NCBI RefSeq assembly: GCF_025966695.1
Contig: NZ_JAOEIY010000001.1
Location: forward strand, 804,079-868,078
Length of the DNA stretch: 64,000 bases
Direction of reading: 5' to 3'
DNA from: Stutzerimonas sp. S1
GTDB lineage: Bacteria > Pseudomonadota > Gammaproteobacteria > Pseudomonadales > Pseudomonadaceae
Part shown: positions 1 to 64,000 of the stretch, in pieces
Layout: each line of letters begins with the position of its first letter
Numbering within the stretch: the stretch's first letter is position 1
Notes under the pieces: model-generated
Told to the model about the DNA's origin: nothing
The model's database searches: none
The model's input: the letters and a program-made list of their open reading frames with translations, nothing else
Position numbers and translations under genes: made by a program

Positions 1-1
1 G

Positions 2-28
2 GCGGCGAAGATTCGAGGTGGCGCATGA
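2..28 (+). CDS. C-terminal tail of an upstream gene, probably an ECF sigma factor (partial)
   Basis: Eight codons ending in IRGGA and TGA are open from the left edge. The stop overlaps the start of the next gene as ATGA, the usual sign of translational coupling. NrsF/DUF1109 genes normally follow an ECF sigma factor gene, so that identity is inferred from the neighbour only; too little sequence is present to recognise a domain. Confidence 0.35.
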   Translation, partial: AAKIRGGA

Positions 29-666
29 AAACCGATGACCTGATTGCCCTGCTTGCCAGCGAGGTTGCGCCGGTGGACCGCCACGTCGTTGCCAAGCGCT
101 TCGCCACAGCGCTGCTGTGTGGGCTGGCCGGTGCGCTGTTGCTGATCGTGACCGCTTACGGCATTCGCGCCGACCTGGCGGTGATCGCCACCACGCCGCT
201 GTTCTGGGCCAAGTTGGCCTTGCCGGCGACCCTGCTCGCCGGTGCGCTACTGCTGACCACACGCCTGGCGCGCCCCGGCACGCGGGTGGGTCGCAGCTGG
301 GCGCTGCTGGCGGCGCCGGTGGTGATCGTCTGGGTCGCCGCGCTGGCGATCCTGATTGCCGCCCCGGCCGACGCGCGCATGCCGCTGCTGCTCGGCGACA
401 CCTGGCGCGAGTGCCTGGCGAATATCACGCTGCTGTCGATCCCCGCCTTCATCGCCGCGTTCTGGGCGTTGCGCGGGCTGGCACCGACGCGCCCGCGCCT
501 GGCCGGCGGCGCGGCCGGTCTGCTCGCCGGCAGCGTCGCCGCGCTCGCCTACAGCCTGCACTGCCCGGAGATGGCGGTGCCGTTCTGGGCGCTCTGGTAC
601 CTGCTCGGCATGTGGCTGCCTGGCGTGCTCGGCGCCCTGCTCGGGCCGCGCCTGCTGCGCTGGTGA
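25..666 (+). CDS. NrsF-like (DUF1109) membrane anti-sigma factor
   Basis: A 213-residue integral membrane protein with about six hydrophobic segments (roughly residues 28-48, 58-78, 92-113, 130-150, 158-178 and 184-207) separated by short loops. The N-terminus MKTDDLIALLASEVAPV is typical of the DUF1109/NrsF family. Members studied in other bacteria hold a cognate ECF sigma factor inactive at the inner membrane until an oxidative or metal signal releases it. The start is the ATG that overlaps the upstream stop (ATGA), implying co-translation with the presumed sigma gene outside the window. The signal sensed here cannot be read from the sequence. Confidence 0.8.
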   Translation: MKTDDLIALLASEVAPVDRHVVAKRFATALLCGLAGALLLIVTAYGIRADLAVIATTPLFWAKLALPATLLAGALLLTTRLARPGTRVGRSWALLAAPVVIVWVAALAILIAAPADARMPLLLGDTWRECLANITLLSIPAFIAAFWALRGLAPTRPRLAGGAAGLLAGSVAALAYSLHCPEMAVPFWALWYLLGMWLPGVLGALLGPRLLRW

Positions 667-724
667 GGCGGCGCGGTGCACCCTCGTCCGGCATAATCGT
701 CGACCCGCCCGCGGAGCCAAGGCC

Positions 725-1642
725 ATGCAGATCGACGAAGAACTGACCCTGAAGAAGCTGGAAGTGTTTCTGGCCTTCATGCGCAGCGGCAATCTGGGCA
801 AGGCGGCGGTGGAGCTGAACACCAGCAACGTCAGCGTGCACCGCGCCATCCACTCGCTGGAAAGCGCGCTGCGCTGTCCGCTGTTCAAGCACGAGGGGCG
901 CAACCTGATTCCGCTGGAAAGCGCCTACGTGCTCGAGGAGCGCGCCCAGCAGCTGGTCAAGGACGTGCTCGAAACCGTACGCCAGACCCGCGAGGCCGCC
1001 GGTTTCTCGGCCGAGCGCTTCAAGCTCGGCGCGCTGTACTCGCTGACGGTCAAGACCGTGCCGCAGCTGATCATGGGCCTGAAGCTGCGCCGCAGCGAAC
1101 TCAACATCGACCTGATCCTCGGCTCCAACGTCGACCTGCTCTACAAGCTGAAGAACATGGAGCTGGACGCGATCCTGGTGTCGCTCAACGAGAGCGTGGT
1201 CGACCCGGATTGCGAGCAGGTGCCGCTGTTCTCCGACGACATCTTCCTCGCCACGCCCATCGATTCACCGTTCGCCAACCAGCCGGAGGTGGATCTGAGC
1301 GACCTGCGCGACGCCACTTTCATCACCCTCACCCAGGGTTTCGCCACGCATCAGGACGGCAAGCGGGTGTTCGAACTGGCGGGCTTCGAGCCGAAGGTGG
1401 CGATGCAGGTGAACGACATCTTCACCCTGCTCAGCATGGTCAATTCCGGCGTCGGCTACGCGCTGCTGCCGGGACGCGTGGGCATGGTCTACGAATCGCG
1501 CGTGCGGCTGATTCCGCTGCAGGCGCGCTATCACCTGCAGCAGCATATCGGCGTGGTCTTTCTCAAGGCCAAGGAGCGCGACCCCAACCTGCTGGCGCTG
1601 CTCGCCGAATGCCGGATGTACAGCCTGAAACACCCGAGCTGA
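725..1642 (+). CDS. mdcR: LysR-family regulator of malonate utilisation, MdcR
   Basis: 305 residues with the LysR layout: an N-terminal winged helix-turn-helix (about residues 8-68, with LKKLEVFLAFMRSGNLGKAA and TSNVSVHRAIHSLE) and a two-lobed effector domain to the C-terminus. MdcR proteins activate malonate decarboxylase genes in response to malonate. The frame is open far upstream, but ATG 725 is chosen because it follows a purine-rich GGAGCC and begins the LysR fold. The mdc operon lies nearby on the other strand, its promoter about 9.3 kb away at 11 kb. The riboswitch-dadA cassette separates mdcR from madM. No LysR-type dyad was recognised directly in front of it. Confidence 0.88.
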   Translation: MQIDEELTLKKLEVFLAFMRSGNLGKAAVELNTSNVSVHRAIHSLESALRCPLFKHEGRNLIPLESAYVLEERAQQLVKDVLETVRQTREAAGFSAERFKLGALYSLTVKTVPQLIMGLKLRRSELNIDLILGSNVDLLYKLKNMELDAILVSLNESVVDPDCEQVPLFSDDIFLATPIDSPFANQPEVDLSDLRDATFITLTQGFATHQDGKRVFELAGFEPKVAMQVNDIFTLLSMVNSGVGYALLPGRVGMVYESRVRLIPLQARYHLQQHIGVVFLKAKERDPNLLALLAECRMYSLKHPS

Positions 1643-1647
1643 AGCGA

Positions 1648-1759
1648 CGTAGGGTGGAAAACCCGCGCAGCGGTTTTCCACGCGTTGGCATATGGCCAGT
1701 CGGATCGGGATGATCGGCGCCGCAAAGGTGGAAGAGGCTTCGCCGTCTTCCACCCTACG
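1648..1759. repeat. Pair of GTAGGGTGGA-family inverted repeats
   Basis: Two hairpin-forming units. The first (1648-1684) has arms GTGGAAAACC and GGTTTTCCAC around CGCGCAGC. The second (1727-1759) has arms GTGGAAGA and TCTTCCAC around GGCTTCGCCG. The pair is bounded by GTAGGGTGGA on the left and its complement TCCACCCTAC on the right, so it is itself a large inverted repeat. It lies between the converging ends of mdcR and the dadA-like gene and could act as a bidirectional transcript end, although neither side has a convincing T-run. Related units occur at 3.5, 22.8 and 27.2 kb. Confidence 0.8.
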
Positions 1760-1768
1760 ACTGCATGA

Positions 1769-3028
1769 CTAGGCGACGGCTGTCTGCCCGGACGCAACCG
1801 CTGCCGGCCGGCCCAGGCTTTGCGCCACCACGTCGCCGATCATGTCCGCGGTGATCGCGCTCAGCGTCCAGCCCAGATGACCGTGGCCGGTGTTGTAGAA
1901 CACACACGGCGCGCTGCCGCGACCCACCTTGGGCATCATGTTCGGCATCATCGGCCGCAGCCCGGCCCAGGGCACCACGCTGCGGGTGTTCACGCCGGGG
2001 AAGCACTGGTTGACCCACTCCACCAGCGGGCGGATGCGATCGGCGCGGATGTCGCGGTTGTAACCGTTGAACTCGGCGGTGCCGGCGACGCGGAAACGAT
2101 CATCGCCGAGGCGGCTGCTGACCAGCTTGGTTTCGTCGTCGAGCAGGCTGACGATGGGTGCCGAGGCGCGGCTGAGCTCGTCGGTCAGGTTGACCGTGAT
2201 CGAGTAGCCCTTGACCGGGTAGATGTTCACCCGGTCGCCCAGCTGCGCTGCCAGAGCGCGGCTGGCGGTGCCGGCGCAGATCACCAGGCCGTCGAAATCC
2301 AGACGCTCGCTGCCGCCAACGCCACCCAGCGTCACGGTCGCGCGCTTGCCGTCAGTGGCCACCGCCTGCACGTCCTCGCCATACAGGCAGCGCACGCCGA
2401 GCCGCTCGATCGCCATGGCCAGGCCATAGGTGAACTTGTGGATGTCGCCGGTAGAGTCGCACTCGGTGAAGTAGCCACCGTAATAGCTGCCGGCCAGGGT
2501 TGGCTCGATGGCGCGCATCTCCTCCGGCGTCACGCTGCGCCGCGGCAGGCCGCCTTCGGCAAGCAGGCGTGAAACCTCAGCGGCATGCTCGAAGCCAGCC
2601 TTGTCGCGGTAGATGTGCAGGATGCCCTTCTTCTTCAGGTCGAAGTCGATGCCTTCGGCCTCGGCCCAGGCGAACAGGTGCTCGCGCGCGGCGATCGCCA
2701 GGCGTGCGGTTTCGATGGTGTTCTGCCGGTAATTGGGAATCGAGCCGATGAACTCGGCGAACCAGGACAGTTTGTGCCAGCTGGGCTTGGGATTGACCAA
2801 GAGCGGCGCATCACTCTTGAGCATCCACTTGAGGCCCTTGACGATGGTCGACCAGTGGTTCCAGACCTCGGCATTGGACGCCGACAGCTGGCCGCCGTTG
2901 GCGAACGAGGTTTCCATTGCCGCGTAGCGGTGCTTTTCCAGCAGGGTAACGGAGAAACCGCGCTTGGCCAGGGCATAGGCGGTGGTAACGCCGGTGATGC
3001 CGCCACCGATGACTGCGATTGTTTTCAT
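1769..3028 (-). CDS. DadA-like FAD D-amino-acid (possibly glycine) dehydrogenase
   Basis: 419 residues. The N-terminus carries the FAD-binding Rossmann motif GGGITG followed by a glutamate-rich strand end (VTLLEKH), and the body matches the D-amino-acid dehydrogenase small-subunit/glycine oxidase fold (DAO family), with a conserved C-terminal GHGHLGWTLS. Such enzymes deaminate D-alanine or glycine to the oxo acid and ammonia and pass electrons to the respiratory chain. The leader is a tandem glycine riboswitch, so glycine is the likely inducer and perhaps a substrate. The ATG at 3028 has a GGAG at 3040-3037, eight bases away. It is a paralogue type rather than the canonical dadAX locus, as no alanine racemase is adjacent. 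The exact substrate is inferred. Confidence 0.85.
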   Translation of the reverse strand: MKTIAVIGGGITGVTTAYALAKRGFSVTLLEKHRYAAMETSFANGGQLSASNAEVWNHWSTIVKGLKWMLKSDAPLLVNPKPSWHKLSWFAEFIGSIPNYRQNTIETARLAIAAREHLFAWAEAEGIDFDLKKKGILHIYRDKAGFEHAAEVSRLLAEGGLPRRSVTPEEMRAIEPTLAGSYYGGYFTECDSTGDIHKFTYGLAMAIERLGVRCLYGEDVQAVATDGKRATVTLGGVGGSERLDFDGLVICAGTASRALAAQLGDRVNIYPVKGYSITVNLTDELSRASAPIVSLLDDETKLVSSRLGDDRFRVAGTAEFNGYNRDIRADRIRPLVEWVNQCFPGVNTRSVVPWAGLRPMMPNMMPKVGRGSAPCVFYNTGHGHLGWTLSAITADMIGDVVAQSLGRPAAVASGQTAVA

Positions 3029-3270
3029 TGTTGTCGCTCCAGAACGTCAGAGGGTCATAGCCCGTGCGCCCAACGCGCGGCGGGCGCCCCCTCTGTTCTG
3101 GACCTGAGAGATTCACGAGCGCATGACGGCTCGCTTGCTCCTTCGGTGCGCCCGGCGACGAAAACCGGGCGGCTCTTCAGAGTGTCAGCAGTGTTAGCGG
3201 TCCTTTTGCCTGAGAGTTTCCGGGGCGGTTGCTCCTTCGGCGCTGCCATACGGCAGTCTCTCCCGCTAGC
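3029..3270 (-). promoter_or_regulatory. Tandem glycine riboswitch with an SD-sequestering expression platform
   Basis: Read on the minus strand, aptamer I starts near 3270: P1 arms AGCGG/CCGCU, P2 arms CUGCC/GGCAG, then the conserved GCCGAAGGAGCAA and ACUCUCAGGCAAAAGGAC. Aptamer II follows after a short linker: P2 arms GCCCGG/CCGGGC, ACCGAAGGAGCAAGC, AUCUCUCAGGU, and P1 arms CUCUG (about 3185-3181)/CAGAG (3095-3091). Downstream, CCAGAACAGAGGG (3101-3089) can pair with CCCUCU and GUUCUGG (3055-3039); the GG of the Shine-Dalgarno GGAG is inside that pairing. The CAGAG strand cannot be in P1 and in this hairpin at once, so glycine binding should free the ribosome binding site. Aptamer identity is direct motif recognition; the switch direction is inferred. 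Confidence 0.93.
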
Positions 3271-3490
3271 ACATCGATGCGCGCCAAATGCCTGCGGCAA
3301 TCGGTCGCGAATCGAGGGTTACCCTGCCAGAAAAAAACGTTGCTGTAACCCCCGACTTTTGCCCGGGGCCACGCGGCGCTCTGGCGGGCCTTTGCCAGGG
3401 CGTGTAGCCGCCGGAGGGTGGATGGCCGCAGCCATCCACGCGGTGAGATGGTGGAGAGGATACGCGGTGCCTCAGGCTCGTTCCGGGTTC

Positions 3491-3565
3491 CGCGTGGAAA
3501 ATCGCTTTGCGAGTTTTCCACCCCACGCATTCGTAGGGTGGAAAACGGCGGAGCCTTTTCCACCT
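3491..3565. repeat. Two GTAGGGTGGA-family inverted repeats
   Basis: The first unit (3491-3527) has arms GTGGAAAA and TTTTCCAC around a TCGCTTTGCGAG core that folds on itself. The second (3532-3565) begins CGTAGGGTGGAAAA and closes with TTTTCCACC around CGGCGGAGCC. They sit between the 3' end of madM and the leader of the glycine riboswitch, both on the minus strand, where they may end or dampen read-through from the mdc/mad operon. Between 3271 and 3490 nothing else was recognised apart from room for a riboswitch promoter. Confidence 0.78.
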
Positions 3566-3572
3566 TGGGCGA

Positions 3573-4343
3573 TCAGCCCAGCAGCCCGCGCATGACGAAG
3601 AACAGCAGCGACGGCCCGAGCAGGCAGCCCAGCGCGGTGTAGAACGCCGCGGTCAGGCAGCCGTAGGGCACCAGCTTCGGATCGGTAGCCGCCAGACCGC
3701 CGGCGACGCCGCTGGAGGTGCCGATCAGGCCGCCGAAAATGACCGCCGAGCGCGGGTTGTTCAGGCCGATCATCGGCGCGACGAAGGGCGTGGCCACCAT
3801 CACCAGGATCGCCTTGACCAGGCCGGCGGCGATCGACAGCGCCATGACCTCGGAGCTGGCGCCGATCGCCGCGCCGGTGACCGGGCCGACGATGTAGGTC
3901 ACCGCACCGGTGCCGATGGTGGTCAGGCTGACCGCATCGGTGTAGCCGAAGGCGATGGCCACCGCGACACCGGCGATGAACGAGGAGAACACGCCGACGA
4001 ACAGCGCCAGCACGCCCACCATCCCGGCGCGCTTGAGCTCTTCCACGCTGACACCGAAACCGGTGGCGACGATGGCGAAGTCACGCAGCATGGCGCCCCC
4101 GAGCAGGCCGATGCCGGAGAACAGCGCGATATCCACCAGGCCTTTCTGCCCGCCGGTCACCACGCCGCCGATGTAGGACAGCAAGAGGCCGATGAGGATG
4201 GCGACTGCCGAGCCGTGCAGACGGCCCTTGGTGAGCTTGTCCGACAGCCAGTAGGACAGCCACATGGTTGCGCCGATGAGGGCGAAGCCGCTGATCATGC
4301 CGTAGCCGGTGACCACTTTCATGAGCGATTCGTACATGGCCAT
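3573..4343 (-). CDS. madM: Malonate transporter subunit MadM
   Basis: 256 residues, almost entirely hydrophobic, with about eight membrane segments and glycine-rich small-residue helices. MadM works with MadL as a two-component, sodium-dependent malonate importer in the inner membrane (family knowledge from Malonomonas and Pseudomonas). It is the last gene of the mdc-mad operon. Its ATG at 4343 shares a base with the TGA of madL, so the two subunits are probably made in equal amounts. Confidence 0.92.
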   Translation of the reverse strand: MAMYESLMKVVTGYGMISGFALIGATMWLSYWLSDKLTKGRLHGSAVAILIGLLLSYIGGVVTGGQKGLVDIALFSGIGLLGGAMLRDFAIVATGFGVSVEELKRAGMVGVLALFVGVFSSFIAGVAVAIAFGYTDAVSLTTIGTGAVTYIVGPVTGAAIGASSEVMALSIAAGLVKAILVMVATPFVAPMIGLNNPRSAVIFGGLIGTSSGVAGGLAATDPKLVPYGCLTAAFYTALGCLLGPSLLFFVMRGLLG

Positions 4344-4756
4344 TACCCCCGTGCGCTGCTGGTGGTGGGCTTGGCGGTGGCAACCGGCTCGGCCTCAGAC
4401 TTTTTTCGGCCGATGCGGTCCAGCACCGGGACCAGGGCGAAGGCCAGGACCACCGCGGCGATGCCCGCGAGAATCGCCATCGGGCCGCCGGACAGCGCGC
4501 CGTAAACATTCTGCTGCGCGGCCATGGCGACCACGATCGGGATGTAGACGGCGCTCCAGAACTTCACACCCTGTTCGGTTTCCGGCTTGAACAGGCCGCG
4601 GTTCTTCAGATAACTGCCGACGAGGATGAGCAGCACCATGGCGATGCCGACGCCACCGACGTTGGCCGGTACGCCGATCAGCTTGCCGAGCAGCTCGCCG
4701 ACGAAGATGCCGGTGAGGGTACACAAGGCCAGGAAGGCCACACCAAAGATGATCAT
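4343..4756 (-). CDS. madL: Malonate transporter subunit MadL
   Basis: 137 residues with four predicted membrane helices (about residues 2-22, 34-52, 66-86 and 92-112) and a short charged, alanine-rich tail. It is the small partner of MadM in malonate uptake. It follows mdcH after a gap of about 120 bases without a clear terminator, so it is probably in the same transcript, and it overlaps madM by one base. Confidence 0.9.
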   Translation of the reverse strand: MIIFGVAFLALCTLTGIFVGELLGKLIGVPANVGGVGIAMVLLILVGSYLKNRGLFKPETEQGVKFWSAVYIPIVVAMAAQQNVYGALSGGPMAILAGIAAVVLAFALVPVLDRIGRKKSEAEPVATAKPTTSSARG

Positions 4757-4876
4757 TGTTCTTGTCCTTTTGGTTGCGCCGGCCTGCAGAGGGCGTGGCG
4801 CGTGTTGTCGAGGTCGTTGTTGTTATCCATCGATCAGCCGCGAGTAAGGCTTGCTCGCGCTGAATGTGCACGCGGT

Positions 4877-5803
4877 CTATTGGCTCTGGCTGCCCTCCTG
4901 ACGCAGCAAGGCGTCCAGTGTGTCGAGCCGGGCGCCGTCGAAGGCGGCCAGCGTACCCTGTTCGAAAACCCGCCGCGCCAGGCCGGTGAGCACCTGGCCC
5001 GGGGGCAGTTCGATCTGCAGGCGCACACCACGTTCGTAGGCGGTGCGCAGGGTGCCGTGCCAGTCGACGACGCGGCACATGTTGAAGGCCAGGTCGTCGC
5101 GCAGGCGCGCCGGATCGGCGACGGGGCGCGCACTGCTGCTGCTCAGATAACGCAGGCGCGGCGCGCGCAGCTCAACCGTGGCGAACGCCTCGGCCAGCTG
5201 CCGCGCCGGCTGCTCGAGCAGCGCGCAGTGCGACGGCACGCTCATCGCCAGGCGCCGCGCGCAGGAGGCGCCCATGGCCTTGGCCCGCGCGGCGACCGCG
5301 GCCATGGCGGCGTCGTTGCCGGCGATGACGTACTGGTTGTCGGCGTTGATGTTGCCCAGGTACACCGGCCCCTCGGCTTCGGCCAGTAGCGACTCGACCG
5401 TGTCCAGCGACAGGCCGAGGATCGCGGTCATGCCGTAGCCCTCGGGGTAGGCCCGCTGCATCAGCTCGCCACGAAGGGCGACCAGGCGCAGGGCGTCGGC
5501 GAAGTCCAGCGACTCGGCGACCACCGCCGCGGCATAGGCGCCGATGGACAGCCCGGCAACATAGTCCGGCCGCACACCACCACGCATCAGCAGGCGCGCC
5601 CCGGCGACCCCGGCGATCAGCAGGCAGAGCTGCACGGCGCGGGTCGATTGCAACGCGTCGGCCGAATCGAGCAGCAGCGCATCCTCGCCCAGCACCGCAC
5701 TCGCCTGCGCCAGGCATTCGTGCACTTCAGGCTCCTGCGGCAGACGCTGGAGCATGCCGGGCTTCTGCGCGCCCTGGCCGGGAAAGGCGAACAGGCTGCT
5801 CAT
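4877..5803 (-). CDS. mdcH: Malonate decarboxylase epsilon subunit, malonyl-CoA/ACP transacylase
   Basis: 308 residues of the FabD-like acyltransferase fold: FPGQGAQKPGM at the N-terminus and the nucleophile motif GLSIGAYAA near residue 90. In malonate decarboxylase MdcH loads malonyl onto the unusual prosthetic group of the acyl carrier protein MdcC, so that MdcA can continue the cycle. The frame is open 29 codons further upstream, but ATG 5803 is chosen because it starts the FPGQG domain and overlaps the mdcG stop as ATGA. Confidence 0.93.
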   Translation of the reverse strand: MSSLFAFPGQGAQKPGMLQRLPQEPEVHECLAQASAVLGEDALLLDSADALQSTRAVQLCLLIAGVAGARLLMRGGVRPDYVAGLSIGAYAAAVVAESLDFADALRLVALRGELMQRAYPEGYGMTAILGLSLDTVESLLAEAEGPVYLGNINADNQYVIAGNDAAMAAVAARAKAMGASCARRLAMSVPSHCALLEQPARQLAEAFATVELRAPRLRYLSSSSARPVADPARLRDDLAFNMCRVVDWHGTLRTAYERGVRLQIELPPGQVLTGLARRVFEQGTLAAFDGARLDTLDALLRQEGSQSQ

Positions 5804-6423
5804 GCGGCACGCTCCGCGACCCAGGGATCGCTGACCAGGCGCGGCCCGGCGGCGGTCTTGAGCAGCACCCGCGCCGCGCCGCCGGCCCATTCGCTGAGCG
5901 CCACACCGCCGAGCGGGGTTTGCAGTTGCAGGTCGACACGGCAGGCACGGCCGTCCAGCAGCTGCAACAGCGGCCGTGCCTCGCTGCGTGGCAGTGGGCG
6001 CTCGGCTCTGAGCAGCAGATCGAGATCGCTGTCCGCGTGCGCCGCCGGCAGTCCGCTGGCCAGCTGGAAGCCCGCCGAGCCGGTGACGCCCCAGCGATGG
6101 CCGAGGGCGTCGAGCAGCGGCCGCAGTTCGGCCAGCACGCGGAACACCGGCAGGTCCTCGCCAGCCTGGCGCCCGCGCAGATCCTCCGGCGCAAGCCGGC
6201 GGCTGATCGCCGTGAGCGGCAGCGTTGCGGCCAGACGCTGATCGCGTGTGGCACCACGCAGGCCGACCGCCACCCGTCCCGGCGCGACGACCGCACGCCG
6301 CACCACCACCGGCTGGCCGGCAGCGAGCACCGCGAGCGCCCAGGCCGGGGCATCGGCGGGCAACTGCTCGGGGCGCATGCCCCAGAGCAGGTCGTGGGGC
6401 CGCGGATGTTCAGGCTGGTACAT
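5800..6423 (-). CDS. mdcG: Malonate decarboxylase holo-ACP synthase (phosphoribosyl-dephospho-CoA transferase)
   Basis: 207 residues, a nucleotidyltransferase-type protein: GSAGFQLASG then the acidic metal-binding motif DSDLDLLL and a later VDLQLQTP strand. MdcG transfers the phosphoribosyl-dephospho-CoA group made by MdcB onto a serine of MdcC. The sequence begins MYQPEHPRPHDLLW, where the PHDLLW element is typical of the family. It is coupled to mdcH through a four-base overlap and follows mdcE after about 74 bases. Confidence 0.92.
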   Translation of the reverse strand: MYQPEHPRPHDLLWGMRPEQLPADAPAWALAVLAAGQPVVVRRAVVAPGRVAVGLRGATRDQRLAATLPLTAISRRLAPEDLRGRQAGEDLPVFRVLAELRPLLDALGHRWGVTGSAGFQLASGLPAAHADSDLDLLLRAERPLPRSEARPLLQLLDGRACRVDLQLQTPLGGVALSEWAGGAARVLLKTAAGPRLVSDPWVAERAA

Positions 6424-6497
6424 GGCAGTCTCCTGCTCTTGTTGTTGGTTGCCGGGTTACCGACGGGGCCGGCGGCCGCTTCGACGGCCGCCAGCCG

Positions 6498-7283
6498 TTA
6501 CCACTGCGCGCGCAACAGCTCGCGCACCCTGGACGACGCGGCGCGGTTCGCCGCACCGAGGCGGCCGCGCAGGTCGGTGCTGCTGCCAATGTCCTCGACG
6601 GCCTTGATCAGGCAGTCGCGCACACGCTGCAGGTCGTCCGCCGCGGGCTGCTCGATGTTCGCCACCGAAAGGGTTTCCCAGAGCAGGCCGAGGGTCGCGT
6701 AGTTGTCGATGTCGTAAGCCATGGGCGGCACCGATTCGGCCAGCGCTTCCAGCTCCTCGACGCTGCGCAGGGTGATGCGCGCCGCGGCGGCCTTGCCCAT
6801 GGCGTGCACCATCACGCCCGGATCGCGCAGGGCGATGATCCGCTGGGCCTGATAGCCATGAGCGAGAAAGGCGCCGGACATGGCCTTGCCCACCAGCAGC
6901 GCGATCACCGGGTGCCCGGCCAGCCGCGCACGGGCATAGCCGTCCACGGCACCGGCTAGCGCCTGGTGAATGCCCAGCGCCTCCTCGCGGCGGCCATAGG
7001 CCTGGCTCGGCACGTCGACCACGGCGACCACCACACGCTTGTCCGCCTTGTCGCGATCGGCGGCGATCACCTCGTCCAGCGCCTGGCCCAGGGCCCAGCC
7101 TTCGAGCAGACCAACCTCGCCATTGCGCGCGCGCGGGAAGGGATTCTCGGCGTCCGGCACCACGGCGATATAGCGGGCGGCGCGCTCACCGAGCGTGCCG
7201 TCGACCACCTTCACCGAGGCCGGATAGCCCGCCAGTGCCTGGCCGCCGGCCAGGGCTTGCAACCAGTTCAGTCCACGGCTCAT
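6498..7283 (-). CDS. mdcE: Malonate decarboxylase gamma subunit (co-decarboxylase)
   Basis: 261 residues of the carboxyltransferase (crotonase-like) fold, with the glycine-rich core GKAMSGAFLAHGYQA. With MdcD it forms the beta-gamma complex that decarboxylates malonyl-S-ACP to acetyl-S-ACP and CO2 in the cytoplasm; no biotin carrier is present in the cluster, as expected for the biotin-independent, sodium-independent type. The open frame extends upstream of MSRGLNW, but ATG 7283 is chosen because it overlaps the mdcD stop as ATGA. Confidence 0.94.
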   Translation of the reverse strand: MSRGLNWLQALAGGQALAGYPASVKVVDGTLGERAARYIAVVPDAENPFPRARNGEVGLLEGWALGQALDEVIAADRDKADKRVVVAVVDVPSQAYGRREEALGIHQALAGAVDGYARARLAGHPVIALLVGKAMSGAFLAHGYQAQRIIALRDPGVMVHAMGKAAAARITLRSVEELEALAESVPPMAYDIDNYATLGLLWETLSVANIEQPAADDLQRVRDCLIKAVEDIGSSTDLRGRLGAANRAASSRVRELLRAQW

Positions 7284-8146
7284 TGGGCATCTCCTTCGTA
7301 GAGGGCACGCACGGCGGCGGCATCGAGCTGCGTGCGGGTGTCGACGTCGGCCAGGCGCTGGAGGTACCAGGCGTGGCGGCGGCTGCGCAGCTGCGGCGGC
7401 TTGCCGAGGGCGAACAGTTCGTGCAGTTGCGCGCGGATGGCGTCGGTGTCGTCGGCGACGTAGGCGTCCACCAGATCCGAGGCGTAGCGTTGCTCGCCAC
7501 CGGTCAGGCTCCAGATGAACGGGCGGTCGCGCGAGTCGTACTCGTCGAGCCCGGCTTCCTGCTCGATCACCTGCGGGCCATTGAGGCCGACGCGGGCTTC
7601 GCGGGTGACGACCAGGTAGCTGCACAGCCCGGCGGCGATGGACATGCCACCGAAGCAGCCGACGGAACCGGCGACCACGCCGATCACCGGCTGGTAGTCG
7701 CGCAACTCGACGATGGCCGCCTGGATCTCGGCGATGGCAGCCAGGCCCAGGTTGGCTTCCTGCAGACGTACGCCACCGGTTTCCAGCAGGAGCACGGCGC
7801 GGGTCGGGATGCCGTTGCGGTTGTCTTCGGCAGCCAGTTCCAGCGCGCCGGCGATCTTCGCGCCGCCGACTTCGCCCATGCTGCCGCCCTGAAAGGCGCC
7901 TTCGATGGCGGCGATCACCGCTGGCTGGCCGTCAATGGTGCCCTTGGCGACCACCACGCCGTCGTCGGCCTGGGTGACGATGCCCTGCTTGGGCAGCCAC
8001 GGCGAGGTGACGCGATCGAACGGATCGAGCAGTTCGCGGAAGCTGCCTTCGTCCAGCAGTGCGCGGGCACGCTGGCGGGCACCGAGTTCGACGAAGCTGC
8101 GCGACTCGAGTAAACGGGCCACGGTGTTAGCGGACACATCAGTCAT
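7280..8146 (-). CDS. mdcD: Malonate decarboxylase beta subunit
   Basis: 288 residues related to acetyl-CoA carboxylase carboxyltransferase beta chains. The oxyanion-type loops GSMGEVGG and GSVGCFGGMS are visible, followed by GLNGPQVIEQEAG. It pairs with MdcE for the decarboxylation step. Its start lies eight bases inside the end of mdcC, and its own end overlaps mdcE, so mdcC-D-E form one translationally coupled block. Confidence 0.95.
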   Translation of the reverse strand: MTDVSANTVARLLESRSFVELGARQRARALLDEGSFRELLDPFDRVTSPWLPKQGIVTQADDGVVVAKGTIDGQPAVIAAIEGAFQGGSMGEVGGAKIAGALELAAEDNRNGIPTRAVLLLETGGVRLQEANLGLAAIAEIQAAIVELRDYQPVIGVVAGSVGCFGGMSIAAGLCSYLVVTREARVGLNGPQVIEQEAGLDEYDSRDRPFIWSLTGGEQRYASDLVDAYVADDTDAIRAQLHELFALGKPPQLRSRRHAWYLQRLADVDTRTQLDAAAVRALYEGDAQ

Positions 8147-8438
8147 GGCCGACCTCCTCCAGTCCCTGCTCCAGGCGCAGACGCACTACGCCGGGTGTGG
8201 CCCCAAAATCGTGAATATCGATGTTCAATGCCGGTGGCGTCTGCTCGCGGAACATCCGCTCGAACAGGCTCTTCCAGCGCTGCTCGGCGCCATTGACCGA
8301 GGTGACTACCTGGATCGCCAGCTTGCCGGCCTGGCCGGGTTCCAGCAGCACCTCCAGATCGCCCGAGCCGACCACGCCGACCAGGGCCTTGCCGCGGGCG
8401 GGTTGCCCGGCGGCGAATTCGAAAGACAGAGTTTCCAC
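8139..8438 (-). CDS. mdcC: Malonate decarboxylase acyl carrier protein (delta subunit)
   Basis: 99 residues. The motif VVGSGDLEVLLEP places the prosthetic-group serine at residue 25, the position known in the Klebsiella protein, which carries 2'-(5''-phosphoribosyl)-3'-dephospho-CoA rather than phosphopantetheine. The thioester on this arm accepts acetyl and malonyl groups during turnover. It is separated from mdcB by only two bases and overlaps mdcD. Confidence 0.95.
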   Translation of the reverse strand: METLSFEFAAGQPARGKALVGVVGSGDLEVLLEPGQAGKLAIQVVTSVNGAEQRWKSLFERMFREQTPPALNIDIHDFGATPGVVRLRLEQGLEEVGHD

Positions 8439-8440
8439 GT

Positions 8441-9313
8441 TCAGTTGCTCCCAGTCGGCGCCGGCGCATGCGGCGCCAGACGGTCGAGGAAAAGGGTGGC
8501 GGCCAGGAGGTCGGCGGCGCCCCCCGGCGAGGCGTTGAGGGCGAGCATGTCGCGATCGAGCAGGCGCAGCTGGCGACGACCGGCGAGGCTGGCGGCACCA
8601 CCGGCTTCGAGCACGGCGCGGGCACCGGCCTGCATGCGGGTCAGCCCTTCCAGACCGGCGCGATGCAGCACGCAGGTGTCGGTCAGGCTGCTCATGATCG
8701 CCAGCAGTGCATCGAGCCTGGCGTTCTGCTCGCCGGCGCCGGCGCGGCGACTGGCCAGGAGTTGCGGCAAGCCGTGCTCGATGACCGCGGGAAAGCCGTA
8801 TTGCGCCTGCTCGCGGGCGCCGAGCACGCCGTAGCGACGGCAGACCCGCGCGCCGTGGCTGTCCGGGTTGCGCGGCGCGGTCGGGTCGTCCAGCCGTGCC
8901 AGGGCGGCCGCGCTGGCGGCGATCCCGCCGGCCGAAGCGCCGCTTTCCAGCATGGCCGCCGCGCTGAGCAGCCCCAGCGCCCAGATCGCGCCGCGATGGG
9001 TGTTGACCCCGGCGGTGACGCGCAGCATCTCCGCTTCGCCGTCGCGGCCCAGCTGGCCGAGGGTTTCACGCAGCGCCTGGCTGACCCGACCTTCGCTCCG
9101 CGCGGCATCGGCCATGGCGGCGAACGCCGGCCACAGCGACTGCGCCGAGGCGTGCATCAGCCCCAAGTGCAGATCGCTGTGCGCGCCACTGCCGCGCCGG
9201 TCGACCAGCCCCGGCTTGGGCGACAGGTCGGCCTCGTCGACCAGCGCCTGCACCGCCAGATCGGCCAGGCGCTCGGCCGCGGACGGCGCCTGTCGTGCAA
9301 TGAGTGCGCTCAT
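8441..9313 (-). CDS. mdcB: Triphosphoribosyl-dephospho-CoA synthase
   Basis: 290 residues of the CitG/MdcB family. Visible hallmarks are [32 protein letters not shown] and [11 protein letters not shown], which line the nucleotide site. The enzyme condenses ATP with dephospho-CoA to make the prosthetic-group precursor used by MdcG. The open frame runs 16 codons further upstream, but ATG 9313 is chosen because it overlaps the mdcA stop (TGATG) and gives the usual family length. Confidence 0.94.
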
Positions 9314-10980
9314 CACCAGCTCCTGAACTTGGCAGGCGGGTTGTAGAGGCCGCCGGACCACTCCACCAGCTCGGCGATGCTCTTAGCGGCGAGCAGCTCG
9401 CGGGTGGCGTCGTTGCGGCGGATGCCGAGGTCTTCCGGCAGGGCGATCAGCCCTTCGCGGCGCATGCGCTCGGTGTCCTTCGGGTTGTGCCGCAAGCCGA
9501 TGCTGGTGACGCCGGCCACCGCGGCGATCATCGCCTGGCGTTCCTCCAGCGAGCGGGCCTTGTACAGGTAGGCGATGCCTTCCTCGGTGAGCAGATGGGT
9601 GACGTCATCGCCGTAGATCATGATCGGCGCCAGCGGCATGCCGCTCTTCTTCGCCACCTCCACCGCATCGAGCTGCTCGACGAAGGTGGGTTTGCCGCCT
9701 TCCTGGAAGGTCTCGACCATCTGCACCACGAGCTTCTTGCCGCGCTCGAGCATGGTCACCGGGGCTTCGCCGCCGGGCATGGCCATGTCCAGCCAGGCCG
9801 GGGTCGGGTGACGACGGCCGCGCGGGTCGTGGCCCATGTTCGGCGCGCCGCCGAAGCCGGCCAGGCGGCCGCGGGTGACGGTAGAGGAATGGCCGTCGCC
9901 ATCGACCTGCAGGGTGGCGCCGATGAACAGGTCCACGGCGTACTGCCCGGCCAGCTGGCACATCATGCGATTGGAGCGCATCGAGCCGTCGCGGCCGGTG
10001 AAGAACACGTCCGGGCGCTGGGCGATGTAGTTCTCCATGCCCAGCTCGGTGCCGAAGCAGTGCACGCTCTCGACCCAGCCGGTCTCGATCGCCGGGATCA
10101 GCGTCGGGTGCGGGTTGAGCGTCCAGTTGCGGCAGATCTTGCCTTTCAGGCCGAGGGATTCGCCGTAGGTCGGCAGGATCAGCTCGATGGCCGCGGTGTT
10201 GAAACCGATGCCGTGGTTGAGCGACTGCACGTTGTGTTTTTCGTAGATGCCGCGGATCGCCATCATCGCCATCAGCACGTGCACCGGCTTGATGTGGCGC
10301 GGGTCGCGGGTGAACAGCGGCTCGATGTAGAAGGGCTTGTCCGCCACCACGACGAAATCGACCCAGCTCGCCGGGATGTCCACCCGCGGCAGTTCGTCGA
10401 CGATCTCGTTGACCTGGACGATGACGATGCCGTCGCTGAAGGCGGTCGGCTCGACCAGCGCCGGGGTGTCTTCGGTGCTGGGGCCGGTGTAGATGTTGCC
10501 GTGGCGGTCGGCCTGGAAGCCGGCCACCAGCGCGACGTTGGGGATCAGGTCCACCAAGAGGCGCGAGTAGAGTTCGATGTAGGTGTGGATGGCGCCGACT
10601 TCCAGCAGGCCGTCTTCGAGCAGCTGGCTGATGCGCAGGCTCTGCGGGCCGGCGAAGGAGAAGTCGAGCTTGCGCGCGATCTGCCGCTCGAACAGATCCA
10701 GGTGCTCGGCGCGGCTGACGCTCGGCATGATCATGTGCAGGTCATGCAGCTTGCCGGGGTCGGCCTTGGCCAGGGAGCGGGAGAGAAAGTCCGCCTGCTT
10801 CTGGTTGTTGCCCTCGAGCACCACCCGGTCCCCAGGGGCGATCAGCAGTTCCAGGGCCTCGACGATCCGCTCGCTGGGCAGCACCACGCCATCGGCGAGG
10901 CTGCGCACCTGATCGAGACGACGGGCTTTTTCAGCGCGACGACGCGACCACTGCGGCGGTGGGGAGATTGTTGTTGTCAT
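9313..10980 (-). CDS. mdcA: Malonate decarboxylase alpha subunit (acetyl-S-ACP:malonate ACP transferase)
   Basis: 555 residues, a CoA-transferase-fold protein running from [19 protein letters not shown] through long conserved blocks such as [19 protein letters not shown] and [18 protein letters not shown]. It exchanges acetyl for malonyl on MdcC, releasing acetate and regenerating malonyl-S-ACP. It is the first gene of the operon. The start at 10980 has GGAG at about 8 bases; an in-frame methionine 21 codons upstream lacks the domain and lies in the leader. Confidence 0.95.
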
Positions 10981-10985
10981 GGCGA

Positions 10986-11082
10986 CTCCACAGTTTTTCC
11001 GCTTGTGGAGCGCACAGTAGGGACGTGACCGAAGGGTCATCAATCAAGCAGCGGATGCAATCGTTACGCTTGGGTTAACGAT
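10986..11082 (-). promoter_or_regulatory. mdc operon leader: candidate MdcR operator and SD hairpin
   Basis: A perfect inverted repeat, ATCGTTA-N9-TAACGAT, lies at 11060-11082, about 80 bases before mdcA. It has the size and position expected for a LysR-type activator site. A shorter dyad TGACC-GAAG-GGTCA follows at 11026-11039. Next to the start codon, CTCCAC (10986-10991) pairs with GTGGAG (11005-11010), so the ribosome binding site of mdcA lies within a six-base-pair stem in the RNA. The dyads are read directly; binding by MdcR is inferred. Confidence 0.55.
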
Positions 11083-11153
11083 ACGTCTGAACGGCCGGTT
11101 TGCAAGGCATGCAGGAGGCGCGGCGCGTTGCACGCCACGCCTCCTGGAGCCGA

Positions 11154-11981
<828 letters not shown>

Positions 11982-12047
11982 TTAGGGGCGCGCGCCGCGA
12001 AGGCAAAGCCTTGCGTGCGCCGACTGGCCGCCGCGCTCACCGTCGAA

Positions 12048-12127
12048 GCTTCACCGAATGGTCATCGCAGGTTCACGGACGCTTAGCGGGACTGCAACAG
12101 AGCCTGACTACCTTCTCGTCTAGACAA
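12048..12127 (+). promoter_or_regulatory. phn control region: candidate Pho box and PhnF operator
   Basis: Three half-sites ending in TCAC, TCAT and TCAC repeat every 11 bases at 12048-12076 (GCTTCAC, TGGTCAT, GGTTCAC). This is the spacing of PhoB direct repeats, though matches to CTGTCAT are partial. Downstream, at 12116-12127, TCGTCTAGACAA is one base short of the perfect palindrome TTGTCTAGACAA found inside phnF. Together they suggest activation under phosphate starvation and local repression by PhnF. No convincing -10 box was identified. The rest of the 250-base gap to the SDR gene shows nothing further. Confidence 0.5.
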
Positions 12128-12168
12128 GTTGGCCGACCTCCCCGGCCGCGCAAACGAGAGGGCAAGAC

Positions 12169-12999
12169 ATGAATGCGGCTATTCGAGTCGAGCGACTGAA
12201 CAAGACCTTCGCCGGCAAGCAGGCGCTGTTCGACCTGGGCCTGGCGGTGCAGCCGGGTGAAATGGTGGCGCTGATCGGTGCTTCCGGTTCCGGCAAGTCC
12301 ACCCTGTTGCGCCATCTGGCCGGGCTGGCCTGCTGCGACCGCACCGCGGGTGGACGCATCGAGGTGCTCGGCCGCGAGGTGCAGGCCACCGGCCAGCTGC
12401 ATGGCGAGGTGCGCCGCCTGCGTGCCGACATCGGCTACATCTTCCAGCAGTTCAACCTGGTCACCCGGCTCAGCGTACTGGACAACGTGCTGCTCGGCTT
12501 TCTCGGCCGCATGCCGCGCTGGCGCGGTTCGCTGGGCATGTTCAGCGACGAGCAGAAGCGTCAGGCCATGGCCGCACTGGAGCGCGTCGGCCTTGGCGAA
12601 CGCGCCGCGCAGCGCGCCTCGACGCTCTCCGGCGGCCAGCAGCAGCGGGTGGCGATCGCCCGTGCGCTGACCCAGCAGGCCGAGGTGATCCTCGCCGACG
12701 AACCCATCGCCTCGCTCGACCCGGAGTCGGCGCGCAAGGTCATGGAAATCCTCGCCGACATCAACCGCCAGGACGGCAAGACCGTGGTGGTGACCCTGCA
12801 TCAGGTCGACTACGCCCTGCGCTACTGCTCCCGCGCCGTGGCGCTCAAGGGCGGCCGCATCCATTACGACGGCCCCTCGGCGGCACTCAGCGACCACCTG
12901 CTCAACGATCTCTACGGCGCCGATCTGGACGCCAGCCTGCTGTTCTCCGACCGCGCCCGCAGCGCCGAGCCGCGGCAGCTGCAGCTGGTCAACGGCTGA
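12169..12999 (+). CDS. phnC: Phosphonate ABC transporter ATP-binding protein
   Basis: 276 residues with a full ABC ATPase set: Walker [11 protein letters not shown]-loop in [10 protein letters not shown], signature LSGGQQQR, Walker B VILADEP and the H-loop in [10 protein letters not shown]. It energises phosphonate and phosphate-ester uptake with PhnD and PhnE at the inner membrane. It is the first gene of a 14-gene operon, with GAGAGGG ahead of its ATG. Confidence 0.95.
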
Positions 13000-13047
13000 G
13001 CCGCAGGTCAACCCGACAACCAACGCCACACCTCAGGAGTGACCTCC

Positions 13048-14052
13048 ATGTTGAAACGCTTCAGCCGCGCCCTCGCCGCCTCCACACTGCTTGCCGGTGC
13101 GATGTTCGGCACCGCGCAGGCCGCCGAGACCATCACCTTCGGCATCATCTCCACCGAGTCCTCGCAGAACCTGCGCAGCGTCTGGGACCCCTTCCTCGCC
13201 GATATGAGCAAGCAGACCGGCTACGAGGTGAAAGCCTTCTTCGCCCCCGATTACGCCGGGGTGATCCAGGGCATGCGCTTCGACAAGGTCGACCTGGCCT
13301 GGTACGGCAACAAGTCGGCGATGGAAGCGGTGGACCGCGCCGGCGGTGAAGTCTTCGCCCAGACCGTCGCCGCCAACGGCAGCCCGGGCTACTACAGCCA
13401 CCTGATCGTGCACAAGGACAGCGCCCTGAACTCGGTCGAGGACGTGCTGAAGAACGCCAAGAGCCTGACCTTTGCCAACGGTGACCCGAACTCCACCTCC
13501 GGCTACCTGGTGCCCGGCTATTACGTTTTCGCCAAGAACAAGGTCGACGCCAGCCTGGCCTTCAAGCGCAGCCTCAACGGCAGCCATGAAGTGAACGCGC
13601 TGTCGGTGGCGAACAAGCAGGTCGATGTCGGCACCTTCAACAGCGAAGGCATGGAGCGTCTTGAGATCACCGCGCCGGACAAGGCCGCGCAACTGAAGAT
13701 CGTCTGGACCTCCCCGCTGATCCCGGCCGACCCGCTGGTGTGGCGCAAGAACCTGAGCGACGAGCAGAAGAACAGGCTGCGCGAGTTCTTCATGAGCTAC
13801 GGCGCCCAGCCGGCCGAGAAGGAAATCCTCGCCGGCCTGCAGTGGGCACCGTTCCGCGCCTCCGACAACGACCAGCTGTTGCCGATCCGCCAGCTGGAGC
13901 TGTTCAAGAAGCGCAGCGAAGTCGCCGCCGACAGCAAGCTCTCCGACAGCGACCGCCAGGCACAGCTGCAAGGCATCGACCAGGAGCTGGCCAAGCTGGA
14001 GCAGCGCATGGCCGAGCGCGAGCAGAAGAACGCCGCCGTCAAGGCCAGCTGA
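13048..14052 (+). CDS. phnD: Phosphonate ABC transporter periplasmic binding protein
   Basis: 334 residues. The N-terminus (LKRFSRALAASTLLAGAMF, then a cut near AQA-AE) is a Sec signal peptide, and the mature part begins ETITFGIISTESS, the PhnD-type phosphonate binding fold. A GTG nine bases upstream is in frame, but ATG 13048 is preferred because AGGAG sits eight bases before it. The C-terminal 45 residues are rich in lysine and glutamate and probably form a helix. Confidence 0.94.
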   Translation: MLKRFSRALAASTLLAGAMFGTAQAAETITFGIISTESSQNLRSVWDPFLADMSKQTGYEVKAFFAPDYAGVIQGMRFDKVDLAWYGNKSAMEAVDRAGGEVFAQTVAANGSPGYYSHLIVHKDSALNSVEDVLKNAKSLTFANGDPNSTSGYLVPGYYVFAKNKVDASLAFKRSLNGSHEVNALSVANKQVDVGTFNSEGMERLEITAPDKAAQLKIVWTSPLIPADPLVWRKNLSDEQKNRLREFFMSYGAQPAEKEILAGLQWAPFRASDNDQLLPIRQLELFKKRSEVAADSKLSDSDRQAQLQGIDQELAKLEQRMAEREQKNAAVKAS

Positions 14053-14115
14053 TCCCGCCGCCGGGCGTGGTGCTGCGGCGCCACGCCCGCGTCGTCCATG
14101 CCGCGAGAGAACGAC

Positions 14116-14910
14116 ATGAGCACTCTGACTACCACACCGCCGCTGGCGGGCAACGACAAGCGCAGCTGGTTGCGCCTGCTCGGCTGGGGCCTGTGCCTGG
14201 CCGTACTGGCCTGGTCCTGGCAGGGCGCGGAGATGAATCCGCTGCTGCTGATCCGCGACAGCGCCAACATGGCCACCTTCGCCGCCGACTTCTTCCCGCC
14301 GGACTTCAGCAACTGGCAGCTGTACCTCAGGGAGATGGTCACCACGGTGCACATCGCCCTCTGGGGCACCCTGCTGGCGATCGTCTGCGCCATCCCGCTG
14401 GGCATCCTCAGCTCCGAGAACATCGTGCCCTGGTGGGTCTACCAGCCGGTGCGCCGGCTGATGGACGCCTGCCGCTCGATCAACGAAATGGTCTTCGCCA
14501 TGCTCTTCGTCGTCGCCGTCGGCCTCGGCCCCTTCGCCGGCGTGCTGGCGCTGTGGATCAGCACCACCGGCGTGCTCGCCAAGCTGTTCGCCGAGGCGGT
14601 GGAAGCCATCGAGCCGGGCCCGGTGGAAGGCGTGCGTGCCACCGGCGCCAGCGCATTGCAGGAAGTCATCTTCGGGGTGATTCCGCAGGTGCTGCCGCTG
14701 TGGATTTCCTACTCGCTGTATCGCTTCGAATCCAACGTGCGCTCGGCCACGGTGGTCGGCATGGTCGGCGCCGGCGGCATCGGCGTGATCCTCTGGGAAG
14801 CCATCCGCGGTTTCCAGTTCGGCCAGACCGCCGCCCTGCTGCTGATCATCATCGCCGTGGTGAGCCTGATCGACCTGCTCTCCCAGCGCCTGCGCAAGCT
14901 CTTCATCTGA
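14116..14910 (+). CDS. phnE: Phosphonate ABC transporter permease
   Basis: 264 residues with about six membrane helices and the permease contact loop [20 protein letters not shown], an EAA-type motif that docks the ATPase. Only one phnE is present, so the permease is probably a homodimer. An ATG at 14098 is also in frame; 14116 is chosen because GAGAGAA is spaced correctly before it. Confidence 0.92.
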
Positions 14911-14944
14911 CGGAGTGAGGGCCTGCGCGGCCTTCGAAAAAACC

Positions 14945-15652
14945 ATGCAGTTGTCTAGACAACCCAGCGAACCGCTCTACCTCGAACTGGCCCAGGTGCT
15001 GCGCGGCGAGTTGCGCCACTACCGAATCGGCGACTTCCTCCCCGGCGAGATTCAGCTGGCGCGCCGCTTCGCGGTCAACCGCCACACCCTGCGCCGCGCC
15101 GTCGACGAGCTGGTACAGGAAGGCCGCCTGCTGCGCCGCCAGGGCAAGGGCACCCAGGTGCTGCGACGCCCGCTGGTCTACCCGCTGCAGGCCGACAGTG
15201 CCTACAGCGATGCATTGGCCGCCCTCGGCGTGCGCACCGAAGCGCGGCTGCTCGCGCGTCGCCAGCTCAGCGCCAGCGCCGAGGAAGCACGCCACCTGCA
15301 ACTGGCCGAAGGCGCCGCGCTGATCGAGCTGAGCACCCTGCGCCTGCTCGACGGCGAGCCGGTCAGCCTGATCCGCCACCGCTACTGCGCCAGCCACGCC
15401 GAACGCCTCGCCGACTATCAGGGCGGCTCGCTGCGCCGCTACCTCGGCGAACGCGGCCTGCCGCTGACGCGCCGTTTCAGCCTGATCGGCGCACGCCTGG
15501 CCGATCGCGACGAGGCCGCACAGCTGCTGATGCCCCTGCGCATGCCGCTGCTGTCGGTATTCACCCTGTCCTGCGATGCCGCCGGGCGACCGGTGGAGAT
15601 CGCCCTCTCGGCCAGCCGTTCCGACCGCTTCCAGTACCAGGTCGCCACCTGA
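14945..15652 (+). CDS. phnF: GntR-family repressor of the phn operon, PhnF
   Basis: 235 residues: an N-terminal GntR winged helix (about residues 8-78, with EIQLARRFAVNRHTLRRAVD) and a C-terminal UTRA-type ligand domain of the HutC subfamily. PhnF proteins repress phosphonate genes and respond to phosphonate metabolites or phosphate status. The frame is open to 14915, but ATG 14945 gives the usual family N-terminus. Codons 3-6 contain a perfect TTGTCTAGACAA palindrome (14951-14962), a likely self-operator within the coding region. Its end overlaps an alternative phnG start. Confidence 0.92.
   Translation: MQLSRQPSEPLYLELAQVLRGELRHYRIGDFLPGEIQLARRFAVNRHTLRRAVDELVQEGRLLRRQGKGTQVLRRPLVYPLQADSAYSDALAALGVRTEARLLARRQLSASAEEARHLQLAEGAALIELSTLRLLDGEPVSLIRHRYCASHAERLADYQGGSLRRYLGERGLPLTRRFSLIGARLADRDEAAQLLMPLRMPLLSVFTLSCDAAGRPVEIALSASRSDRFQYQVAT
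14951..14962. promoter_or_regulatory. Candidate PhnF operator inside the phnF start
   Basis: The 12-base perfect palindrome TTGTCTAGACAA covers codons 3-6 of phnF. Eleven of its twelve bases recur in front of phnC at 12116-12127. A repressor bound here would act as a roadblock between phnE and the lyase genes. The sequence is direct; binding is inferred. Confidence 0.55.
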
Positions 15653-15663
15653 TGGAGAACCCC

Positions 15664-16110
15664 ATGCACACCCGCGAACAATCCCCACGCCAGCGCTGGA
15701 TGGCCGTGCTGGCCCGCGCCAGCGCCGCCGACCTGGCGCCTTTCGAGAGCGCCCTGCGCGACTGCGCCTACCAGTTGATCCGTCCCGCGGAAATCGGCAT
15801 GACCCTGGTGCGCGGCCGCATGGGCGGCACCGGCGCGCCGTTCAACCTCGGCGAGATGAGCGTCACCCGCTGCGTGGTGCGCCTGGCCGACGGCAGCACC
15901 GGCTACAGCTACCGCGCCGGCCGTGACAAGCGCCAGGCCGAGCTCGCCGCCCTCGCCGATGCCCATCTGCAAGGCCCGCAACAAAGCCGCTGGCTCGCCG
16001 AGCTGATCGAACCGCTGGCCGCCGCGCAGGCCCGACGCGCCGCGCAAAAGGCAGCCGAAACCGCCACTACCCGCGTGGAGTTCTTCACGCTGCTGCGAGG
16101 AGAAGACTGA
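15664..16110 (+). CDS. phnG: C-P lyase core subunit PhnG
   Basis: 148 residues matching the PhnG family (RQRWMAVLARA near the start, GEMSVTRCVVRL in the middle, ending EFFTLLRGED). PhnG, H, I and J form the cytoplasmic carbon-phosphorus lyase core; PhnG with PhnI helps displace adenine from ATP. An ATG at 15652 overlaps the phnF stop, but the ATG at 15664 has GGAGA six bases before it and is preferred. It overlaps phnH by one base. Confidence 0.93.
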   Translation: MHTREQSPRQRWMAVLARASAADLAPFESALRDCAYQLIRPAEIGMTLVRGRMGGTGAPFNLGEMSVTRCVVRLADGSTGYSYRAGRDKRQAELAALADAHLQGPQQSRWLAELIEPLAAAQARRAAQKAAETATTRVEFFTLLRGED

Positions 16111-16718
16111 TGAATCGCGCCCCATCCGACCTGTTGCAAGCCGCCTTCGCCGACCCGGTGCTGGACGCGCAGAAGTGCTTTCGCGCCGCGCTCAAGGCGT
16201 TGTCCGAACCGGGCACGCACCAGCCGCTGGTCAGCGTCGCCGCCATCGAGCCGCTGCAGGCCGCCGGCTATGCGCTGTGCCTGAGCCTGCTGGATAACGA
16301 CACGCCGCTGTGGCTGGCGCCGGCCTTCGACACCCCGGCGATTCGCGCCAACCTGGCCTTCCACTGTGGCTGTCCGATCGTCGACGCACGCGAGGAGGCG
16401 ATGTTCGCCCTGCTTGATGCCGCTGCGCTGGACGACCTCTCCGGCTTCTACGCCGGCAGCGAACGCTACCCGGACCAGTCCTGCACGCTGCTGATCCAGC
16501 TCGACCGCCTCGACCGCGGCCCGGCGCTGAGCTGGCAGGGCCCGGGCATCGACGGCAGCCGCCTGGTCGGCCTGCCGCTGAAACCGGCCTTCTGGCAGCA
16601 GCGCGCCGCACGCAACGACTTCCCGCGCGGGCTGGATGCGCTGTTCTGCGCCGACGGCGAAGTGCTCGGCCTGCCGCGCAGCACCCGCATCGGCGATTCG
16701 CTCAAGGAGGTGGCCTGA
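16110..16718 (+). CDS. phnH: C-P lyase core subunit PhnH
   Basis: 202 residues of the PhnH family, a protein with a vestigial PLP-transferase-like fold and no cofactor. Recognisable stretches are DAQKCFRAALKALSEPG and DNDTPLWLAPAFD. PhnH completes the PhnGHIJ complex that makes alpha-D-ribose 1-methylphosphonate 5-triphosphate. Start and stop overlap the neighbours by one base each, so stoichiometric translation is likely. Confidence 0.94.
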   Translation: MNRAPSDLLQAAFADPVLDAQKCFRAALKALSEPGTHQPLVSVAAIEPLQAAGYALCLSLLDNDTPLWLAPAFDTPAIRANLAFHCGCPIVDAREEAMFALLDAAALDDLSGFYAGSERYPDQSCTLLIQLDRLDRGPALSWQGPGIDGSRLVGLPLKPAFWQQRAARNDFPRGLDALFCADGEVLGLPRSTRIGDSLKEVA

Positions 16719-17827
16719 TGTACGTCGCGGTCAAGGGTGGCGAACAGGCGATCGACAACGCCCACGCGCTGCTGGCGATGAAGCGCCGCGGTGACACCGG
16801 CATCGCCGAACTCGGCGTCGAGCAGATCCGCCAGCAGCTCCCGCTCGCCGTGGCGCGGGTGATGAGCGAAGGCTCGCTGTATGACGAGGAACTCGCCGCG
16901 CTGGCGATCAAGCAGGCTGCCGGCGATCTGGTCGAGGCGATCTTCCTCCTGCGCGCCTACCGCACCACGCTGCCGCGCTTCGCCGAAAGCCTGCCGCTGG
17001 ACACCGGCGCCATGCAGCTCAGCCGGCGCATCTCGGCGACCTTCAAGGACGTGCCCGGCGGCCAGCTGCTCGGCCCGACCTTCGACTACACCCACCGCCT
17101 GCTCGATTTCGCCCTGCTCGCCGAAGGCGAACGCCCCGGCCCGCCGGTGGACGAAAGCGCCACGCTGAACCACTGCCCGCGGGTACTCGGCCTGCTCGGC
17201 GAGGAAGGCCTGATGACCCCGGAAATCGACCGCGGCGAGCCGGTGCCGGACCTCACCCGCGAACCGCTGGAGCTGCCCTGCAGCCGCGCCGAGCGCCTTC
17301 AGGCGCTGGCCCGTGGCGACGAGGGCTTTCTCCTGGCGCTGGGCTATTCGACCCAGCGCGGCTACGGCCGCAACCACCCGTTCGCCGGCGAGATTCGCAT
17401 CGGCACCGCCGAGGTGTGGATCGAGCCACAGGAGCTGGGCTTCCCGATCTGCCTCGGCGAGATCGAGCTGACCGAGTGCGAGATGGTCAACCAGTTCGTC
17501 GGCGAGAGCGCCGCACAGGCGCAGTTCACCCGCGGCTACGGCCTGGCCTTCGGCTACGCGGAGCGCAAGGCGATGGGCATGGCGCTGGTCGACCGCGCGC
17601 TGCGTGCCGGCGAGTACGGCGAGGAAGTGCAGGGCCCGGCGCAGCAGGAGGAGTTCGTCCTGATGCACTGCGACAACGTCGAGGCCGCCGGCTTCGTCTC
17701 GCACCTGAAGTTGCCGCACTACGTCGACTTCCAGTCCGAGCTGGAGCTGATCCGCAAGCTGCGCCAGCCGCAGGCCGAACCGGCCGAGGTAGCCGCCGAG
17801 ACGCCGGCAAAGGAGAAACGCGCATGA
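16718..17827 (+). CDS. phnI: C-P lyase nucleosidase subunit PhnI
   Basis: 369 residues starting MYVAVKGGEQAIDNAHALL, the conserved PhnI N-terminus. PhnI transfers the phosphonate to ribose 1-position of ATP with loss of adenine, helped by PhnG, H and L. The extreme C-terminus (about 25 residues rich in Pro, Ala and Glu) looks disordered. The stop overlaps the phnJ start as ATGA. Confidence 0.95.
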   Translation: MYVAVKGGEQAIDNAHALLAMKRRGDTGIAELGVEQIRQQLPLAVARVMSEGSLYDEELAALAIKQAAGDLVEAIFLLRAYRTTLPRFAESLPLDTGAMQLSRRISATFKDVPGGQLLGPTFDYTHRLLDFALLAEGERPGPPVDESATLNHCPRVLGLLGEEGLMTPEIDRGEPVPDLTREPLELPCSRAERLQALARGDEGFLLALGYSTQRGYGRNHPFAGEIRIGTAEVWIEPQELGFPICLGEIELTECEMVNQFVGESAAQAQFTRGYGLAFGYAERKAMGMALVDRALRAGEYGEEVQGPAQQEEFVLMHCDNVEAAGFVSHLKLPHYVDFQSELELIRKLRQPQAEPAEVAAETPAKEKRA

Positions 17828-18693
17828 ATGCCCACGCCATTCCCGCCAGCGAGGCGGGCTACAACTTCGCCTACCTCGACGAGCAGACCAAGCGCATGAT
17901 CCGCCGCGCGCTGCTCAAGGCGGTCGCCATTCCCGGCTATCAGGTGCCCTTCGGCGGCCGCGAGATGCCGCTGCCCTATGGCTGGGGCACCGGCGGCATG
18001 CAGCTGACCGCGGCGATTCTCGGCGCCGACGACGTGCTCAAGGTGATCGACCAGGGCGCCGACGACACCACCAACGCGGTGTCGATCCGCCGCTTCTTCG
18101 CCCGCACTGCCGGGGTCGCCACCACCGAACGCACCCCAGAAGCGACGGTGATCCAGACCCGCCACCGCATCCCGGAAACCCCGCTCGCCGCCGGGCAGAT
18201 CATGGTCTATCAGGTGCCGATTCCCGAGCCGCTGCGCTTCATCGAGCCGTCGGAAACCGAGACGCGCACCATGCACGCGCTGGGCGACTACGGCGTGATG
18301 CACGTGAAGCTCTACGAGGACATCGCCACCTTCGGCCACATCGCCACCAGCTACGCCTACCCGGTGACGGTGGACGGGCGCTACGTGATGGACCCGTCGC
18401 CGATTCCCAAATTCGACAACCCCAAGCTGGACCGCAGCCCGGCACTGATGCTGTTCGGCGCCGGCCGCGAGAAGCGCCTCTACGCCGTGCCGCCGTACAC
18501 CCGCGTGGTCAGCCTGGATTTCGAGGATCACCCGTTCCAGATCCAGCAGTGGGAACAGTACTGCGCCATCTGCGGCAGCGGCGATTCCTACCTCGACGAA
18601 CTGATCGTCGACGACGCCGGCAGCAAGCAGTTCGTCTGCTCGGATACCGACTATTGCGCGCAGCGCGTCCAGCAACAGGAGAGCCGCCCATGA
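17824..18693 (+). CDS. phnJ: C-P lyase radical-SAM subunit PhnJ
   Basis: 289 residues. The C-terminal cysteine cluster YCAIC followed 21 residues later by Cys and then SDTDYC gives CX2CX21CX5C, the unusual iron-sulfur site and catalytic cysteine that cut the C-P bond to release methane or another alkane. An additional upstream open frame is a shadow of phnI; ATG 17824 is chosen because it overlaps the phnI stop and starts the family sequence ([20 protein letters not shown]). All four key cysteines are present, so the enzyme should be active. Confidence 0.96.
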
Positions 18694-19502
18694 GCGCCGC
18701 CGAACAACTGCTGCCCGCCCCGAGCATCGGCACCGAGCCGCTGTTCGCGGTACGCGACCTGACCCGCCTGTACGGCCCGGAAAAGGGCTGCCAGGGCGTC
18801 TCCTTCGACCTTTACCCCGGCGAGGTGCTGGGCATCGTCGGCGAGTCCGGCTCGGGCAAGTCCACCCTGCTCTCGCTGCTCTGCGGCCGCTGCCCGCCGG
18901 ATCGCGGCAGCGTGCAGTACCGCGATGGTGCCGGCGACTGGCTCGACCTCTACGCCGCCAGCGAGGCCGAGCGGCGCACGCTGCTGCGCACCGAGTGGGG
19001 CTTCGTCGAGCAGAACCCGCGCGACGGCCTGCGCATGGGCGTTTCCGCCGGCGCCAACATCGGCGAGCGGCTGATGGCCCAGGGCGTCAGGCATTACGGC
19101 CAGCTGCGCGCCGCCGGGCTCGATTGGCTCAAACAGGTAGAGATCGACCCGGCGCGCATCGACGACCTGCCGCGGACCTTCTCCGGCGGCATGCAGCAAC
19201 GCCTGCAGATCGCCCGCAATCTGGTCTCCAGTCCAAAGCTGGTGTTCATGGACGAACCCACCGGCGGCCTCGACGTGTCGGTGCAGGCACGCCTGCTCGA
19301 CCTCCTGCGCGGGCTGGTGCGCGAGCTGGATCTGGCGGTGGTGATCGTGACCCACGACCTCGCCGTGGCGCGCCTGTTGGCCGACCGACTAATGGTGATG
19401 CGCCGCTCGCGAGTGGTGGAGTCCGGCCTGACCGACCAGATCCTCGACGACCCGCAGCATCCCTATACGCAGCTCTTGGTGTCCTCGGTGCTGCAGCCAT
19501 GA
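18690..19502 (+). CDS. phnK: C-P lyase ABC-type subunit PhnK
   Basis: 270 residues with Walker [10 protein letters not shown], signature FSGGMQQRL, Walker [11 protein letters not shown] and an H-loop in IVTHDLAV. PhnK is a soluble ABC ATPase-like protein that docks on the PhnJ face of the lyase core, not a transporter component. The start overlaps the phnJ stop as ATGA; roughly 20 extra N-terminal residues precede the usual start of homology. Confidence 0.94.
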
Positions 19503-19513
19503 AGGAATCCGTC

Positions 19514-20218
19514 ATGACGAACCTGATCGAGGTCCGCGACCTCGCCAAGACCTTCACCCTGCACCAGCAGCACGGCGTCAGCCTGCAGGTGCTGCGCGGG
19601 CTGAACTTCACCGTCGCCGCCAGCGAATGCCTGGTGCTGCACGGCCAGTCCGGCGCCGGCAAGTCGACCCTGCTGCGCACGCTGTACGGCAACTACCTGC
19701 CCGCCGGCGGCAGCATCCGTATCCGCCATGCCGGTGACTGGCTGGAGCTGGTCGGCGCCGAGCCGCGCCAGGTGCTCGCCGTGCGCCGGCAGACGCTGGG
19801 TTACGTCAGCCAGTTCCTGCGGGTGATTCCGCGGGTGCCGGCGCTGGAGGTGGTGATGGAACCGGCGCTGGCGCGCGGCTGGACGCGTGTCGATGCCGAG
19901 GCGCGGGCCAAGGCGCTGCTGACCCGGCTGAACATTCCCGAACGGCTCTGGCAGCTGGCCCCCGGCACCTTTTCCGGCGGTGAGCAGCAGCGCGTCAACC
20001 TGGCGCGCGGCTTCATGGTGAGCTGGCCGGTGATGCTGCTCGACGAACCCACCGCCTCGCTGGACGAAGCCAACGCCGCCGTGGTGCTGGAACTGATCGA
20101 CGAAGCCAAGGCGGCCGGCAGCGCGCTGATCGGCATCTTCCACGACCGCGCGATCCGCGAGGCAGTCGCCGACCGTTACCTGGACATGACGCAGGAGGAC
20201 CTGGCCCATGCCAGCTGA
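19514..20218 (+). CDS. phnL: C-P lyase ABC-type subunit PhnL
   Basis: 234 residues with Walker [10 protein letters not shown], signature FSGGEQQRV and Walker [11 protein letters not shown]. PhnL assists the PhnI reaction and sits next to PhnK in the lyase complex. An ATG at 19499 overlapping the phnK stop is possible, but ATG 19514 has AAGGA eight bases before it. It overlaps phnM by 11 bases. Confidence 0.94.
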
Positions 20219-21353
20219 ACAGATACTCAGCAACGCCCGACTGGTGCTGGCCGATCAGGTGATCCACGGCAGCCTGCTGATCCGCGATGGCCTGATCGCC
20301 GACATCAGCGCAGGCGCCAGCAGCCTGCCACAGGCCCAGGACCTGGGCGGCGACCTGCTGCTGCCGGGGCTGGTGGAGCTGCACACCGACAACCTGGAAA
20401 AGCACATGAGCCCGCGGCCGGGCGTGGACTGGCCGTCCGCCTCGGCGGTGCTGACCCATGACGCGCAGATCGTCTCCGCCGGCATCACCACGGTGTTCGA
20501 TGCGCTGTCGATCGGCGACATCAATCCCAAGGGCAAGCGCATGCAGCAGCTCGGGGTGATGCTCGAGGCCATCGCCGCGGCCGAGGCGGCCGGGCAGACC
20601 CGCGCCGAACACCGCCTGCACCTGCGCTGCGAAGTCAGCCACCCGCAGTGCCTGGAGCTGTTCCGCGAGCTGGTCGAGCAGCCGCTGGTGCAGCTGGTCT
20701 CGGTGATGGACCACGCGCCGGGCCAGCGCCAGTTCGCGCGCATGGAGAAGTACCGCGAGTACTACATGGGCAAGTACCACCTGAGCCCGGCGGAGATGGA
20801 TGCCTTCGTGACCGAGCAGCTGGCCAACTCGGCGCGGCACAGCGACCAGCAGCGCGCCGCCATCGTCGACATCTGCCAGGGCCGCGAGCTGGCGCTGGCC
20901 AGCCATGACGACGCGACGCTCGATCACGTCGAGGAATCGGCCGGCTACGGCATGGCCATCGCCGAATTCCCGACCACTTTCGAGGCCGCCGAGGCCAGCC
21001 ATGCGCGCGGGCTGAAGGTGCTGATGGGCGCGCCGAACATCGTCCGTGGCGGCTCGCACTCGGGCAACATCGCCGCCGCCGATCTGGCGCAGCGCGGCGT
21101 GCTGGACATCCTCTCCAGCGACTACTACCCGGCCAGCCTGCTGCAGGCCGCGCTGGGCCTGGCCGAGCAGGACAACGGCTACGACCTGCCGCGTGCCATC
21201 GCCACCATCAGCCTGGCGCCGGCCCGCGCGGCCGGGCTGGATGATCGCGGCGAGATCGCCGTCGGGCTGCGCGCCGACCTGGTGCAGGCGCAGGTGCACA
21301 AGGGCCAGCCGGTGATCGGCCAGGTCTGGCGCCAGGGCCGGCGGGTGTTCTGA
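20208..21353 (+). CDS. phnM: Alpha-D-ribose 1-methylphosphonate 5-triphosphate diphosphatase
   Basis: 381 residues of the amidohydrolase superfamily. The metal-binding region [19 protein letters not shown] follows the first beta segment, and later ASHDD supplies further ligands. The enzyme removes pyrophosphate from the PhnI product before PhnJ acts. It starts inside the end of phnL and is followed by a short linker to phnN. Confidence 0.95.
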
Positions 21354-21451
21354 TGGCGCATTCCGGCAAAGCTGACAAGGAGCCAGCGGGTAGCGTGGCT
21401 GACTCTATACTGCCTGCCACTGCGCTGGCTTCGATGATCGGGAGTAACCCC

Positions 21452-22006
21452 ATGCAAGGCCGCTTGATCTACCTGATCGGCCCCTCCGGTGCCGGCAAGG
21501 ACAGTCTGCTCGACGCCGCACGCGCAGCGCTCGCCCAGCGTGGCGTGCGCATCGCCCAGCGAGTCATCACCCGTTCGGCCGAGGCGGTCGGCGAAGCGGC
21601 GCATTCGGTGAGCGCCGAGGAGTTCGAACGCCTGGAAGCCGAACAGACCTTCGCCCTCGCCTGGCGCGCCAACGGGCTGGCCTACGGCATCCGCGCCGAG
21701 ATCGACGCCTGGCTGGCCGCCGGCGAGGACGTGCTGGTCAACGGTTCGCGCGGCTATCTGCCCGCGGCGCGACAGCGCTATCCGAACCTGCTGGCGGTGC
21801 TGCTGACCGTCGAGCAGGACGTGCTGCGCGAGCGCCTGCTGAACCGCGGCCGGGAAACCCCGGAGCAGATCGAGGCACGGCTGGCACGCAATGCGCTGTT
21901 CACCGGCGAACTGGATGACTACATCCGCCTGGACAACTCCGCCTCGCTGGAGCGCAGCGTCGAGCGCCTGCTGCAGCTGCTCGACGAGCACCGCCAATGC
22001 GGCTGA
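21452..22006 (+). CDS. phnN: Ribose 1,5-bisphosphate phosphokinase
   Basis: 184 residues of the guanylate-kinase-like P-loop family with Walker A GPSGAGKDS. It phosphorylates ribose 1,5-bisphosphate to PRPP, returning the ribose of the lyase pathway to metabolism. The frame is open from 21353 (overlapping the phnM stop) but the extra 33 codons resemble no family sequence, and GGGAG precedes ATG 21452. The short 99-base linker is the only real gap in the operon. Confidence 0.93.
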   Translation: MQGRLIYLIGPSGAGKDSLLDAARAALAQRGVRIAQRVITRSAEAVGEAAHSVSAEEFERLEAEQTFALAWRANGLAYGIRAEIDAWLAAGEDVLVNGSRGYLPAARQRYPNLLAVLLTVEQDVLRERLLNRGRETPEQIEARLARNALFTGELDDYIRLDNSASLERSVERLLQLLDEHRQCG

Positions 22007-22746
22007 CCCTGCTCGGTACCGGCGATGCCGCGCAGCTGCCGGTGTACAACTGCGGCTGCCCGGCCTGCGCCCGTGCGCAGAGCGAGCCGGCGTATCGCCG
22101 CGGCCCGTGCAGCGCGCTGATCGAATGTGGCGGACAAAGTTGGCTGCTCGACAGCGGCCTGACCGACCTCTGCGAGCGCTTCGCTCCCGGCAGCCTCAGC
22201 GGCATCCTGCAGACGCACTACCACGCCGATCACGCGCAGGGCCTGCTGCACCTGCGCTGGGGCACCGGGCTGCGCATTCCGGTGCACGGCCCGGACGATC
22301 CCGATGGCTTCGCCGATCTCTACAAGCACCCGGGCATCCTCGATTTCAGCACGCCGTTCGCCGCCTTCGAGCAGCGCATGCTCGGCACGCTGCGCGTCAC
22401 CGCACTGCCGCTGGTACATTCGAAACCCACCCTCGGCTATCTGCTGGAAGGCCACGATCGCTGCATCGCCTACCTCACCGATACCGTCGGCCTGCCGGAC
22501 AGTACCCGCGAGCTGCTGCAGGACACCGCGCTGGACGTACTGGTACTCGATTGCTCGACGCCGCCGCGCGATACGCCACCGCGCAACCACAACGACCTCA
22601 CCCGCGCGCTGCAGAGCATCGAGGAGCTGCAGCCGGCGCAGGCCGTGCTGACCCATATCGGCCACGAGCTGGATGCCTGGTTCATGCAGGCGCCACGAGA
22701 ACTGCCGGAAAACGTGTGTCTGGCGCGGGATGGGATGACGCTGTAA
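21997..22746 (+). CDS. phnP: Cyclic ribose phosphate phosphodiesterase PhnP
   Basis: 249 residues of the metallo-beta-lactamase fold. The metal motif THYHADHAQG is present, as is the structural zinc site in the N-terminal CGCPACARA. PhnP opens 5-phosphoribosyl 1,2-cyclic phosphate, the lyase product, to ribose 1,5-bisphosphate for PhnN. It overlaps phnN by 10 bases and ends the operon; phnO is absent. Confidence 0.94.
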   Translation: MRLTLLGTGDAAQLPVYNCGCPACARAQSEPAYRRGPCSALIECGGQSWLLDSGLTDLCERFAPGSLSGILQTHYHADHAQGLLHLRWGTGLRIPVHGPDDPDGFADLYKHPGILDFSTPFAAFEQRMLGTLRVTALPLVHSKPTLGYLLEGHDRCIAYLTDTVGLPDSTRELLQDTALDVLVLDCSTPPRDTPPRNHNDLTRALQSIEELQPAQAVLTHIGHELDAWFMQAPRELPENVCLARDGMTL

Positions 22747-22804
22747 CGCAGCTTGCCACCACCACCGGCGGGGAGCGGCGAAATACCGAGCAGGCCTATG
22801 GCAA

Positions 22805-22927
22805 CGCGTGGAAAACGCTGCGCGGTTTTCCACCCTACGTTGACGATGGCGATGGCGATGGCGATGGCGATGGCGATGGCGATGGCGATGGCGATCGTAG
22901 GGTGGATAACGCGAAGCTTATCCACCC
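22805..22927. repeat. GTAGGGTGGA-family repeats around an eightfold GATGGC microsatellite
   Basis: The left unit (22805-22839) has arms GTGGAAAAC and GTTTTCCAC around GCTGCGC, ending in CACCCTACG. The right unit (22896-22927) is CGTAGGGTGGATAA closed by TTATCCACCC. Between them, 22845-22892 is eight perfect copies of the hexamer GATGGC plus a partial ninth. The cluster lies directly after the phn operon. The flanking bases 22747-22804 and 22928-23021 show no gene. Confidence 0.85.
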
Positions 22928-23021
22928 GGCCCCCACTCACCGCGGAAAAAACCTCGAGAGCCACGCAACACATGGAGCGACGTTGCAGTTTTTCGGCGGC
23001 TGGGCCTGGATCCGGCGCCGG

Positions 23022-23264
23022 CTAGCGCCCCGGCTGCGGGCGAAAGCCCGGCACGCTGCTCGGCCGTTCGACCCGCGCGGCCGGCATGCTGCAGTTGAGG
23101 TCGCGGAACGCGCGTTCGTTGAGCCGCTCCCAGCCTTCGCCCGGCGAGGTCTGGCGGCAGATGATGGTGCCGTCGAGCTTGCTCTGCCATTGGTAATAGG
23201 GCGCCGGCACCGCGCTGGCGGCAACGGGCAGGAACAGACTGAGGGCGAGCAGGAAAGTGCGCAT
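23022..23264 (-). CDS. Small exported protein, function unknown
   Basis: 80 residues with a Sec signal peptide (MRTFLLALSLFLPVAASA) leaving a mature protein of about 62 residues containing two cysteines, YYQWQSKLDGTIICRQT and RDLNCSMPA. The YxW...DG.I pattern faintly recalls DUF4124 proteins, not enough for assignment. GC-rich third positions and the clean signal peptide support a real gene. Confidence 0.55.
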   Translation of the reverse strand: MRTFLLALSLFLPVAASAVPAPYYQWQSKLDGTIICRQTSPGEGWERLNERAFRDLNCSMPAARVERPSSVPGFRPQPGR

Positions 23265-23671
23265 GGCGGGCTACGGCGGAACGATGGCGCCACTCTAACC
23301 CTTCGGCCGCCCTTGGCAAGCGCCGTCCGGCGAGTACATCCCCTATGACCTGCCGGCCAAGGTTCGCTGCGCCGTGAGCGAACTCCTGCCGATCGAGCGT
23401 TAACGATAAGCGGATTTTTGCCTATTGCTGCCACAAGCAACACACGGAAGCCCGCTGCAGCGCGTTTTCATCGACTGGCACGGCTTCTGCTAATGGCTTT
23501 CTGCTCGATGCGATTCCAACGACAAGAAGAGCTGCCAGCGATTCCACCTTCCGGGACCTTCTCCCGGTGTCATCGCCCCCTCTGCTTGTGCGTCTGGCGC
23601 GTTCCCCGAACGCGGCATCGTCTATCGTCAACATGCTGCGCCAACCAATAAAAACGAAACGGAGATCCACC
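23265..23671. other. 407-base gap with an orphan C-terminal coding remnant
   Basis: Between the small exported gene and the TAXI binding protein no complete gene is seen. From 23299 to 23403 the plus strand is open without a start codon and ends in GEYIPYDLPAKVRCAVSEL...IER and a stop. This reads like the tail of a lost gene whose front is missing. The rest (23404-23671) should hold the promoter of the TAXI operon, but no convincing -35/-10 pair was found. Confidence 0.4.
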
Positions 23672-24625
23672 ATGAGACTGACCAAACGCCTGGGCCTGCT
23701 CGCTGCCGCTGCGGCCTTCACTGCCAGCACCGCGGCCGTCGCTGCGCCGACCTTCATCAACATCCTCACCGGCGGTACCAGCGGTGTGTACTACCCGATC
23801 GGCGTGGCCCTGTCGCAGCAGTACAACAAGATCGACGGCGCCAAGACTTCCGTGCAGGCCACCAAGGCTTCGGTGGAAAACCTCAACCTGCTCCAGGCCG
23901 GCCGTGGCGAACTGGCGTTCTCCCTGGGTGACTCGGTAGCCGACGCCTGGAACGGTGTCGAGGACGCCGGCTTCAAGGCTCCGCTCAAGTGCCTGCGCGC
24001 CATCGCCGGGACCTACAACAACTACATCCAGATCGTTGCCAGCGAAGAGTCCGGCATCAAGACCCTGGAAGACCTCAAGGGCAAGCGCATCTCCGTCGGC
24101 GCGCCGAAGTCCGGCACCGAGCTGAACGCCCGCGCGATCTTCAAGGCCGCCGGCCTGAGCTACGAGGACATGGGCCGCGTCGAGTTCCTGCCCTACGCCG
24201 AGTCGGTCGAGCTGATCAAGAACCGCCAGCTGGACGCCACCCTGCAGTCCTCGGGCCTGGGCATGGCCGCCATCCGCGACCTGGCCAGCACCATGCCGGT
24301 GACCTTCGTCGAGATCCCGGCCGAAGTGGTCGAGAAGATCGAGAGCGACGCCTACCTGGCGGGCGTGATCCCGGCCGGCACCTACGACGGTCAGGATGCT
24401 GACGTGCCGACCGTGGCCATCACCAACATCCTGGTCAGCCACGAGAAGGTCTCCGATGAAGTGGCCTACCAGATGACCAAACTGATGTTCGACAACCTGT
24501 CGTCCCTGGGCAACGCCCACTCCGCCGCCAAGGACATCAAGCTGGAAAACGCCACCAAGAACCTGCCGATTCCGCTGCACCCGGGTGCCGAGCGCTTCTA
24601 CAAGGAAGCCGGGGTTCTCAAGTAA
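23672..24625 (+). CDS. TAXI-family TRAP transporter solute-binding protein
   Basis: 317 residues. An N-terminal signal peptide (MRLTKRLGLLAAAAAFTAST, cut near AVAA) precedes the TAXI hallmark NILTGGTSGVYYPIGVALSQ. TAXI proteins capture the substrate in the periplasm for a fused TRAP permease, encoded next. Substrates of this family are poorly known; glutamate-like organic acids are one possibility. The frame is open upstream but ATG 23672 has GGAG in place and starts the signal peptide. The 3' side carries two strong hairpins before the permease. Confidence 0.92.
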   Translation: MRLTKRLGLLAAAAAFTASTAAVAAPTFINILTGGTSGVYYPIGVALSQQYNKIDGAKTSVQATKASVENLNLLQAGRGELAFSLGDSVADAWNGVEDAGFKAPLKCLRAIAGTYNNYIQIVASEESGIKTLEDLKGKRISVGAPKSGTELNARAIFKAAGLSYEDMGRVEFLPYAESVELIKNRQLDATLQSSGLGMAAIRDLASTMPVTFVEIPAEVVEKIESDAYLAGVIPAGTYDGQDADVPTVAITNILVSHEKVSDEVAYQMTKLMFDNLSSLGNAHSAAKDIKLENATKNLPIPLHPGAERFYKEAGVLK

Positions 24626-24640
24626 CCCAGCGCTGAACGA

Positions 24641-24730
24641 CGGGCTGAGCAGGCCCTAGCGCCTGCTCCAGCCCGCTCCTTGTAGCAGCAGGCTTGCCTG
24701 CGTTGCCTCGTTGGCAAGCCTGCTTCTACA
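24641..24730 (+). repeat. Two intercistronic hairpins between the TAXI binding protein and its permease
   Basis: The first (24641-24675) pairs CGGGCTGAGCAGGC with GCCTGCTCCAGCCCG around CCTAGC with one bulged base. The second (24681-24730) is an 18-base inverted repeat with one mismatch, TGTAGCAGCAGGCTTGCC against its complement at 24713-24730, with a 14-base loop; it resembles Pseudomonas REP elements. Such structures commonly stabilise the upstream message or reduce read-through, giving more binding protein than permease. Confidence 0.75.
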
Positions 24731-24761
24731 GGCCCCACCTTGCAGTGAGAGAGTGATACCC

Positions 24762-26789
24762 ATGAGCGAAAGCCAAGGACTGCACGCCAGTCCCAGCGAA
24801 TGGCCGAGGGCGCTGTTCTACGTCGCCCTGCTGTTCTCCATCTATCAGATCGTCACCGCCGCCTTTCACCCGGTGTCCAGCCAGGTGCTGCGCGCCGGTC
24901 ACGTCGGCTTCCTGTTGCTACTGGTGTTCCTCTGCTACCCGGCGCGCGGCAACGGCAAGCCGTTCCAGCCAGTGGCCTGGGTACTCGGCCTGGCCGGTTT
25001 CGCGACCTTTTTCTACCAGTGGTATTTCGAGGCGGACCTGATCCAGCGCTCCGGCGACATGACCACCACCGACATGGTGGTCGGCCTGACGCTGATCGTG
25101 CTGGTGTTCGAGGCCGCCCGCCGGGTGATGGGCATCGCCCTGCCGATCATCTGCGGGCTGTTCCTCGCCTACGGCCTGCTCGGCGAATACCTGCCCGGTG
25201 ATCTCGCGCACCGCGGCTATTACCTGGACCAGATCGTCAACCAGCTGTCGTTCGGCACCGAAGGCCTGTACGGCACGCCGACCTACGTCTCGGCGACCTA
25301 CATCTTCCTGTTCATCCTGTTCGGCTCATTCCTCGAGCAGGCGGGCATGATCAAGCTGTTCACCGACTTCGCCATGGGCCTGTTCGGCCACAAGCTCGGC
25401 GGCCCGGCCAAGGTGTCGGTGGTGTCCTCGGCGCTGATGGGCACCATCACCGGTTCCGGCGTGGCCAACGTGGTCACCACCGGCCAGTTCACCATTCCGC
25501 TGATGAAGCGCTTCGGCTATCGCCCGGCCTTCGCCGGCGGCGTCGAGGCCACCTCGTCGATGGGCAGCCAGATCATGCCGCCGGTCATGGGTGCGGTGGC
25601 CTTCATCATGGCCGAGACCATCAACGTGCCCTTCGTCGAGATCGCCAAGGCCGCGCTGATTCCGGCGCTGCTCTACTTCGGCTCGGTGTTCTGGATGGTC
25701 CATCTGGAAGCCAAGCGCGCCGGCCTCAAGGGCCTGCCGAAGGACGAATGCCCGAGTGCCTGGACTGCGGTGAAGGAGCGCTGGTACCTGCTGATCCCGC
25801 TGGTGGTGCTGGTCTGGCTGCTGTTCTCCGGGCGTACGCCGATGTTCGCCGGCACCATTGGCCTGTCACTGACGGCTATCGTCATCCTCGGCTCGGCGAT
25901 CATCCTCAAGGTCTCAAACTTCGCCTTGCGCATCGCCTTCTGGATCGCCCTCGGCCTGCTCTGTGCCGGATTCTTCCAGCTCGGCATCGGGGTGATCTTC
26001 GGTGTCATCGCGGTGCTGGTGGCGGTGTGCTGGTTCATCAAGGGCGGCCGCGACACCCTGACCATCTGCCTGCACGCGCTGGTGGAGGGTGCGCGCCATG
26101 CGGTGCCGGTGGGTATCGCCTGCGCCCTGGTCGGGGTGATCATCGGCATCGTTTCGCTGACCGGCGTGGCCTCGACCTTCGCTGGCTACATCCTCGCCAT
26201 CGGCCGGGACAACCTGTTCCTCTCGCTGATCCTGACCATGCTGACCTGCCTGGTGCTGGGCATGGGCATCCCGACCATCCCCAACTACATCATCACCAGC
26301 TCGATCGCCGCGCCGGCGCTGCTCGACCTCGGCGTGCCGCTGATCGTCTCGCACATGTTCGTTTTCTACTTCGGCATCATGGCCGACCTGACGCCGCCGG
26401 TGGCGCTGGCCTGCTTCGCCGCCGCGCCGATCGCCAAGGAGCGCGGCCTGAAGATCAGCATGTGGGCCATCCGTATCGCCATCGCCGGCTTCATCGTGCC
26501 GTTCATGGCGGTGTACAACCCGGCGCTGATGATGCAGGGCGGCGACTGGGGCGCCACGCTGTACATGCTGTTCAAGGCGGCCTTCGCCATCGGCCTGTGG
26601 GGCGCGGTATTCACCGGCTACCTGCAGCGGCCCATGGCGCTGTGGGAGAAGCTGCTGGCCTTCGCTGCCGGCGCGGCGATGATCATGTCGTTGCCGATCA
26701 GCGATGAAATCGGCTTCGCCCTGGGCGCGCTGTTCCTTATCCAGCACTTCTGGCGCGCCCGCCGCTCCGTGCCGGCAGCCACGGCGTGA
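24762..26789 (+). CDS. TRAP transporter fused permease (DctQM type)
   Basis: 675 residues, almost all membrane helix (about 16-18 segments): a short 4-helix DctQ-like N-terminal part fused to the large DctM domain with GTITGSGVANVVTTGQFTIP, GGVEATSSMGSQIMPP and GMGIPTIPNYIITSS. It imports the TAXI substrate using an ion gradient. The frame is open from 24711 inside the hairpin region; ATG 24762 with GAGAG ahead is preferred. The stop overlaps the next gene as GTGA. Confidence 0.93.
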   Translation: MSESQGLHASPSEWPRALFYVALLFSIYQIVTAAFHPVSSQVLRAGHVGFLLLLVFLCYPARGNGKPFQPVAWVLGLAGFATFFYQWYFEADLIQRSGDMTTTDMVVGLTLIVLVFEAARRVMGIALPIICGLFLAYGLLGEYLPGDLAHRGYYLDQIVNQLSFGTEGLYGTPTYVSATYIFLFILFGSFLEQAGMIKLFTDFAMGLFGHKLGGPAKVSVVSSALMGTITGSGVANVVTTGQFTIPLMKRFGYRPAFAGGVEATSSMGSQIMPPVMGAVAFIMAETINVPFVEIAKAALIPALLYFGSVFWMVHLEAKRAGLKGLPKDECPSAWTAVKERWYLLIPLVVLVWLLFSGRTPMFAGTIGLSLTAIVILGSAIILKVSNFALRIAFWIALGLLCAGFFQLGIGVIFGVIAVLVAVCWFIKGGRDTLTICLHALVEGARHAVPVGIACALVGVIIGIVSLTGVASTFAGYILAIGRDNLFLSLILTMLTCLVLGMGIPTIPNYIITSSIAAPALLDLGVPLIVSHMFVFYFGIMADLTPPVALACFAAAPIAKERGLKISMWAIRIAIAGFIVPFMAVYNPALMMQGGDWGATLYMLFKAAFAIGLWGAVFTGYLQRPMALWEKLLAFAAGAAMIMSLPISDEIGFALGALFLIQHFWRARRSVPAATA

Positions 26790-27187
26790 TCGGTCTGTGC
26801 CTGGGGCTGGCCGGCGTGGTGTGGGCCGAAGTGCCCACCCCCGCCTTCACCCTGGCGTGGAACCACACCATCGAGAAGATCCGCTGGGAAGAGGATTACC
26901 GCGTGACGCCGGACGGGCTGCTGCTCGGCGAAGCGCGGGTCAAGGGTTCTGGTGCCGGGATGGAAATCCCGGATGACGCCGAACTGCGCGACGGGGCCTG
27001 GCACTACCAGCGCCAGATGCCTGCGTTGCCACTCCTGCGCCTGGGGCGAACCCCCGAGGCAGGGGATTACCAACTGTGTTTTGACCAGCGTTGCCACGCG
27101 ATGAGCGAATGGCTCGGCCCGCCACAAGCGGACCAGCCCGCGCTGGAGCTCTGGAGCTGCGAGGTCGCAGCCACCGGAGATTCCTGA
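26786..27187 (+). CDS. DUF1850 protein, TRAP-TAXI partner
   Basis: 133 residues starting with GTG that overlaps the permease stop (GTGA). A short hydrophobic N-terminus (IGLCLGLAGVVWAE) may be a signal peptide or anchor, followed by the DUF1850 pattern LAWNHTIEKIRWEEDYRV and the cysteine pair LCFDQRC. DUF1850 genes are habitually next to TAXI TRAP permeases, but their role is unknown. Tight coupling suggests it serves the transporter. Confidence 0.82.
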   Translation: MIGLCLGLAGVVWAEVPTPAFTLAWNHTIEKIRWEEDYRVTPDGLLLGEARVKGSGAGMEIPDDAELRDGAWHYQRQMPALPLLRLGRTPEAGDYQLCFDQRCHAMSEWLGPPQADQPALELWSCEVAATGDS

Positions 27188-27227
27188 TCCGCCACGCGGG
27201 CGCCTCGCCCGTGGATCGGGAGGCGGT

Positions 27228-27262
27228 TCCACCCTAGGGCTCCGCGCCACAGGGTGGATAAC
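27228..27262. repeat. Degenerate GTAGGGTGGA-family repeat
   Basis: GGTTCCACCCTAGGG is followed by CCACAGGGTGGATAACC, an inverted pair of the same family as the units at 1.7, 3.5 and 22.8 kb but with a looser stem. It separates the DUF1850 gene from the PepSY remnant. Confidence 0.6.
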
Positions 27263-27298
27263 CACCGCCGCGCAGCCTTTGCCACCCCATTCACGCCA

Positions 27299-27538
27299 TC
27301 AGACCGTCAGCCCGGCCTCCCGGCGCAGTGCCGCGTACTGCCGTGCGCGGCGCTTGCGCCACCAGATCACCACGCCGGTCACCGACAGCACGGCAATCGC
27401 CACACCGAGCACAGCGATCAGGATGCGCCCCGGCAGGCCGAGGATGCGTCCGCCGTGGATCGCCGGTTGCAGCAGGTGGAACTGCTGGCCCAGCGTGCCC
27501 TGGCCGGGAACCTCCTGGTTCTCAACAACTCGCGCCAC
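27299..27538 (-). pseudogene. C-terminal remnant of a PepSY-associated membrane protein
   Basis: Only about 79 codons remain. The segment LGQQFHLLQPAIHGGRILGL, then a single hydrophobic helix and VTGVVIWWRKRRAR, matches the last membrane segment and tail of PepSY-TM proteins (usually over 350 residues, often linked to siderophore iron reduction). The N-terminal three quarters are missing and the upstream sequence is unrelated, so the gene was truncated by a deletion. An independent small protein is unlikely. Confidence 0.65.
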
Positions 27539-27628
27539 GTCATTCGATCGTCGAACGGATCACACACGGGCGCTGCATGCTCGCCGCCGCTTGGCTAGGC
27601 TATGCGAACAACCCGTCCGGAGCCCGCC

Positions 27629-28153
27629 ATGAAACACACCCTGCCCACCCTCGCCTTCGCATTTCTCGCCTGTAGCCTGCCTGTACAGGCGGCACCGATT
27701 CTTCCCGGCCTGTGGGAATTCACCAGCCGCAACATCGAAGTCGACGGCGAGCAGATGCCGGGAATGGACGAAATGCTCGAACAGATGCAGAACCTGCCCG
27801 CCGAGCAGCGCCAGATGATGCAGGACATGCTGGCGGCACAGGGCGTGCAGCTTGGCGGCCAGGGCGTGCGGCTCTGCCTGAGCGAAGCGCAGGTCAAAGC
27901 CGAGGAGCTGCCGTTCAGCGACCAACCGGATTGCACGCAGGAGATCACCGAACGCAGCGACGGCGTATGGAAGTTCCGCTTCCAGTGCCCCGATGCCAGC
28001 GGTCAGGGCGAAACCCGCTTCATCAGCGAGCGCGAGTTCGTCAGCGTGGTGGAAAGCGAGTTCACCGTCGACGGCGAGCCAGGTACCAGCCGCATGGAAT
28101 CGCACGCGCGCTGGTTGAGCGAGGATTGCGGCACCCTGAAGCCTGCACGCTGA
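27629..28153 (+). CDS. DUF3617 family exported protein
   Basis: 174 residues with a signal peptide (MKHTLPTLAFAFLACSLPVQA) and the DUF3617 pattern PILPGLWEFTSRNIEVDG followed by methionine-rich helices (EMLEQMQNLPAEQRQMMQDM) and conserved cysteines (RLCLSE, DCTQEI, FQCPDA). Members are periplasmic and uncharacterised. ATG 27629 has GGAG before it; an upstream in-frame start at 27602 would spoil the signal peptide. A parS-like sequence starts six bases after its stop. Confidence 0.8.
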   Translation: MKHTLPTLAFAFLACSLPVQAAPILPGLWEFTSRNIEVDGEQMPGMDEMLEQMQNLPAEQRQMMQDMLAAQGVQLGGQGVRLCLSEAQVKAEELPFSDQPDCTQEITERSDGVWKFRFQCPDASGQGETRFISEREFVSVVESEFTVDGEPGTSRMESHARWLSEDCGTLKPAR

Positions 28154-28158
28154 AGCGC

Positions 28159-28174
28159 TGTTCCACGTGAAACC
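28159..28174. other. parS-like ParB site (two mismatches)
   Basis: TGTTCCACGTGAAACC differs at two of sixteen positions from the Pseudomonas parS TGTTCCACGTGGAACA; its inner GTTCCACGTGAAAC combines both known half-site forms. It lies in the 45-base gap between two convergent genes, 32 kb from the perfect site in recF. Confidence 0.6.
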
Positions 28175-28198
28175 CCCGGCGGCACTGGGCTTGCGCGG

Positions 28199-28558
28199 TC
28201 AGTCGGTGCTTTCCCAGCTGCCACCGCTGTTCTGTTCGCAGGCCGGCTGCAGGAAGCGACCATCGCTGGCGACGCCGTAATAATGAATATCCTGGCGATA
28301 CGGCATGTTCGACACTTGGGCATTGCGGCATATGCCGAATGCGCCGTCCGGACAGTTTTCGACGAATTGCACGTCGACTTGCTGATCCTTCAGTTGCGGC
28401 TGGCAGTAGCCGGAACGAAACAGCTCCGACGGAATGTTGCCGTTCTGTTGGCAGAGCTTCACTTCGATGCGCGCGTCATGGCTGTGGACGATGCAGGCCT
28501 CGGCCAGCACCTGACCAGCCATACCCAGCAGCAGCGGCAGCAACAACATCGAACGCAT
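28199..28558 (-). CDS. Small cysteine-rich exported protein, unknown function
   Basis: 119 residues: signal peptide MRSMLLLPLLLGMAGQVLA, then a mature part of about 100 residues with six cysteines (ACIVHSHD, VKLCQQ, GYCQP, ENCPDG, GICRN, PACEQ), an even number consistent with disulfides in the periplasm. I do not recognise the family. It converges on the DUF3617 gene and has no obvious operon partner. Confidence 0.65.
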   Translation of the reverse strand: MRSMLLLPLLLGMAGQVLAEACIVHSHDARIEVKLCQQNGNIPSELFRSGYCQPQLKDQQVDVQFVENCPDGAFGICRNAQVSNMPYRQDIHYYGVASDGRFLQPACEQNSGGSWESTD

Positions 28559-28653
28559 CGCGAGATCCCCTCCAGTCGGACGGCGCCGACTCTAGCACGC
28601 CGCCGCGCAAAAATCGGCTTCCCAGCACACGCCTAAACGCAGACCATGCGCCC

Positions 28654-29631
28654 ATGCTGATGCACATTCCTACGCACCTGATCGCCGGCCCGTTGGGCGC
28701 CGGCAAGACCAGCCTGATTCGCCAGCTGCTGGCGCAGAAACCTGCCGATGAGCGCTGGGCGGTGCTGATCAACGAGTTCGGCCAGATCGGCCTCGATACG
28801 GCATTGCTGGCCGAGGGTCCGCGCCTGGGCGTCAGCCTGACGGAAGTCGCCGGCGGCTGCCTGTGCTGCGTCAACGGCCTGCCCTTCCAGGTCGGCCTGA
28901 CGCGCCTGTTGCGCCAGGCCCGCCCACAGCGGCTGTTGATCGAGCCTTCGGGGCTCGGCCATCCGGCCCAGCTGCTGCGCCAGCTCAACCAGGCGCCCTG
29001 GACCGACGTCCTGGCGGTACAGCCGGCCCTGCTGGTGGTCGATGCCGCCGCGCTCAGCCGTGGCGCCGCCCTGCCGGCGTCCCAGCTACAGGCGCTGCCC
29101 GAAGCCGGCCTGCTGGTGCTGAACAAGAGCGAGCTGCTGGATGCGGCGGAACGGGAAGCGCTGGACCAACGCCTGCCGGGCCGGCCACGGTACTGGACCA
29201 GCCAGGGCGTCCTGCCGCTGGCGCTGCTGCCCGGGATCGACCGGCAGGCCACCGAAGATGCCAGCGCCGACGAACTGCCGGCTGCAGCAGCGCCGCTGCC
29301 CGGCGTCTGGCTCGATCCGCAACGACCGGTTTGCCAGGCCCAGGAAAGCGTCGAAGGCTGGAGCATCGGCTGGCGTTGGCACCCGAGTCAGCAGTTCGAT
29401 ATGACCCGGCTACAGCGCTGGTTGCAGGCCTGGCCGTGGCGGCGGGCCAAGCTGGTCATGCATGGGCAAAGCGGCTGGCTGTCGGGCAATGCGCTGGACG
29501 GCCAGGCGCTGCAGCTCCGGCCGAGCGAATGGCGCAAGGATTCCCGTCTGGAGCTGATCTTCGCCGCTCCTCAACCGCAGTCTGAATTGCAGGAGGGCCT
29601 GGACGCCTGCCGGCTCATGCCGTCGGGCTAG
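28654..29631 (+). CDS. CobW/ZNG-family GTP-binding metallochaperone-like protein
   Basis: 325 residues. The G1 motif is GPLGAGKTS, the metal-binding CxCC motif is in GGCLCCVNG, and the base-recognition motif is NKSE. The C-terminal half carries the CobW-C-like domain but lacks a histidine-rich metal-binding run. Such proteins deliver zinc or cobalt to client enzymes. No Zur-type operator was recognised. The start is uncertain: ATGs at 28654 and 28660 are in frame and neither has a good ribosome binding site. Confidence 0.85.
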   Translation: MLMHIPTHLIAGPLGAGKTSLIRQLLAQKPADERWAVLINEFGQIGLDTALLAEGPRLGVSLTEVAGGCLCCVNGLPFQVGLTRLLRQARPQRLLIEPSGLGHPAQLLRQLNQAPWTDVLAVQPALLVVDAAALSRGAALPASQLQALPEAGLLVLNKSELLDAAEREALDQRLPGRPRYWTSQGVLPLALLPGIDRQATEDASADELPAAAAPLPGVWLDPQRPVCQAQESVEGWSIGWRWHPSQQFDMTRLQRWLQAWPWRRAKLVMHGQSGWLSGNALDGQALQLRPSEWRKDSRLELIFAAPQPQSELQEGLDACRLMPSG

Positions 29632-30009
29632 CTAGTCACGGCGGCGCCATTCGTCGAGCTGGATGACCCGTCCGGCCGGCGCCTCCTCGGCAGCGCGGAA
29701 GGGATGCGCATCGAGCTCGATACGCCCGACGCGGCTGCCGAACATCATGATCTGCCCGACATGCCGCTGTTCACCGGTGACGGTGAACTCGAAGTCGTAG
29801 ACGCGCGCCAGCCGGCGATGACCGCCGCCGTCGCGCAGCAGAGTCAGGCGCTTGAAAGCGACATTGCCGTCGAGCAGTTCGACGTCCAGCTGCCGGCAAT
29901 GCCGACGCACCGCGAGCAGGGCACGCTCACGAATGCCATGTGCGTGCCAGAGCCAGGCCGCGGCCGTAGCGAGCAGTAGAAAGACGAACAGGTTACCGAG
30001 GGTCAGCAT
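29632..30009 (-). CDS. DUF3301 membrane-anchored protein
   Basis: 125 residues: one N-terminal membrane helix (about residues 4-22) and a cytoplasmic or periplasmic domain with the DUF3301 features ALLAVRRHCRQLDVELLDGN and LARVYDFEFTVTGEQRHVG. The function is unknown. It ends next to the stop of the CobW-family gene, tail to tail, and is followed upstream by the SMI1/KNR4 gene on the same strand. Confidence 0.8.
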   Translation of the reverse strand: MLTLGNLFVFLLLATAAAWLWHAHGIRERALLAVRRHCRQLDVELLDGNVAFKRLTLLRDGGGHRRLARVYDFEFTVTGEQRHVGQIMMFGSRVGRIELDAHPFRAAEEAPAGRVIQLDEWRRRD

Positions 30010-30068
30010 AGGTGTTCCGAAAAGTGGCCTGCACAGGTTGTCGCCACAGGCGAAGCATCAGGCGGCGC

Positions 30069-30476
30069 TCAGCTTTCCAGCCAGACATCGCGCGCCCAGT
30101 GCCAGACCGTTTCCCAGGTCTCCTCAGTGAGTTCGTGGGTGTCACCGTCGAACAGCGTGACCTCGCCTTCCAGGTCGACCACGTAGTAGTCGCGGCCATC
30201 CTGGCAGATCGGCAGCAGATCGCGCGGAACCCCCGCGTCCCAGGCATTGGCCGCCACTTCCGGCAGGTAGGTGTGCGACTGCGGATCGGTGGCCGTAACC
30301 GGCTCCAGACGACCGTAGATCACATCGCTGACCTGCAGCAGGAATTCGCGCAGGCCGAACGGCAGATTGATCAGCAACTGTTCCTCGATCTCCACCAGCA
30401 GATCGTCGTCCGGCAGCTCCAGCGGCACCGGCACCGGCTCGTTGAGTTCGCGCAGCTGTTCGATTACCTCTTCCAT
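30069..30476 (-). CDS. SMI1/KNR4 (SUKH-like) family protein
   Basis: 135 residues with the SUKH-type pattern PLELPDDDLLVEIEEQLLI, then NLPFGLREFLLQVSDVIYG, and a WETVWHWARDVWLES tail. Family members include many toxin-immunity proteins and also housekeeping regulators. No toxin gene is adjacent, and the orthologue-like position among conserved genes suggests a housekeeping role. ATG 30476 is chosen because AGGAGG lies five bases before it; the longer open frame has no family sequence. Confidence 0.78.
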   Translation of the reverse strand: MEEVIEQLRELNEPVPVPLELPDDDLLVEIEEQLLINLPFGLREFLLQVSDVIYGRLEPVTATDPQSHTYLPEVAANAWDAGVPRDLLPICQDGRDYYVVDLEGEVTLFDGDTHELTEETWETVWHWARDVWLES

Positions 30477-30705
30477 ACCACCTCCTGTCGTGTGCCCCCG
30501 GGCAAGGTGCCGTTTATACAGCCCGCCGGATTGGCGAGCCAGTTCTCTCGGGTTAAAGTGCCCGACCAAGCAAAACACTCGGATACTACGTTTCCCCATC
30601 AAGCAACGCTGCACCCCTCAGCACAGTCATAGACATTAGGTAGCAACTCGCATTGGTGCCTGCCCGTCACCTTCGGTCCAACGGACCTGAACAAGGACAC
30701 ACACA

Positions 30706-32979
30706 ATGACCACTACCGAGGCCCAGGACCTGCGCGAGGCCATCGAACGATGCGCCGCTGAACCCATCCACATCCCCGGCAGCATCCAGCCACATGGCTT
30801 CCTGCTGGTGCTCAGCGAGCCAGAGCTGCGGGTGCAGCAGGCCAGCGACAATGTCCGCCGCTGGCTCGGCATCGAGGCCGAAGCGCTGCTCGGCCAGCCG
30901 CTGTCCGCGCTGTTCGCCACGGCGCCGATCGAAGCCGGCCTGGCGGGACTCACCGCAGACGATCACAACCCCTTTCATCTGAGCGACGTCAGCTTCGCCT
31001 TGGATGGCGGCAGCATGCAGCGCTTCGCCTTGATGGCGCACCGGCATGCTGGCCGGCTGATCCTCGAGTTCGAGCGCGCCGGCAACCCGGGGCAGGCCTA
31101 CGACACGCTGTATCCACTGATGCGGACGTTCGTCGCCCAGCTGCAGGAAACGCGTGAACTCGACGACCTGTGCCGGCTGGCGGTCGAAGAGGTCAAACGC
31201 ATCAGCGGCTTCGGCCGGGTCAAGGCCTACCGCTTCGACGCCGAAGGCAATGGCCTGGTGCTGGCGGAAGTGGCCGAGCCGGGCTACGCGCGCTACCAGG
31301 GATTGTGCTTTCCCGCTGCCGACATCCCCCCACAGGCGCGACGGCTGTACCGCGAGAACCTGATTCGCGTCATCCAGGACGCCAACTACCAGCCGTCGCC
31401 GCTGGTGCCGCCGTTCGACCCCGTCTCCGGCGCGCCGCTGGACCTGAGTTTCGCGGCGTTGCGCAGCGTTTCCCCAGTACACCTGCAATACATGCGCAAC
31501 ATGGGCACGCTGGCGTCGATGTCGATCTCCATCGTCATCCGCGACCGGCTCTGGGGGTTGATCTCCTGCCACGACGCCGAGCCGCGCGCGGTCAGCTACC
31601 AGACCCGCACCGCCTGCGAACTGCTCGGGCGCATCCTCGCGCTGCAGATCGAGGCCCGCGAAAGCGCCAGCCTGGCGCAGCGCAAACTCGAACTGCGTCT
31701 GCAGATCGTGCAGCTGCTCTCGGCCATGGCCGATCGCGACAGCATAGTCGAGGGCTTCCGCCAGCAGCCGGAAGTGGCACTCGGCTTCGTAGGTGCCAGC
31801 GGTGCGGCGATCATTTCCGCGGATCGCTGCGAGACGCTCGGAGAAACGCCCGACCACGAGCAGATCATGCAGCTGGCGCACTGGCTGGCCGAGCAGCGCG
31901 ATCAACTGGTCTTCCACAGCGACTGCGTGAGCCGCGACATTCCCGCGCTGCCAGCGCTCGCCGCACATTGCGCCGGGATCATGGCGATCCCGATTTCCCG
32001 CCTGCATGCCCACTACCTGATCTGGTTCCGCCCAGAACAGGTCAAGACCGTCGACTGGGCCGGCCAGCCGGAGAAACGCATCGACGGCCACAGCGGTGCG
32101 CTGAGCCCCCGTCACAGCTTCGAGCGCTGGCGGGAGATCCTGCGCGGCCACGCCCAGCCCTGGGAGTCGGTGGAGATCGAGGGCGCGCTGGAGCTGCGCA
32201 ATGCGGTGCTCGGCATCGTCCTGCGCAAGGCCGAAGAAATGGCCCAGCTCACCGGCGAGCTGCGTGCCAGCAACAAGGAACTGGAGTCGTTCTCTTACAG
32301 CGTCTCCCACGACCTGCGCGCGCCATTACGCCATATCGCCGGCTACACCGAGTTGCTCGGCGAGCTGGAGGGCAGCCGCCTGAGCGAGCGCGGGCTGCGC
32401 TTTCTCGACAACATCGCCGAGGCCGCCAGCTTCGCCGGCACGCTGGTGGACAACCTGCTGAGCTTCTCGCAGATGGGTCGCTCGGCGCTGCGTCTGTCGG
32501 ATGTCGATCTCGGTGCACTGGTCGCCTCGATCCGCGAGGAGATCGCACCCGATTGCGCAGGCCGGCAAATCGAATGGCAGCAGCGACCGATGCCGATCGT
32601 GGTCGCCGATGCCGCCTTCATTCACATGGCGCTGCGCAACCTGATCGACAATGCGCTCAAGTACAGCCGCACGCGTGCGCCAGCGGTGATCGAGATCGGT
32701 GCCGAGCAGCGATCCGGCGAGGTAGTGGTCTACGTCCGTGACAACGGCGTGGGCTTCGACATGCAGTACGCCGGCAAGCTGTTCGGCGTCTTCCAGCGCC
32801 TGCATCGCATGGAAGAATTCGAAGGCACCGGCATCGGCCTGGCCAGTGTGCGACGCATCATCGAGCGGCATGACGGCCATGTCTGGGCCGAAGGCCAGCT
32901 GGATCAGGGCGCCACTTTCTACTTCGCTCTGCCAAAACTGACCTATTCATCGTCCCTGGACCGAGACAACCGATGCTGA
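30706..32979 (+). CDS. bphP: Bacteriophytochrome histidine kinase
   Basis: 757 residues in the order PAS (about 15-115), GAF (135-300), PHY (315-495), HisKA (515-585), HATPase (620-735). The biliverdin-attaching cysteine is residue 16 (RCAAEPIHIPGSIQPHG), the GAF aspartate is D206 (ADIPPQ), the chromophore histidine H259, and the PHY tongue PRHSF spans 468-472. The phosphorylated histidine is H535 (SVSHDLRAPLRH), with ATP motifs NLIDNALKYS and DNGVGFD. All photochemical and kinase residues are present, so a red/far-red sensor kinase is expected. AAGGA precedes the start. It heads a four-gene operon. Confidence 0.95.
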   Translation: MTTTEAQDLREAIERCAAEPIHIPGSIQPHGFLLVLSEPELRVQQASDNVRRWLGIEAEALLGQPLSALFATAPIEAGLAGLTADDHNPFHLSDVSFALDGGSMQRFALMAHRHAGRLILEFERAGNPGQAYDTLYPLMRTFVAQLQETRELDDLCRLAVEEVKRISGFGRVKAYRFDAEGNGLVLAEVAEPGYARYQGLCFPAADIPPQARRLYRENLIRVIQDANYQPSPLVPPFDPVSGAPLDLSFAALRSVSPVHLQYMRNMGTLASMSISIVIRDRLWGLISCHDAEPRAVSYQTRTACELLGRILALQIEARESASLAQRKLELRLQIVQLLSAMADRDSIVEGFRQQPEVALGFVGASGAAIISADRCETLGETPDHEQIMQLAHWLAEQRDQLVFHSDCVSRDIPALPALAAHCAGIMAIPISRLHAHYLIWFRPEQVKTVDWAGQPEKRIDGHSGALSPRHSFERWREILRGHAQPWESVEIEGALELRNAVLGIVLRKAEEMAQLTGELRASNKELESFSYSVSHDLRAPLRHIAGYTELLGELEGSRLSERGLRFLDNIAEAASFAGTLVDNLLSFSQMGRSALRLSDVDLGALVASIREEIAPDCAGRQIEWQQRPMPIVVADAAFIHMALRNLIDNALKYSRTRAPAVIEIGAEQRSGEVVVYVRDNGVGFDMQYAGKLFGVFQRLHRMEEFEGTGIGLASVRRIIERHDGHVWAEGQLDQGATFYFALPKLTYSSSLDRDNRC

Positions 32980-33446
32980 AACCGATACTGCTGGTCGAGG
33001 ACAACCCCCACGACCTGGAACTGACGCTGATCGCCCTGGAGCGCAGCCAGCTGGCCAACGACGTGGTGATCATGCGCGACGGTGCCGAAGCGCTGGCCTA
33101 TCTGCTGCGCACCGGTACCTATGCCGGACGGGCCGACGGCAACCCGGCGGTGCTACTGCTGGACCTGAAACTGCCCAAGGTAGACGGTCTTGAAGTGCTC
33201 AAGACCGTACGCGAAACCGCCGAGCTGCGCAGCATTCCGGTGGTCATGCTGACTTCCTCACGGGAAGAGCCCGACCTGATGAAGGCCTACGAACTCGGGG
33301 TGAACGCTTACGTGGTCAAACCGGTCGAATTCAAGGATTTTGTCGCCGCAATCTCCGAACTCGGCGTCTTCTGGGCGGTTCTCAACGAACCACCGCCTGG
33401 TTCGCTGCGGCTCAAACGCGCGCGCAACAGCGACGAAAAGAACTGA
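32973..33446 (+). CDS. Single-domain response regulator of the phytochrome operon
   Basis: 157 residues, one receiver domain without an output domain, of the cyanobacterial Rcp1 type. The acidic pocket is VEDNPHD, the phosphorylated aspartate is D64 (LLLDLKLPK), with MLTSS and the lysine in VVKPVEF. It overlaps the end of bphP by seven bases, so it is the likely phosphorylation partner of that kinase. Confidence 0.92.
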   Translation: MLKPILLVEDNPHDLELTLIALERSQLANDVVIMRDGAEALAYLLRTGTYAGRADGNPAVLLLDLKLPKVDGLEVLKTVRETAELRSIPVVMLTSSREEPDLMKAYELGVNAYVVKPVEFKDFVAAISELGVFWAVLNEPPPGSLRLKRARNSDEKN

Positions 33447-33509
33447 ACGACTCACGACCCGCCCCCTGCGGGCCGTTTCGATGGGGCCTGCTTGCTCGAC
33501 AGGATGGAT

Positions 33510-35915
33510 ATGCCCGCGTCAAAGAACATCGCCGTCCTGTTCATCGAGGATAGCCCGCACGATGCCGAACTGGCCCAGCTGGCACTGGAGCGCAACGGCT
33601 ATAGCCTGGACACCGAGCTGGTGTATGACCATGCCGGGGTGATCGAGGCACTGCAGCGCCGCCACTTCGACCTGATTCTGGCGGACTTCATCCTGCCGGG
33701 TTTTTCCGGCAGCCAGGCGCTGCAGGAAGCCCGGCGGCTGGCGCCACAGACGCCCTTCATCTTCCTTTCCGGGGTATTCGGCGAAGAGCATGCGGTCAAC
33801 ATGATGCGCTCCGGCGCGGTCGACTACGTGCTCAAGCAGAACCTCGAGTTTCTGCCCAAAGCCGTCGAACGGGCGCTGGGCGAGGTCAACGAGCGACAGC
33901 GGCGTCTGCAGGCCGAACAGGCGCTGCGCGAAGTCGAAGTGCGTGCACGGCTGGCCATCGATTCCGCACGCCTGGGCATGTGGGATTACGAGCCGCAGAG
34001 CGGCAAGCTGGTCTGGGACGAGCGCTGCCGCACGATGTTCGGCCTCGAAGTCGACGCTCCGGTGGACATGGCGCTGTTCGAACAACTCTGCCATCCGGAA
34101 GACCGCGTACGGATGCACGAGAAGATCGCGCAGGCCATCTCCGGCGGTAACGACGGTGAGTACGCCACCACCTATCGCGTGCTGTTCGACGATGGCAGCG
34201 TCCGCTGGATGGAAACCCGCGGCCAGGCCTTCTTCGCCGATGGGGTCTGTACACGCTTCGTCGGTGTGGTGATGGACATCACCGAACAGCAACTGGCGAC
34301 CCAGACCCTCAAACGGCTGAACGCCACCCTGGGCGAGCGGGTCGAGGAACGCACCCGTGAACGTGACCGCACCTGGGAACTGTCGCGTGACCTGCTGGCG
34401 GTGACCGAGCTGAACATGATGCCGGTCGCGCTGAACCCGATCTGGGAACACACGCTCGGCTGGCCGCTCGAGCAGTTGCTGGCGAGCCCGCTGTCGGGGC
34501 TGATCCACCCCGACGACCTGCAGGCCGCGCTGGAGGAAACCGTCCGCGTCGGCAATGGCAAGGTGACCAACCGCTTCGTCAATCGCATGCGCCATCGCGA
34601 CGGCAGCTACCACTGGCTGTCATGGACCGCGGTCGCCGATGCCGGGCGCATCTATGCGGCGGCCCGCGACATCACCAGCGAAATCGCCGCGGTGGACCGG
34701 CTCGCCGAAGCCAACCGCGAGCTGCGTGAGCAGATTCAGGAGCGCGAGCGGGTCGAGGCGACGCTGCGGCAGATGCAGCGGCTCGAAGCCGTGGGCCAGC
34801 TGACTGCCGGCGTCGCGCACGACTTCAACAACCTGCTGACGGTCATTCTCACCAGCGCCAGCTTCCTCAAGAACGACCTGGAAAACGGCGCTCCGGCAGA
34901 ACGAGCCCTGCGCCGTCTGCAGTACATCCGCGAATCCGGCGAACGCGGCGCGACGCTGACCAGCCAGCTGCTCGCCTTCGCCCGCCGCCAACAGCTGGCG
35001 CCTGCCGCAGTGGACCTGAACGAAACGCTGCTCGGCTTGCTCAGTCTGCTGAAAAGCACGCTGGGCGGCAGCGTCAGCGTCGAAACCGATCTGCAGGACG
35101 ATCTCTGGCACGCCCTGGTCGATCCGACCCAGTTCGAGATGATCATCCTCAATCTAGCGATCAATGCCCGCGATGCCATGGCCGATGGCGGCCGTCTGAC
35201 CCTGGGCACGCGCAACGTGGAGATCGAACAACCGCCATTGCGCGCCGAAGACCCCAGTCCCGGCGAGTACGTGGAGCTGTCGGTCGCCGACACCGGCGTT
35301 GGCATGAGCGACGAGGTGCTGAGCAAGGCCTTCGAACCCTTCTTCACCACCAAAGACGTCGGCAAGGGCTCCGGCCTCGGCCTGGCGCAAGTGTTCGGCT
35401 TCGCCAAGCAATCCGGTGGCGGCGCACGCATCGCAACCCGCCGGGGTGTTGGCACCACGGTCAAGGTCTTTCTGCCACGCACGGTGGCACCGCGTGTAAT
35501 CAAATCGATTGCCACACTGGATGCCGGCAGCCAGGCGGACAACAGCCGGCACAACATCCTGCTGGTGGACGACGATCACTGCGTGCGCGAAGTGACCGCA
35601 CAGATGCTGCGTGAACTGGGCTTCGGCGTGACCGCTGCCGAAAGCGGCACCCGCGCGCTGCAGTTGCTTGGCGACGGGAGCGAGATCGATCTGCTGCTGG
35701 CCGATTTCGCCATGCCCGGCATGAACGGCGGCGAGCTGGCGCGTGCGGTGCGGGCTCGCCTGCCGCATCTGCCGGTGCTGTTCATCACCGGTTACGCCGA
35801 TCTCTGCGAATTGGGCCTGGACGCCTTCTCGGTCATCCAGAAGCCGTTTCGCGAGGAACAGCTGGCAAGCAAGATTCATCTCGCGTTGGGCGAACGCAGT
35901 CTGGCCAATGGCTGA
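33510..35915 (+). CDS. Hybrid sensor histidine kinase with receivers at both ends
   Basis: 801 residues in the order REC (about 5-125; D59 in LILADFILPG), PAS (150-265), PAS (290-395), coiled linker, HisKA with H437 (GVAHDFNNLL), HATPase (about 540-655), REC (680-795; D732 in LLLADFAMPGMNGG). The N-terminal receiver could take phosphate from BphP while the C-terminal one is the kinase's own relay. The start at 33510 has AGGA five bases before it; TTG 33492 and ATG 33504 are in frame too. It overlaps the heme oxygenase gene. No DNA-binding domain is encoded here. Confidence 0.92.
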   Translation: MPASKNIAVLFIEDSPHDAELAQLALERNGYSLDTELVYDHAGVIEALQRRHFDLILADFILPGFSGSQALQEARRLAPQTPFIFLSGVFGEEHAVNMMRSGAVDYVLKQNLEFLPKAVERALGEVNERQRRLQAEQALREVEVRARLAIDSARLGMWDYEPQSGKLVWDERCRTMFGLEVDAPVDMALFEQLCHPEDRVRMHEKIAQAISGGNDGEYATTYRVLFDDGSVRWMETRGQAFFADGVCTRFVGVVMDITEQQLATQTLKRLNATLGERVEERTRERDRTWELSRDLLAVTELNMMPVALNPIWEHTLGWPLEQLLASPLSGLIHPDDLQAALEETVRVGNGKVTNRFVNRMRHRDGSYHWLSWTAVADAGRIYAAARDITSEIAAVDRLAEANRELREQIQERERVEATLRQMQRLEAVGQLTAGVAHDFNNLLTVILTSASFLKNDLENGAPAERALRRLQYIRESGERGATLTSQLLAFARRQQLAPAAVDLNETLLGLLSLLKSTLGGSVSVETDLQDDLWHALVDPTQFEMIILNLAINARDAMADGGRLTLGTRNVEIEQPPLRAEDPSPGEYVELSVADTGVGMSDEVLSKAFEPFFTTKDVGKGSGLGLAQVFGFAKQSGGGARIATRRGVGTTVKVFLPRTVAPRVIKSIATLDAGSQADNSRHNILLVDDDHCVREVTAQMLRELGFGVTAAESGTRALQLLGDGSEIDLLLADFAMPGMNGGELARAVRARLPHLPVLFITGYADLCELGLDAFSVIQKPFREEQLASKIHLALGERSLANG

Positions 35916-36462
35916 ACTGCGCGCGCGTCTGCGCCAGGCGACTGCACCGCTGCACGCGCGGGTCGACGATGCCTTCGCCGGCTTCACCTTCGATCGGCAC
36001 GATGGCTACCGCCGCTTCCTGCGCGCCCACTGCCGGGCGCTCGATGCCCTGGAAGTCGCGCTGGAGCGCGCCGGTGTGCATAACCTGCTCGACGACTGGC
36101 CGCAGCGCGTGCGCCGCCATGCGCTGCGACAGGACATCGCCGACCTCGGCGACCTGCCACCAGCCCCCTTGACCGCGCCGGCGCTGTGCGACACCGGCAG
36201 CTGCTGGGGTGCTGCCTATGTGCTGGAAGGCTCGCGCCTGGGCGGACAAGTCCTCGCACAACGCCTGCGACAGGCCACTACGCACGCACCGACACGCTAC
36301 TTGGACCACGGCGACGTCTCCCGGCTCTGGCCGCGCTTTCTGAAGCGATTCGAGGGCGAAGCCAGGGCCGATGATTGGCCGACGCTGCTGGCCGCGGCCG
36401 AGGCAGCCTTCGCGCTGTTCATCGATGCAGCGGCGCTGGAGCATGACGAAGCGAACCGCTGA
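35908..36462 (+). CDS. bphO: Biliverdin-producing heme oxygenase
   Basis: 184 residues of the BphO/HemO family. The proximal heme histidine lies in LRQATAPLHARVD and the distal glycine-rich helix in GAAYVLEGSRLGGQVL. It cleaves heme to biliverdin, the chromophore of BphP, so the operon encodes both apoprotein and pigment supply. The frame is open well upstream inside the kinase gene; ATG 35908, overlapping the kinase stop by eight bases, gives the family N-terminus. In other pseudomonads bphO precedes bphP; here it is last. Confidence 0.93.
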   Translation: MAELRARLRQATAPLHARVDDAFAGFTFDRHDGYRRFLRAHCRALDALEVALERAGVHNLLDDWPQRVRRHALRQDIADLGDLPPAPLTAPALCDTGSCWGAAYVLEGSRLGGQVLAQRLRQATTHAPTRYLDHGDVSRLWPRFLKRFEGEARADDWPTLLAAAEAAFALFIDAAALEHDEANR

Positions 36463-36464
36463 AA

Positions 36465-36492
36465 GCAGAAAAGCCCCGAAGGGCTTTTCTGC
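36465..36492. terminator. Bidirectional terminator between bphO and glmS
   Basis: A perfect 12-base-pair stem, GCAGAAAAGCCC with its complement, closes a CGAA loop just after the bphO stop. The A and T runs inside the stem suit termination from both converging operons. Confidence 0.85.
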
Positions 36493-36547
36493 TGGGTTGC
36501 GGGTTGTCAGCGCCGGCGCGGCGCGCGCTGCCGGCAATGCACTCCGC

Positions 36548-38383
36548 TTACTCCACGGTCACCGATTTGGCGAGGTTGCGCGGCTGGTCGACGTCGGTGC
36601 CGCGCAGCACGGCGACGTAGTACGACAGGAGCTGCAACGGCAGGGTGTAGAGGATCGGCGCCAGCGCATCGTGGATGTGCGGCATGTTCACCACGAAAGT
36701 CCCCTCGCCGTTCTCCAGTCCGGCGGCACCATCGGCGAAGACGATCAGCTCGCCGCCGCGCGCGCGCACTTCCTGCAGGTTGGACTTGAGCTTCTCCAGC
36801 AGCTCGTTGTTCGGCGCCACCGTGACCACTGGCATGTCGGCGTCCACCAGCGCCAGCGGGCCGTGTTTGAGTTCCCCGGCCGGGTAGGCCTCGGCATGGA
36901 TATAGGAGATTTCCTTGAGCTTGAGCGCGCCTTCCATGGCCACCGGATACTGCGCACCGCGACCGAGGAACAGCGTGTGGTGCTTCTCGGCGAAGTGCTC
37001 GGCGATCTTCTCCACCGTGGCATCCATCGCCAGTGCTTCACCCAGGCGCGTCGGTAGCCGGCGCAGTTCGGCAACCAGCTCGGCTTCCGTCGCCGCCGAC
37101 AGGTTGCCGCGCACCTGGCCGAGCGCCAGCGTCAGCAGCATCAGCCCGACCAGCTGCGTGGTGAAAGCCTTGGTCGAGGCGACGCCAATTTCCGGGCCAG
37201 CCTGGGTTAGCAGACAAAGATCGGATTCGCGCACCAGCGAGCTGATGCCAACGTTGCAGATCGCCAGGCTGGCGAGGTAGCCCAGTTGCTTGGCATTGCG
37301 CAGCGCAGCCAGCGTGTCGGCGGTCTCGCCGGACTGGGAAATGGTGACGAACAACGTGTCGGGCTGTACCACCACCTTGCGGTAACGGAACTCGCTGGCC
37401 ACTTCGACCTGACAGGGAATCCCGGCCAGTTCTTCGAGCCAGTACCGCGCGACCATACCGGCGTGATAGCTGGTACCACAGGCAACGATCTGCACGTTGC
37501 GCACCCGCGCGAACAGTTCGGCGGCCTGCGGTCCGAAGGCCTGGACCAGCACCTGCTGCTCACCCAAGCGCCCTTCCAGGGTGCGCTGCACCACCTTGGG
37601 CTGCTCGTGGATTTCCTTGAGCATGAAATGACGGTACTCGCCCTTGTCTACCGCCTCGGCCCCCTCGTGATACTGCACGATTTCGCGCTGTACCGGCTGA
37701 CCGTCGACATCCCAGATCTGCAAGCCGTCGCGGCGGATCTCGGCGATGTCGCCCTCCTCCAGGTACATGAAGCGGTCGGTCACCTGGCGCAGCGCCAGCT
37801 GATCGGAAGCGAGGAAGTTCTCGCCCAGCCCCAGGCCGATCACCAGCGGGCTGCCACTACGCGCGGCCAGTAGACGATCAGGCTGGCGGGCCGAAATCAC
37901 TGCCAGGCCATAGGCACCATGCAGTTCCTTGACCGCCGCTTTGAGCGCAGCGGTGAGATCGCCGAGCGAATCGAGCTTGTGGTGCAGCAGGTGCACGATG
38001 ACTTCGGTATCGGTGTCGGAGTGGAATGCGTAGCCGAGCGCTTTGAGCTGGCTGCGCAGCGCCTCGTGATTCTCGATGATGCCGTTGTGCACCACGGCCA
38101 GGTCAGTCCCGGAGAAATGCGGATGGGCGTTGCGCTCGCAGGGTGCGCCGTGGGTGGCCCAGCGGGTGTGGGCGATGCCCAGGCGTCCGGTCAACTGAGT
38201 CTGCTGCTGAGCCTGCTCCAGCTCGGCGACCTTGCCGTTGCGGCGCAGGCGCTGCAGCGCCCCGGCGCCATCGACCACGGCGATGCCGGCGCTGTCATAA
38301 CCCCGGTATTCCAGGCGCTTGAGGCCCTCGAGCAGGATCGCGGTAATGTTGCGTTCGGCGACGGCGCCAACGATGCCACACAT
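36548..38383 (-). CDS. glmS: Glutamine-fructose-6-phosphate aminotransferase (isomerizing)
   Basis: 611 residues: N-terminal glutaminase starting with the processed catalytic cysteine ([12 protein letters not shown]), then two SIS sugar-isomerase domains, including [10 protein letters not shown] and [10 protein letters not shown], and the terminal [13 protein letters not shown]. It makes glucosamine-6-phosphate for peptidoglycan and lipopolysaccharide. It is downstream of glmR with only two bases between them, so its ribosome binding site lies inside glmR. No glmS ribozyme is present. Confidence 0.97.
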
Positions 38384-38385
38384 GG

Positions 38386-39168
38386 TCAGGTCTCCAGATT
38401 GGGTTCGACGGCCGCGCAGATCAGCTTGACGCCACGGGCCTGGATAAGGGTGCGCGCCTCGTCGCTGAGGCGCTCATCGGTGATCAGGGTATGGATGCTG
38501 CTCCAGGGCAGCTCGAGATTCGGTATCCGTCGGCCGATCTTGTCGGACTCGGCCAGCACGATGACCTCACGGGCGACATCGGCCATGACCCGCGACAGCC
38601 CCAGCAGCTCATTGAAGGTGGTCGTGCCACGTTCGAGATCGATGCCGTCGGCGCCGATGAACAGTTGGTCGAAGTCGTAGGAACGCAGCACCTGCTCGGC
38701 GACCAGGCCCTGAAAGGATTCCGAATGCGGGTCCCAGGTACCGCCGGTCATCAGCAGCACCGGCTCGTGCTCGAGCTCGCGCAGTGCGTTGACCACGTTC
38801 AGCGAGTTGGTCATTACCACCAAGCCGTGCTTGTGGCCGAGCTGCGGGATCATCGCCGCCGTGGTGGTACCGCTATCGATGATGATCCGCGCATGTTCGC
38901 GGATGCAGCCGACTGCCGCGCGGGCGATGGCCTGTTTGCACGACGAAATGGGCTGCACGCTATCGCCGATCAATTCCTGCGGCAACGGCACCGCGCCGCC
39001 GTATCGACGTAGCAACAGGCCGTTTTTTTCCAACGCGGTGAGATCCTTGCGGATCGTGACTTCGGAGGTTTCGAAACGCCGCGACAGCTCATCCACACTG
39101 ACCTCGCCACGCTCGTTGAGCAAGGCGAGGATGGCGTGGCGACGTTGTGGGGTGTTGCGCTTCGACAT
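38386..39168 (-). CDS. glmR: DeoR-family regulator of amino-sugar synthesis (GlmR type)
   Basis: 260 residues: N-terminal DeoR helix-turn-helix (about residues 6-60, with [20 protein letters not shown]) and a DeoR-C sugar-phosphate sensor domain ([18 protein letters not shown]). Its position between glmU and glmS is the conserved Pseudomonas one, where it regulates aminosugar supply. The frame is open further upstream, but ATG 39168 starts the DNA-binding domain. Unusually, no Shine-Dalgarno is visible: the space is taken by an AT-rich palindrome. Confidence 0.88.
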
Positions 39169-39175
39169 TGATATG

Positions 39176-39188
39176 TTTCGATTCGAAA
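39176..39188. promoter_or_regulatory. Candidate GlmR operator
   Basis: TTTCGATTCGAAA is a perfect 6+1+6 palindrome 8 to 20 bases before the glmR start, followed by a further half-like GCGAATCAAAAC. DeoR/AgaR regulators often bind TTTCG-type repeats, so autoregulation is likely but inferred. Confidence 0.5.
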
Positions 39189-39289
39189 TATAACGGCGCG
39201 AATCAAAACATAAGTGCCGCGGCGCTGCAAGCGAACCGGCCTCGTCGGCCGACGGCGAGCATCTTCCGAGTGACTGACGCGCGCTCGAC

Positions 39290-40651
39290 TTACGATTGCT
39301 TCTTCGGGCGCTGCCAGCCTTCGATGTTGCGCTGGCGCCCGCGGCCCAATCCGAGCGTATGCGCCGGCACGTCCTCGGTGATGGTCGAGCCGGCACCGGT
39401 GGTTGCGCCATCTCCCAGATTCAGCGGTGCGACCAGTGAACTGTTGGAGCCGATGAAGACGTCCTCGCCCATCACCGTCTTGAACTTGTTGGCACCGTCG
39501 TAGTTGCAGGTGATGGTGCCGGCGCCGATGTTCGTCCGCGCGCCGATCTCGGCGTCGCCCAGATAACTGAGATGCCCAGCCTTGGCGCCATCGCCCAGCG
39601 TTGCGTTCTTCAGCTCGACGAAGTTGCCCACATGCGCCTTGGCGCCCAGAACGCTGCCCGGACGCAGCCGCGCGAACGGGCCGCAGTCGGCGCCCTCACC
39701 GACTTCCGTACCGTCGAGATGGGAGTTGGCCTTGACGATCGCACCGCAGCGCAGGGTGCTGTCCTTGATCACGCAGTTCGGCCCGATCTGCACCTCGTCC
39801 TCGATGATCACCTTGCCCTCGAGCACCACGTTGACGTCGATCAGCACGTCTCGGCCAATGCTGACCTGGCCACGTAGATCGAAGCGCGCCGGGTCGCGCA
39901 GGGTGACGCCCTCGGCCATCAACCGGCGGGCCGCCCGCTGCTGGTAATGGCGCTCCAGCTCGGCGAGCTGGATACGATCGTTGGCGCCCTGTACCTCGAG
40001 CGCATCCTGCGCGCGCTCGGTGGCGATCTGCAGACCGTCGGCCACCGCCATCGCGATCACGTCGGTCAGGTAGTACTCGCCCTGAGCGTTGCTATTGGAC
40101 AGCCGCCCCAGCCATTCCCCCAGACGCGCGCCCGGCACGGCGAGTATGCCGGTGTTGCCTTCGCGGATCGCCCGTTGCTCGGCACTGGCGTCCTTGTGCT
40201 CGACGATCGCCCGCACGCTCCCGTCGGTGTCACGAACGATCCGCCCATACCCGGTCGGATCAGCGAGCTCGACGGTAAGCAGCGCCAACTGCTGTGCGGC
40301 TACCTTGGCCAAGAGGCGTTGCAGGGTCTGCGCCTCAATCAGCGGCACATCTCCATAAAGAATCAACACGCGTTCAGCCGACAGGTTCGGTAGCGCCTGC
40401 GCCACTGCATGTCCGGTGCCGAGCTGCTCGGCTTGCACGACGAAATTCAGGTCGGAACCCGCCAGCCGCTCGCGTACCTGTTCCGCGCCATGACCGATCA
40501 CCACCTGGATGCTGCGCGGCTTTAGGGCGCGCGCGGTATCGATGACGTGTCCGAGCATGGACTTCCCGGCAACAGGGTGAAGGACTTTCGGCAAGGAGGA
40601 ACGCATGCGCGTGCCCTGGCCAGCGGCGAGGATGACGATATCGAGAGACAT
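39290..40651 (-). CDS. glmU: Bifunctional GlcNAc-1-P uridyltransferase / GlcN-1-P acetyltransferase
   Basis: 453 residues: N-terminal nucleotidyltransferase with [20 protein letters not shown] and a C-terminal left-handed beta helix of hexapeptide repeats (from about residue 250) ending in the acetyl-CoA site. It makes UDP-GlcNAc in the cytoplasm. Its 3' side is followed by glmR after 121 bases. Confidence 0.97.
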
Positions 40652-40737
40652 GGGCGAATCCTGGACGGGTCTGGTGTACCGCCATCGTCTACCCAGCTGA
40701 AACGGACGGGCAGATCAACGCGATAGCTGAAAAAGAA

Positions 40738-40761
40738 AAAGGGTAGCCAAGGCTACCCTTT
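40738..40761 (-). terminator. Rho-independent terminator of the atp operon
   Basis: Perfect 11-base-pair stem AAAGGGTAGCC with its complement and a two-base AA centre. On the minus strand it is followed by TTTTTCTTTTT, the U-tract. It lies 30 bases after the atpC stop. Confidence 0.93.
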
Positions 40762-40790
40762 TACTCGTGCGCGATGAAGTCGCGGATCGA

Positions 40791-41219
40791 TCAGTGCCGA
40801 CCGTACTTCTTGCGCAATGCCTCGATGGTGCGCAGCTGAGCTGCAGCCTCGGCGAGACGTGCGGCGGCGGAACCGTAATCGAACTCCGCGCCCTTCTCGT
40901 GCAGCGCCTTTTCGGCGGCCTTGACGGCAGCCTGAGCGGCTGCCTCGTCGAGGTCCTTGGCGCGCGTAGCGGTATCGGCAAGCACCTTCACCATGTTCGG
41001 CTGCACTTCGATGAAGCCGCCGGAGATGTAGAAGATTTCCTCGTCACCACCCTGCTTGATCACTCGCACCGGACCGGGCTTGAGATCGGTCAGCAGCGGC
41101 GCGTGCCCCGGCAGGATACCGATGTCACCAAGGTTCCCGTGGGCGATGACCATTTCCACCAGCCCCGAGAACAGCTCTTCTTCCGCACTGACGATGTCGC
41201 AATGGACTGTCATAGCCAT
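40791..41219 (-). CDS. atpC: ATP synthase epsilon subunit
   Basis: 142 residues: N-terminal beta sandwich ([35 protein letters not shown]) and C-terminal helical hairpin. It is part of the F1 stalk and inhibits ATP hydrolysis. Two upstream ATGs are possible; 41219 is chosen because GAGG is seven bases before it and the protein then matches the Pseudomonas N-terminus. It is the last atp gene. Confidence 0.95.
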
Positions 41220-41293
41220 GTTCATGCCTCGGTAATCAGCCTGGCCAGCAGCTGCCAGTCAGGCTGGTTGGCGCCCGCGAACGGGCGCGCCAG

Positions 41294-42700
<1,407 letters not shown>

Positions 42701-43567
42701 TTAAACCGCGGCAGCGCCGCCGACGATTTCCGAAATTTCCTGAGTGATCGCAGCCTGACGGGCCTTGTTGTAGACCAGTTGCAGGTCGCTAATCAGCTCA
42801 CCGGCGTTGTCGGTTGCGTTCTTCATGGCAATCATCCGCGCGGCCTGTTCGGCTGCGCCGTTCTCAACTACCGCCTGATAGGCCTGGGACTCGATGAAGC
42901 GAACCAGCAGGGCATCCAGCAGCTGCTGGGCATCCGGCTCGTAGAGGTAGTCCCACTGACCTTTCTTGACCGGCTCGGCGTTCTCGTCTGCGGCCAGGGG
43001 CAGCAGCTGATCGACCGTGGGCTTCTGGGTCATGGTGTTGATGAACTTGTTGGATACCAGGTACAAGCGATCGATACGGCCTTCGTAGAAGCCGTCCAGC
43101 ATGACCTTGACGCTGCCGATCAGATCGTTGATCGATGGCTCTTCGCCGAGGTTGCCGATCGCCGCGACGACGTTGCCGCCGAAGCTGCGGAAGAAGCTCG
43201 CGCCCTTGTTGCCGATCACGCAGAGGTCAACTTCGACCTTCTGATCGTGCCACTCCTTCATGTTCTTGATCAGGACCTTGAACAGGTTGATGTTCAGGCC
43301 ACCGCACAGACCACGATCAGTAGACACGACGATATAGCCGACACGCTTGACCGGACGCTCAACCATGAACGGGTGACGGTATTCCGGGTTGGCGTAGGCC
43401 AGATGGCCGATTACCTGCCGGATCCGCTCCGCATAAGGGCGGCTGGCAGCCATGCGCATCTGTGCCTTGCGCATCTTGCTGACCGCCACCTTTTCCATGG
43501 CGCTGGTGATCTTCTGCGTGCTTTTGATGCTCGCAATCTTGCTGCGAATCTCTTTTGCGCCTGCCAT
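42701..43567 (-). CDS. atpG: ATP synthase gamma subunit
   Basis: 288 residues beginning [20 protein letters not shown] and ending with the matching C-terminal helix ([20 protein letters not shown]); the two form the rotating coiled coil. The Rossmann-like middle contains [11 protein letters not shown]. Confidence 0.97.
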
Positions 43568-43617
43568 TTGACACCTATCGGGTTAGCAGGCGGGAGCCTC
43601 GCGGCTCCCGCTGCGGC

Positions 43618-45162
<1,545 letters not shown>

Positions 45163-45177
45163 GCCATGACCCTCAAA

Positions 45178-45714
45178 TCAGGATTTCAACGATTCGGCCA
45201 ACTGGCTCAGTTTGCCGCGGACCGAACCGTCGACAACCACATCACCGGCGCGAATCAACACGCCGCCGATCAGCGCAGGATTCACGGCCTGCTGGAGGTT
45301 GACGGTGCGATCTAGCCGCTTCGACAGGGCGGCAGCCAAAGTTTGGAGTTGCTCGTTGCTGAGCTCGAAGGCGGTTTCAACTTCTGCCTCGAGCGTTTTC
45401 TCGGCTTGCGCCTTGATGTCCTCGTACAGCTCCCACACGGTCGGCAGGACCGCCAGGCGATCATTCTCGCCAAGGGTCTGGACGTAGTTGCGGAACGCTT
45501 CATCAGCGTCGTCACCGAGCAGACGCACCAGTTCCTTGACCTTGCTTTCGCTGGTCAGGCGGGGGTCGTTCAGCAACGCTGCGACGTCGGGAACTTCAAC
45601 AGCGATGGCGGCCAGGTTCAGCATTTTCGACCAGGAATCGGTCTGTCCGGCCGCGCTGGCGAACTCGAAAGCGGCTTTCGCGTAAGGCCGAGCAAGCGTC
45701 TGGGTATTGATCAT
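45178..45714 (-). CDS. atpH: ATP synthase delta subunit
   Basis: 178 residues of the OSCP/delta family: N-terminal six-helix domain (ARPYAKAAFEFA) and C-terminal strand region ending GGVLIRAGDVVVDGSVRGKL. It links F1 to the b-subunit stator. Confidence 0.96.
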   Translation of the reverse strand: MINTQTLARPYAKAAFEFASAAGQTDSWSKMLNLAAIAVEVPDVAALLNDPRLTSESKVKELVRLLGDDADEAFRNYVQTLGENDRLAVLPTVWELYEDIKAQAEKTLEAEVETAFELSNEQLQTLAAALSKRLDRTVNLQQAVNPALIGGVLIRAGDVVVDGSVRGKLSQLAESLKS

Positions 45715-45726
45715 CGCTTGCCTCGC

Positions 45727-46197
45727 TTAGAGTTGGGAGGCCAGTTTTTCGACCAGCTCGTTGTGCACCTTGGCGTCCACCTGGGACTCCAGGATCTTCT
45801 CTGCACCGGCGACGGCAAGAGCCGCTACCTGACTGCGCAGTTGGTCCCTGGCACGGTTCACTTCCTGTTCGATCTCGGCGCGGGCGCCGGCGACCAGTCG
45901 CTCGCCTTCAACACGTGCCTGCTGCTTGGCTTCCTCGATGATCGCGTTGGCGTGCTTGTTCGCCTGCTCGAGAATCTGGGCAGCCTGCTCCTTGGTCTCA
46001 CGAAGGGTGTTGGACACCTTGTCCTGAGCCAGTTTCAGGTCCTGCTGCGCACGGCCTGCCGCATCCAGTCCTTCGGCGATCTTCTTCTGGCGTGCGCTCA
46101 TGGCGGCCGTGATCGGCGGCCAGACGAACTTCATGCAAAACCAGACGAAGATAGCGAAAGCGAGCGTTTGACCGAACAGCGTCAAGTTAATGTTCAC
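45727..46197 (-). CDS. atpF: ATP synthase b subunit
   Basis: 156 residues: one N-terminal membrane helix ([20 protein letters not shown]) and a long charged coiled coil, forming the stator dimer. The start is MNINLTLF. A hairpin lies in the 93-base gap to atpE. Confidence 0.96.
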
Positions 46198-46249
46198 AGC
46201 GATTTACCTCGTGCTATCTCGTTCAACGCGGGAGTCATTCCACGGCGAC

Positions 46250-46270
46250 GGGGCTCGCCCGGCGAACCCC
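46250..46270 (-). other. Intercistronic hairpin between atpE and atpF
   Basis: GGGGCTCGCC and GGCGAACCCC form a ten-base-pair stem (one G-U in the RNA) with a very tight loop, and no U-tract follows. It may stabilise the atpE message, whose product is needed in excess of the other subunits. Confidence 0.5.
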
Positions 46271-46290
46271 ATCTCAAACCGGAAAAATGA

Positions 46291-46533
<243 letters not shown>

Positions 46534-46575
46534 CTAAGGGGGGTTAAGGTTTTTCGGTTAAAACGTTAGCGGTTT

Positions 46576-47445
<870 letters not shown>

Positions 47446-47844
47446 TCAATGCTTCGGATTGTTTTTCATCAGCAGGAGCGCGCTCGCCCCGACGCCAAGA
47501 ACCAGCAAGTAGCCGGTAAACAAGGCAACCGGATTGAGCGGTCTTACTCCCACAAACACCAGCGCGAAAAGCGCCGCTGCCAGAATTTGTTTGCCCATCT
47601 CGCCGGACCAGAAGGACTGGACGATTGCTCTGGTCGAACGCGCGCCAAAATAACGGAACGCTTTGTACGCGAAGTACAGATTCGCCAACCAGGCAATCAG
47701 TCCGCCGAGCAGCGCTGAATAGCCGGCGACGATACCAAAAAATACCCCGCTTAAGACAGCGGCGAGCAGTACAACCAGCGCTTGCACCTGCAATACGCGG
47801 ACGGCCGGCAAACGATGGAAAGGTGTCTTGTTGCGTATGTTCAC
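47446..47844 (-). CDS. atpI: ATP synthase assembly protein AtpI
   Basis: 132 residues with four hydrophobic segments and the GxxxxGYSALLGGLIAWLAN pattern of the AtpI family. It helps assemble the c ring and is the first gene of the operon. Confidence 0.92.
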   Translation of the reverse strand: MNIRNKTPFHRLPAVRVLQVQALVVLLAAVLSGVFFGIVAGYSALLGGLIAWLANLYFAYKAFRYFGARSTRAIVQSFWSGEMGKQILAAALFALVFVGVRPLNPVALFTGYLLVLGVGASALLLMKNNPKH

Positions 47845-47908
47845 CGTATAACCATCTTCAGCGGCGGGTCACGGCTGGCGCTCTTCCGCAGTCCAAAAAA
47901 GCGCGGCG

Positions 47909-47937
47909 AGTATAGGAGCAGGACCCACCCGGTTCAA
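47909..47937 (-). promoter_or_regulatory. Sigma-70 promoter of the atp operon
   Basis: On the minus strand TTGAAC (47937-47932) is separated by exactly 17 bases from TATACT (47914-47909), close to consensus. Transcription should begin near 47902, giving a leader of about 58 bases before atpI. Confidence 0.8.
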
Positions 47938-47980
47938 CCGTCAGGTAGTAATTTCCGACCAGCACTACAAAATCTTTGTA

Positions 47981-48853
47981 TCAGCGAATGTGCGCCAGTA
48001 CGCCCTGCAACTCATCCAGCGAATTGTAGCGAATCACCAGTTGCCCTTTGCCCTTGGTGCCATGCTTGATCTGCACCGGAGAGCCCAGGCGTTCGGCCAG
48101 CCGCTGTTCCAGGCGGCTGATGTCGGGATCACTCTTCGGTTCTGCCTTGGCGGCTTCTTTTCCGTTCAGCCACTGGCGAACCAGTGCCTCGGTCTGGCGC
48201 ACGGTCAGACCACGTGCGACAACGTGCCGCGCCCCTTCTACCTGCTGTTCGGCCGGCAGGCCGAGCAGCGCACGGGCATGGCCCATCTCGAGATCGCCGT
48301 GCGAGAGCAGCGTTTTGATCTCTTCCGGCAGTCCGATCAGACGTAGCAGATTGCTGATCGACACCCGCGACTTGCCCACCGCATCGGCAACCTGTTGCTG
48401 GGTCAGCTGGAATTCCTGCTGCAGCCGCTGCAGTGCCATGGCCTCCTCGATAGGGTTGAGGTCCTCGCGCTGGATGTTCTCGATCAACGCCATGGCGATG
48501 GCGGCTTCGTCCGGAATATCGCGCACCATCGCCGGAATGCTGTCCTTGCCCGCCTGCTGGCTAGCCCGCCAGCGGCGTTCGCCAGCGATGATCTCGTAGC
48601 GCCCACCGGCGATCGGGCGTACCACAATCGGCTGCATCACGCCCTGGCTCTTGATCGATTGCGCCAGTTCTTCCAGCGTCGTGGGGTCCATATCGCGTCG
48701 CGGCTGGTACTTGCCACGCTGGATGAGATCCAGCGGCAGATGCCGCAGCTCGCGATTGTCCACCTGTACGGCTTCTTCCTGCATCGCCGCCACCGTAGCG
48801 CCGCCGAGCAGGGCATCCAATCCGCGTCCGAGACCTCGTTTCTTGGTTGCCAT
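47981..48853 (-). CDS. parB: Chromosome-partitioning protein ParB
   Basis: 290 residues: N-terminal CTP-binding ParB/Srx domain with GERRWRASQQAG, the central helix-turn-helix (TQQQVADAVGKSRVSISNLL) that reads parS, and a C-terminal dimerisation domain. It loads onto parS sites and spreads; candidate sites are at 28.2, 60.1 and 60.8 kb. Confidence 0.97.
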   Translation of the reverse strand: MATKKRGLGRGLDALLGGATVAAMQEEAVQVDNRELRHLPLDLIQRGKYQPRRDMDPTTLEELAQSIKSQGVMQPIVVRPIAGGRYEIIAGERRWRASQQAGKDSIPAMVRDIPDEAAIAMALIENIQREDLNPIEEAMALQRLQQEFQLTQQQVADAVGKSRVSISNLLRLIGLPEEIKTLLSHGDLEMGHARALLGLPAEQQVEGARHVVARGLTVRQTEALVRQWLNGKEAAKAEPKSDPDISRLEQRLAERLGSPVQIKHGTKGKGQLVIRYNSLDELQGVLAHIR

Positions 48854-48862
48854 GAAGATTCC

Positions 48863-49651
48863 TTATGCGAGTGCGCCGCGCGCGGCTTTGCGCTGACGGC
48901 GAGACAGCTCTCCGGCCAACGCCAGATAGGCCATTGCGCCTTTTGATTGCTTGTCGTAGACCAATGCCGGCATGCCGTGACTCGGAGCCTCGGCGAGACG
49001 CACGTTACGAGGGATGACCGTGTCGTAGAGCTTGTCGCCGAAGTGTGCCTTCAGCTGAGCTGAGACATCGCTGGTCAGGCTGCTGCGCGGATCGTACATG
49101 GTGCGCAGCAGGCCCTCGATGGTGAGGCTGGGATTGAGTACCTGGGCGATGCGCTGAATCGAGTTGACCAGGTCGCTCAACCCTTCGAGGGCGTAGTACT
49201 CGCACTGCATGGGGATGATCACCCCGTCGGCTGCGGTCAGCGCATTGATGGTCAGCATCGACAGTGACGGTGGGCAGTCGATGAGAATGTAATCGTAGTT
49301 TTCACGTACCGGAGCGAGCGCCTCGCGAAGGCGGTTTTCCTTAGCCGGCAGATTGAGCAGCGCAACTTCCGCAGCCGTGAGATCGCGGTTGGCCGGCAAC
49401 AGCTGGTAGCCGCCATGTTCGGAATACTGCATGGCATCGACCAGGCTGCACTCGCCTATCAGCACGTCGTAGATCGAATAGTTCAGGTTCAGCTTGTCCA
49501 CACCGCTGCCGGTGGTGGCATTGCCCTGCGGATCGAGGTCGACCAGCAGCACCCGACGTCGGGTGGCAACCAGCGAGGCCGCCAGGTTGATGCAGGTGGT
49601 GGTCTTGGCGACACCGCCCTTCTGGTTGGCGATGGCGAATACTCTAGCCAT
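48863..49651 (-). CDS. parA: Chromosome-partitioning ATPase ParA
   Basis: 262 residues with the deviant Walker A KGGVAKTT (ANQKGGVAKTTTCINLA) and Walker B ILIDCPPSL. It is a small chromosomal ParA/Soj without a DNA-binding N-terminal domain, forming a gradient on the nucleoid. It is nine bases upstream of parB. Confidence 0.97.
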   Translation of the reverse strand: MARVFAIANQKGGVAKTTTCINLAASLVATRRRVLLVDLDPQGNATTGSGVDKLNLNYSIYDVLIGECSLVDAMQYSEHGGYQLLPANRDLTAAEVALLNLPAKENRLREALAPVRENYDYILIDCPPSLSMLTINALTAADGVIIPMQCEYYALEGLSDLVNSIQRIAQVLNPSLTIEGLLRTMYDPRSSLTSDVSAQLKAHFGDKLYDTVIPRNVRLAEAPSHGMPALVYDKQSKGAMAYLALAGELSRRQRKAARGALA

Positions 49652-49669
49652 GGTCAGTGTCTGTCCGGG

Positions 49670-50317
49670 TCATGAAGTGCGGCGCAGTATCAGCAGATGG
49701 CGCTGACCTTGGCAACCGGGAACCTTGAGGACGTGACAGGCCTCGAGACGGAAGTCAGGTGGCAAGGCTTGCAGCTCGTCGTCAGGCTGTACCCCTTTCA
49801 TCGCCAACCAGCGCGTATCGCAGTTACCCAGGTGACGGGTCCAGCTGGCAAAGTCCTGCAACGAGCTGAAGGCGCGCGAGGTGATGCCGTCGAAGGCGGC
49901 CGCAGGCTGGAACTGCTCGACGCGGCTATGCACCACTTCGAGATTGGCCAGCTTCAGCTCGAGCTTCACCTGAGTGAGGAAGCGCGTCTTTTTGCCGTTG
50001 GAGTCGAGCAGAGTGAATGCGCGCTCGGGAAACAGAATCGCCAACGGCACGCCAGGCATGCCGCCACCGCTGCCCACGTCGAGCCAACGCTGGCCTCCTT
50101 CGGCGACAAACCGCACCACACTGAGACTGTCGAGCAGATGGCGCGACACCATCTCATCCGGATCGCGGACCGCCGTGAGGTTGTACGCCTTGTTCCACTT
50201 GATCAGCAACGCCAGATAGGCGAGCAGCTGCTCGTGTTGCAATGGGCTGAGGTCGACGCCCAGCTCACGGGCGCCAAGGCGAAGCTCCTCGGCGTGGTGC
50301 GGACTGACCAGACTCAT
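49670..50317 (-). CDS. rsmG: 16S rRNA (guanine527-N7)-methyltransferase
   Basis: 215 residues of the GidB/RsmG family with SAM motif [15 protein letters not shown] and the later [11 protein letters not shown]. It methylates G527 of 16S rRNA. It overlaps mnmG by one base (TGATG). Confidence 0.96.
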
Positions 50318-52212
50318 CAGGCGCTCTGCTCCAGCTGCTGGCCAGCGCTGCGCTTTTTCAGATGAATCATCAGCAGCGAAACCGCCGCTGGCGTCACGCC
50401 GGGAATCCGCGATGCTTGACCAAGAGTCTCAGGACGGGCTTGGGACAGCTTGTGCTGGATCTCCTTGGACAGTCCGGAGATGGTCGCATAGTCGATATCT
50501 TCCGGCAGTCGGATGTTCTCGCTAGCGCGCAGCCGCTCGATTTCTTCCTGCTGGCGTTCGATGTAACCGGCGTACTTGGTCTTGATCTCCACCTGCTCGG
50601 CAACCTGCGCATCCTCGACACCATCGCCGGTGAGTTCGACCAAGCTGCGGTAGTCGATCTCCGGACGTGCCAGTAGATTCAACAGGTTGTACTCGCGTGC
50701 CAGCGGACTGCCGAAACGCTCGACGATGGCCTCGCCCTCGGGCGTACCCGGACGGACCCAACTGCTCTTCAGGCGCTGCTCTTCGCGTTCGATACCCTCG
50801 CGCTTGGCACAGAACGCCGCCCAACGGTCATCATCGACCAGGCCCAGCTCGCGGCCTTTTTCGGTCAGACGCAGATCCGCATTGTCCTCGCGCAGGATCA
50901 GCCGATACTCGGCGCGCGAGGTGAACATGCGATAGGGCTCCTGAGTGCCAAGCGTGATCAGGTCATCCACCAGCACGCCGAGATAGGCCTCGTCACGGCG
51001 GGGGCACCAGGCATCACGGCCTTGAGCGCGCAGTGCGGCGTTAGCGCCGGCGAGCAGGCCCTGGGCGCCCGCCTCCTCGTAGCCGGTGGTGCCGTTGATC
51101 TGGCCGGCGAAGAACAGCCCGCCGATCACCTTGGTCTCCAGGCTGTACTTGAGATCGCGCGGGTCGAAGTAGTCGTACTCGATCGCATAGCCCGGGCGCA
51201 CGATATGTGCGTGCTCCATGCCACGAATGCTCTGCACGATCTGCAGCTGCACGTCGAACGGCAGCGAGGTGGAGATGCCGTTGGGATACAGCTCGTGAGT
51301 GGTTAGGCCTTCAGGTTCGAGGAAGACCTGGTGGCTGTCCTTGTCAGCGAAACGGTGGATCTTGTCCTCGATCGAAGGGCAGTAGCGCGGACCAATGCCT
51401 TCGATCACGCCCGAATACATGGGCGAGCGATCCAAGTTAGCAGCGATGATCTCGTGAGTGCGCGCATTGGTGTGGGTGATCCAGCAGCTTACCTGTGCCG
51501 GATGTTGATCGCGGCTGCCGAGGAACGACATCACCGGCAGCGGGTTGTCGCCCGGTTGCTCAGTCATCTGCGAAAAGTCCACCGAACGGCCATCGATGCG
51601 CGGCGGCGTACCGGTCTTCAGCCGGCCGACGCGCAGGGGCAACTCACGCAGCCGTTGCGCGAGGGCAATCGAGGGCGGATCACCAGCCCGACCGCCGGAG
51701 TAGTTCTGCAACCCGATATGGATCAGTCCGCCGAGGAAGGTACCGGTGGTCAGTACCACCGAGGTAGCGAAGAAACGCAGCCCCATCTGAGTGACCACGC
51801 CCTTGACCACGTCCTGTTCGACGATCAGGTCATCGGCCGCCTGCTGGAATATCCACAGGTTCGGCTGGTTCTCCAGGATCGTGCGAATAGCCGCCTTGTA
51901 CAAAACACGGTCGGCCTGCGCGCGGGTGGCGCGTACCGCTGGTCCCTTGCGGCTATTGAGCACGCGGAACTGGATGCCGCCCTTGTCAGTGGCGGTGGCC
52001 ATAGCACCACCCAGGGCATCGATCTCCTTGACAAGGTGGCTCTTGCCGATGCCACCGATGGCCGGATTGCAACTCATCTGCCCCAGGGTTTCCACATTGT
52101 GGCTGAGCAGCAGGGTCTTCACGCCCATGCGTGCTGCTGCCAAGGCAGCTTCGGTACCGGCATGGCCGCCACCGATAACGATCACGTCAAAACGGGAAGG
52201 GAAGTCCACCAC
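50317..52212 (-). CDS. mnmG: tRNA uridine-5-carboxymethylaminomethyl modification enzyme, FAD subunit
   Basis: 631 residues: FAD motif [17 protein letters not shown], the conserved [20 protein letters not shown], and the GidA-associated C-terminal helical domain. With MnmE it modifies the wobble uridine of several tRNAs. Its upstream side is an origin-like gap rather than mnmE itself. Confidence 0.97.
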
Positions 52213-52691
52213 GCACCTCGTGCCTGTTCAGATGGGAGTTTTTGGGAAGCCGCGAAGTATAGGCAGTTAGCCGTCGCATAAGAAGGGCCTTGGACAAAAA
52301 ATAACCAGCCGGGCATCTGAAGTGGTGGTCCTTCAAAAAGATTAAAAAAGAAGAAATTTATAAAGAGCTTGTTTATATGTTTATGTATGTGCAAGCCGAA
52401 ATCTGTGGATAACCTCTTGTAGGCCTCGAAACAACAGGGTCGTGGCAAAGGATAACGCTGTGCTGCGCCTATGGGTTACCGGTGCGAATGCAGTACGCAC
52501 CTTGTGGATTAAAGCAACGTTTATGCACAGCCGAATGCGCGCGCAGCTTTCAAAGCTGGTTATCGACTGGGTTCAAGAATGCTTTTCCACAGGGCTTAGC
52601 GCGCCGAAGCCGCACGCTTTTAGACCGACGGGGCACGAGCGGCTGCCCCTTTGGAGCGGGGCGGGACAGTGAGGTTACCCCTAGCCGGGGT
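52213..52691. other. Origin-like intergenic region between mnmG and mnmE
   Basis: No gene is found in these 479 bases. An AT-rich stretch (about 52334-52389) is followed by DnaA boxes: TGTGGATAA at 52404-52412 (perfect, minus orientation), TTATGCACA at 52521-52529 (fits TTATNCACA), and one-mismatch TGTGGATTA at 52503-52511 and TTTTCCACA at 52583-52591. It shares AGATTAAAAAAG and TTATGTATG with the dnaA-side origin. Two small hairpins (52630-52649, 52677-52691) lie beside the mnmE stop. A second origin-type segment upstream of gidA is known in P. putida and P. aeruginosa. Confidence 0.65.
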
Positions 52692-54059
52692 TTACTTGCC
52701 GATACAGAAGCTGGAAAAGATCCGGCCTAGAAGGTCGTCAGAAGTGAAGGCTCCGGTAATCTCGCCAAGAGCTTGTTGGGCGAGCCGCAGATCCTCGGCG
52801 AGCAGCTCGCCTGCACCTGCCTGAGTCAACTGGGCATGCCCGTGGTGCAGGTACTCGTCAGCCAGACGGAGCGCATCGAGATGGCGACGGCGCGCGCTGA
52901 AGCTGCTCTCGGCGGTCTGCTCATAGCCCATGCAATGCTTCAGATGTTCGCGCAGCAATTCGACGCCCTCGCCCGATCGCGCGCACAGACTCACGCTCAC
53001 CAGACCGTCATTGCTTACGCTCAGTGCGATGGGATCGCCGCTGAGGTCCGCTTTATTACGGATCACAGTGACCTTGCTGGGACAGGGTGCGCTGTCGAGA
53101 AACTCCGGCCAGAGGGCCAGCGGGTCGGCGGACTCAGGCGCACAGGCATCGACAACCAAGAGCACACGGTCTGCTTCGCCTATGGCATCTAGCGCCCGCT
53201 GAACGCCGATACGCTCGACCTGATCCTGGGTATCGCGCAAGCCGGCGGTATCCAGTACATGCAGCGGCATGCCATCGATGAGGATGTGCTCGCGCAACAC
53301 GTCGCGCGTGGTACCGGCGATATCGGTAACAATCGCCGCCTCCCGGCCGGCCAGCGCATTGAGCAGGCTGGATTTCCCCGCGTTGGGCCGGCCGGCAATC
53401 ACCACCGTCATGCCATCGCGCAGCAGCGCGCCTTGCCCGGCTTCGCGTAGCACTGTGGATAACTCTGCGCGAACGGCTTCGAGTTGGGTTAGGACATGAC
53501 CATCGGCGAGAAAATCGATTTCCTCCTCGGGAAAATCGATTGCCGCCTCGACATAGATGCGCAGTTGAATCAGCTGCTCGGTGAGGCCATGGACTCTGCG
53601 GGAAAACTCGCCTTGCAGGGAGCGCAGCGCGTTGCGCGCAGCCTGCGCGGAACTCGCTTCGATCAGATCAGCGATCGCTTCGGCCTGGGCCAGATCCAGC
53701 TTGTCGTTGAGGAACGCTCGTTCGCTGAACTCTCCAGGACGCGCAAGCCGCGCGCCGAGTTCCACGCAGCGTTGTAATAACAGGTCGAGTACCACGGGCC
53801 CGCCGTGCCCCTGCAGTTCCAACACATCCTCACCGGTGAAGGAATGCGGCCCCGGGAAGAACAGCATCAGTCCCTCGTCGATAACCTCACCATCGTCAGC
53901 ATGGAACGGTCCGTAGTGAGCGTGGCGCGGGGTTGGTTCGCGACCGCTCAGGGTTATAGCCAGCGCTTTGGCGCGTGAGCCGGAGACCCTGACGATACCG
54001 ACCCCACCGCGACCGGGAGCGGTGGCGACGGCGGCTATGGTTTCGCGGACTGGGCTCAT
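52692..54059 (-). CDS. mnmE: tRNA modification GTPase MnmE
   Basis: 455 residues: N-terminal formyl-THF-binding domain (FEELG-like start [20 protein letters not shown]), helical domain, inserted G domain with [29 protein letters not shown] and NKAD, and the C-terminal CIGK with the catalytic cysteine. It acts with MnmG. Confidence 0.97.
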
Positions 54060-54088
54060 GGCGGTTCTCCAATGGCGACGGGTAAATA

Positions 54089-54118
54089 GCAGAACGCCCC
54101 AATCAAGGGGCGTTTTGC
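54089..54118 (-). terminator. Hairpin terminator between mnmE and yidC
   Basis: A 12-base stem with one G-U pair, GCAGAACGCCCC and GGGGCGTTTTGC, around AATCAA. It lies downstream of yidC on the minus strand and 30 bases ahead of mnmE, so it should limit read-through from the rpmH-yidC operon. Confidence 0.75.
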
Positions 54119-54135
54119 ATCAAGCGAAGGTCGGG

Positions 54136-55803
54136 TCAGGCCGTCTTGGCCCCCTCGATCTGCCGAGTAATGTACCACTGCTGAGCGATCGACAAGACGT
54201 TGTTGACCACCCAGTACAGCACCAGGCCGGCAGGGAACCAGAGGAAAAAGAAGGTGAAGATGATCGGCAGGAGCTTCATCACCTTGGCCTGCATCGGATC
54301 CGGCGGGGTCGGATTCAGCTGCTGCTGGATGAACATGGTGACGCCCATGATGATCGGCAGGATGAAGAAGGGATCCTTGATCGACAGGTCGGTGATCCAG
54401 AACATCCAAGGTGCCTGGCGCATTTCTACGCTTTCCAGCAGTACCCAGTACAGGGCCAGGAATACCGGCATCTGCACGATGATCGGTAGGCAGCCGCCCA
54501 GTGGATTGATCTTTTCCTTCTTGTACAACTCCATCATCGCCTGGGACAGCTTCTGGCGATCATCGCCGTGCTGTTCCTTCAATGCTTGCATCTTGGGCGA
54601 TACCGCTCGCATGCGGGCCATTGACTTGTAGCTGGCGGCGGACAGGGGGAAGAAGGCCAGTTTGATGATGATGGTCAGGACGATGATCGACCAACCCCAG
54701 TTACCCAGCAGTGCATGGATGTTTTCCAGCAGCCAGAAGATCGGCTGGGCAATGAACCAGAGGATGCCGTAATCAACGGTCAGGCGCAGGCCGGGTGAAA
54801 GCTCCTCGAGCTTCTCCTGACTTTTCGGACCGGCATACAGCGTGGCGCCGGTTTCGCCTTGAGCGCCTGGCGCCACGCTGACCGCCGGCCCGGTGAAACC
54901 GATGATGTAGTTGCCCTGGCTATCCTTGCGGGTCTGGACCAGGTTGGTATCGTCTGTCTGAGGAATCCAGGCGGTAACGAAGTAGTGCTGCAGCCATGCA
55001 ATCCAACCGCCCTGCACAGTTTCGCGCAGGTTCTTGTCGTCCATGTCGCCCATTGAAACCTTGGTGTAGGGCTCGTCCTTGGTCCACAACGCCGCACCCA
55101 GGTAGGTCGCGGTGCCAGTTGCGGTGCTTGAGGACGGATCGGCGCTGCTGTCGCGCTTGAGCTGGCCGAACAGGTAACCGGTCCAGGGCTTGTCGCTCTG
55201 GTTGTCGATCAAATAACGCACGGCCAGGTCGTACTGGCCACGATCGAAGGTGAAGCGTTTGACGTAGTTGATGCCGTCAGCGCTGTACTTCAGATCGACA
55301 ACCAGCTGGTCCTGACCTTCGGCGAGCTGGTACTCGCTCTTCTCGCTGCTGTACTGCGGACGACCGCTGGCCTTGTCAGGGCCATCGCCGATCAATCCGC
55401 TCTGGGCTTCATAGGTCCGCTCGCTGCTCCGCTCGAACAGCTGGAACGGGACCTCCGGATGATCCTGCCGGCGGGGATACTTCGGCAGATTCAATTCGAC
55501 GATATCGCCGCCGCGTGGGTCGATGGCAACGTCCAGAACATCGGTGCGCACGCGAATCAGCTGGCTGCTCGGTACAGCTGGCGCAACGATGCTGGCCTGT
55601 TGCTGACTGGCTACCGCGGGTACGTCCTCATGATTGCCCTCGACAGCCGTCGACGGGCTTTCCGGCAACGCCGCCATGGACGACTGGGTTTGAGAGGTCG
55701 CTGCTGGAAGTGCTGCCTGACCGTAATCCTGGTTCCACTGAAGAACCATCAGGTAGGCAACGACTGCCAGAGCTACGAGCAGTATCGAGCGTTTGATATC
55801 CAT
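54136..55803 (-). CDS. yidC: Membrane protein insertase YidC
   Basis: 555 residues: N-terminal membrane helix (SILLVALAVVAYLMVLQW), a large periplasmic beta domain, then the five-helix insertase core with NWGWSIIVLTIIIKLAFFPL and the cytoplasmic loop. It inserts membrane proteins, including the ATP synthase c subunit. The start at 55803 is chosen since the longer frame runs into yidD. Confidence 0.96.
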   Translation of the reverse strand: MDIKRSILLVALAVVAYLMVLQWNQDYGQAALPAATSQTQSSMAALPESPSTAVEGNHEDVPAVASQQQASIVAPAVPSSQLIRVRTDVLDVAIDPRGGDIVELNLPKYPRRQDHPEVPFQLFERSSERTYEAQSGLIGDGPDKASGRPQYSSEKSEYQLAEGQDQLVVDLKYSADGINYVKRFTFDRGQYDLAVRYLIDNQSDKPWTGYLFGQLKRDSSADPSSSTATGTATYLGAALWTKDEPYTKVSMGDMDDKNLRETVQGGWIAWLQHYFVTAWIPQTDDTNLVQTRKDSQGNYIIGFTGPAVSVAPGAQGETGATLYAGPKSQEKLEELSPGLRLTVDYGILWFIAQPIFWLLENIHALLGNWGWSIIVLTIIIKLAFFPLSAASYKSMARMRAVSPKMQALKEQHGDDRQKLSQAMMELYKKEKINPLGGCLPIIVQMPVFLALYWVLLESVEMRQAPWMFWITDLSIKDPFFILPIIMGVTMFIQQQLNPTPPDPMQAKVMKLLPIIFTFFFLWFPAGLVLYWVVNNVLSIAQQWYITRQIEGAKTA

Positions 55804-55805
55804 GG

Positions 55806-56051
55806 TTACTCGGCCATCGGAGATGAATTGGAAGTGTTGTGAGGAGGCACAGGATCGTAGCCACCCGGGTTCCACGGGTGGCAACGCCCCAACCTGCGCA
55901 GGCTCAGCCAGCCGCCACGCAACAGACCATGGGTTTCGATGGCCTCAAGTGCATAGCAGGAGCAGCTTGGATAGAAACGACAGTGACTGGCCATCATCGG
56001 ACTGATGGCGTACTGGTAGACCTTGATCGAAGCGATGGCCAATTTACGCAT
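55806..56051 (-). CDS. yidD: Membrane protein insertion efficiency factor YidD
   Basis: 81 residues with the conserved [20 protein letters not shown] and ALETHG-like [13 protein letters not shown], and GGYDPVP. It is a small amphipathic membrane-associated protein coupled to yidC (two-base gap) and overlapping rnpA. Confidence 0.94.
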
Positions 56052-56439
56052 GGGTGCTGTTGGCGGCTCCAGGTTCGACGGCGGTCTTGGCTGGGTTGCG
56101 TGACAGTCGCTTCCAGAGCTTGGCGAACTGCTTCGCCAGTTCGGGATTGTCCAGATCAGCCAATCCCTTGCGGGCGATGATCACGATGTCCCAGCCCGCC
56201 AGTTCCAGCTGGTGGTGGCGAAAGGTTTCCCGTATCTGCCGCTTGATGCGGTTACGTTCCACCGAAAGCTTGACGCTTTTCTTGCCGATCACCAACCCAA
56301 GGCGGGGGTGTTGCAGATCGTTCTCGCGTGCCAGCAGCAGGACGTTCCTGCCAGGCACCTTACCGGAAGGGGAGTCGAAGACTGCCTTGAATTGGCGGGG
56401 AGTCAGCAGACGCTTTTCCCGGCCGAAGCCCCGACTCAC
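56044..56439 (-). CDS. rnpA: Ribonuclease P protein component
   Basis: 131 residues with the RNR motif [14 protein letters not shown] and the N-terminal [15 protein letters not shown]. It binds the RNase P RNA and pre-tRNA 5' leader. The start is GTG at 56439; it lies 14 bases after rpmH. Confidence 0.95.
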
Positions 56440-56453
56440 TACCTGTTCCGATA

Positions 56454-56588
56454 TCAGACGGTCAGACGCTTACGGCCTTTGGCGCGACGGCGGGACAGAA
56501 CTTGACGACCGTTCTTGGTGGCCATGCGGGCACGGAAGCCATGGGTACGAGCGCGCTTGATGGTGCTGGGTTGGAAAGTGCGTTTCAT
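56454..56588 (-). CDS. rpmH: 50S ribosomal protein L34
   Basis: A 44-residue basic protein translating as [18 protein letters not shown], then [18 protein letters not shown] and ending KGRKRLTV. It is the first gene of the rpmH-rnpA-yidD-yidC operon, directly beside the origin, on the strand pointing away from dnaA. Confidence 0.97.
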
Positions 56589-56647
56589 GGTGCGGTTACC
56601 TGGTGATCCATTGCGGGCCGGAATGGCCCCCTTTTAAGAGACCGGCG

Positions 56648-56676
56648 ATTGTAGAGAAGCAACCGAGTCAGGTCAA
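56648..56676 (-). promoter_or_regulatory. Sigma-70 promoter of rpmH-rnpA-yidD-yidC
   Basis: On the minus strand TTGACC (56676-56671) and TACAAT (56653-56648) are 17 bases apart, close to the ideal; positions may be off by one base. The leader to rpmH would be about 55 bases. Confidence 0.8.
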
Positions 56677-57034
56677 TTTCCAACCAACGCTTGGGCAGGA
56701 AAAGATAAGAAAAAAGAAAGATTAAAAAAGCTTTCTAAATCTAGTGCTTATGTATGGTGACACGTCGTCTTGTGTATAAGTAATTCAAATAATTGTTTTT
56801 AAAAGGAAAATTCATAAGATAACCTGGTGCGAAACGGGTGCGCTCCCGGTGCGCAAGCGGTGTGGTTGCTGGGGATTAGTCTGATGAATATCCACAGATG
56901 GTGTCTACCTGAGCTTTCGCACAGGGCTCTCAACTGATCTCAGGGATACTTATCCACAACTCTTACGCTGCCGGTTTGTAGATCTCTTCATACATATACG
57001 ACTAACCCTCATCCATTGGGATTGCTGGTAGTTG

Positions 57035-57063
57035 TGGATAACCATCCGTCTGCTCGCTACAAT
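57035..57063 (+). promoter_or_regulatory. Candidate dnaA promoter overlapped by a DnaA box
   Basis: TACAAT at 57058-57063 has TGGATA (four of six matches to TTGACA) 17 bases before it. That -35 lies inside the perfect DnaA box 57033-57041, so DnaA binding would block transcription: classic autoregulation, inferred here from position. Confidence 0.55.
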
Positions 57064-57102
57064 GGCTGCCGTCTTACCTCGACAGTGTCGATAGGAGTTT
57101 CC

Positions 57103-58560
57103 GTGTCGGTGGAACTTTGGCAGCAATGCGTGGAGCTATTGCGCGACGAGCTGCCTGCTCAGCAATTCAACACATGGATTCGTCCGCTGCAGGTCGAGAG
57201 CGAGGGCGATGAGTTGCGCGTCTATGCGCCTAACCGTTTCGTGCTCGACTGGGTCAACGAGAAGTATCTTTCACGGTTGCTCGAGTTGCTTGCAGAACGG
57301 GCGAGCGGAATGACGCCGGCGTTGTCGCTGCTGATCGGTAGTAAGCGTACGGCCGCGGCTGCCCTGCCTTCCGCTGCGGCGGCGCGCGCGCAAGCTACCC
57401 CCGCGGTTGCCGCATCTCCGGCCGGACCTGAACCGGCACCTAGATTCGAGCCGGTATCCTCCGTCGCTGTCGAAAGCGAACCTACGGGGGATGCCGCCAA
57501 GCCTGCGCGTAACGTGCAGGTTGAGGGGGCCCTCAAGCACACCAGCTATCTGAATCGGACCTTTACCTTCGAGAACTTCGTTGAAGGTAAGTCCAACCAG
57601 CTAGCGCGGGCCGCTGCCTGGCAGGTAGCGGACAATCCCAAGCATGGCTACAACCCGCTGTTTCTTTATGGGGGCGTCGGCCTGGGCAAGACCCACCTGA
57701 TGCACGCGGTGGGCAACCACTTACTCAAGAAGAACCCCAATGCCAAGGTGGTCTACCTGCATTCGGAGCGATTCGTCGCGGATATGGTCAAGGCGTTGCA
57801 GCTCAACGCTATCAACGAGTTCAAACGGTTCTACAGGTCAGTGGATGCGCTGCTGATCGACGATATCCAGTTCTTCGCAAAGAAGGAGCGCTCCCAGGAG
57901 GAGTTCTTCCACACCTTCAATGCCCTGCTTGAAGGCGGGCAGCAGGTGATCCTGACGAGCGACCGTTACCCGAAGGAGATCGATGGCCTGGAGGAGCGTC
58001 TCAAATCCCGTTTCGGCTGGGGGCTCACGGTAGCCGTCGAACCTCCTGAACTGGAAACCCGGGTAGCGATCCTGATGAAAAAGGCCGATCAGGCCAAAGT
58101 CGAACTGCCGCACGATGCGGCGTTTTTCATTGCTCAGAGAATTCGTTCCAATGTTCGCGAGTTGGAAGGTGCATTGAAACGGGTTATCGCCCATGCGCAT
58201 TTCATGGGGCGGGACATCACCATTGAACTGATTCGCGAGTCGCTCAAGGATCTGCTGGCGTTGCAGGATAAGCTGGTGAGCGTCGACAATATTCAGCGTA
58301 CGGTCGCTGAGTATTACAAGATCAAGATTTCCGATTTGCTGTCGAAAAGACGCTCGCGCTCTGTAGCCCGTCCTCGACAAGTGGCAATGGCGCTTTCAAA
58401 AGAGCTGACCAATCACAGCCTTCCCGAAATCGGCGATGCGTTCGGTGGTCGCGATCACACCACGGTGCTTCATGCCTGCCGTAAAATCGCCGAACTTCGG
58501 GAAATAGACGCCGATATTCGGGAAGACTACAAGAATTTGCTCCGAACTTTGACCACCTGA
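57103..58560 (+). CDS. dnaA: Chromosomal replication initiator protein DnaA
   Basis: 485 residues starting with GTG: domain I ([20 protein letters not shown]), an alanine-rich linker (about residues 85-150), the AAA+ domain with [16 protein letters not shown] and LLIDDIQFF, and the C-terminal DNA-binding domain with [14 protein letters not shown] and [19 protein letters not shown] is six bases before GTG 57103; the open frame continues upstream to 57016 but lacks homology. Confidence 0.97.
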
Positions 58561-58593
58561 GTGCGAACCATCCAATAGGCAAGGGACCAGACC

Positions 58594-59697
58594 ATGCATT
58601 TCACCATTCAGCGCGAAGCCCTGTTGAAACCCCTGCAACTGGTTGCTGGCGTTGTCGAACGGCGCCAAACCTTGCCGGTGCTATCCAATGTTCTGCTCGT
58701 TGTAGAAGGACAGCAGCTGTCGTTGACCGGTACTGACTTGGAGGTCGAGCTGGTTGGACGTGTGGCGCTCGAAGACGCCGCCGAACCCGGCGAGATCACC
58801 GTTCCTGCACGCAAGCTGATGGATATCTGCAAGAGCTTGCCGAGCGATGCAGTCATCGACATTCGACTGGATGATCAGAAGGCGCTGATCAAGTCAGGAC
58901 GCAGCCGTTTTACCTTGTCTACCCTTCCTGCCAACGATTTCCCTACCGTCGAGGAAGGGCCTGGCTCGCTTGGTTTCAGTGTCGAACAGGGCAAACTGCG
59001 TCGGCTGATCGAGCGCAGCAGTTTCGCCATGGCACAACAGGATGTGCGCTACTACCTGAACGGTATGCTGATTGAAGTTTCTAGCGGCTTACTGCGCACC
59101 GTAGCGACCGACGGCCATCGTTTGGCGATGTGTTCCATGCAGGCGGGGATCGAGCAACCTGACCGTCATCAGGTCATTGTGCCGCGAAAGGGGATTCTCG
59201 AATTGGCGCGGCTACTCACCGACCAGGATGCTCAGGTAAGCATCGTTTTGGGTCAGCATCACATTCGTGCGACCACCGGTGAGTTCACTTTCACGTCCAA
59301 GCTGGTCGACGGCAAGTTTCCCGATTACGAGCGGGTATTGCCCCGTGGCGGCGACAAGCTGGTAGTGGGCGATCGCCAATTGTTGCGCGAGGCATTCAGT
59401 CGTACAGCGATTCTTTCCAACGAGAAGTATCGGGGCATTCGTCTGCAGCTTGAGAATGGCCTACTGAAGATTCAGGCCAACAACCCCGAGCAGGAAGAGG
59501 CAGAGGAGGAAGTTGTTGTCGACTACAACGGTGGTTCGCTTGAAATCGGCTTCAACGTCAGTTATTTGCTCGACGTGCTGGGCGTAATGACTACCGACCA
59601 GATTCGACTGATTCTTTCTGACGCAAATAGTAGTGCCCTGGTTCAGGAATTTGATAACGACGACTCCGCCTACGTCGTTATGCCGATGCGCTTGTAA
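58594..59697 (+). CDS. dnaN: DNA polymerase III beta sliding clamp
   Basis: 367 residues, three repeated clamp folds, beginning MHFTIQREALLKPLQLVAGV and ending with the peptide-binding C-terminus YVVMPMRL. It follows dnaA by 33 bases and precedes recF by 12. Confidence 0.97.
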   Translation: MHFTIQREALLKPLQLVAGVVERRQTLPVLSNVLLVVEGQQLSLTGTDLEVELVGRVALEDAAEPGEITVPARKLMDICKSLPSDAVIDIRLDDQKALIKSGRSRFTLSTLPANDFPTVEEGPGSLGFSVEQGKLRRLIERSSFAMAQQDVRYYLNGMLIEVSSGLLRTVATDGHRLAMCSMQAGIEQPDRHQVIVPRKGILELARLLTDQDAQVSIVLGQHHIRATTGEFTFTSKLVDGKFPDYERVLPRGGDKLVVGDRQLLREAFSRTAILSNEKYRGIRLQLENGLLKIQANNPEQEEAEEEVVVDYNGGSLEIGFNVSYLLDVLGVMTTDQIRLILSDANSSALVQEFDNDDSAYVVMPMRL

Positions 59698-59709
59698 CCC
59701 TCCGCGTTA

Positions 59710-63235
<3,526 letters not shown>

Positions 63236-63271
63236 GCCCCTTTTCCACCCTCCTTTTCACGCAGTTCATCT

Positions 63272-63308
63272 AACAAAGAACCCCGGCTTTTGGCCGGGGT
63301 TCTTTGTT
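63272..63308 (+). terminator. Strong terminator after gyrB
   Basis: A perfect 16-base-pair stem, AACAAAGAACCCCGGC with its complement, closes a five-base TTTTG loop about 37 bases after the gyrB stop; the stem ends in TTTGTTTATA. Confidence 0.92.
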
Positions 63309-63443
63309 TATATAGCCCTAGTAAATCGAGGCGAATGGATTAATCAATTTAGAGAAATTCCATTCTCAACGTAAGGTTACTGTCATTCGGTCATCCACCT
63401 TACCGCGCCCACAAGGGCACATGAATTTACGGGGTAATCACTA

Positions 63444-64000
63444 ATGCTGGACACCAATCTCAAGACCCAGTTGAAAGCCTACCTGGAGAAGGTCACCCAG
63501 CCCTTCGAGATCGTCGCGTCCCTCGATGACGGCGAAAAATCCCGGGAAATGCTGAGCCTGCTGCAGGACATCGTCAGCCTCAGTGACAAGATCACCCTCA
63601 AGACCGACGGCGCCGATGCGCGCAAGCCGTCGTTCTCGCTCAACCGCATTGGCGGCAACATCAGCCTGCGTTTTGCCGGCATCCCCATGGGCCACGAGTT
63701 CACCTCGCTGGTGCTGGCCCTGCTGCAGGTCGGCGGTCACCCGTCGAAGACCGCGCCGGAAGTGATCGAGCAGATCAAGGCGCTCGACGGCGACTACCAG
63801 TTCGAAACCTACTTCTCGCTGTCCTGCCAGAACTGCCCGGACGTGGTCCAGGCGCTGAACCTGATGGCCGTGCTCAACCCGAACATCAAGCACGTCGCCA
63901 TCGACGGCGCGCTGTTCCAGGACGAAGTCGAAGCGCGGCAGATCATGTCGGTGCCGAGCATCTACCTCAACGGCGAGCTGTTCACCCAGGGCCGCATGAA
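63444..64000 (+). CDS. ahpF: Alkyl hydroperoxide reductase subunit F (partial, cut by window end)
   Basis: 185 codons present from [20 protein letters not shown]. This is the N-terminal double-thioredoxin domain of AhpF (full length about 520 residues), with the CxxC disulfide in [11 protein letters not shown], which passes electrons to AhpC. The FAD and NADH domains lie outside the window. No ahpC is found between gyrB and this gene, although ahpC usually precedes ahpF. GGGGT lies 10 bases before the start. Confidence 0.9.

Follow-up and report, generated by a model that had tools for sequence, protein, structure and literature searches.

Tandem glycine aptamers precede a gene for a flavin-dependent dehydrogenase

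The window, a stretch of 64,000 nucleotides from Stutzerimonas sp. S1 (contig NZ_JAOEIY010000001.1), carries on its minus strand two glycine aptamers in tandem (3275-3083), which are followed by a single expression platform (3101-3037) and, just past it, by the start codon of the controlled gene at position 3028 (Table 1). Both aptamers exceed the gathering score of 32 bits of the RF00504 family, and a covariance-model search recovered them as the sole RF00504 matches of the whole genome. The Rfam scan at the scale of the window listed aptamer I and omitted one overlapping match of the same clan; the aptamer counts given here come from the genome-wide search and from sequence patterns. Because the only two matches of the genome precede the dehydrogenase gene, its single gcvP match (G000:C11:651422-654217) is without an RF00504 match nearby.

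The controlled gene encodes a 419-residue flavoprotein of the DAO family that reaches 740.9 bits with the NF009074 (PRK12409) equivalog model (cut-off 494 bits) and stays with 326.8 bits under the 383-bit cut-off of the canonical DadA model (NF001933). The original prediction of two complete glycine aptamers ahead of a DadA-like gene is borne out by these scores and by those of the aptamers. A paralogue with 33% identity to the gene product is encoded elsewhere in the same genome.

Table 1. Features of the riboswitch-gene unit (positions in the window; OFF hairpin, predicted ligand-free structure that hides the ribosome-binding site)
Feature	Position	Strand	Basis
Glycine aptamer I (RF00504)	3188-3275	-	cmscan 70.1 bits, E 1.4e-12, full length 1-94
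Glycine aptamer II (RF00504)	3083-3190 (genome G000:C11:807161-807268)	-	52.9 bits, full length 1-94
P1 of aptamer II, 5' strand CTCTG	3178-3182	-	Fold prediction
P2-loop motif CGTC of aptamer II (complement of GACG)	3157-3160	-	Motif counts in relatives
P1 of aptamer II, 3' strand CAGAG, common to the OFF hairpin	3091-3095	-	Fold prediction
Anti-RBS strand CCAGAACAGAGGG, shared in part with the 3' end of aptamer II	3089-3101	-	Sequence, fold predictions, covariation
Small platform hairpin, tip of the OFF hairpin	3060-3085	-	RNAfold; present in relatives with other letters
Conserved GACG (the noted bulge plus one base)	3045-3048	-	Conservation in relatives
RBS strand CCCTCTGACGTTCTGG, partner of the anti-RBS strand	3039-3054	-	Sequence, fold prediction
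Shine-Dalgarno sequence GGAG	3037-3040	-	Sequence
D-amino-acid dehydrogenase family gene (PRK12409/NF009074), likely orthologue of Cupriavidus dadA6	1769-3028	-	NCBIfam, Pfam DAO, primer position

Inverted REP-like sequences, recognised by eye, flank the riboswitch-gene unit (3480-3565 and 1648-1765; GGTGGAAAA... with TTTTCCACC) and may mark how the cassette entered the space that separates the malonate transporter genes (madL/madM) from a LysR gene. Upstream of aptamer I lies a block TTTTTTCTGGCAGGGT (3321-3337, minus strand), and TTTTCTGGCA occurs in 37 of 52 leaders from the family of the window. This block is a possible promoter or regulator site; the promoter scan around the leader gave no match, and none resembling a sigma-70 promoter at the block itself.

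The arrangement is general among the sampled beta- and gamma-proteobacteria

RF00504 matches (stricter filters) are present in 101 of the 298 genomes of the family to which the window belongs, and NF009074 matches above the cut-off in 53. The tandem lies ahead of the gene in 52 of these 53 genomes, 48 of the same genus and four of genus g5; the sole exception (G249) carries a gene fragment (58-407 only) in a genome that is 73% complete. Seven other genomes of the same genus without an RF00504 match are also without an NF009074 match above the cut-off. The gene was also found in 71 of 399 genomes of the family of genome G424 and in eight of 369 genomes of the class sample, and the best 80 of the 592 loci from a protein scan belong to Stutzerimonas, Cupriavidus, Comamonas, Limnohabitans, Massilia, Variovorax, Marinobacter and Halomonas relatives, among others. 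Raw (unannotated) groups of open reading frames around 80 loci contained none that recurs in more than 16 of them besides the gene and the frames overlapping it.

We compared the leaders of 209 loci, of which 52 from the family of the window were fetched through the riboswitch and 157 through the protein alone. Three (L095, L106 and L163) were too short upstream; 196 of the remaining 206 parse as an aptamer II followed by this platform. For the riboswitch-fetched leaders this is so by selection (52/52), and the protein-fetched leaders from beta- and gamma-proteobacterial genomes parse in 144 of 154 cases. In nine short loci, the known position of the gene defined the start. Since some genomes are represented twice (L158, for example, is the locus of the window itself), the tests below are better based on the 163 distinct leaders (32 riboswitch-fetched, 131 protein-fetched). 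The riboswitch-gene arrangement is thus general among the sampled beta- and gamma-proteobacteria and is no local oddity.

Ten protein-fetched leaders do not parse. No riboswitch was seen by eye in five of them (L116, L118, L127, L153, L164), and L180 has retained only one aptamer; the others are L161, L211, L216 and L234. In L161 (G574, a genome of the same class), the PRK12409 gene stands behind a tandem with a transporter-type start of aptamer II and without the CGTC/GACG motifs discussed below, perhaps an exchange of the platform type. Homologues 63-67% identical to the window protein are encoded on plasmids of Rhizobium, Shinella and Burkholderia vietnamiensis (L269, L270, L271), again behind tandem glycine aptamers as judged by eye; their leaders were not matched by the leader search pattern and have another type of aptamer II.

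Several further observations concern individual loci. Two PRK12409 matches per genome occur in G900 (L195/L233), G909 (L223/L224) and G871; the leader comparison includes each copy of G900 and G909, and the two G900 copies differ in their platform motif (GACA vs GACT). PRK12409 matches with one in-frame stop each were found in L157 (G540), G867 and G703. In genome G007 (L003/L056), a glycine aptamer lies ahead of a gene with a product match to solute-binding protein family 3 (PF00497).

In a midpoint-rooted protein tree (FastTree) with 148 leaves, from which 15 of the 163 leaders are absent on account of proteins that were not long enough, the genes of Stutzerimonas and g5 group together in a single clade with support 95. 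Its two successive parent nodes (91 and 97) add other leaves, among those printed Burkholderiales genes. The nesting of this clade near Burkholderiales genes suggests a joint acquisition of gene and switch.

Two predicted folds compete for the 3' end of aptamer II

Aptamer II and the platform have a minimum-energy fold of -73.4 kcal/mol, in which the anti-RBS strand (3101-3089) pairs with CCCTCT (3054-3049) and GTTCTGG (3045-3039), GAC (3048-3046) bulging out between them, to form an OFF hairpin with 13 base pairs. A hairpin of this length that would hide the ribosome-binding site had been forecast from the sequence, and it is present in the predicted ligand-free fold; its RBS strand runs from 3054 to 3039, one base off the 3055 given originally. 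The three-base bulge that had been ascribed to it is likewise found unpaired in the hairpin, but these bases belong to the conserved GACG (3048-3045), an element of its own. The platform fold beats 199 of 200 dinucleotide shuffles (z -3.61).

The CAGAG sequence is common to this hairpin and, according to the fold predictions, to P1 of aptamer II (P1-II), just as had been proposed. Enforcing P1-II costs 12.0 kcal/mol in the window and lowers the predicted pairing probabilities of G3040 and G3039 from at least 0.998 in the free fold to 0.35 and 0.31, respectively; the last G of GGAG (3037) has a pairing probability of 0.91 in both states, where it takes part in a weak local helix. Of the 163 distinct leaders, 149 have a predicted fold in which at least four anti-RBS bases pair with the stretch preceding the start codon, and the median energy gap is 10.1 kcal/mol. 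With P1-II enforced, anti-RBS pairing is seen in none of the 163; this count follows from topology, because the anti-RBS strand then lies inside the loop closed by P1, a pairing that a nested-fold program cannot draw. The mutual exclusion of the two folds and the sequestration of the ribosome-binding site are consistent with these predictions, with the covariation across relatives and with the precedent of the gcvT riboswitch of Neisseria gonorrhoeae.

The anti-RBS and RBS strands covary

Relatives carry matched variants of the two strands, such as CCAGAAC/GTTCTGG, CCAAAC/GTTTGG, CCAAGAC/GTCTTGG, CCAGGAC/GTCCTGG, CCAGCAAC/GTTTGCTG and CCGGAAAC/GTTTCCGG. For 26 distinct anti-RBS strands, the mean energy of the cognate duplex is -6.37 kcal/mol, compared with -4.53 kcal/mol (sd 0.31) for shuffled partners, and none of 10000 shuffles was as low; these shuffles are simple ones that ignore the relatedness among leaders. 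The duplex test and the loop-complementarity test reported in the next section used an earlier set of leaders (125/127). In tree-aware swaps between 38 path-disjoint pairs, the cognate partner was the better one in 23.7 and the swapped partner in 8.5 pairs on average (sign test, median p 0.014, range 0.0005-0.05). Hence, the anti-RBS pairing covaries, tree-aware contrasts included.

The two halves of the hairpin are kept to different extents. The window and a few relatives have an exact outer half (AGAGGG/CCCTCT), which is altered in most of the printed leaders from the same genus, whereas the CCAGAAC/GTTCTGG half and its covarying forms are retained across relatives. Several strands from Halomonas, Marinobacter and Nitrincola relatives form a weak cognate duplex that ranks low among all RBS regions.

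A possible contact between the P2 loop of aptamer II and the platform

The conserved GACG next to the ribosome-binding site has its complement, CGTC, in loop P2 of aptamer II. Both motifs were assigned in 158 of the 163 distinct leaders, and all four base pairs are possible in 146 of them. The tetramers were assigned by a rule and a hand-made override list; five leaders without recognisable motifs (L120, L121, L122, L134, L160) were set aside by hand, and seven placements (six in the platform, one in the loop) were corrected, which raised pair 1 from 141/158 to 148/158 and left pair 3 at 157/158. In 103 unique leaders, the P2 loop of aptamer II shows a best complementarity of 10.45 to the 30 nucleotides before the start codon, compared with 8.60 (sd 0.17) after shuffling (0/100 shuffles as high). 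No such excess was found in the same leaders for the P2 loop of aptamer I (91/100) or the P3 loop of aptamer II (25/100).

A contact between these motifs is about an even bet on the sequence comparisons, and it might belong to either the ON or the OFF state. Only 28 leaders depart from CGTC/GACG, which is unvaried in the other 130. Sixteen of these variants keep all four pairs with changed bases (AGTC/GACT in five, CGTC/GGCG in four, CGCC/GGCG in four, TGTC/GACA in two and GGTC/GACT in one), and the substitutions replace C-G by A-U, U-A or G-U at pair 1 and U-A by C-G or U-G at pair 3. Pair 1, which has changed seven times on each side across the leaders, is retained in 148 of 158 leaders where shuffles give 132.9 (0/5000 shuffles reach the observed value), and pair 3 is kept in 157 (1/5000). 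Furthermore, the two motifs do not occur together in any of 26 parsed leaders of other genes: CGTC was present in the P2 of aptamer II in none of the 15 transporter-type leaders and in one of the 11 other leaders from beta-proteobacterial genomes. In this control set, GACG by itself is frequent within 120 nucleotides past aptamer II, often within the gene (8/16), so that only the motif pair is informative.

Against these data stands the view that the two motifs make no contact, GACG being kept for the ribosome site, Hfq or Rho and CGTC for the folding of P2; we judge this to be a serious contender with a chance clearly under one half. Pairs 2 and 4 are nearly invariant and therefore uninformative, and 12 of the 28 variant leaders break a pair. 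The tree-aware tests have too little power to settle the matter: a sign test on independent pairs gave three for, one against and two neutral (p 0.625), and of 17 contrasts four were for, one was against and 12 were equal. They did not reach significance and leave the covariation of CGTC and GACG suggestive only. In addition, CGTC is predicted to lie inside the stem of several P2 hairpins of the Halomonas and Marinobacter types. We make no claim of a loop contact for the plasmid-borne homologues L269-L271, because the CGTC/GACG pair is absent there.

The start of aptamer II also sets these leaders apart: it reads GAA in 160 of the 163 distinct leaders and GGA in transporter-type and gcvT-type leaders, a class-specific G-to-A change within a conserved stretch of purines.

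The enzyme probably acts on glycine

The product of the dadA6 gene of Cupriavidus necator is described as a glycine oxidase (PMC11879842) and as a D-amino acid dehydrogenase that takes part in glycine oxidation (PMC12421819). In Cupriavidus neocaledonicus and Cupriavidus lacunae, the dadA6 reverse check primer matches 1232 nucleotides (two mismatches) and 1171 nucleotides (one mismatch), respectively, upstream of the riboswitch-linked gene, and these sites are the only matches within two mismatches in 2.27 Mb of both-strand sequence; C. necator H16 lies outside these data. For the forward primer, C. lacunae has an exact match that lies 1 kb inside a contig and faces its end; the gene is on another contig, which ends 286 nucleotides past the matched part of the gene, and the two primer sites are thus on separate contigs. 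In C. neocaledonicus, no forward-primer match with fewer than seven mismatches was found in the 7.2 kb around the gene, and the two matches with three mismatches lie on other contigs; reversed control primer patterns also match within three mismatches. Judged by the position of one check primer, the Cupriavidus riboswitch-linked counterpart of the window gene is likely DadA6. Claassens et al. reportedly found, in 2020, an oxidation-dependent native glycine route in C. necator.

A role of the enzyme in glycine disposal fits Cupriavidus DadA6 and is supported by this analogy. The best-scoring solved sequences for the gene product are glycine oxidases, which match it over part of its length. AlphaFold2 modelling with 12 close sequences gave a poor model (mean pLDDT 53), which was discarded for reading the substrate; the hits of a PDB search with it were flavin amine oxidases whose TM-scores ranged around 0.2-0.36, and no substrate reading was drawn from these.

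Alternatively, the enzyme might act mainly on D-alanine or other D-amino acids, with glycine serving the switch as a signal of cell-wall stress or of an imbalance between alanine and glycine. The family name, D-amino acid dehydrogenase, speaks for this, and so does the canonical E. coli DadA, described as very poor on glycine with a KM above 500 mM (PMC9436414). Moreover, the gene of the distant B. vietnamiensis plasmid homologue (63.6% identical) lies two genes before an alanine racemase gene and therefore fits the use of D-alanine. However, C. necator DadA6, which among characterised enzymes is the nearest relative by primer position, has been described as a glycine oxidase, and a glycine sensor would be an odd match for a D-alanine enzyme, yet it is kept in 144 of the 154 leaders chosen by protein. 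We consider a D-amino acid as the main substrate unlikely.

A translational switch that would be turned on by glycine

We propose, with a probability of roughly 80%, that the tandem glycine aptamers switch on the translation of the PRK12409-type FAD dehydrogenase when glycine is present, and that the enzyme probably converts surplus glycine to glyoxylate by oxidation. In the absence of glycine, the ribosome site would be paired with CCAGAAC...GGG, at the 3' end of aptamer II, in the long hairpin, a state that is predicted by folding and supported by covariation. With glycine, P1-II would take CAGAG and enclose the remainder of the anti-RBS strand, so that the first bases of GGAG are predicted to become free. 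The beta/gamma class may have an additional pairing between the P2 loop of aptamer II and the GACG adjoining the ribosome site, as conservation suggests. The glycine-ON logic is supported by its consistency with the fold predictions, the strand covariation and the Neisseria precedent. DadA-type dehydrogenases deliver electrons to the respiratory chain, and the electrons withdrawn by the enzyme would presumably take the same path.

At equilibrium, the gap of 12 kcal/mol would leave the switch OFF unless tertiary contacts, the ligand or kinetics compensate for it. A gap of this size (median 10.1 kcal/mol across the leaders) therefore makes it likelier that the choice between ON and OFF is made during transcription.

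The long hairpin just ahead of the start codon could instead act through premature termination of transcription, Rho-dependent or intrinsic. This is very improbable: no terminator-like site was found in 2990-3600, the covarying pairing spans the ribosome-binding site, and in Neisseria the response to glycine is described as persisting in the presence of bicyclomycin (PMC13104608). Rho-dependent polarity that follows upon translational repression is possible. An OFF switch, by which glycine would lower expression as it does for glycine transporter genes, is about as improbable, for although glycine riboswitches of both directions are known (PMC6944388), the predicted ligand-free fold hides the ribosome-binding site and P1-II is predicted to free it, aptamer II starts differently and lacks CGTC in P2 in the transporter-type leaders of this family, and the higher bit score of aptamer I in the window (70.1 vs 52.9) would be in line with the GCV context, in which aptamer 1 is described as the better conserved one (PMC6944388).

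A more far-reaching version of the glycine-ON reading has, in our estimate, a chance that falls just short of even: the leaders would form a distinct beta/gamma tandem subclass for respiratory glycine oxidation, in which the P2 loop of aptamer II pairs with the GACG next to the ribosome-binding site and whose cassette has moved as a unit between Burkholderiales and Stutzerimonas. Should the proposals made here hold, the D-amino acid dehydrogenase family would gain a concrete role in the oxidation of overflowing glycine, together with a sensor that reports glycine, and a testable contact between loop and platform would lie outside the RF00504 aptamer model. They would also explain why glycine could induce its own loss in Cupriavidus strains engineered for glycine-based one-carbon metabolism, where dadA6 is regarded as a wasteful sink.

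Comparison with known systems

The closest parallel in control is the gcvT riboswitch of N. gonorrhoeae, described as a glycine-ON translational switch in which a segment of aptamer 2 masks the region before the start codon, as tested with mutants (PMC13104608). Both systems comprise two RF00504 aptamers and one platform without a terminator, an anti-start pairing of aptamer 2 and translational control of the ON type, which is predicted in the case studied here. Because the Neisseria leader shows the same glycine-ON masking, our proposed mechanism would work like a known one. The Neisseria switch differs in that it controls gcvT-gcvH rather than a flavin dehydrogenase and in that its platform is described as poorly conserved among Neisseria; its accessible description holds no pairing between the P2 loop and GACG (PMC13104608).

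In the gcvT class, a pseudoknot between a C-tract in P3b and a G-tract has been attributed to Torgerson et al. (cited in PMC13104608). Like the putative contact proposed here, it pairs a loop of aptamer II with sequence past this aptamer, but it uses the P3b loop and the G-tract directly after aptamer II, whereas the P2 loop and the GACG by the ribosome-binding site would be used in our leaders. In the window, as judged by eye, a run of G residues is present (3091-3087), and the P3b loop is without a run of three C residues.

Leaders of PF03458 glycine transporter genes from other genera of the same family (L061-L063, L065-L076) have the same aptamer class in tandem matches, but they differ in the start of aptamer II (CTGGAGAG), in the lack of CGTC in P2 and in the gene that follows. 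The Pfam names obtained for genes of the control sample were glycine transporter for L061, L071 and L168, and GCV_T for L166, L167, L169, L174, L175 and L176.

Among enzymes, C. necator DadA6 is the likely orthologue by primer position, a member of the D-amino acid dehydrogenase family described as oxidising glycine; it comes from another species, and the accessible text of its two descriptions mentions no glycine riboswitch (PMC11879842; PMC12421819). The ThiO glycine oxidase shares with the window protein the FAD-dependent DAO family, and glycine oxidases head the solved matches, but the window protein scores 139.5 bits with the ThiO model (TIGR02352), under its cut-off of 250.8 bits.

A search of the open-access literature, with supplementary files outside its reach, found neither a glycine riboswitch on a D-amino-acid dehydrogenase gene nor a pairing between a P2 loop and a ribosome-binding site in the accessible texts. 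An additional file of Sun et al. (2013; PMC3766115) is described as containing twelve orthologues of glycine metabolism, and the window gene may already be among them; further related literature comprises PMC2211319, PMC12452182, PMC13273304, PMC2258182 and PMC8224422. What the present analysis adds to the known systems is the target gene, a platform whose strands covariation makes readable in many genera, and a possible contact of the P2 loop.
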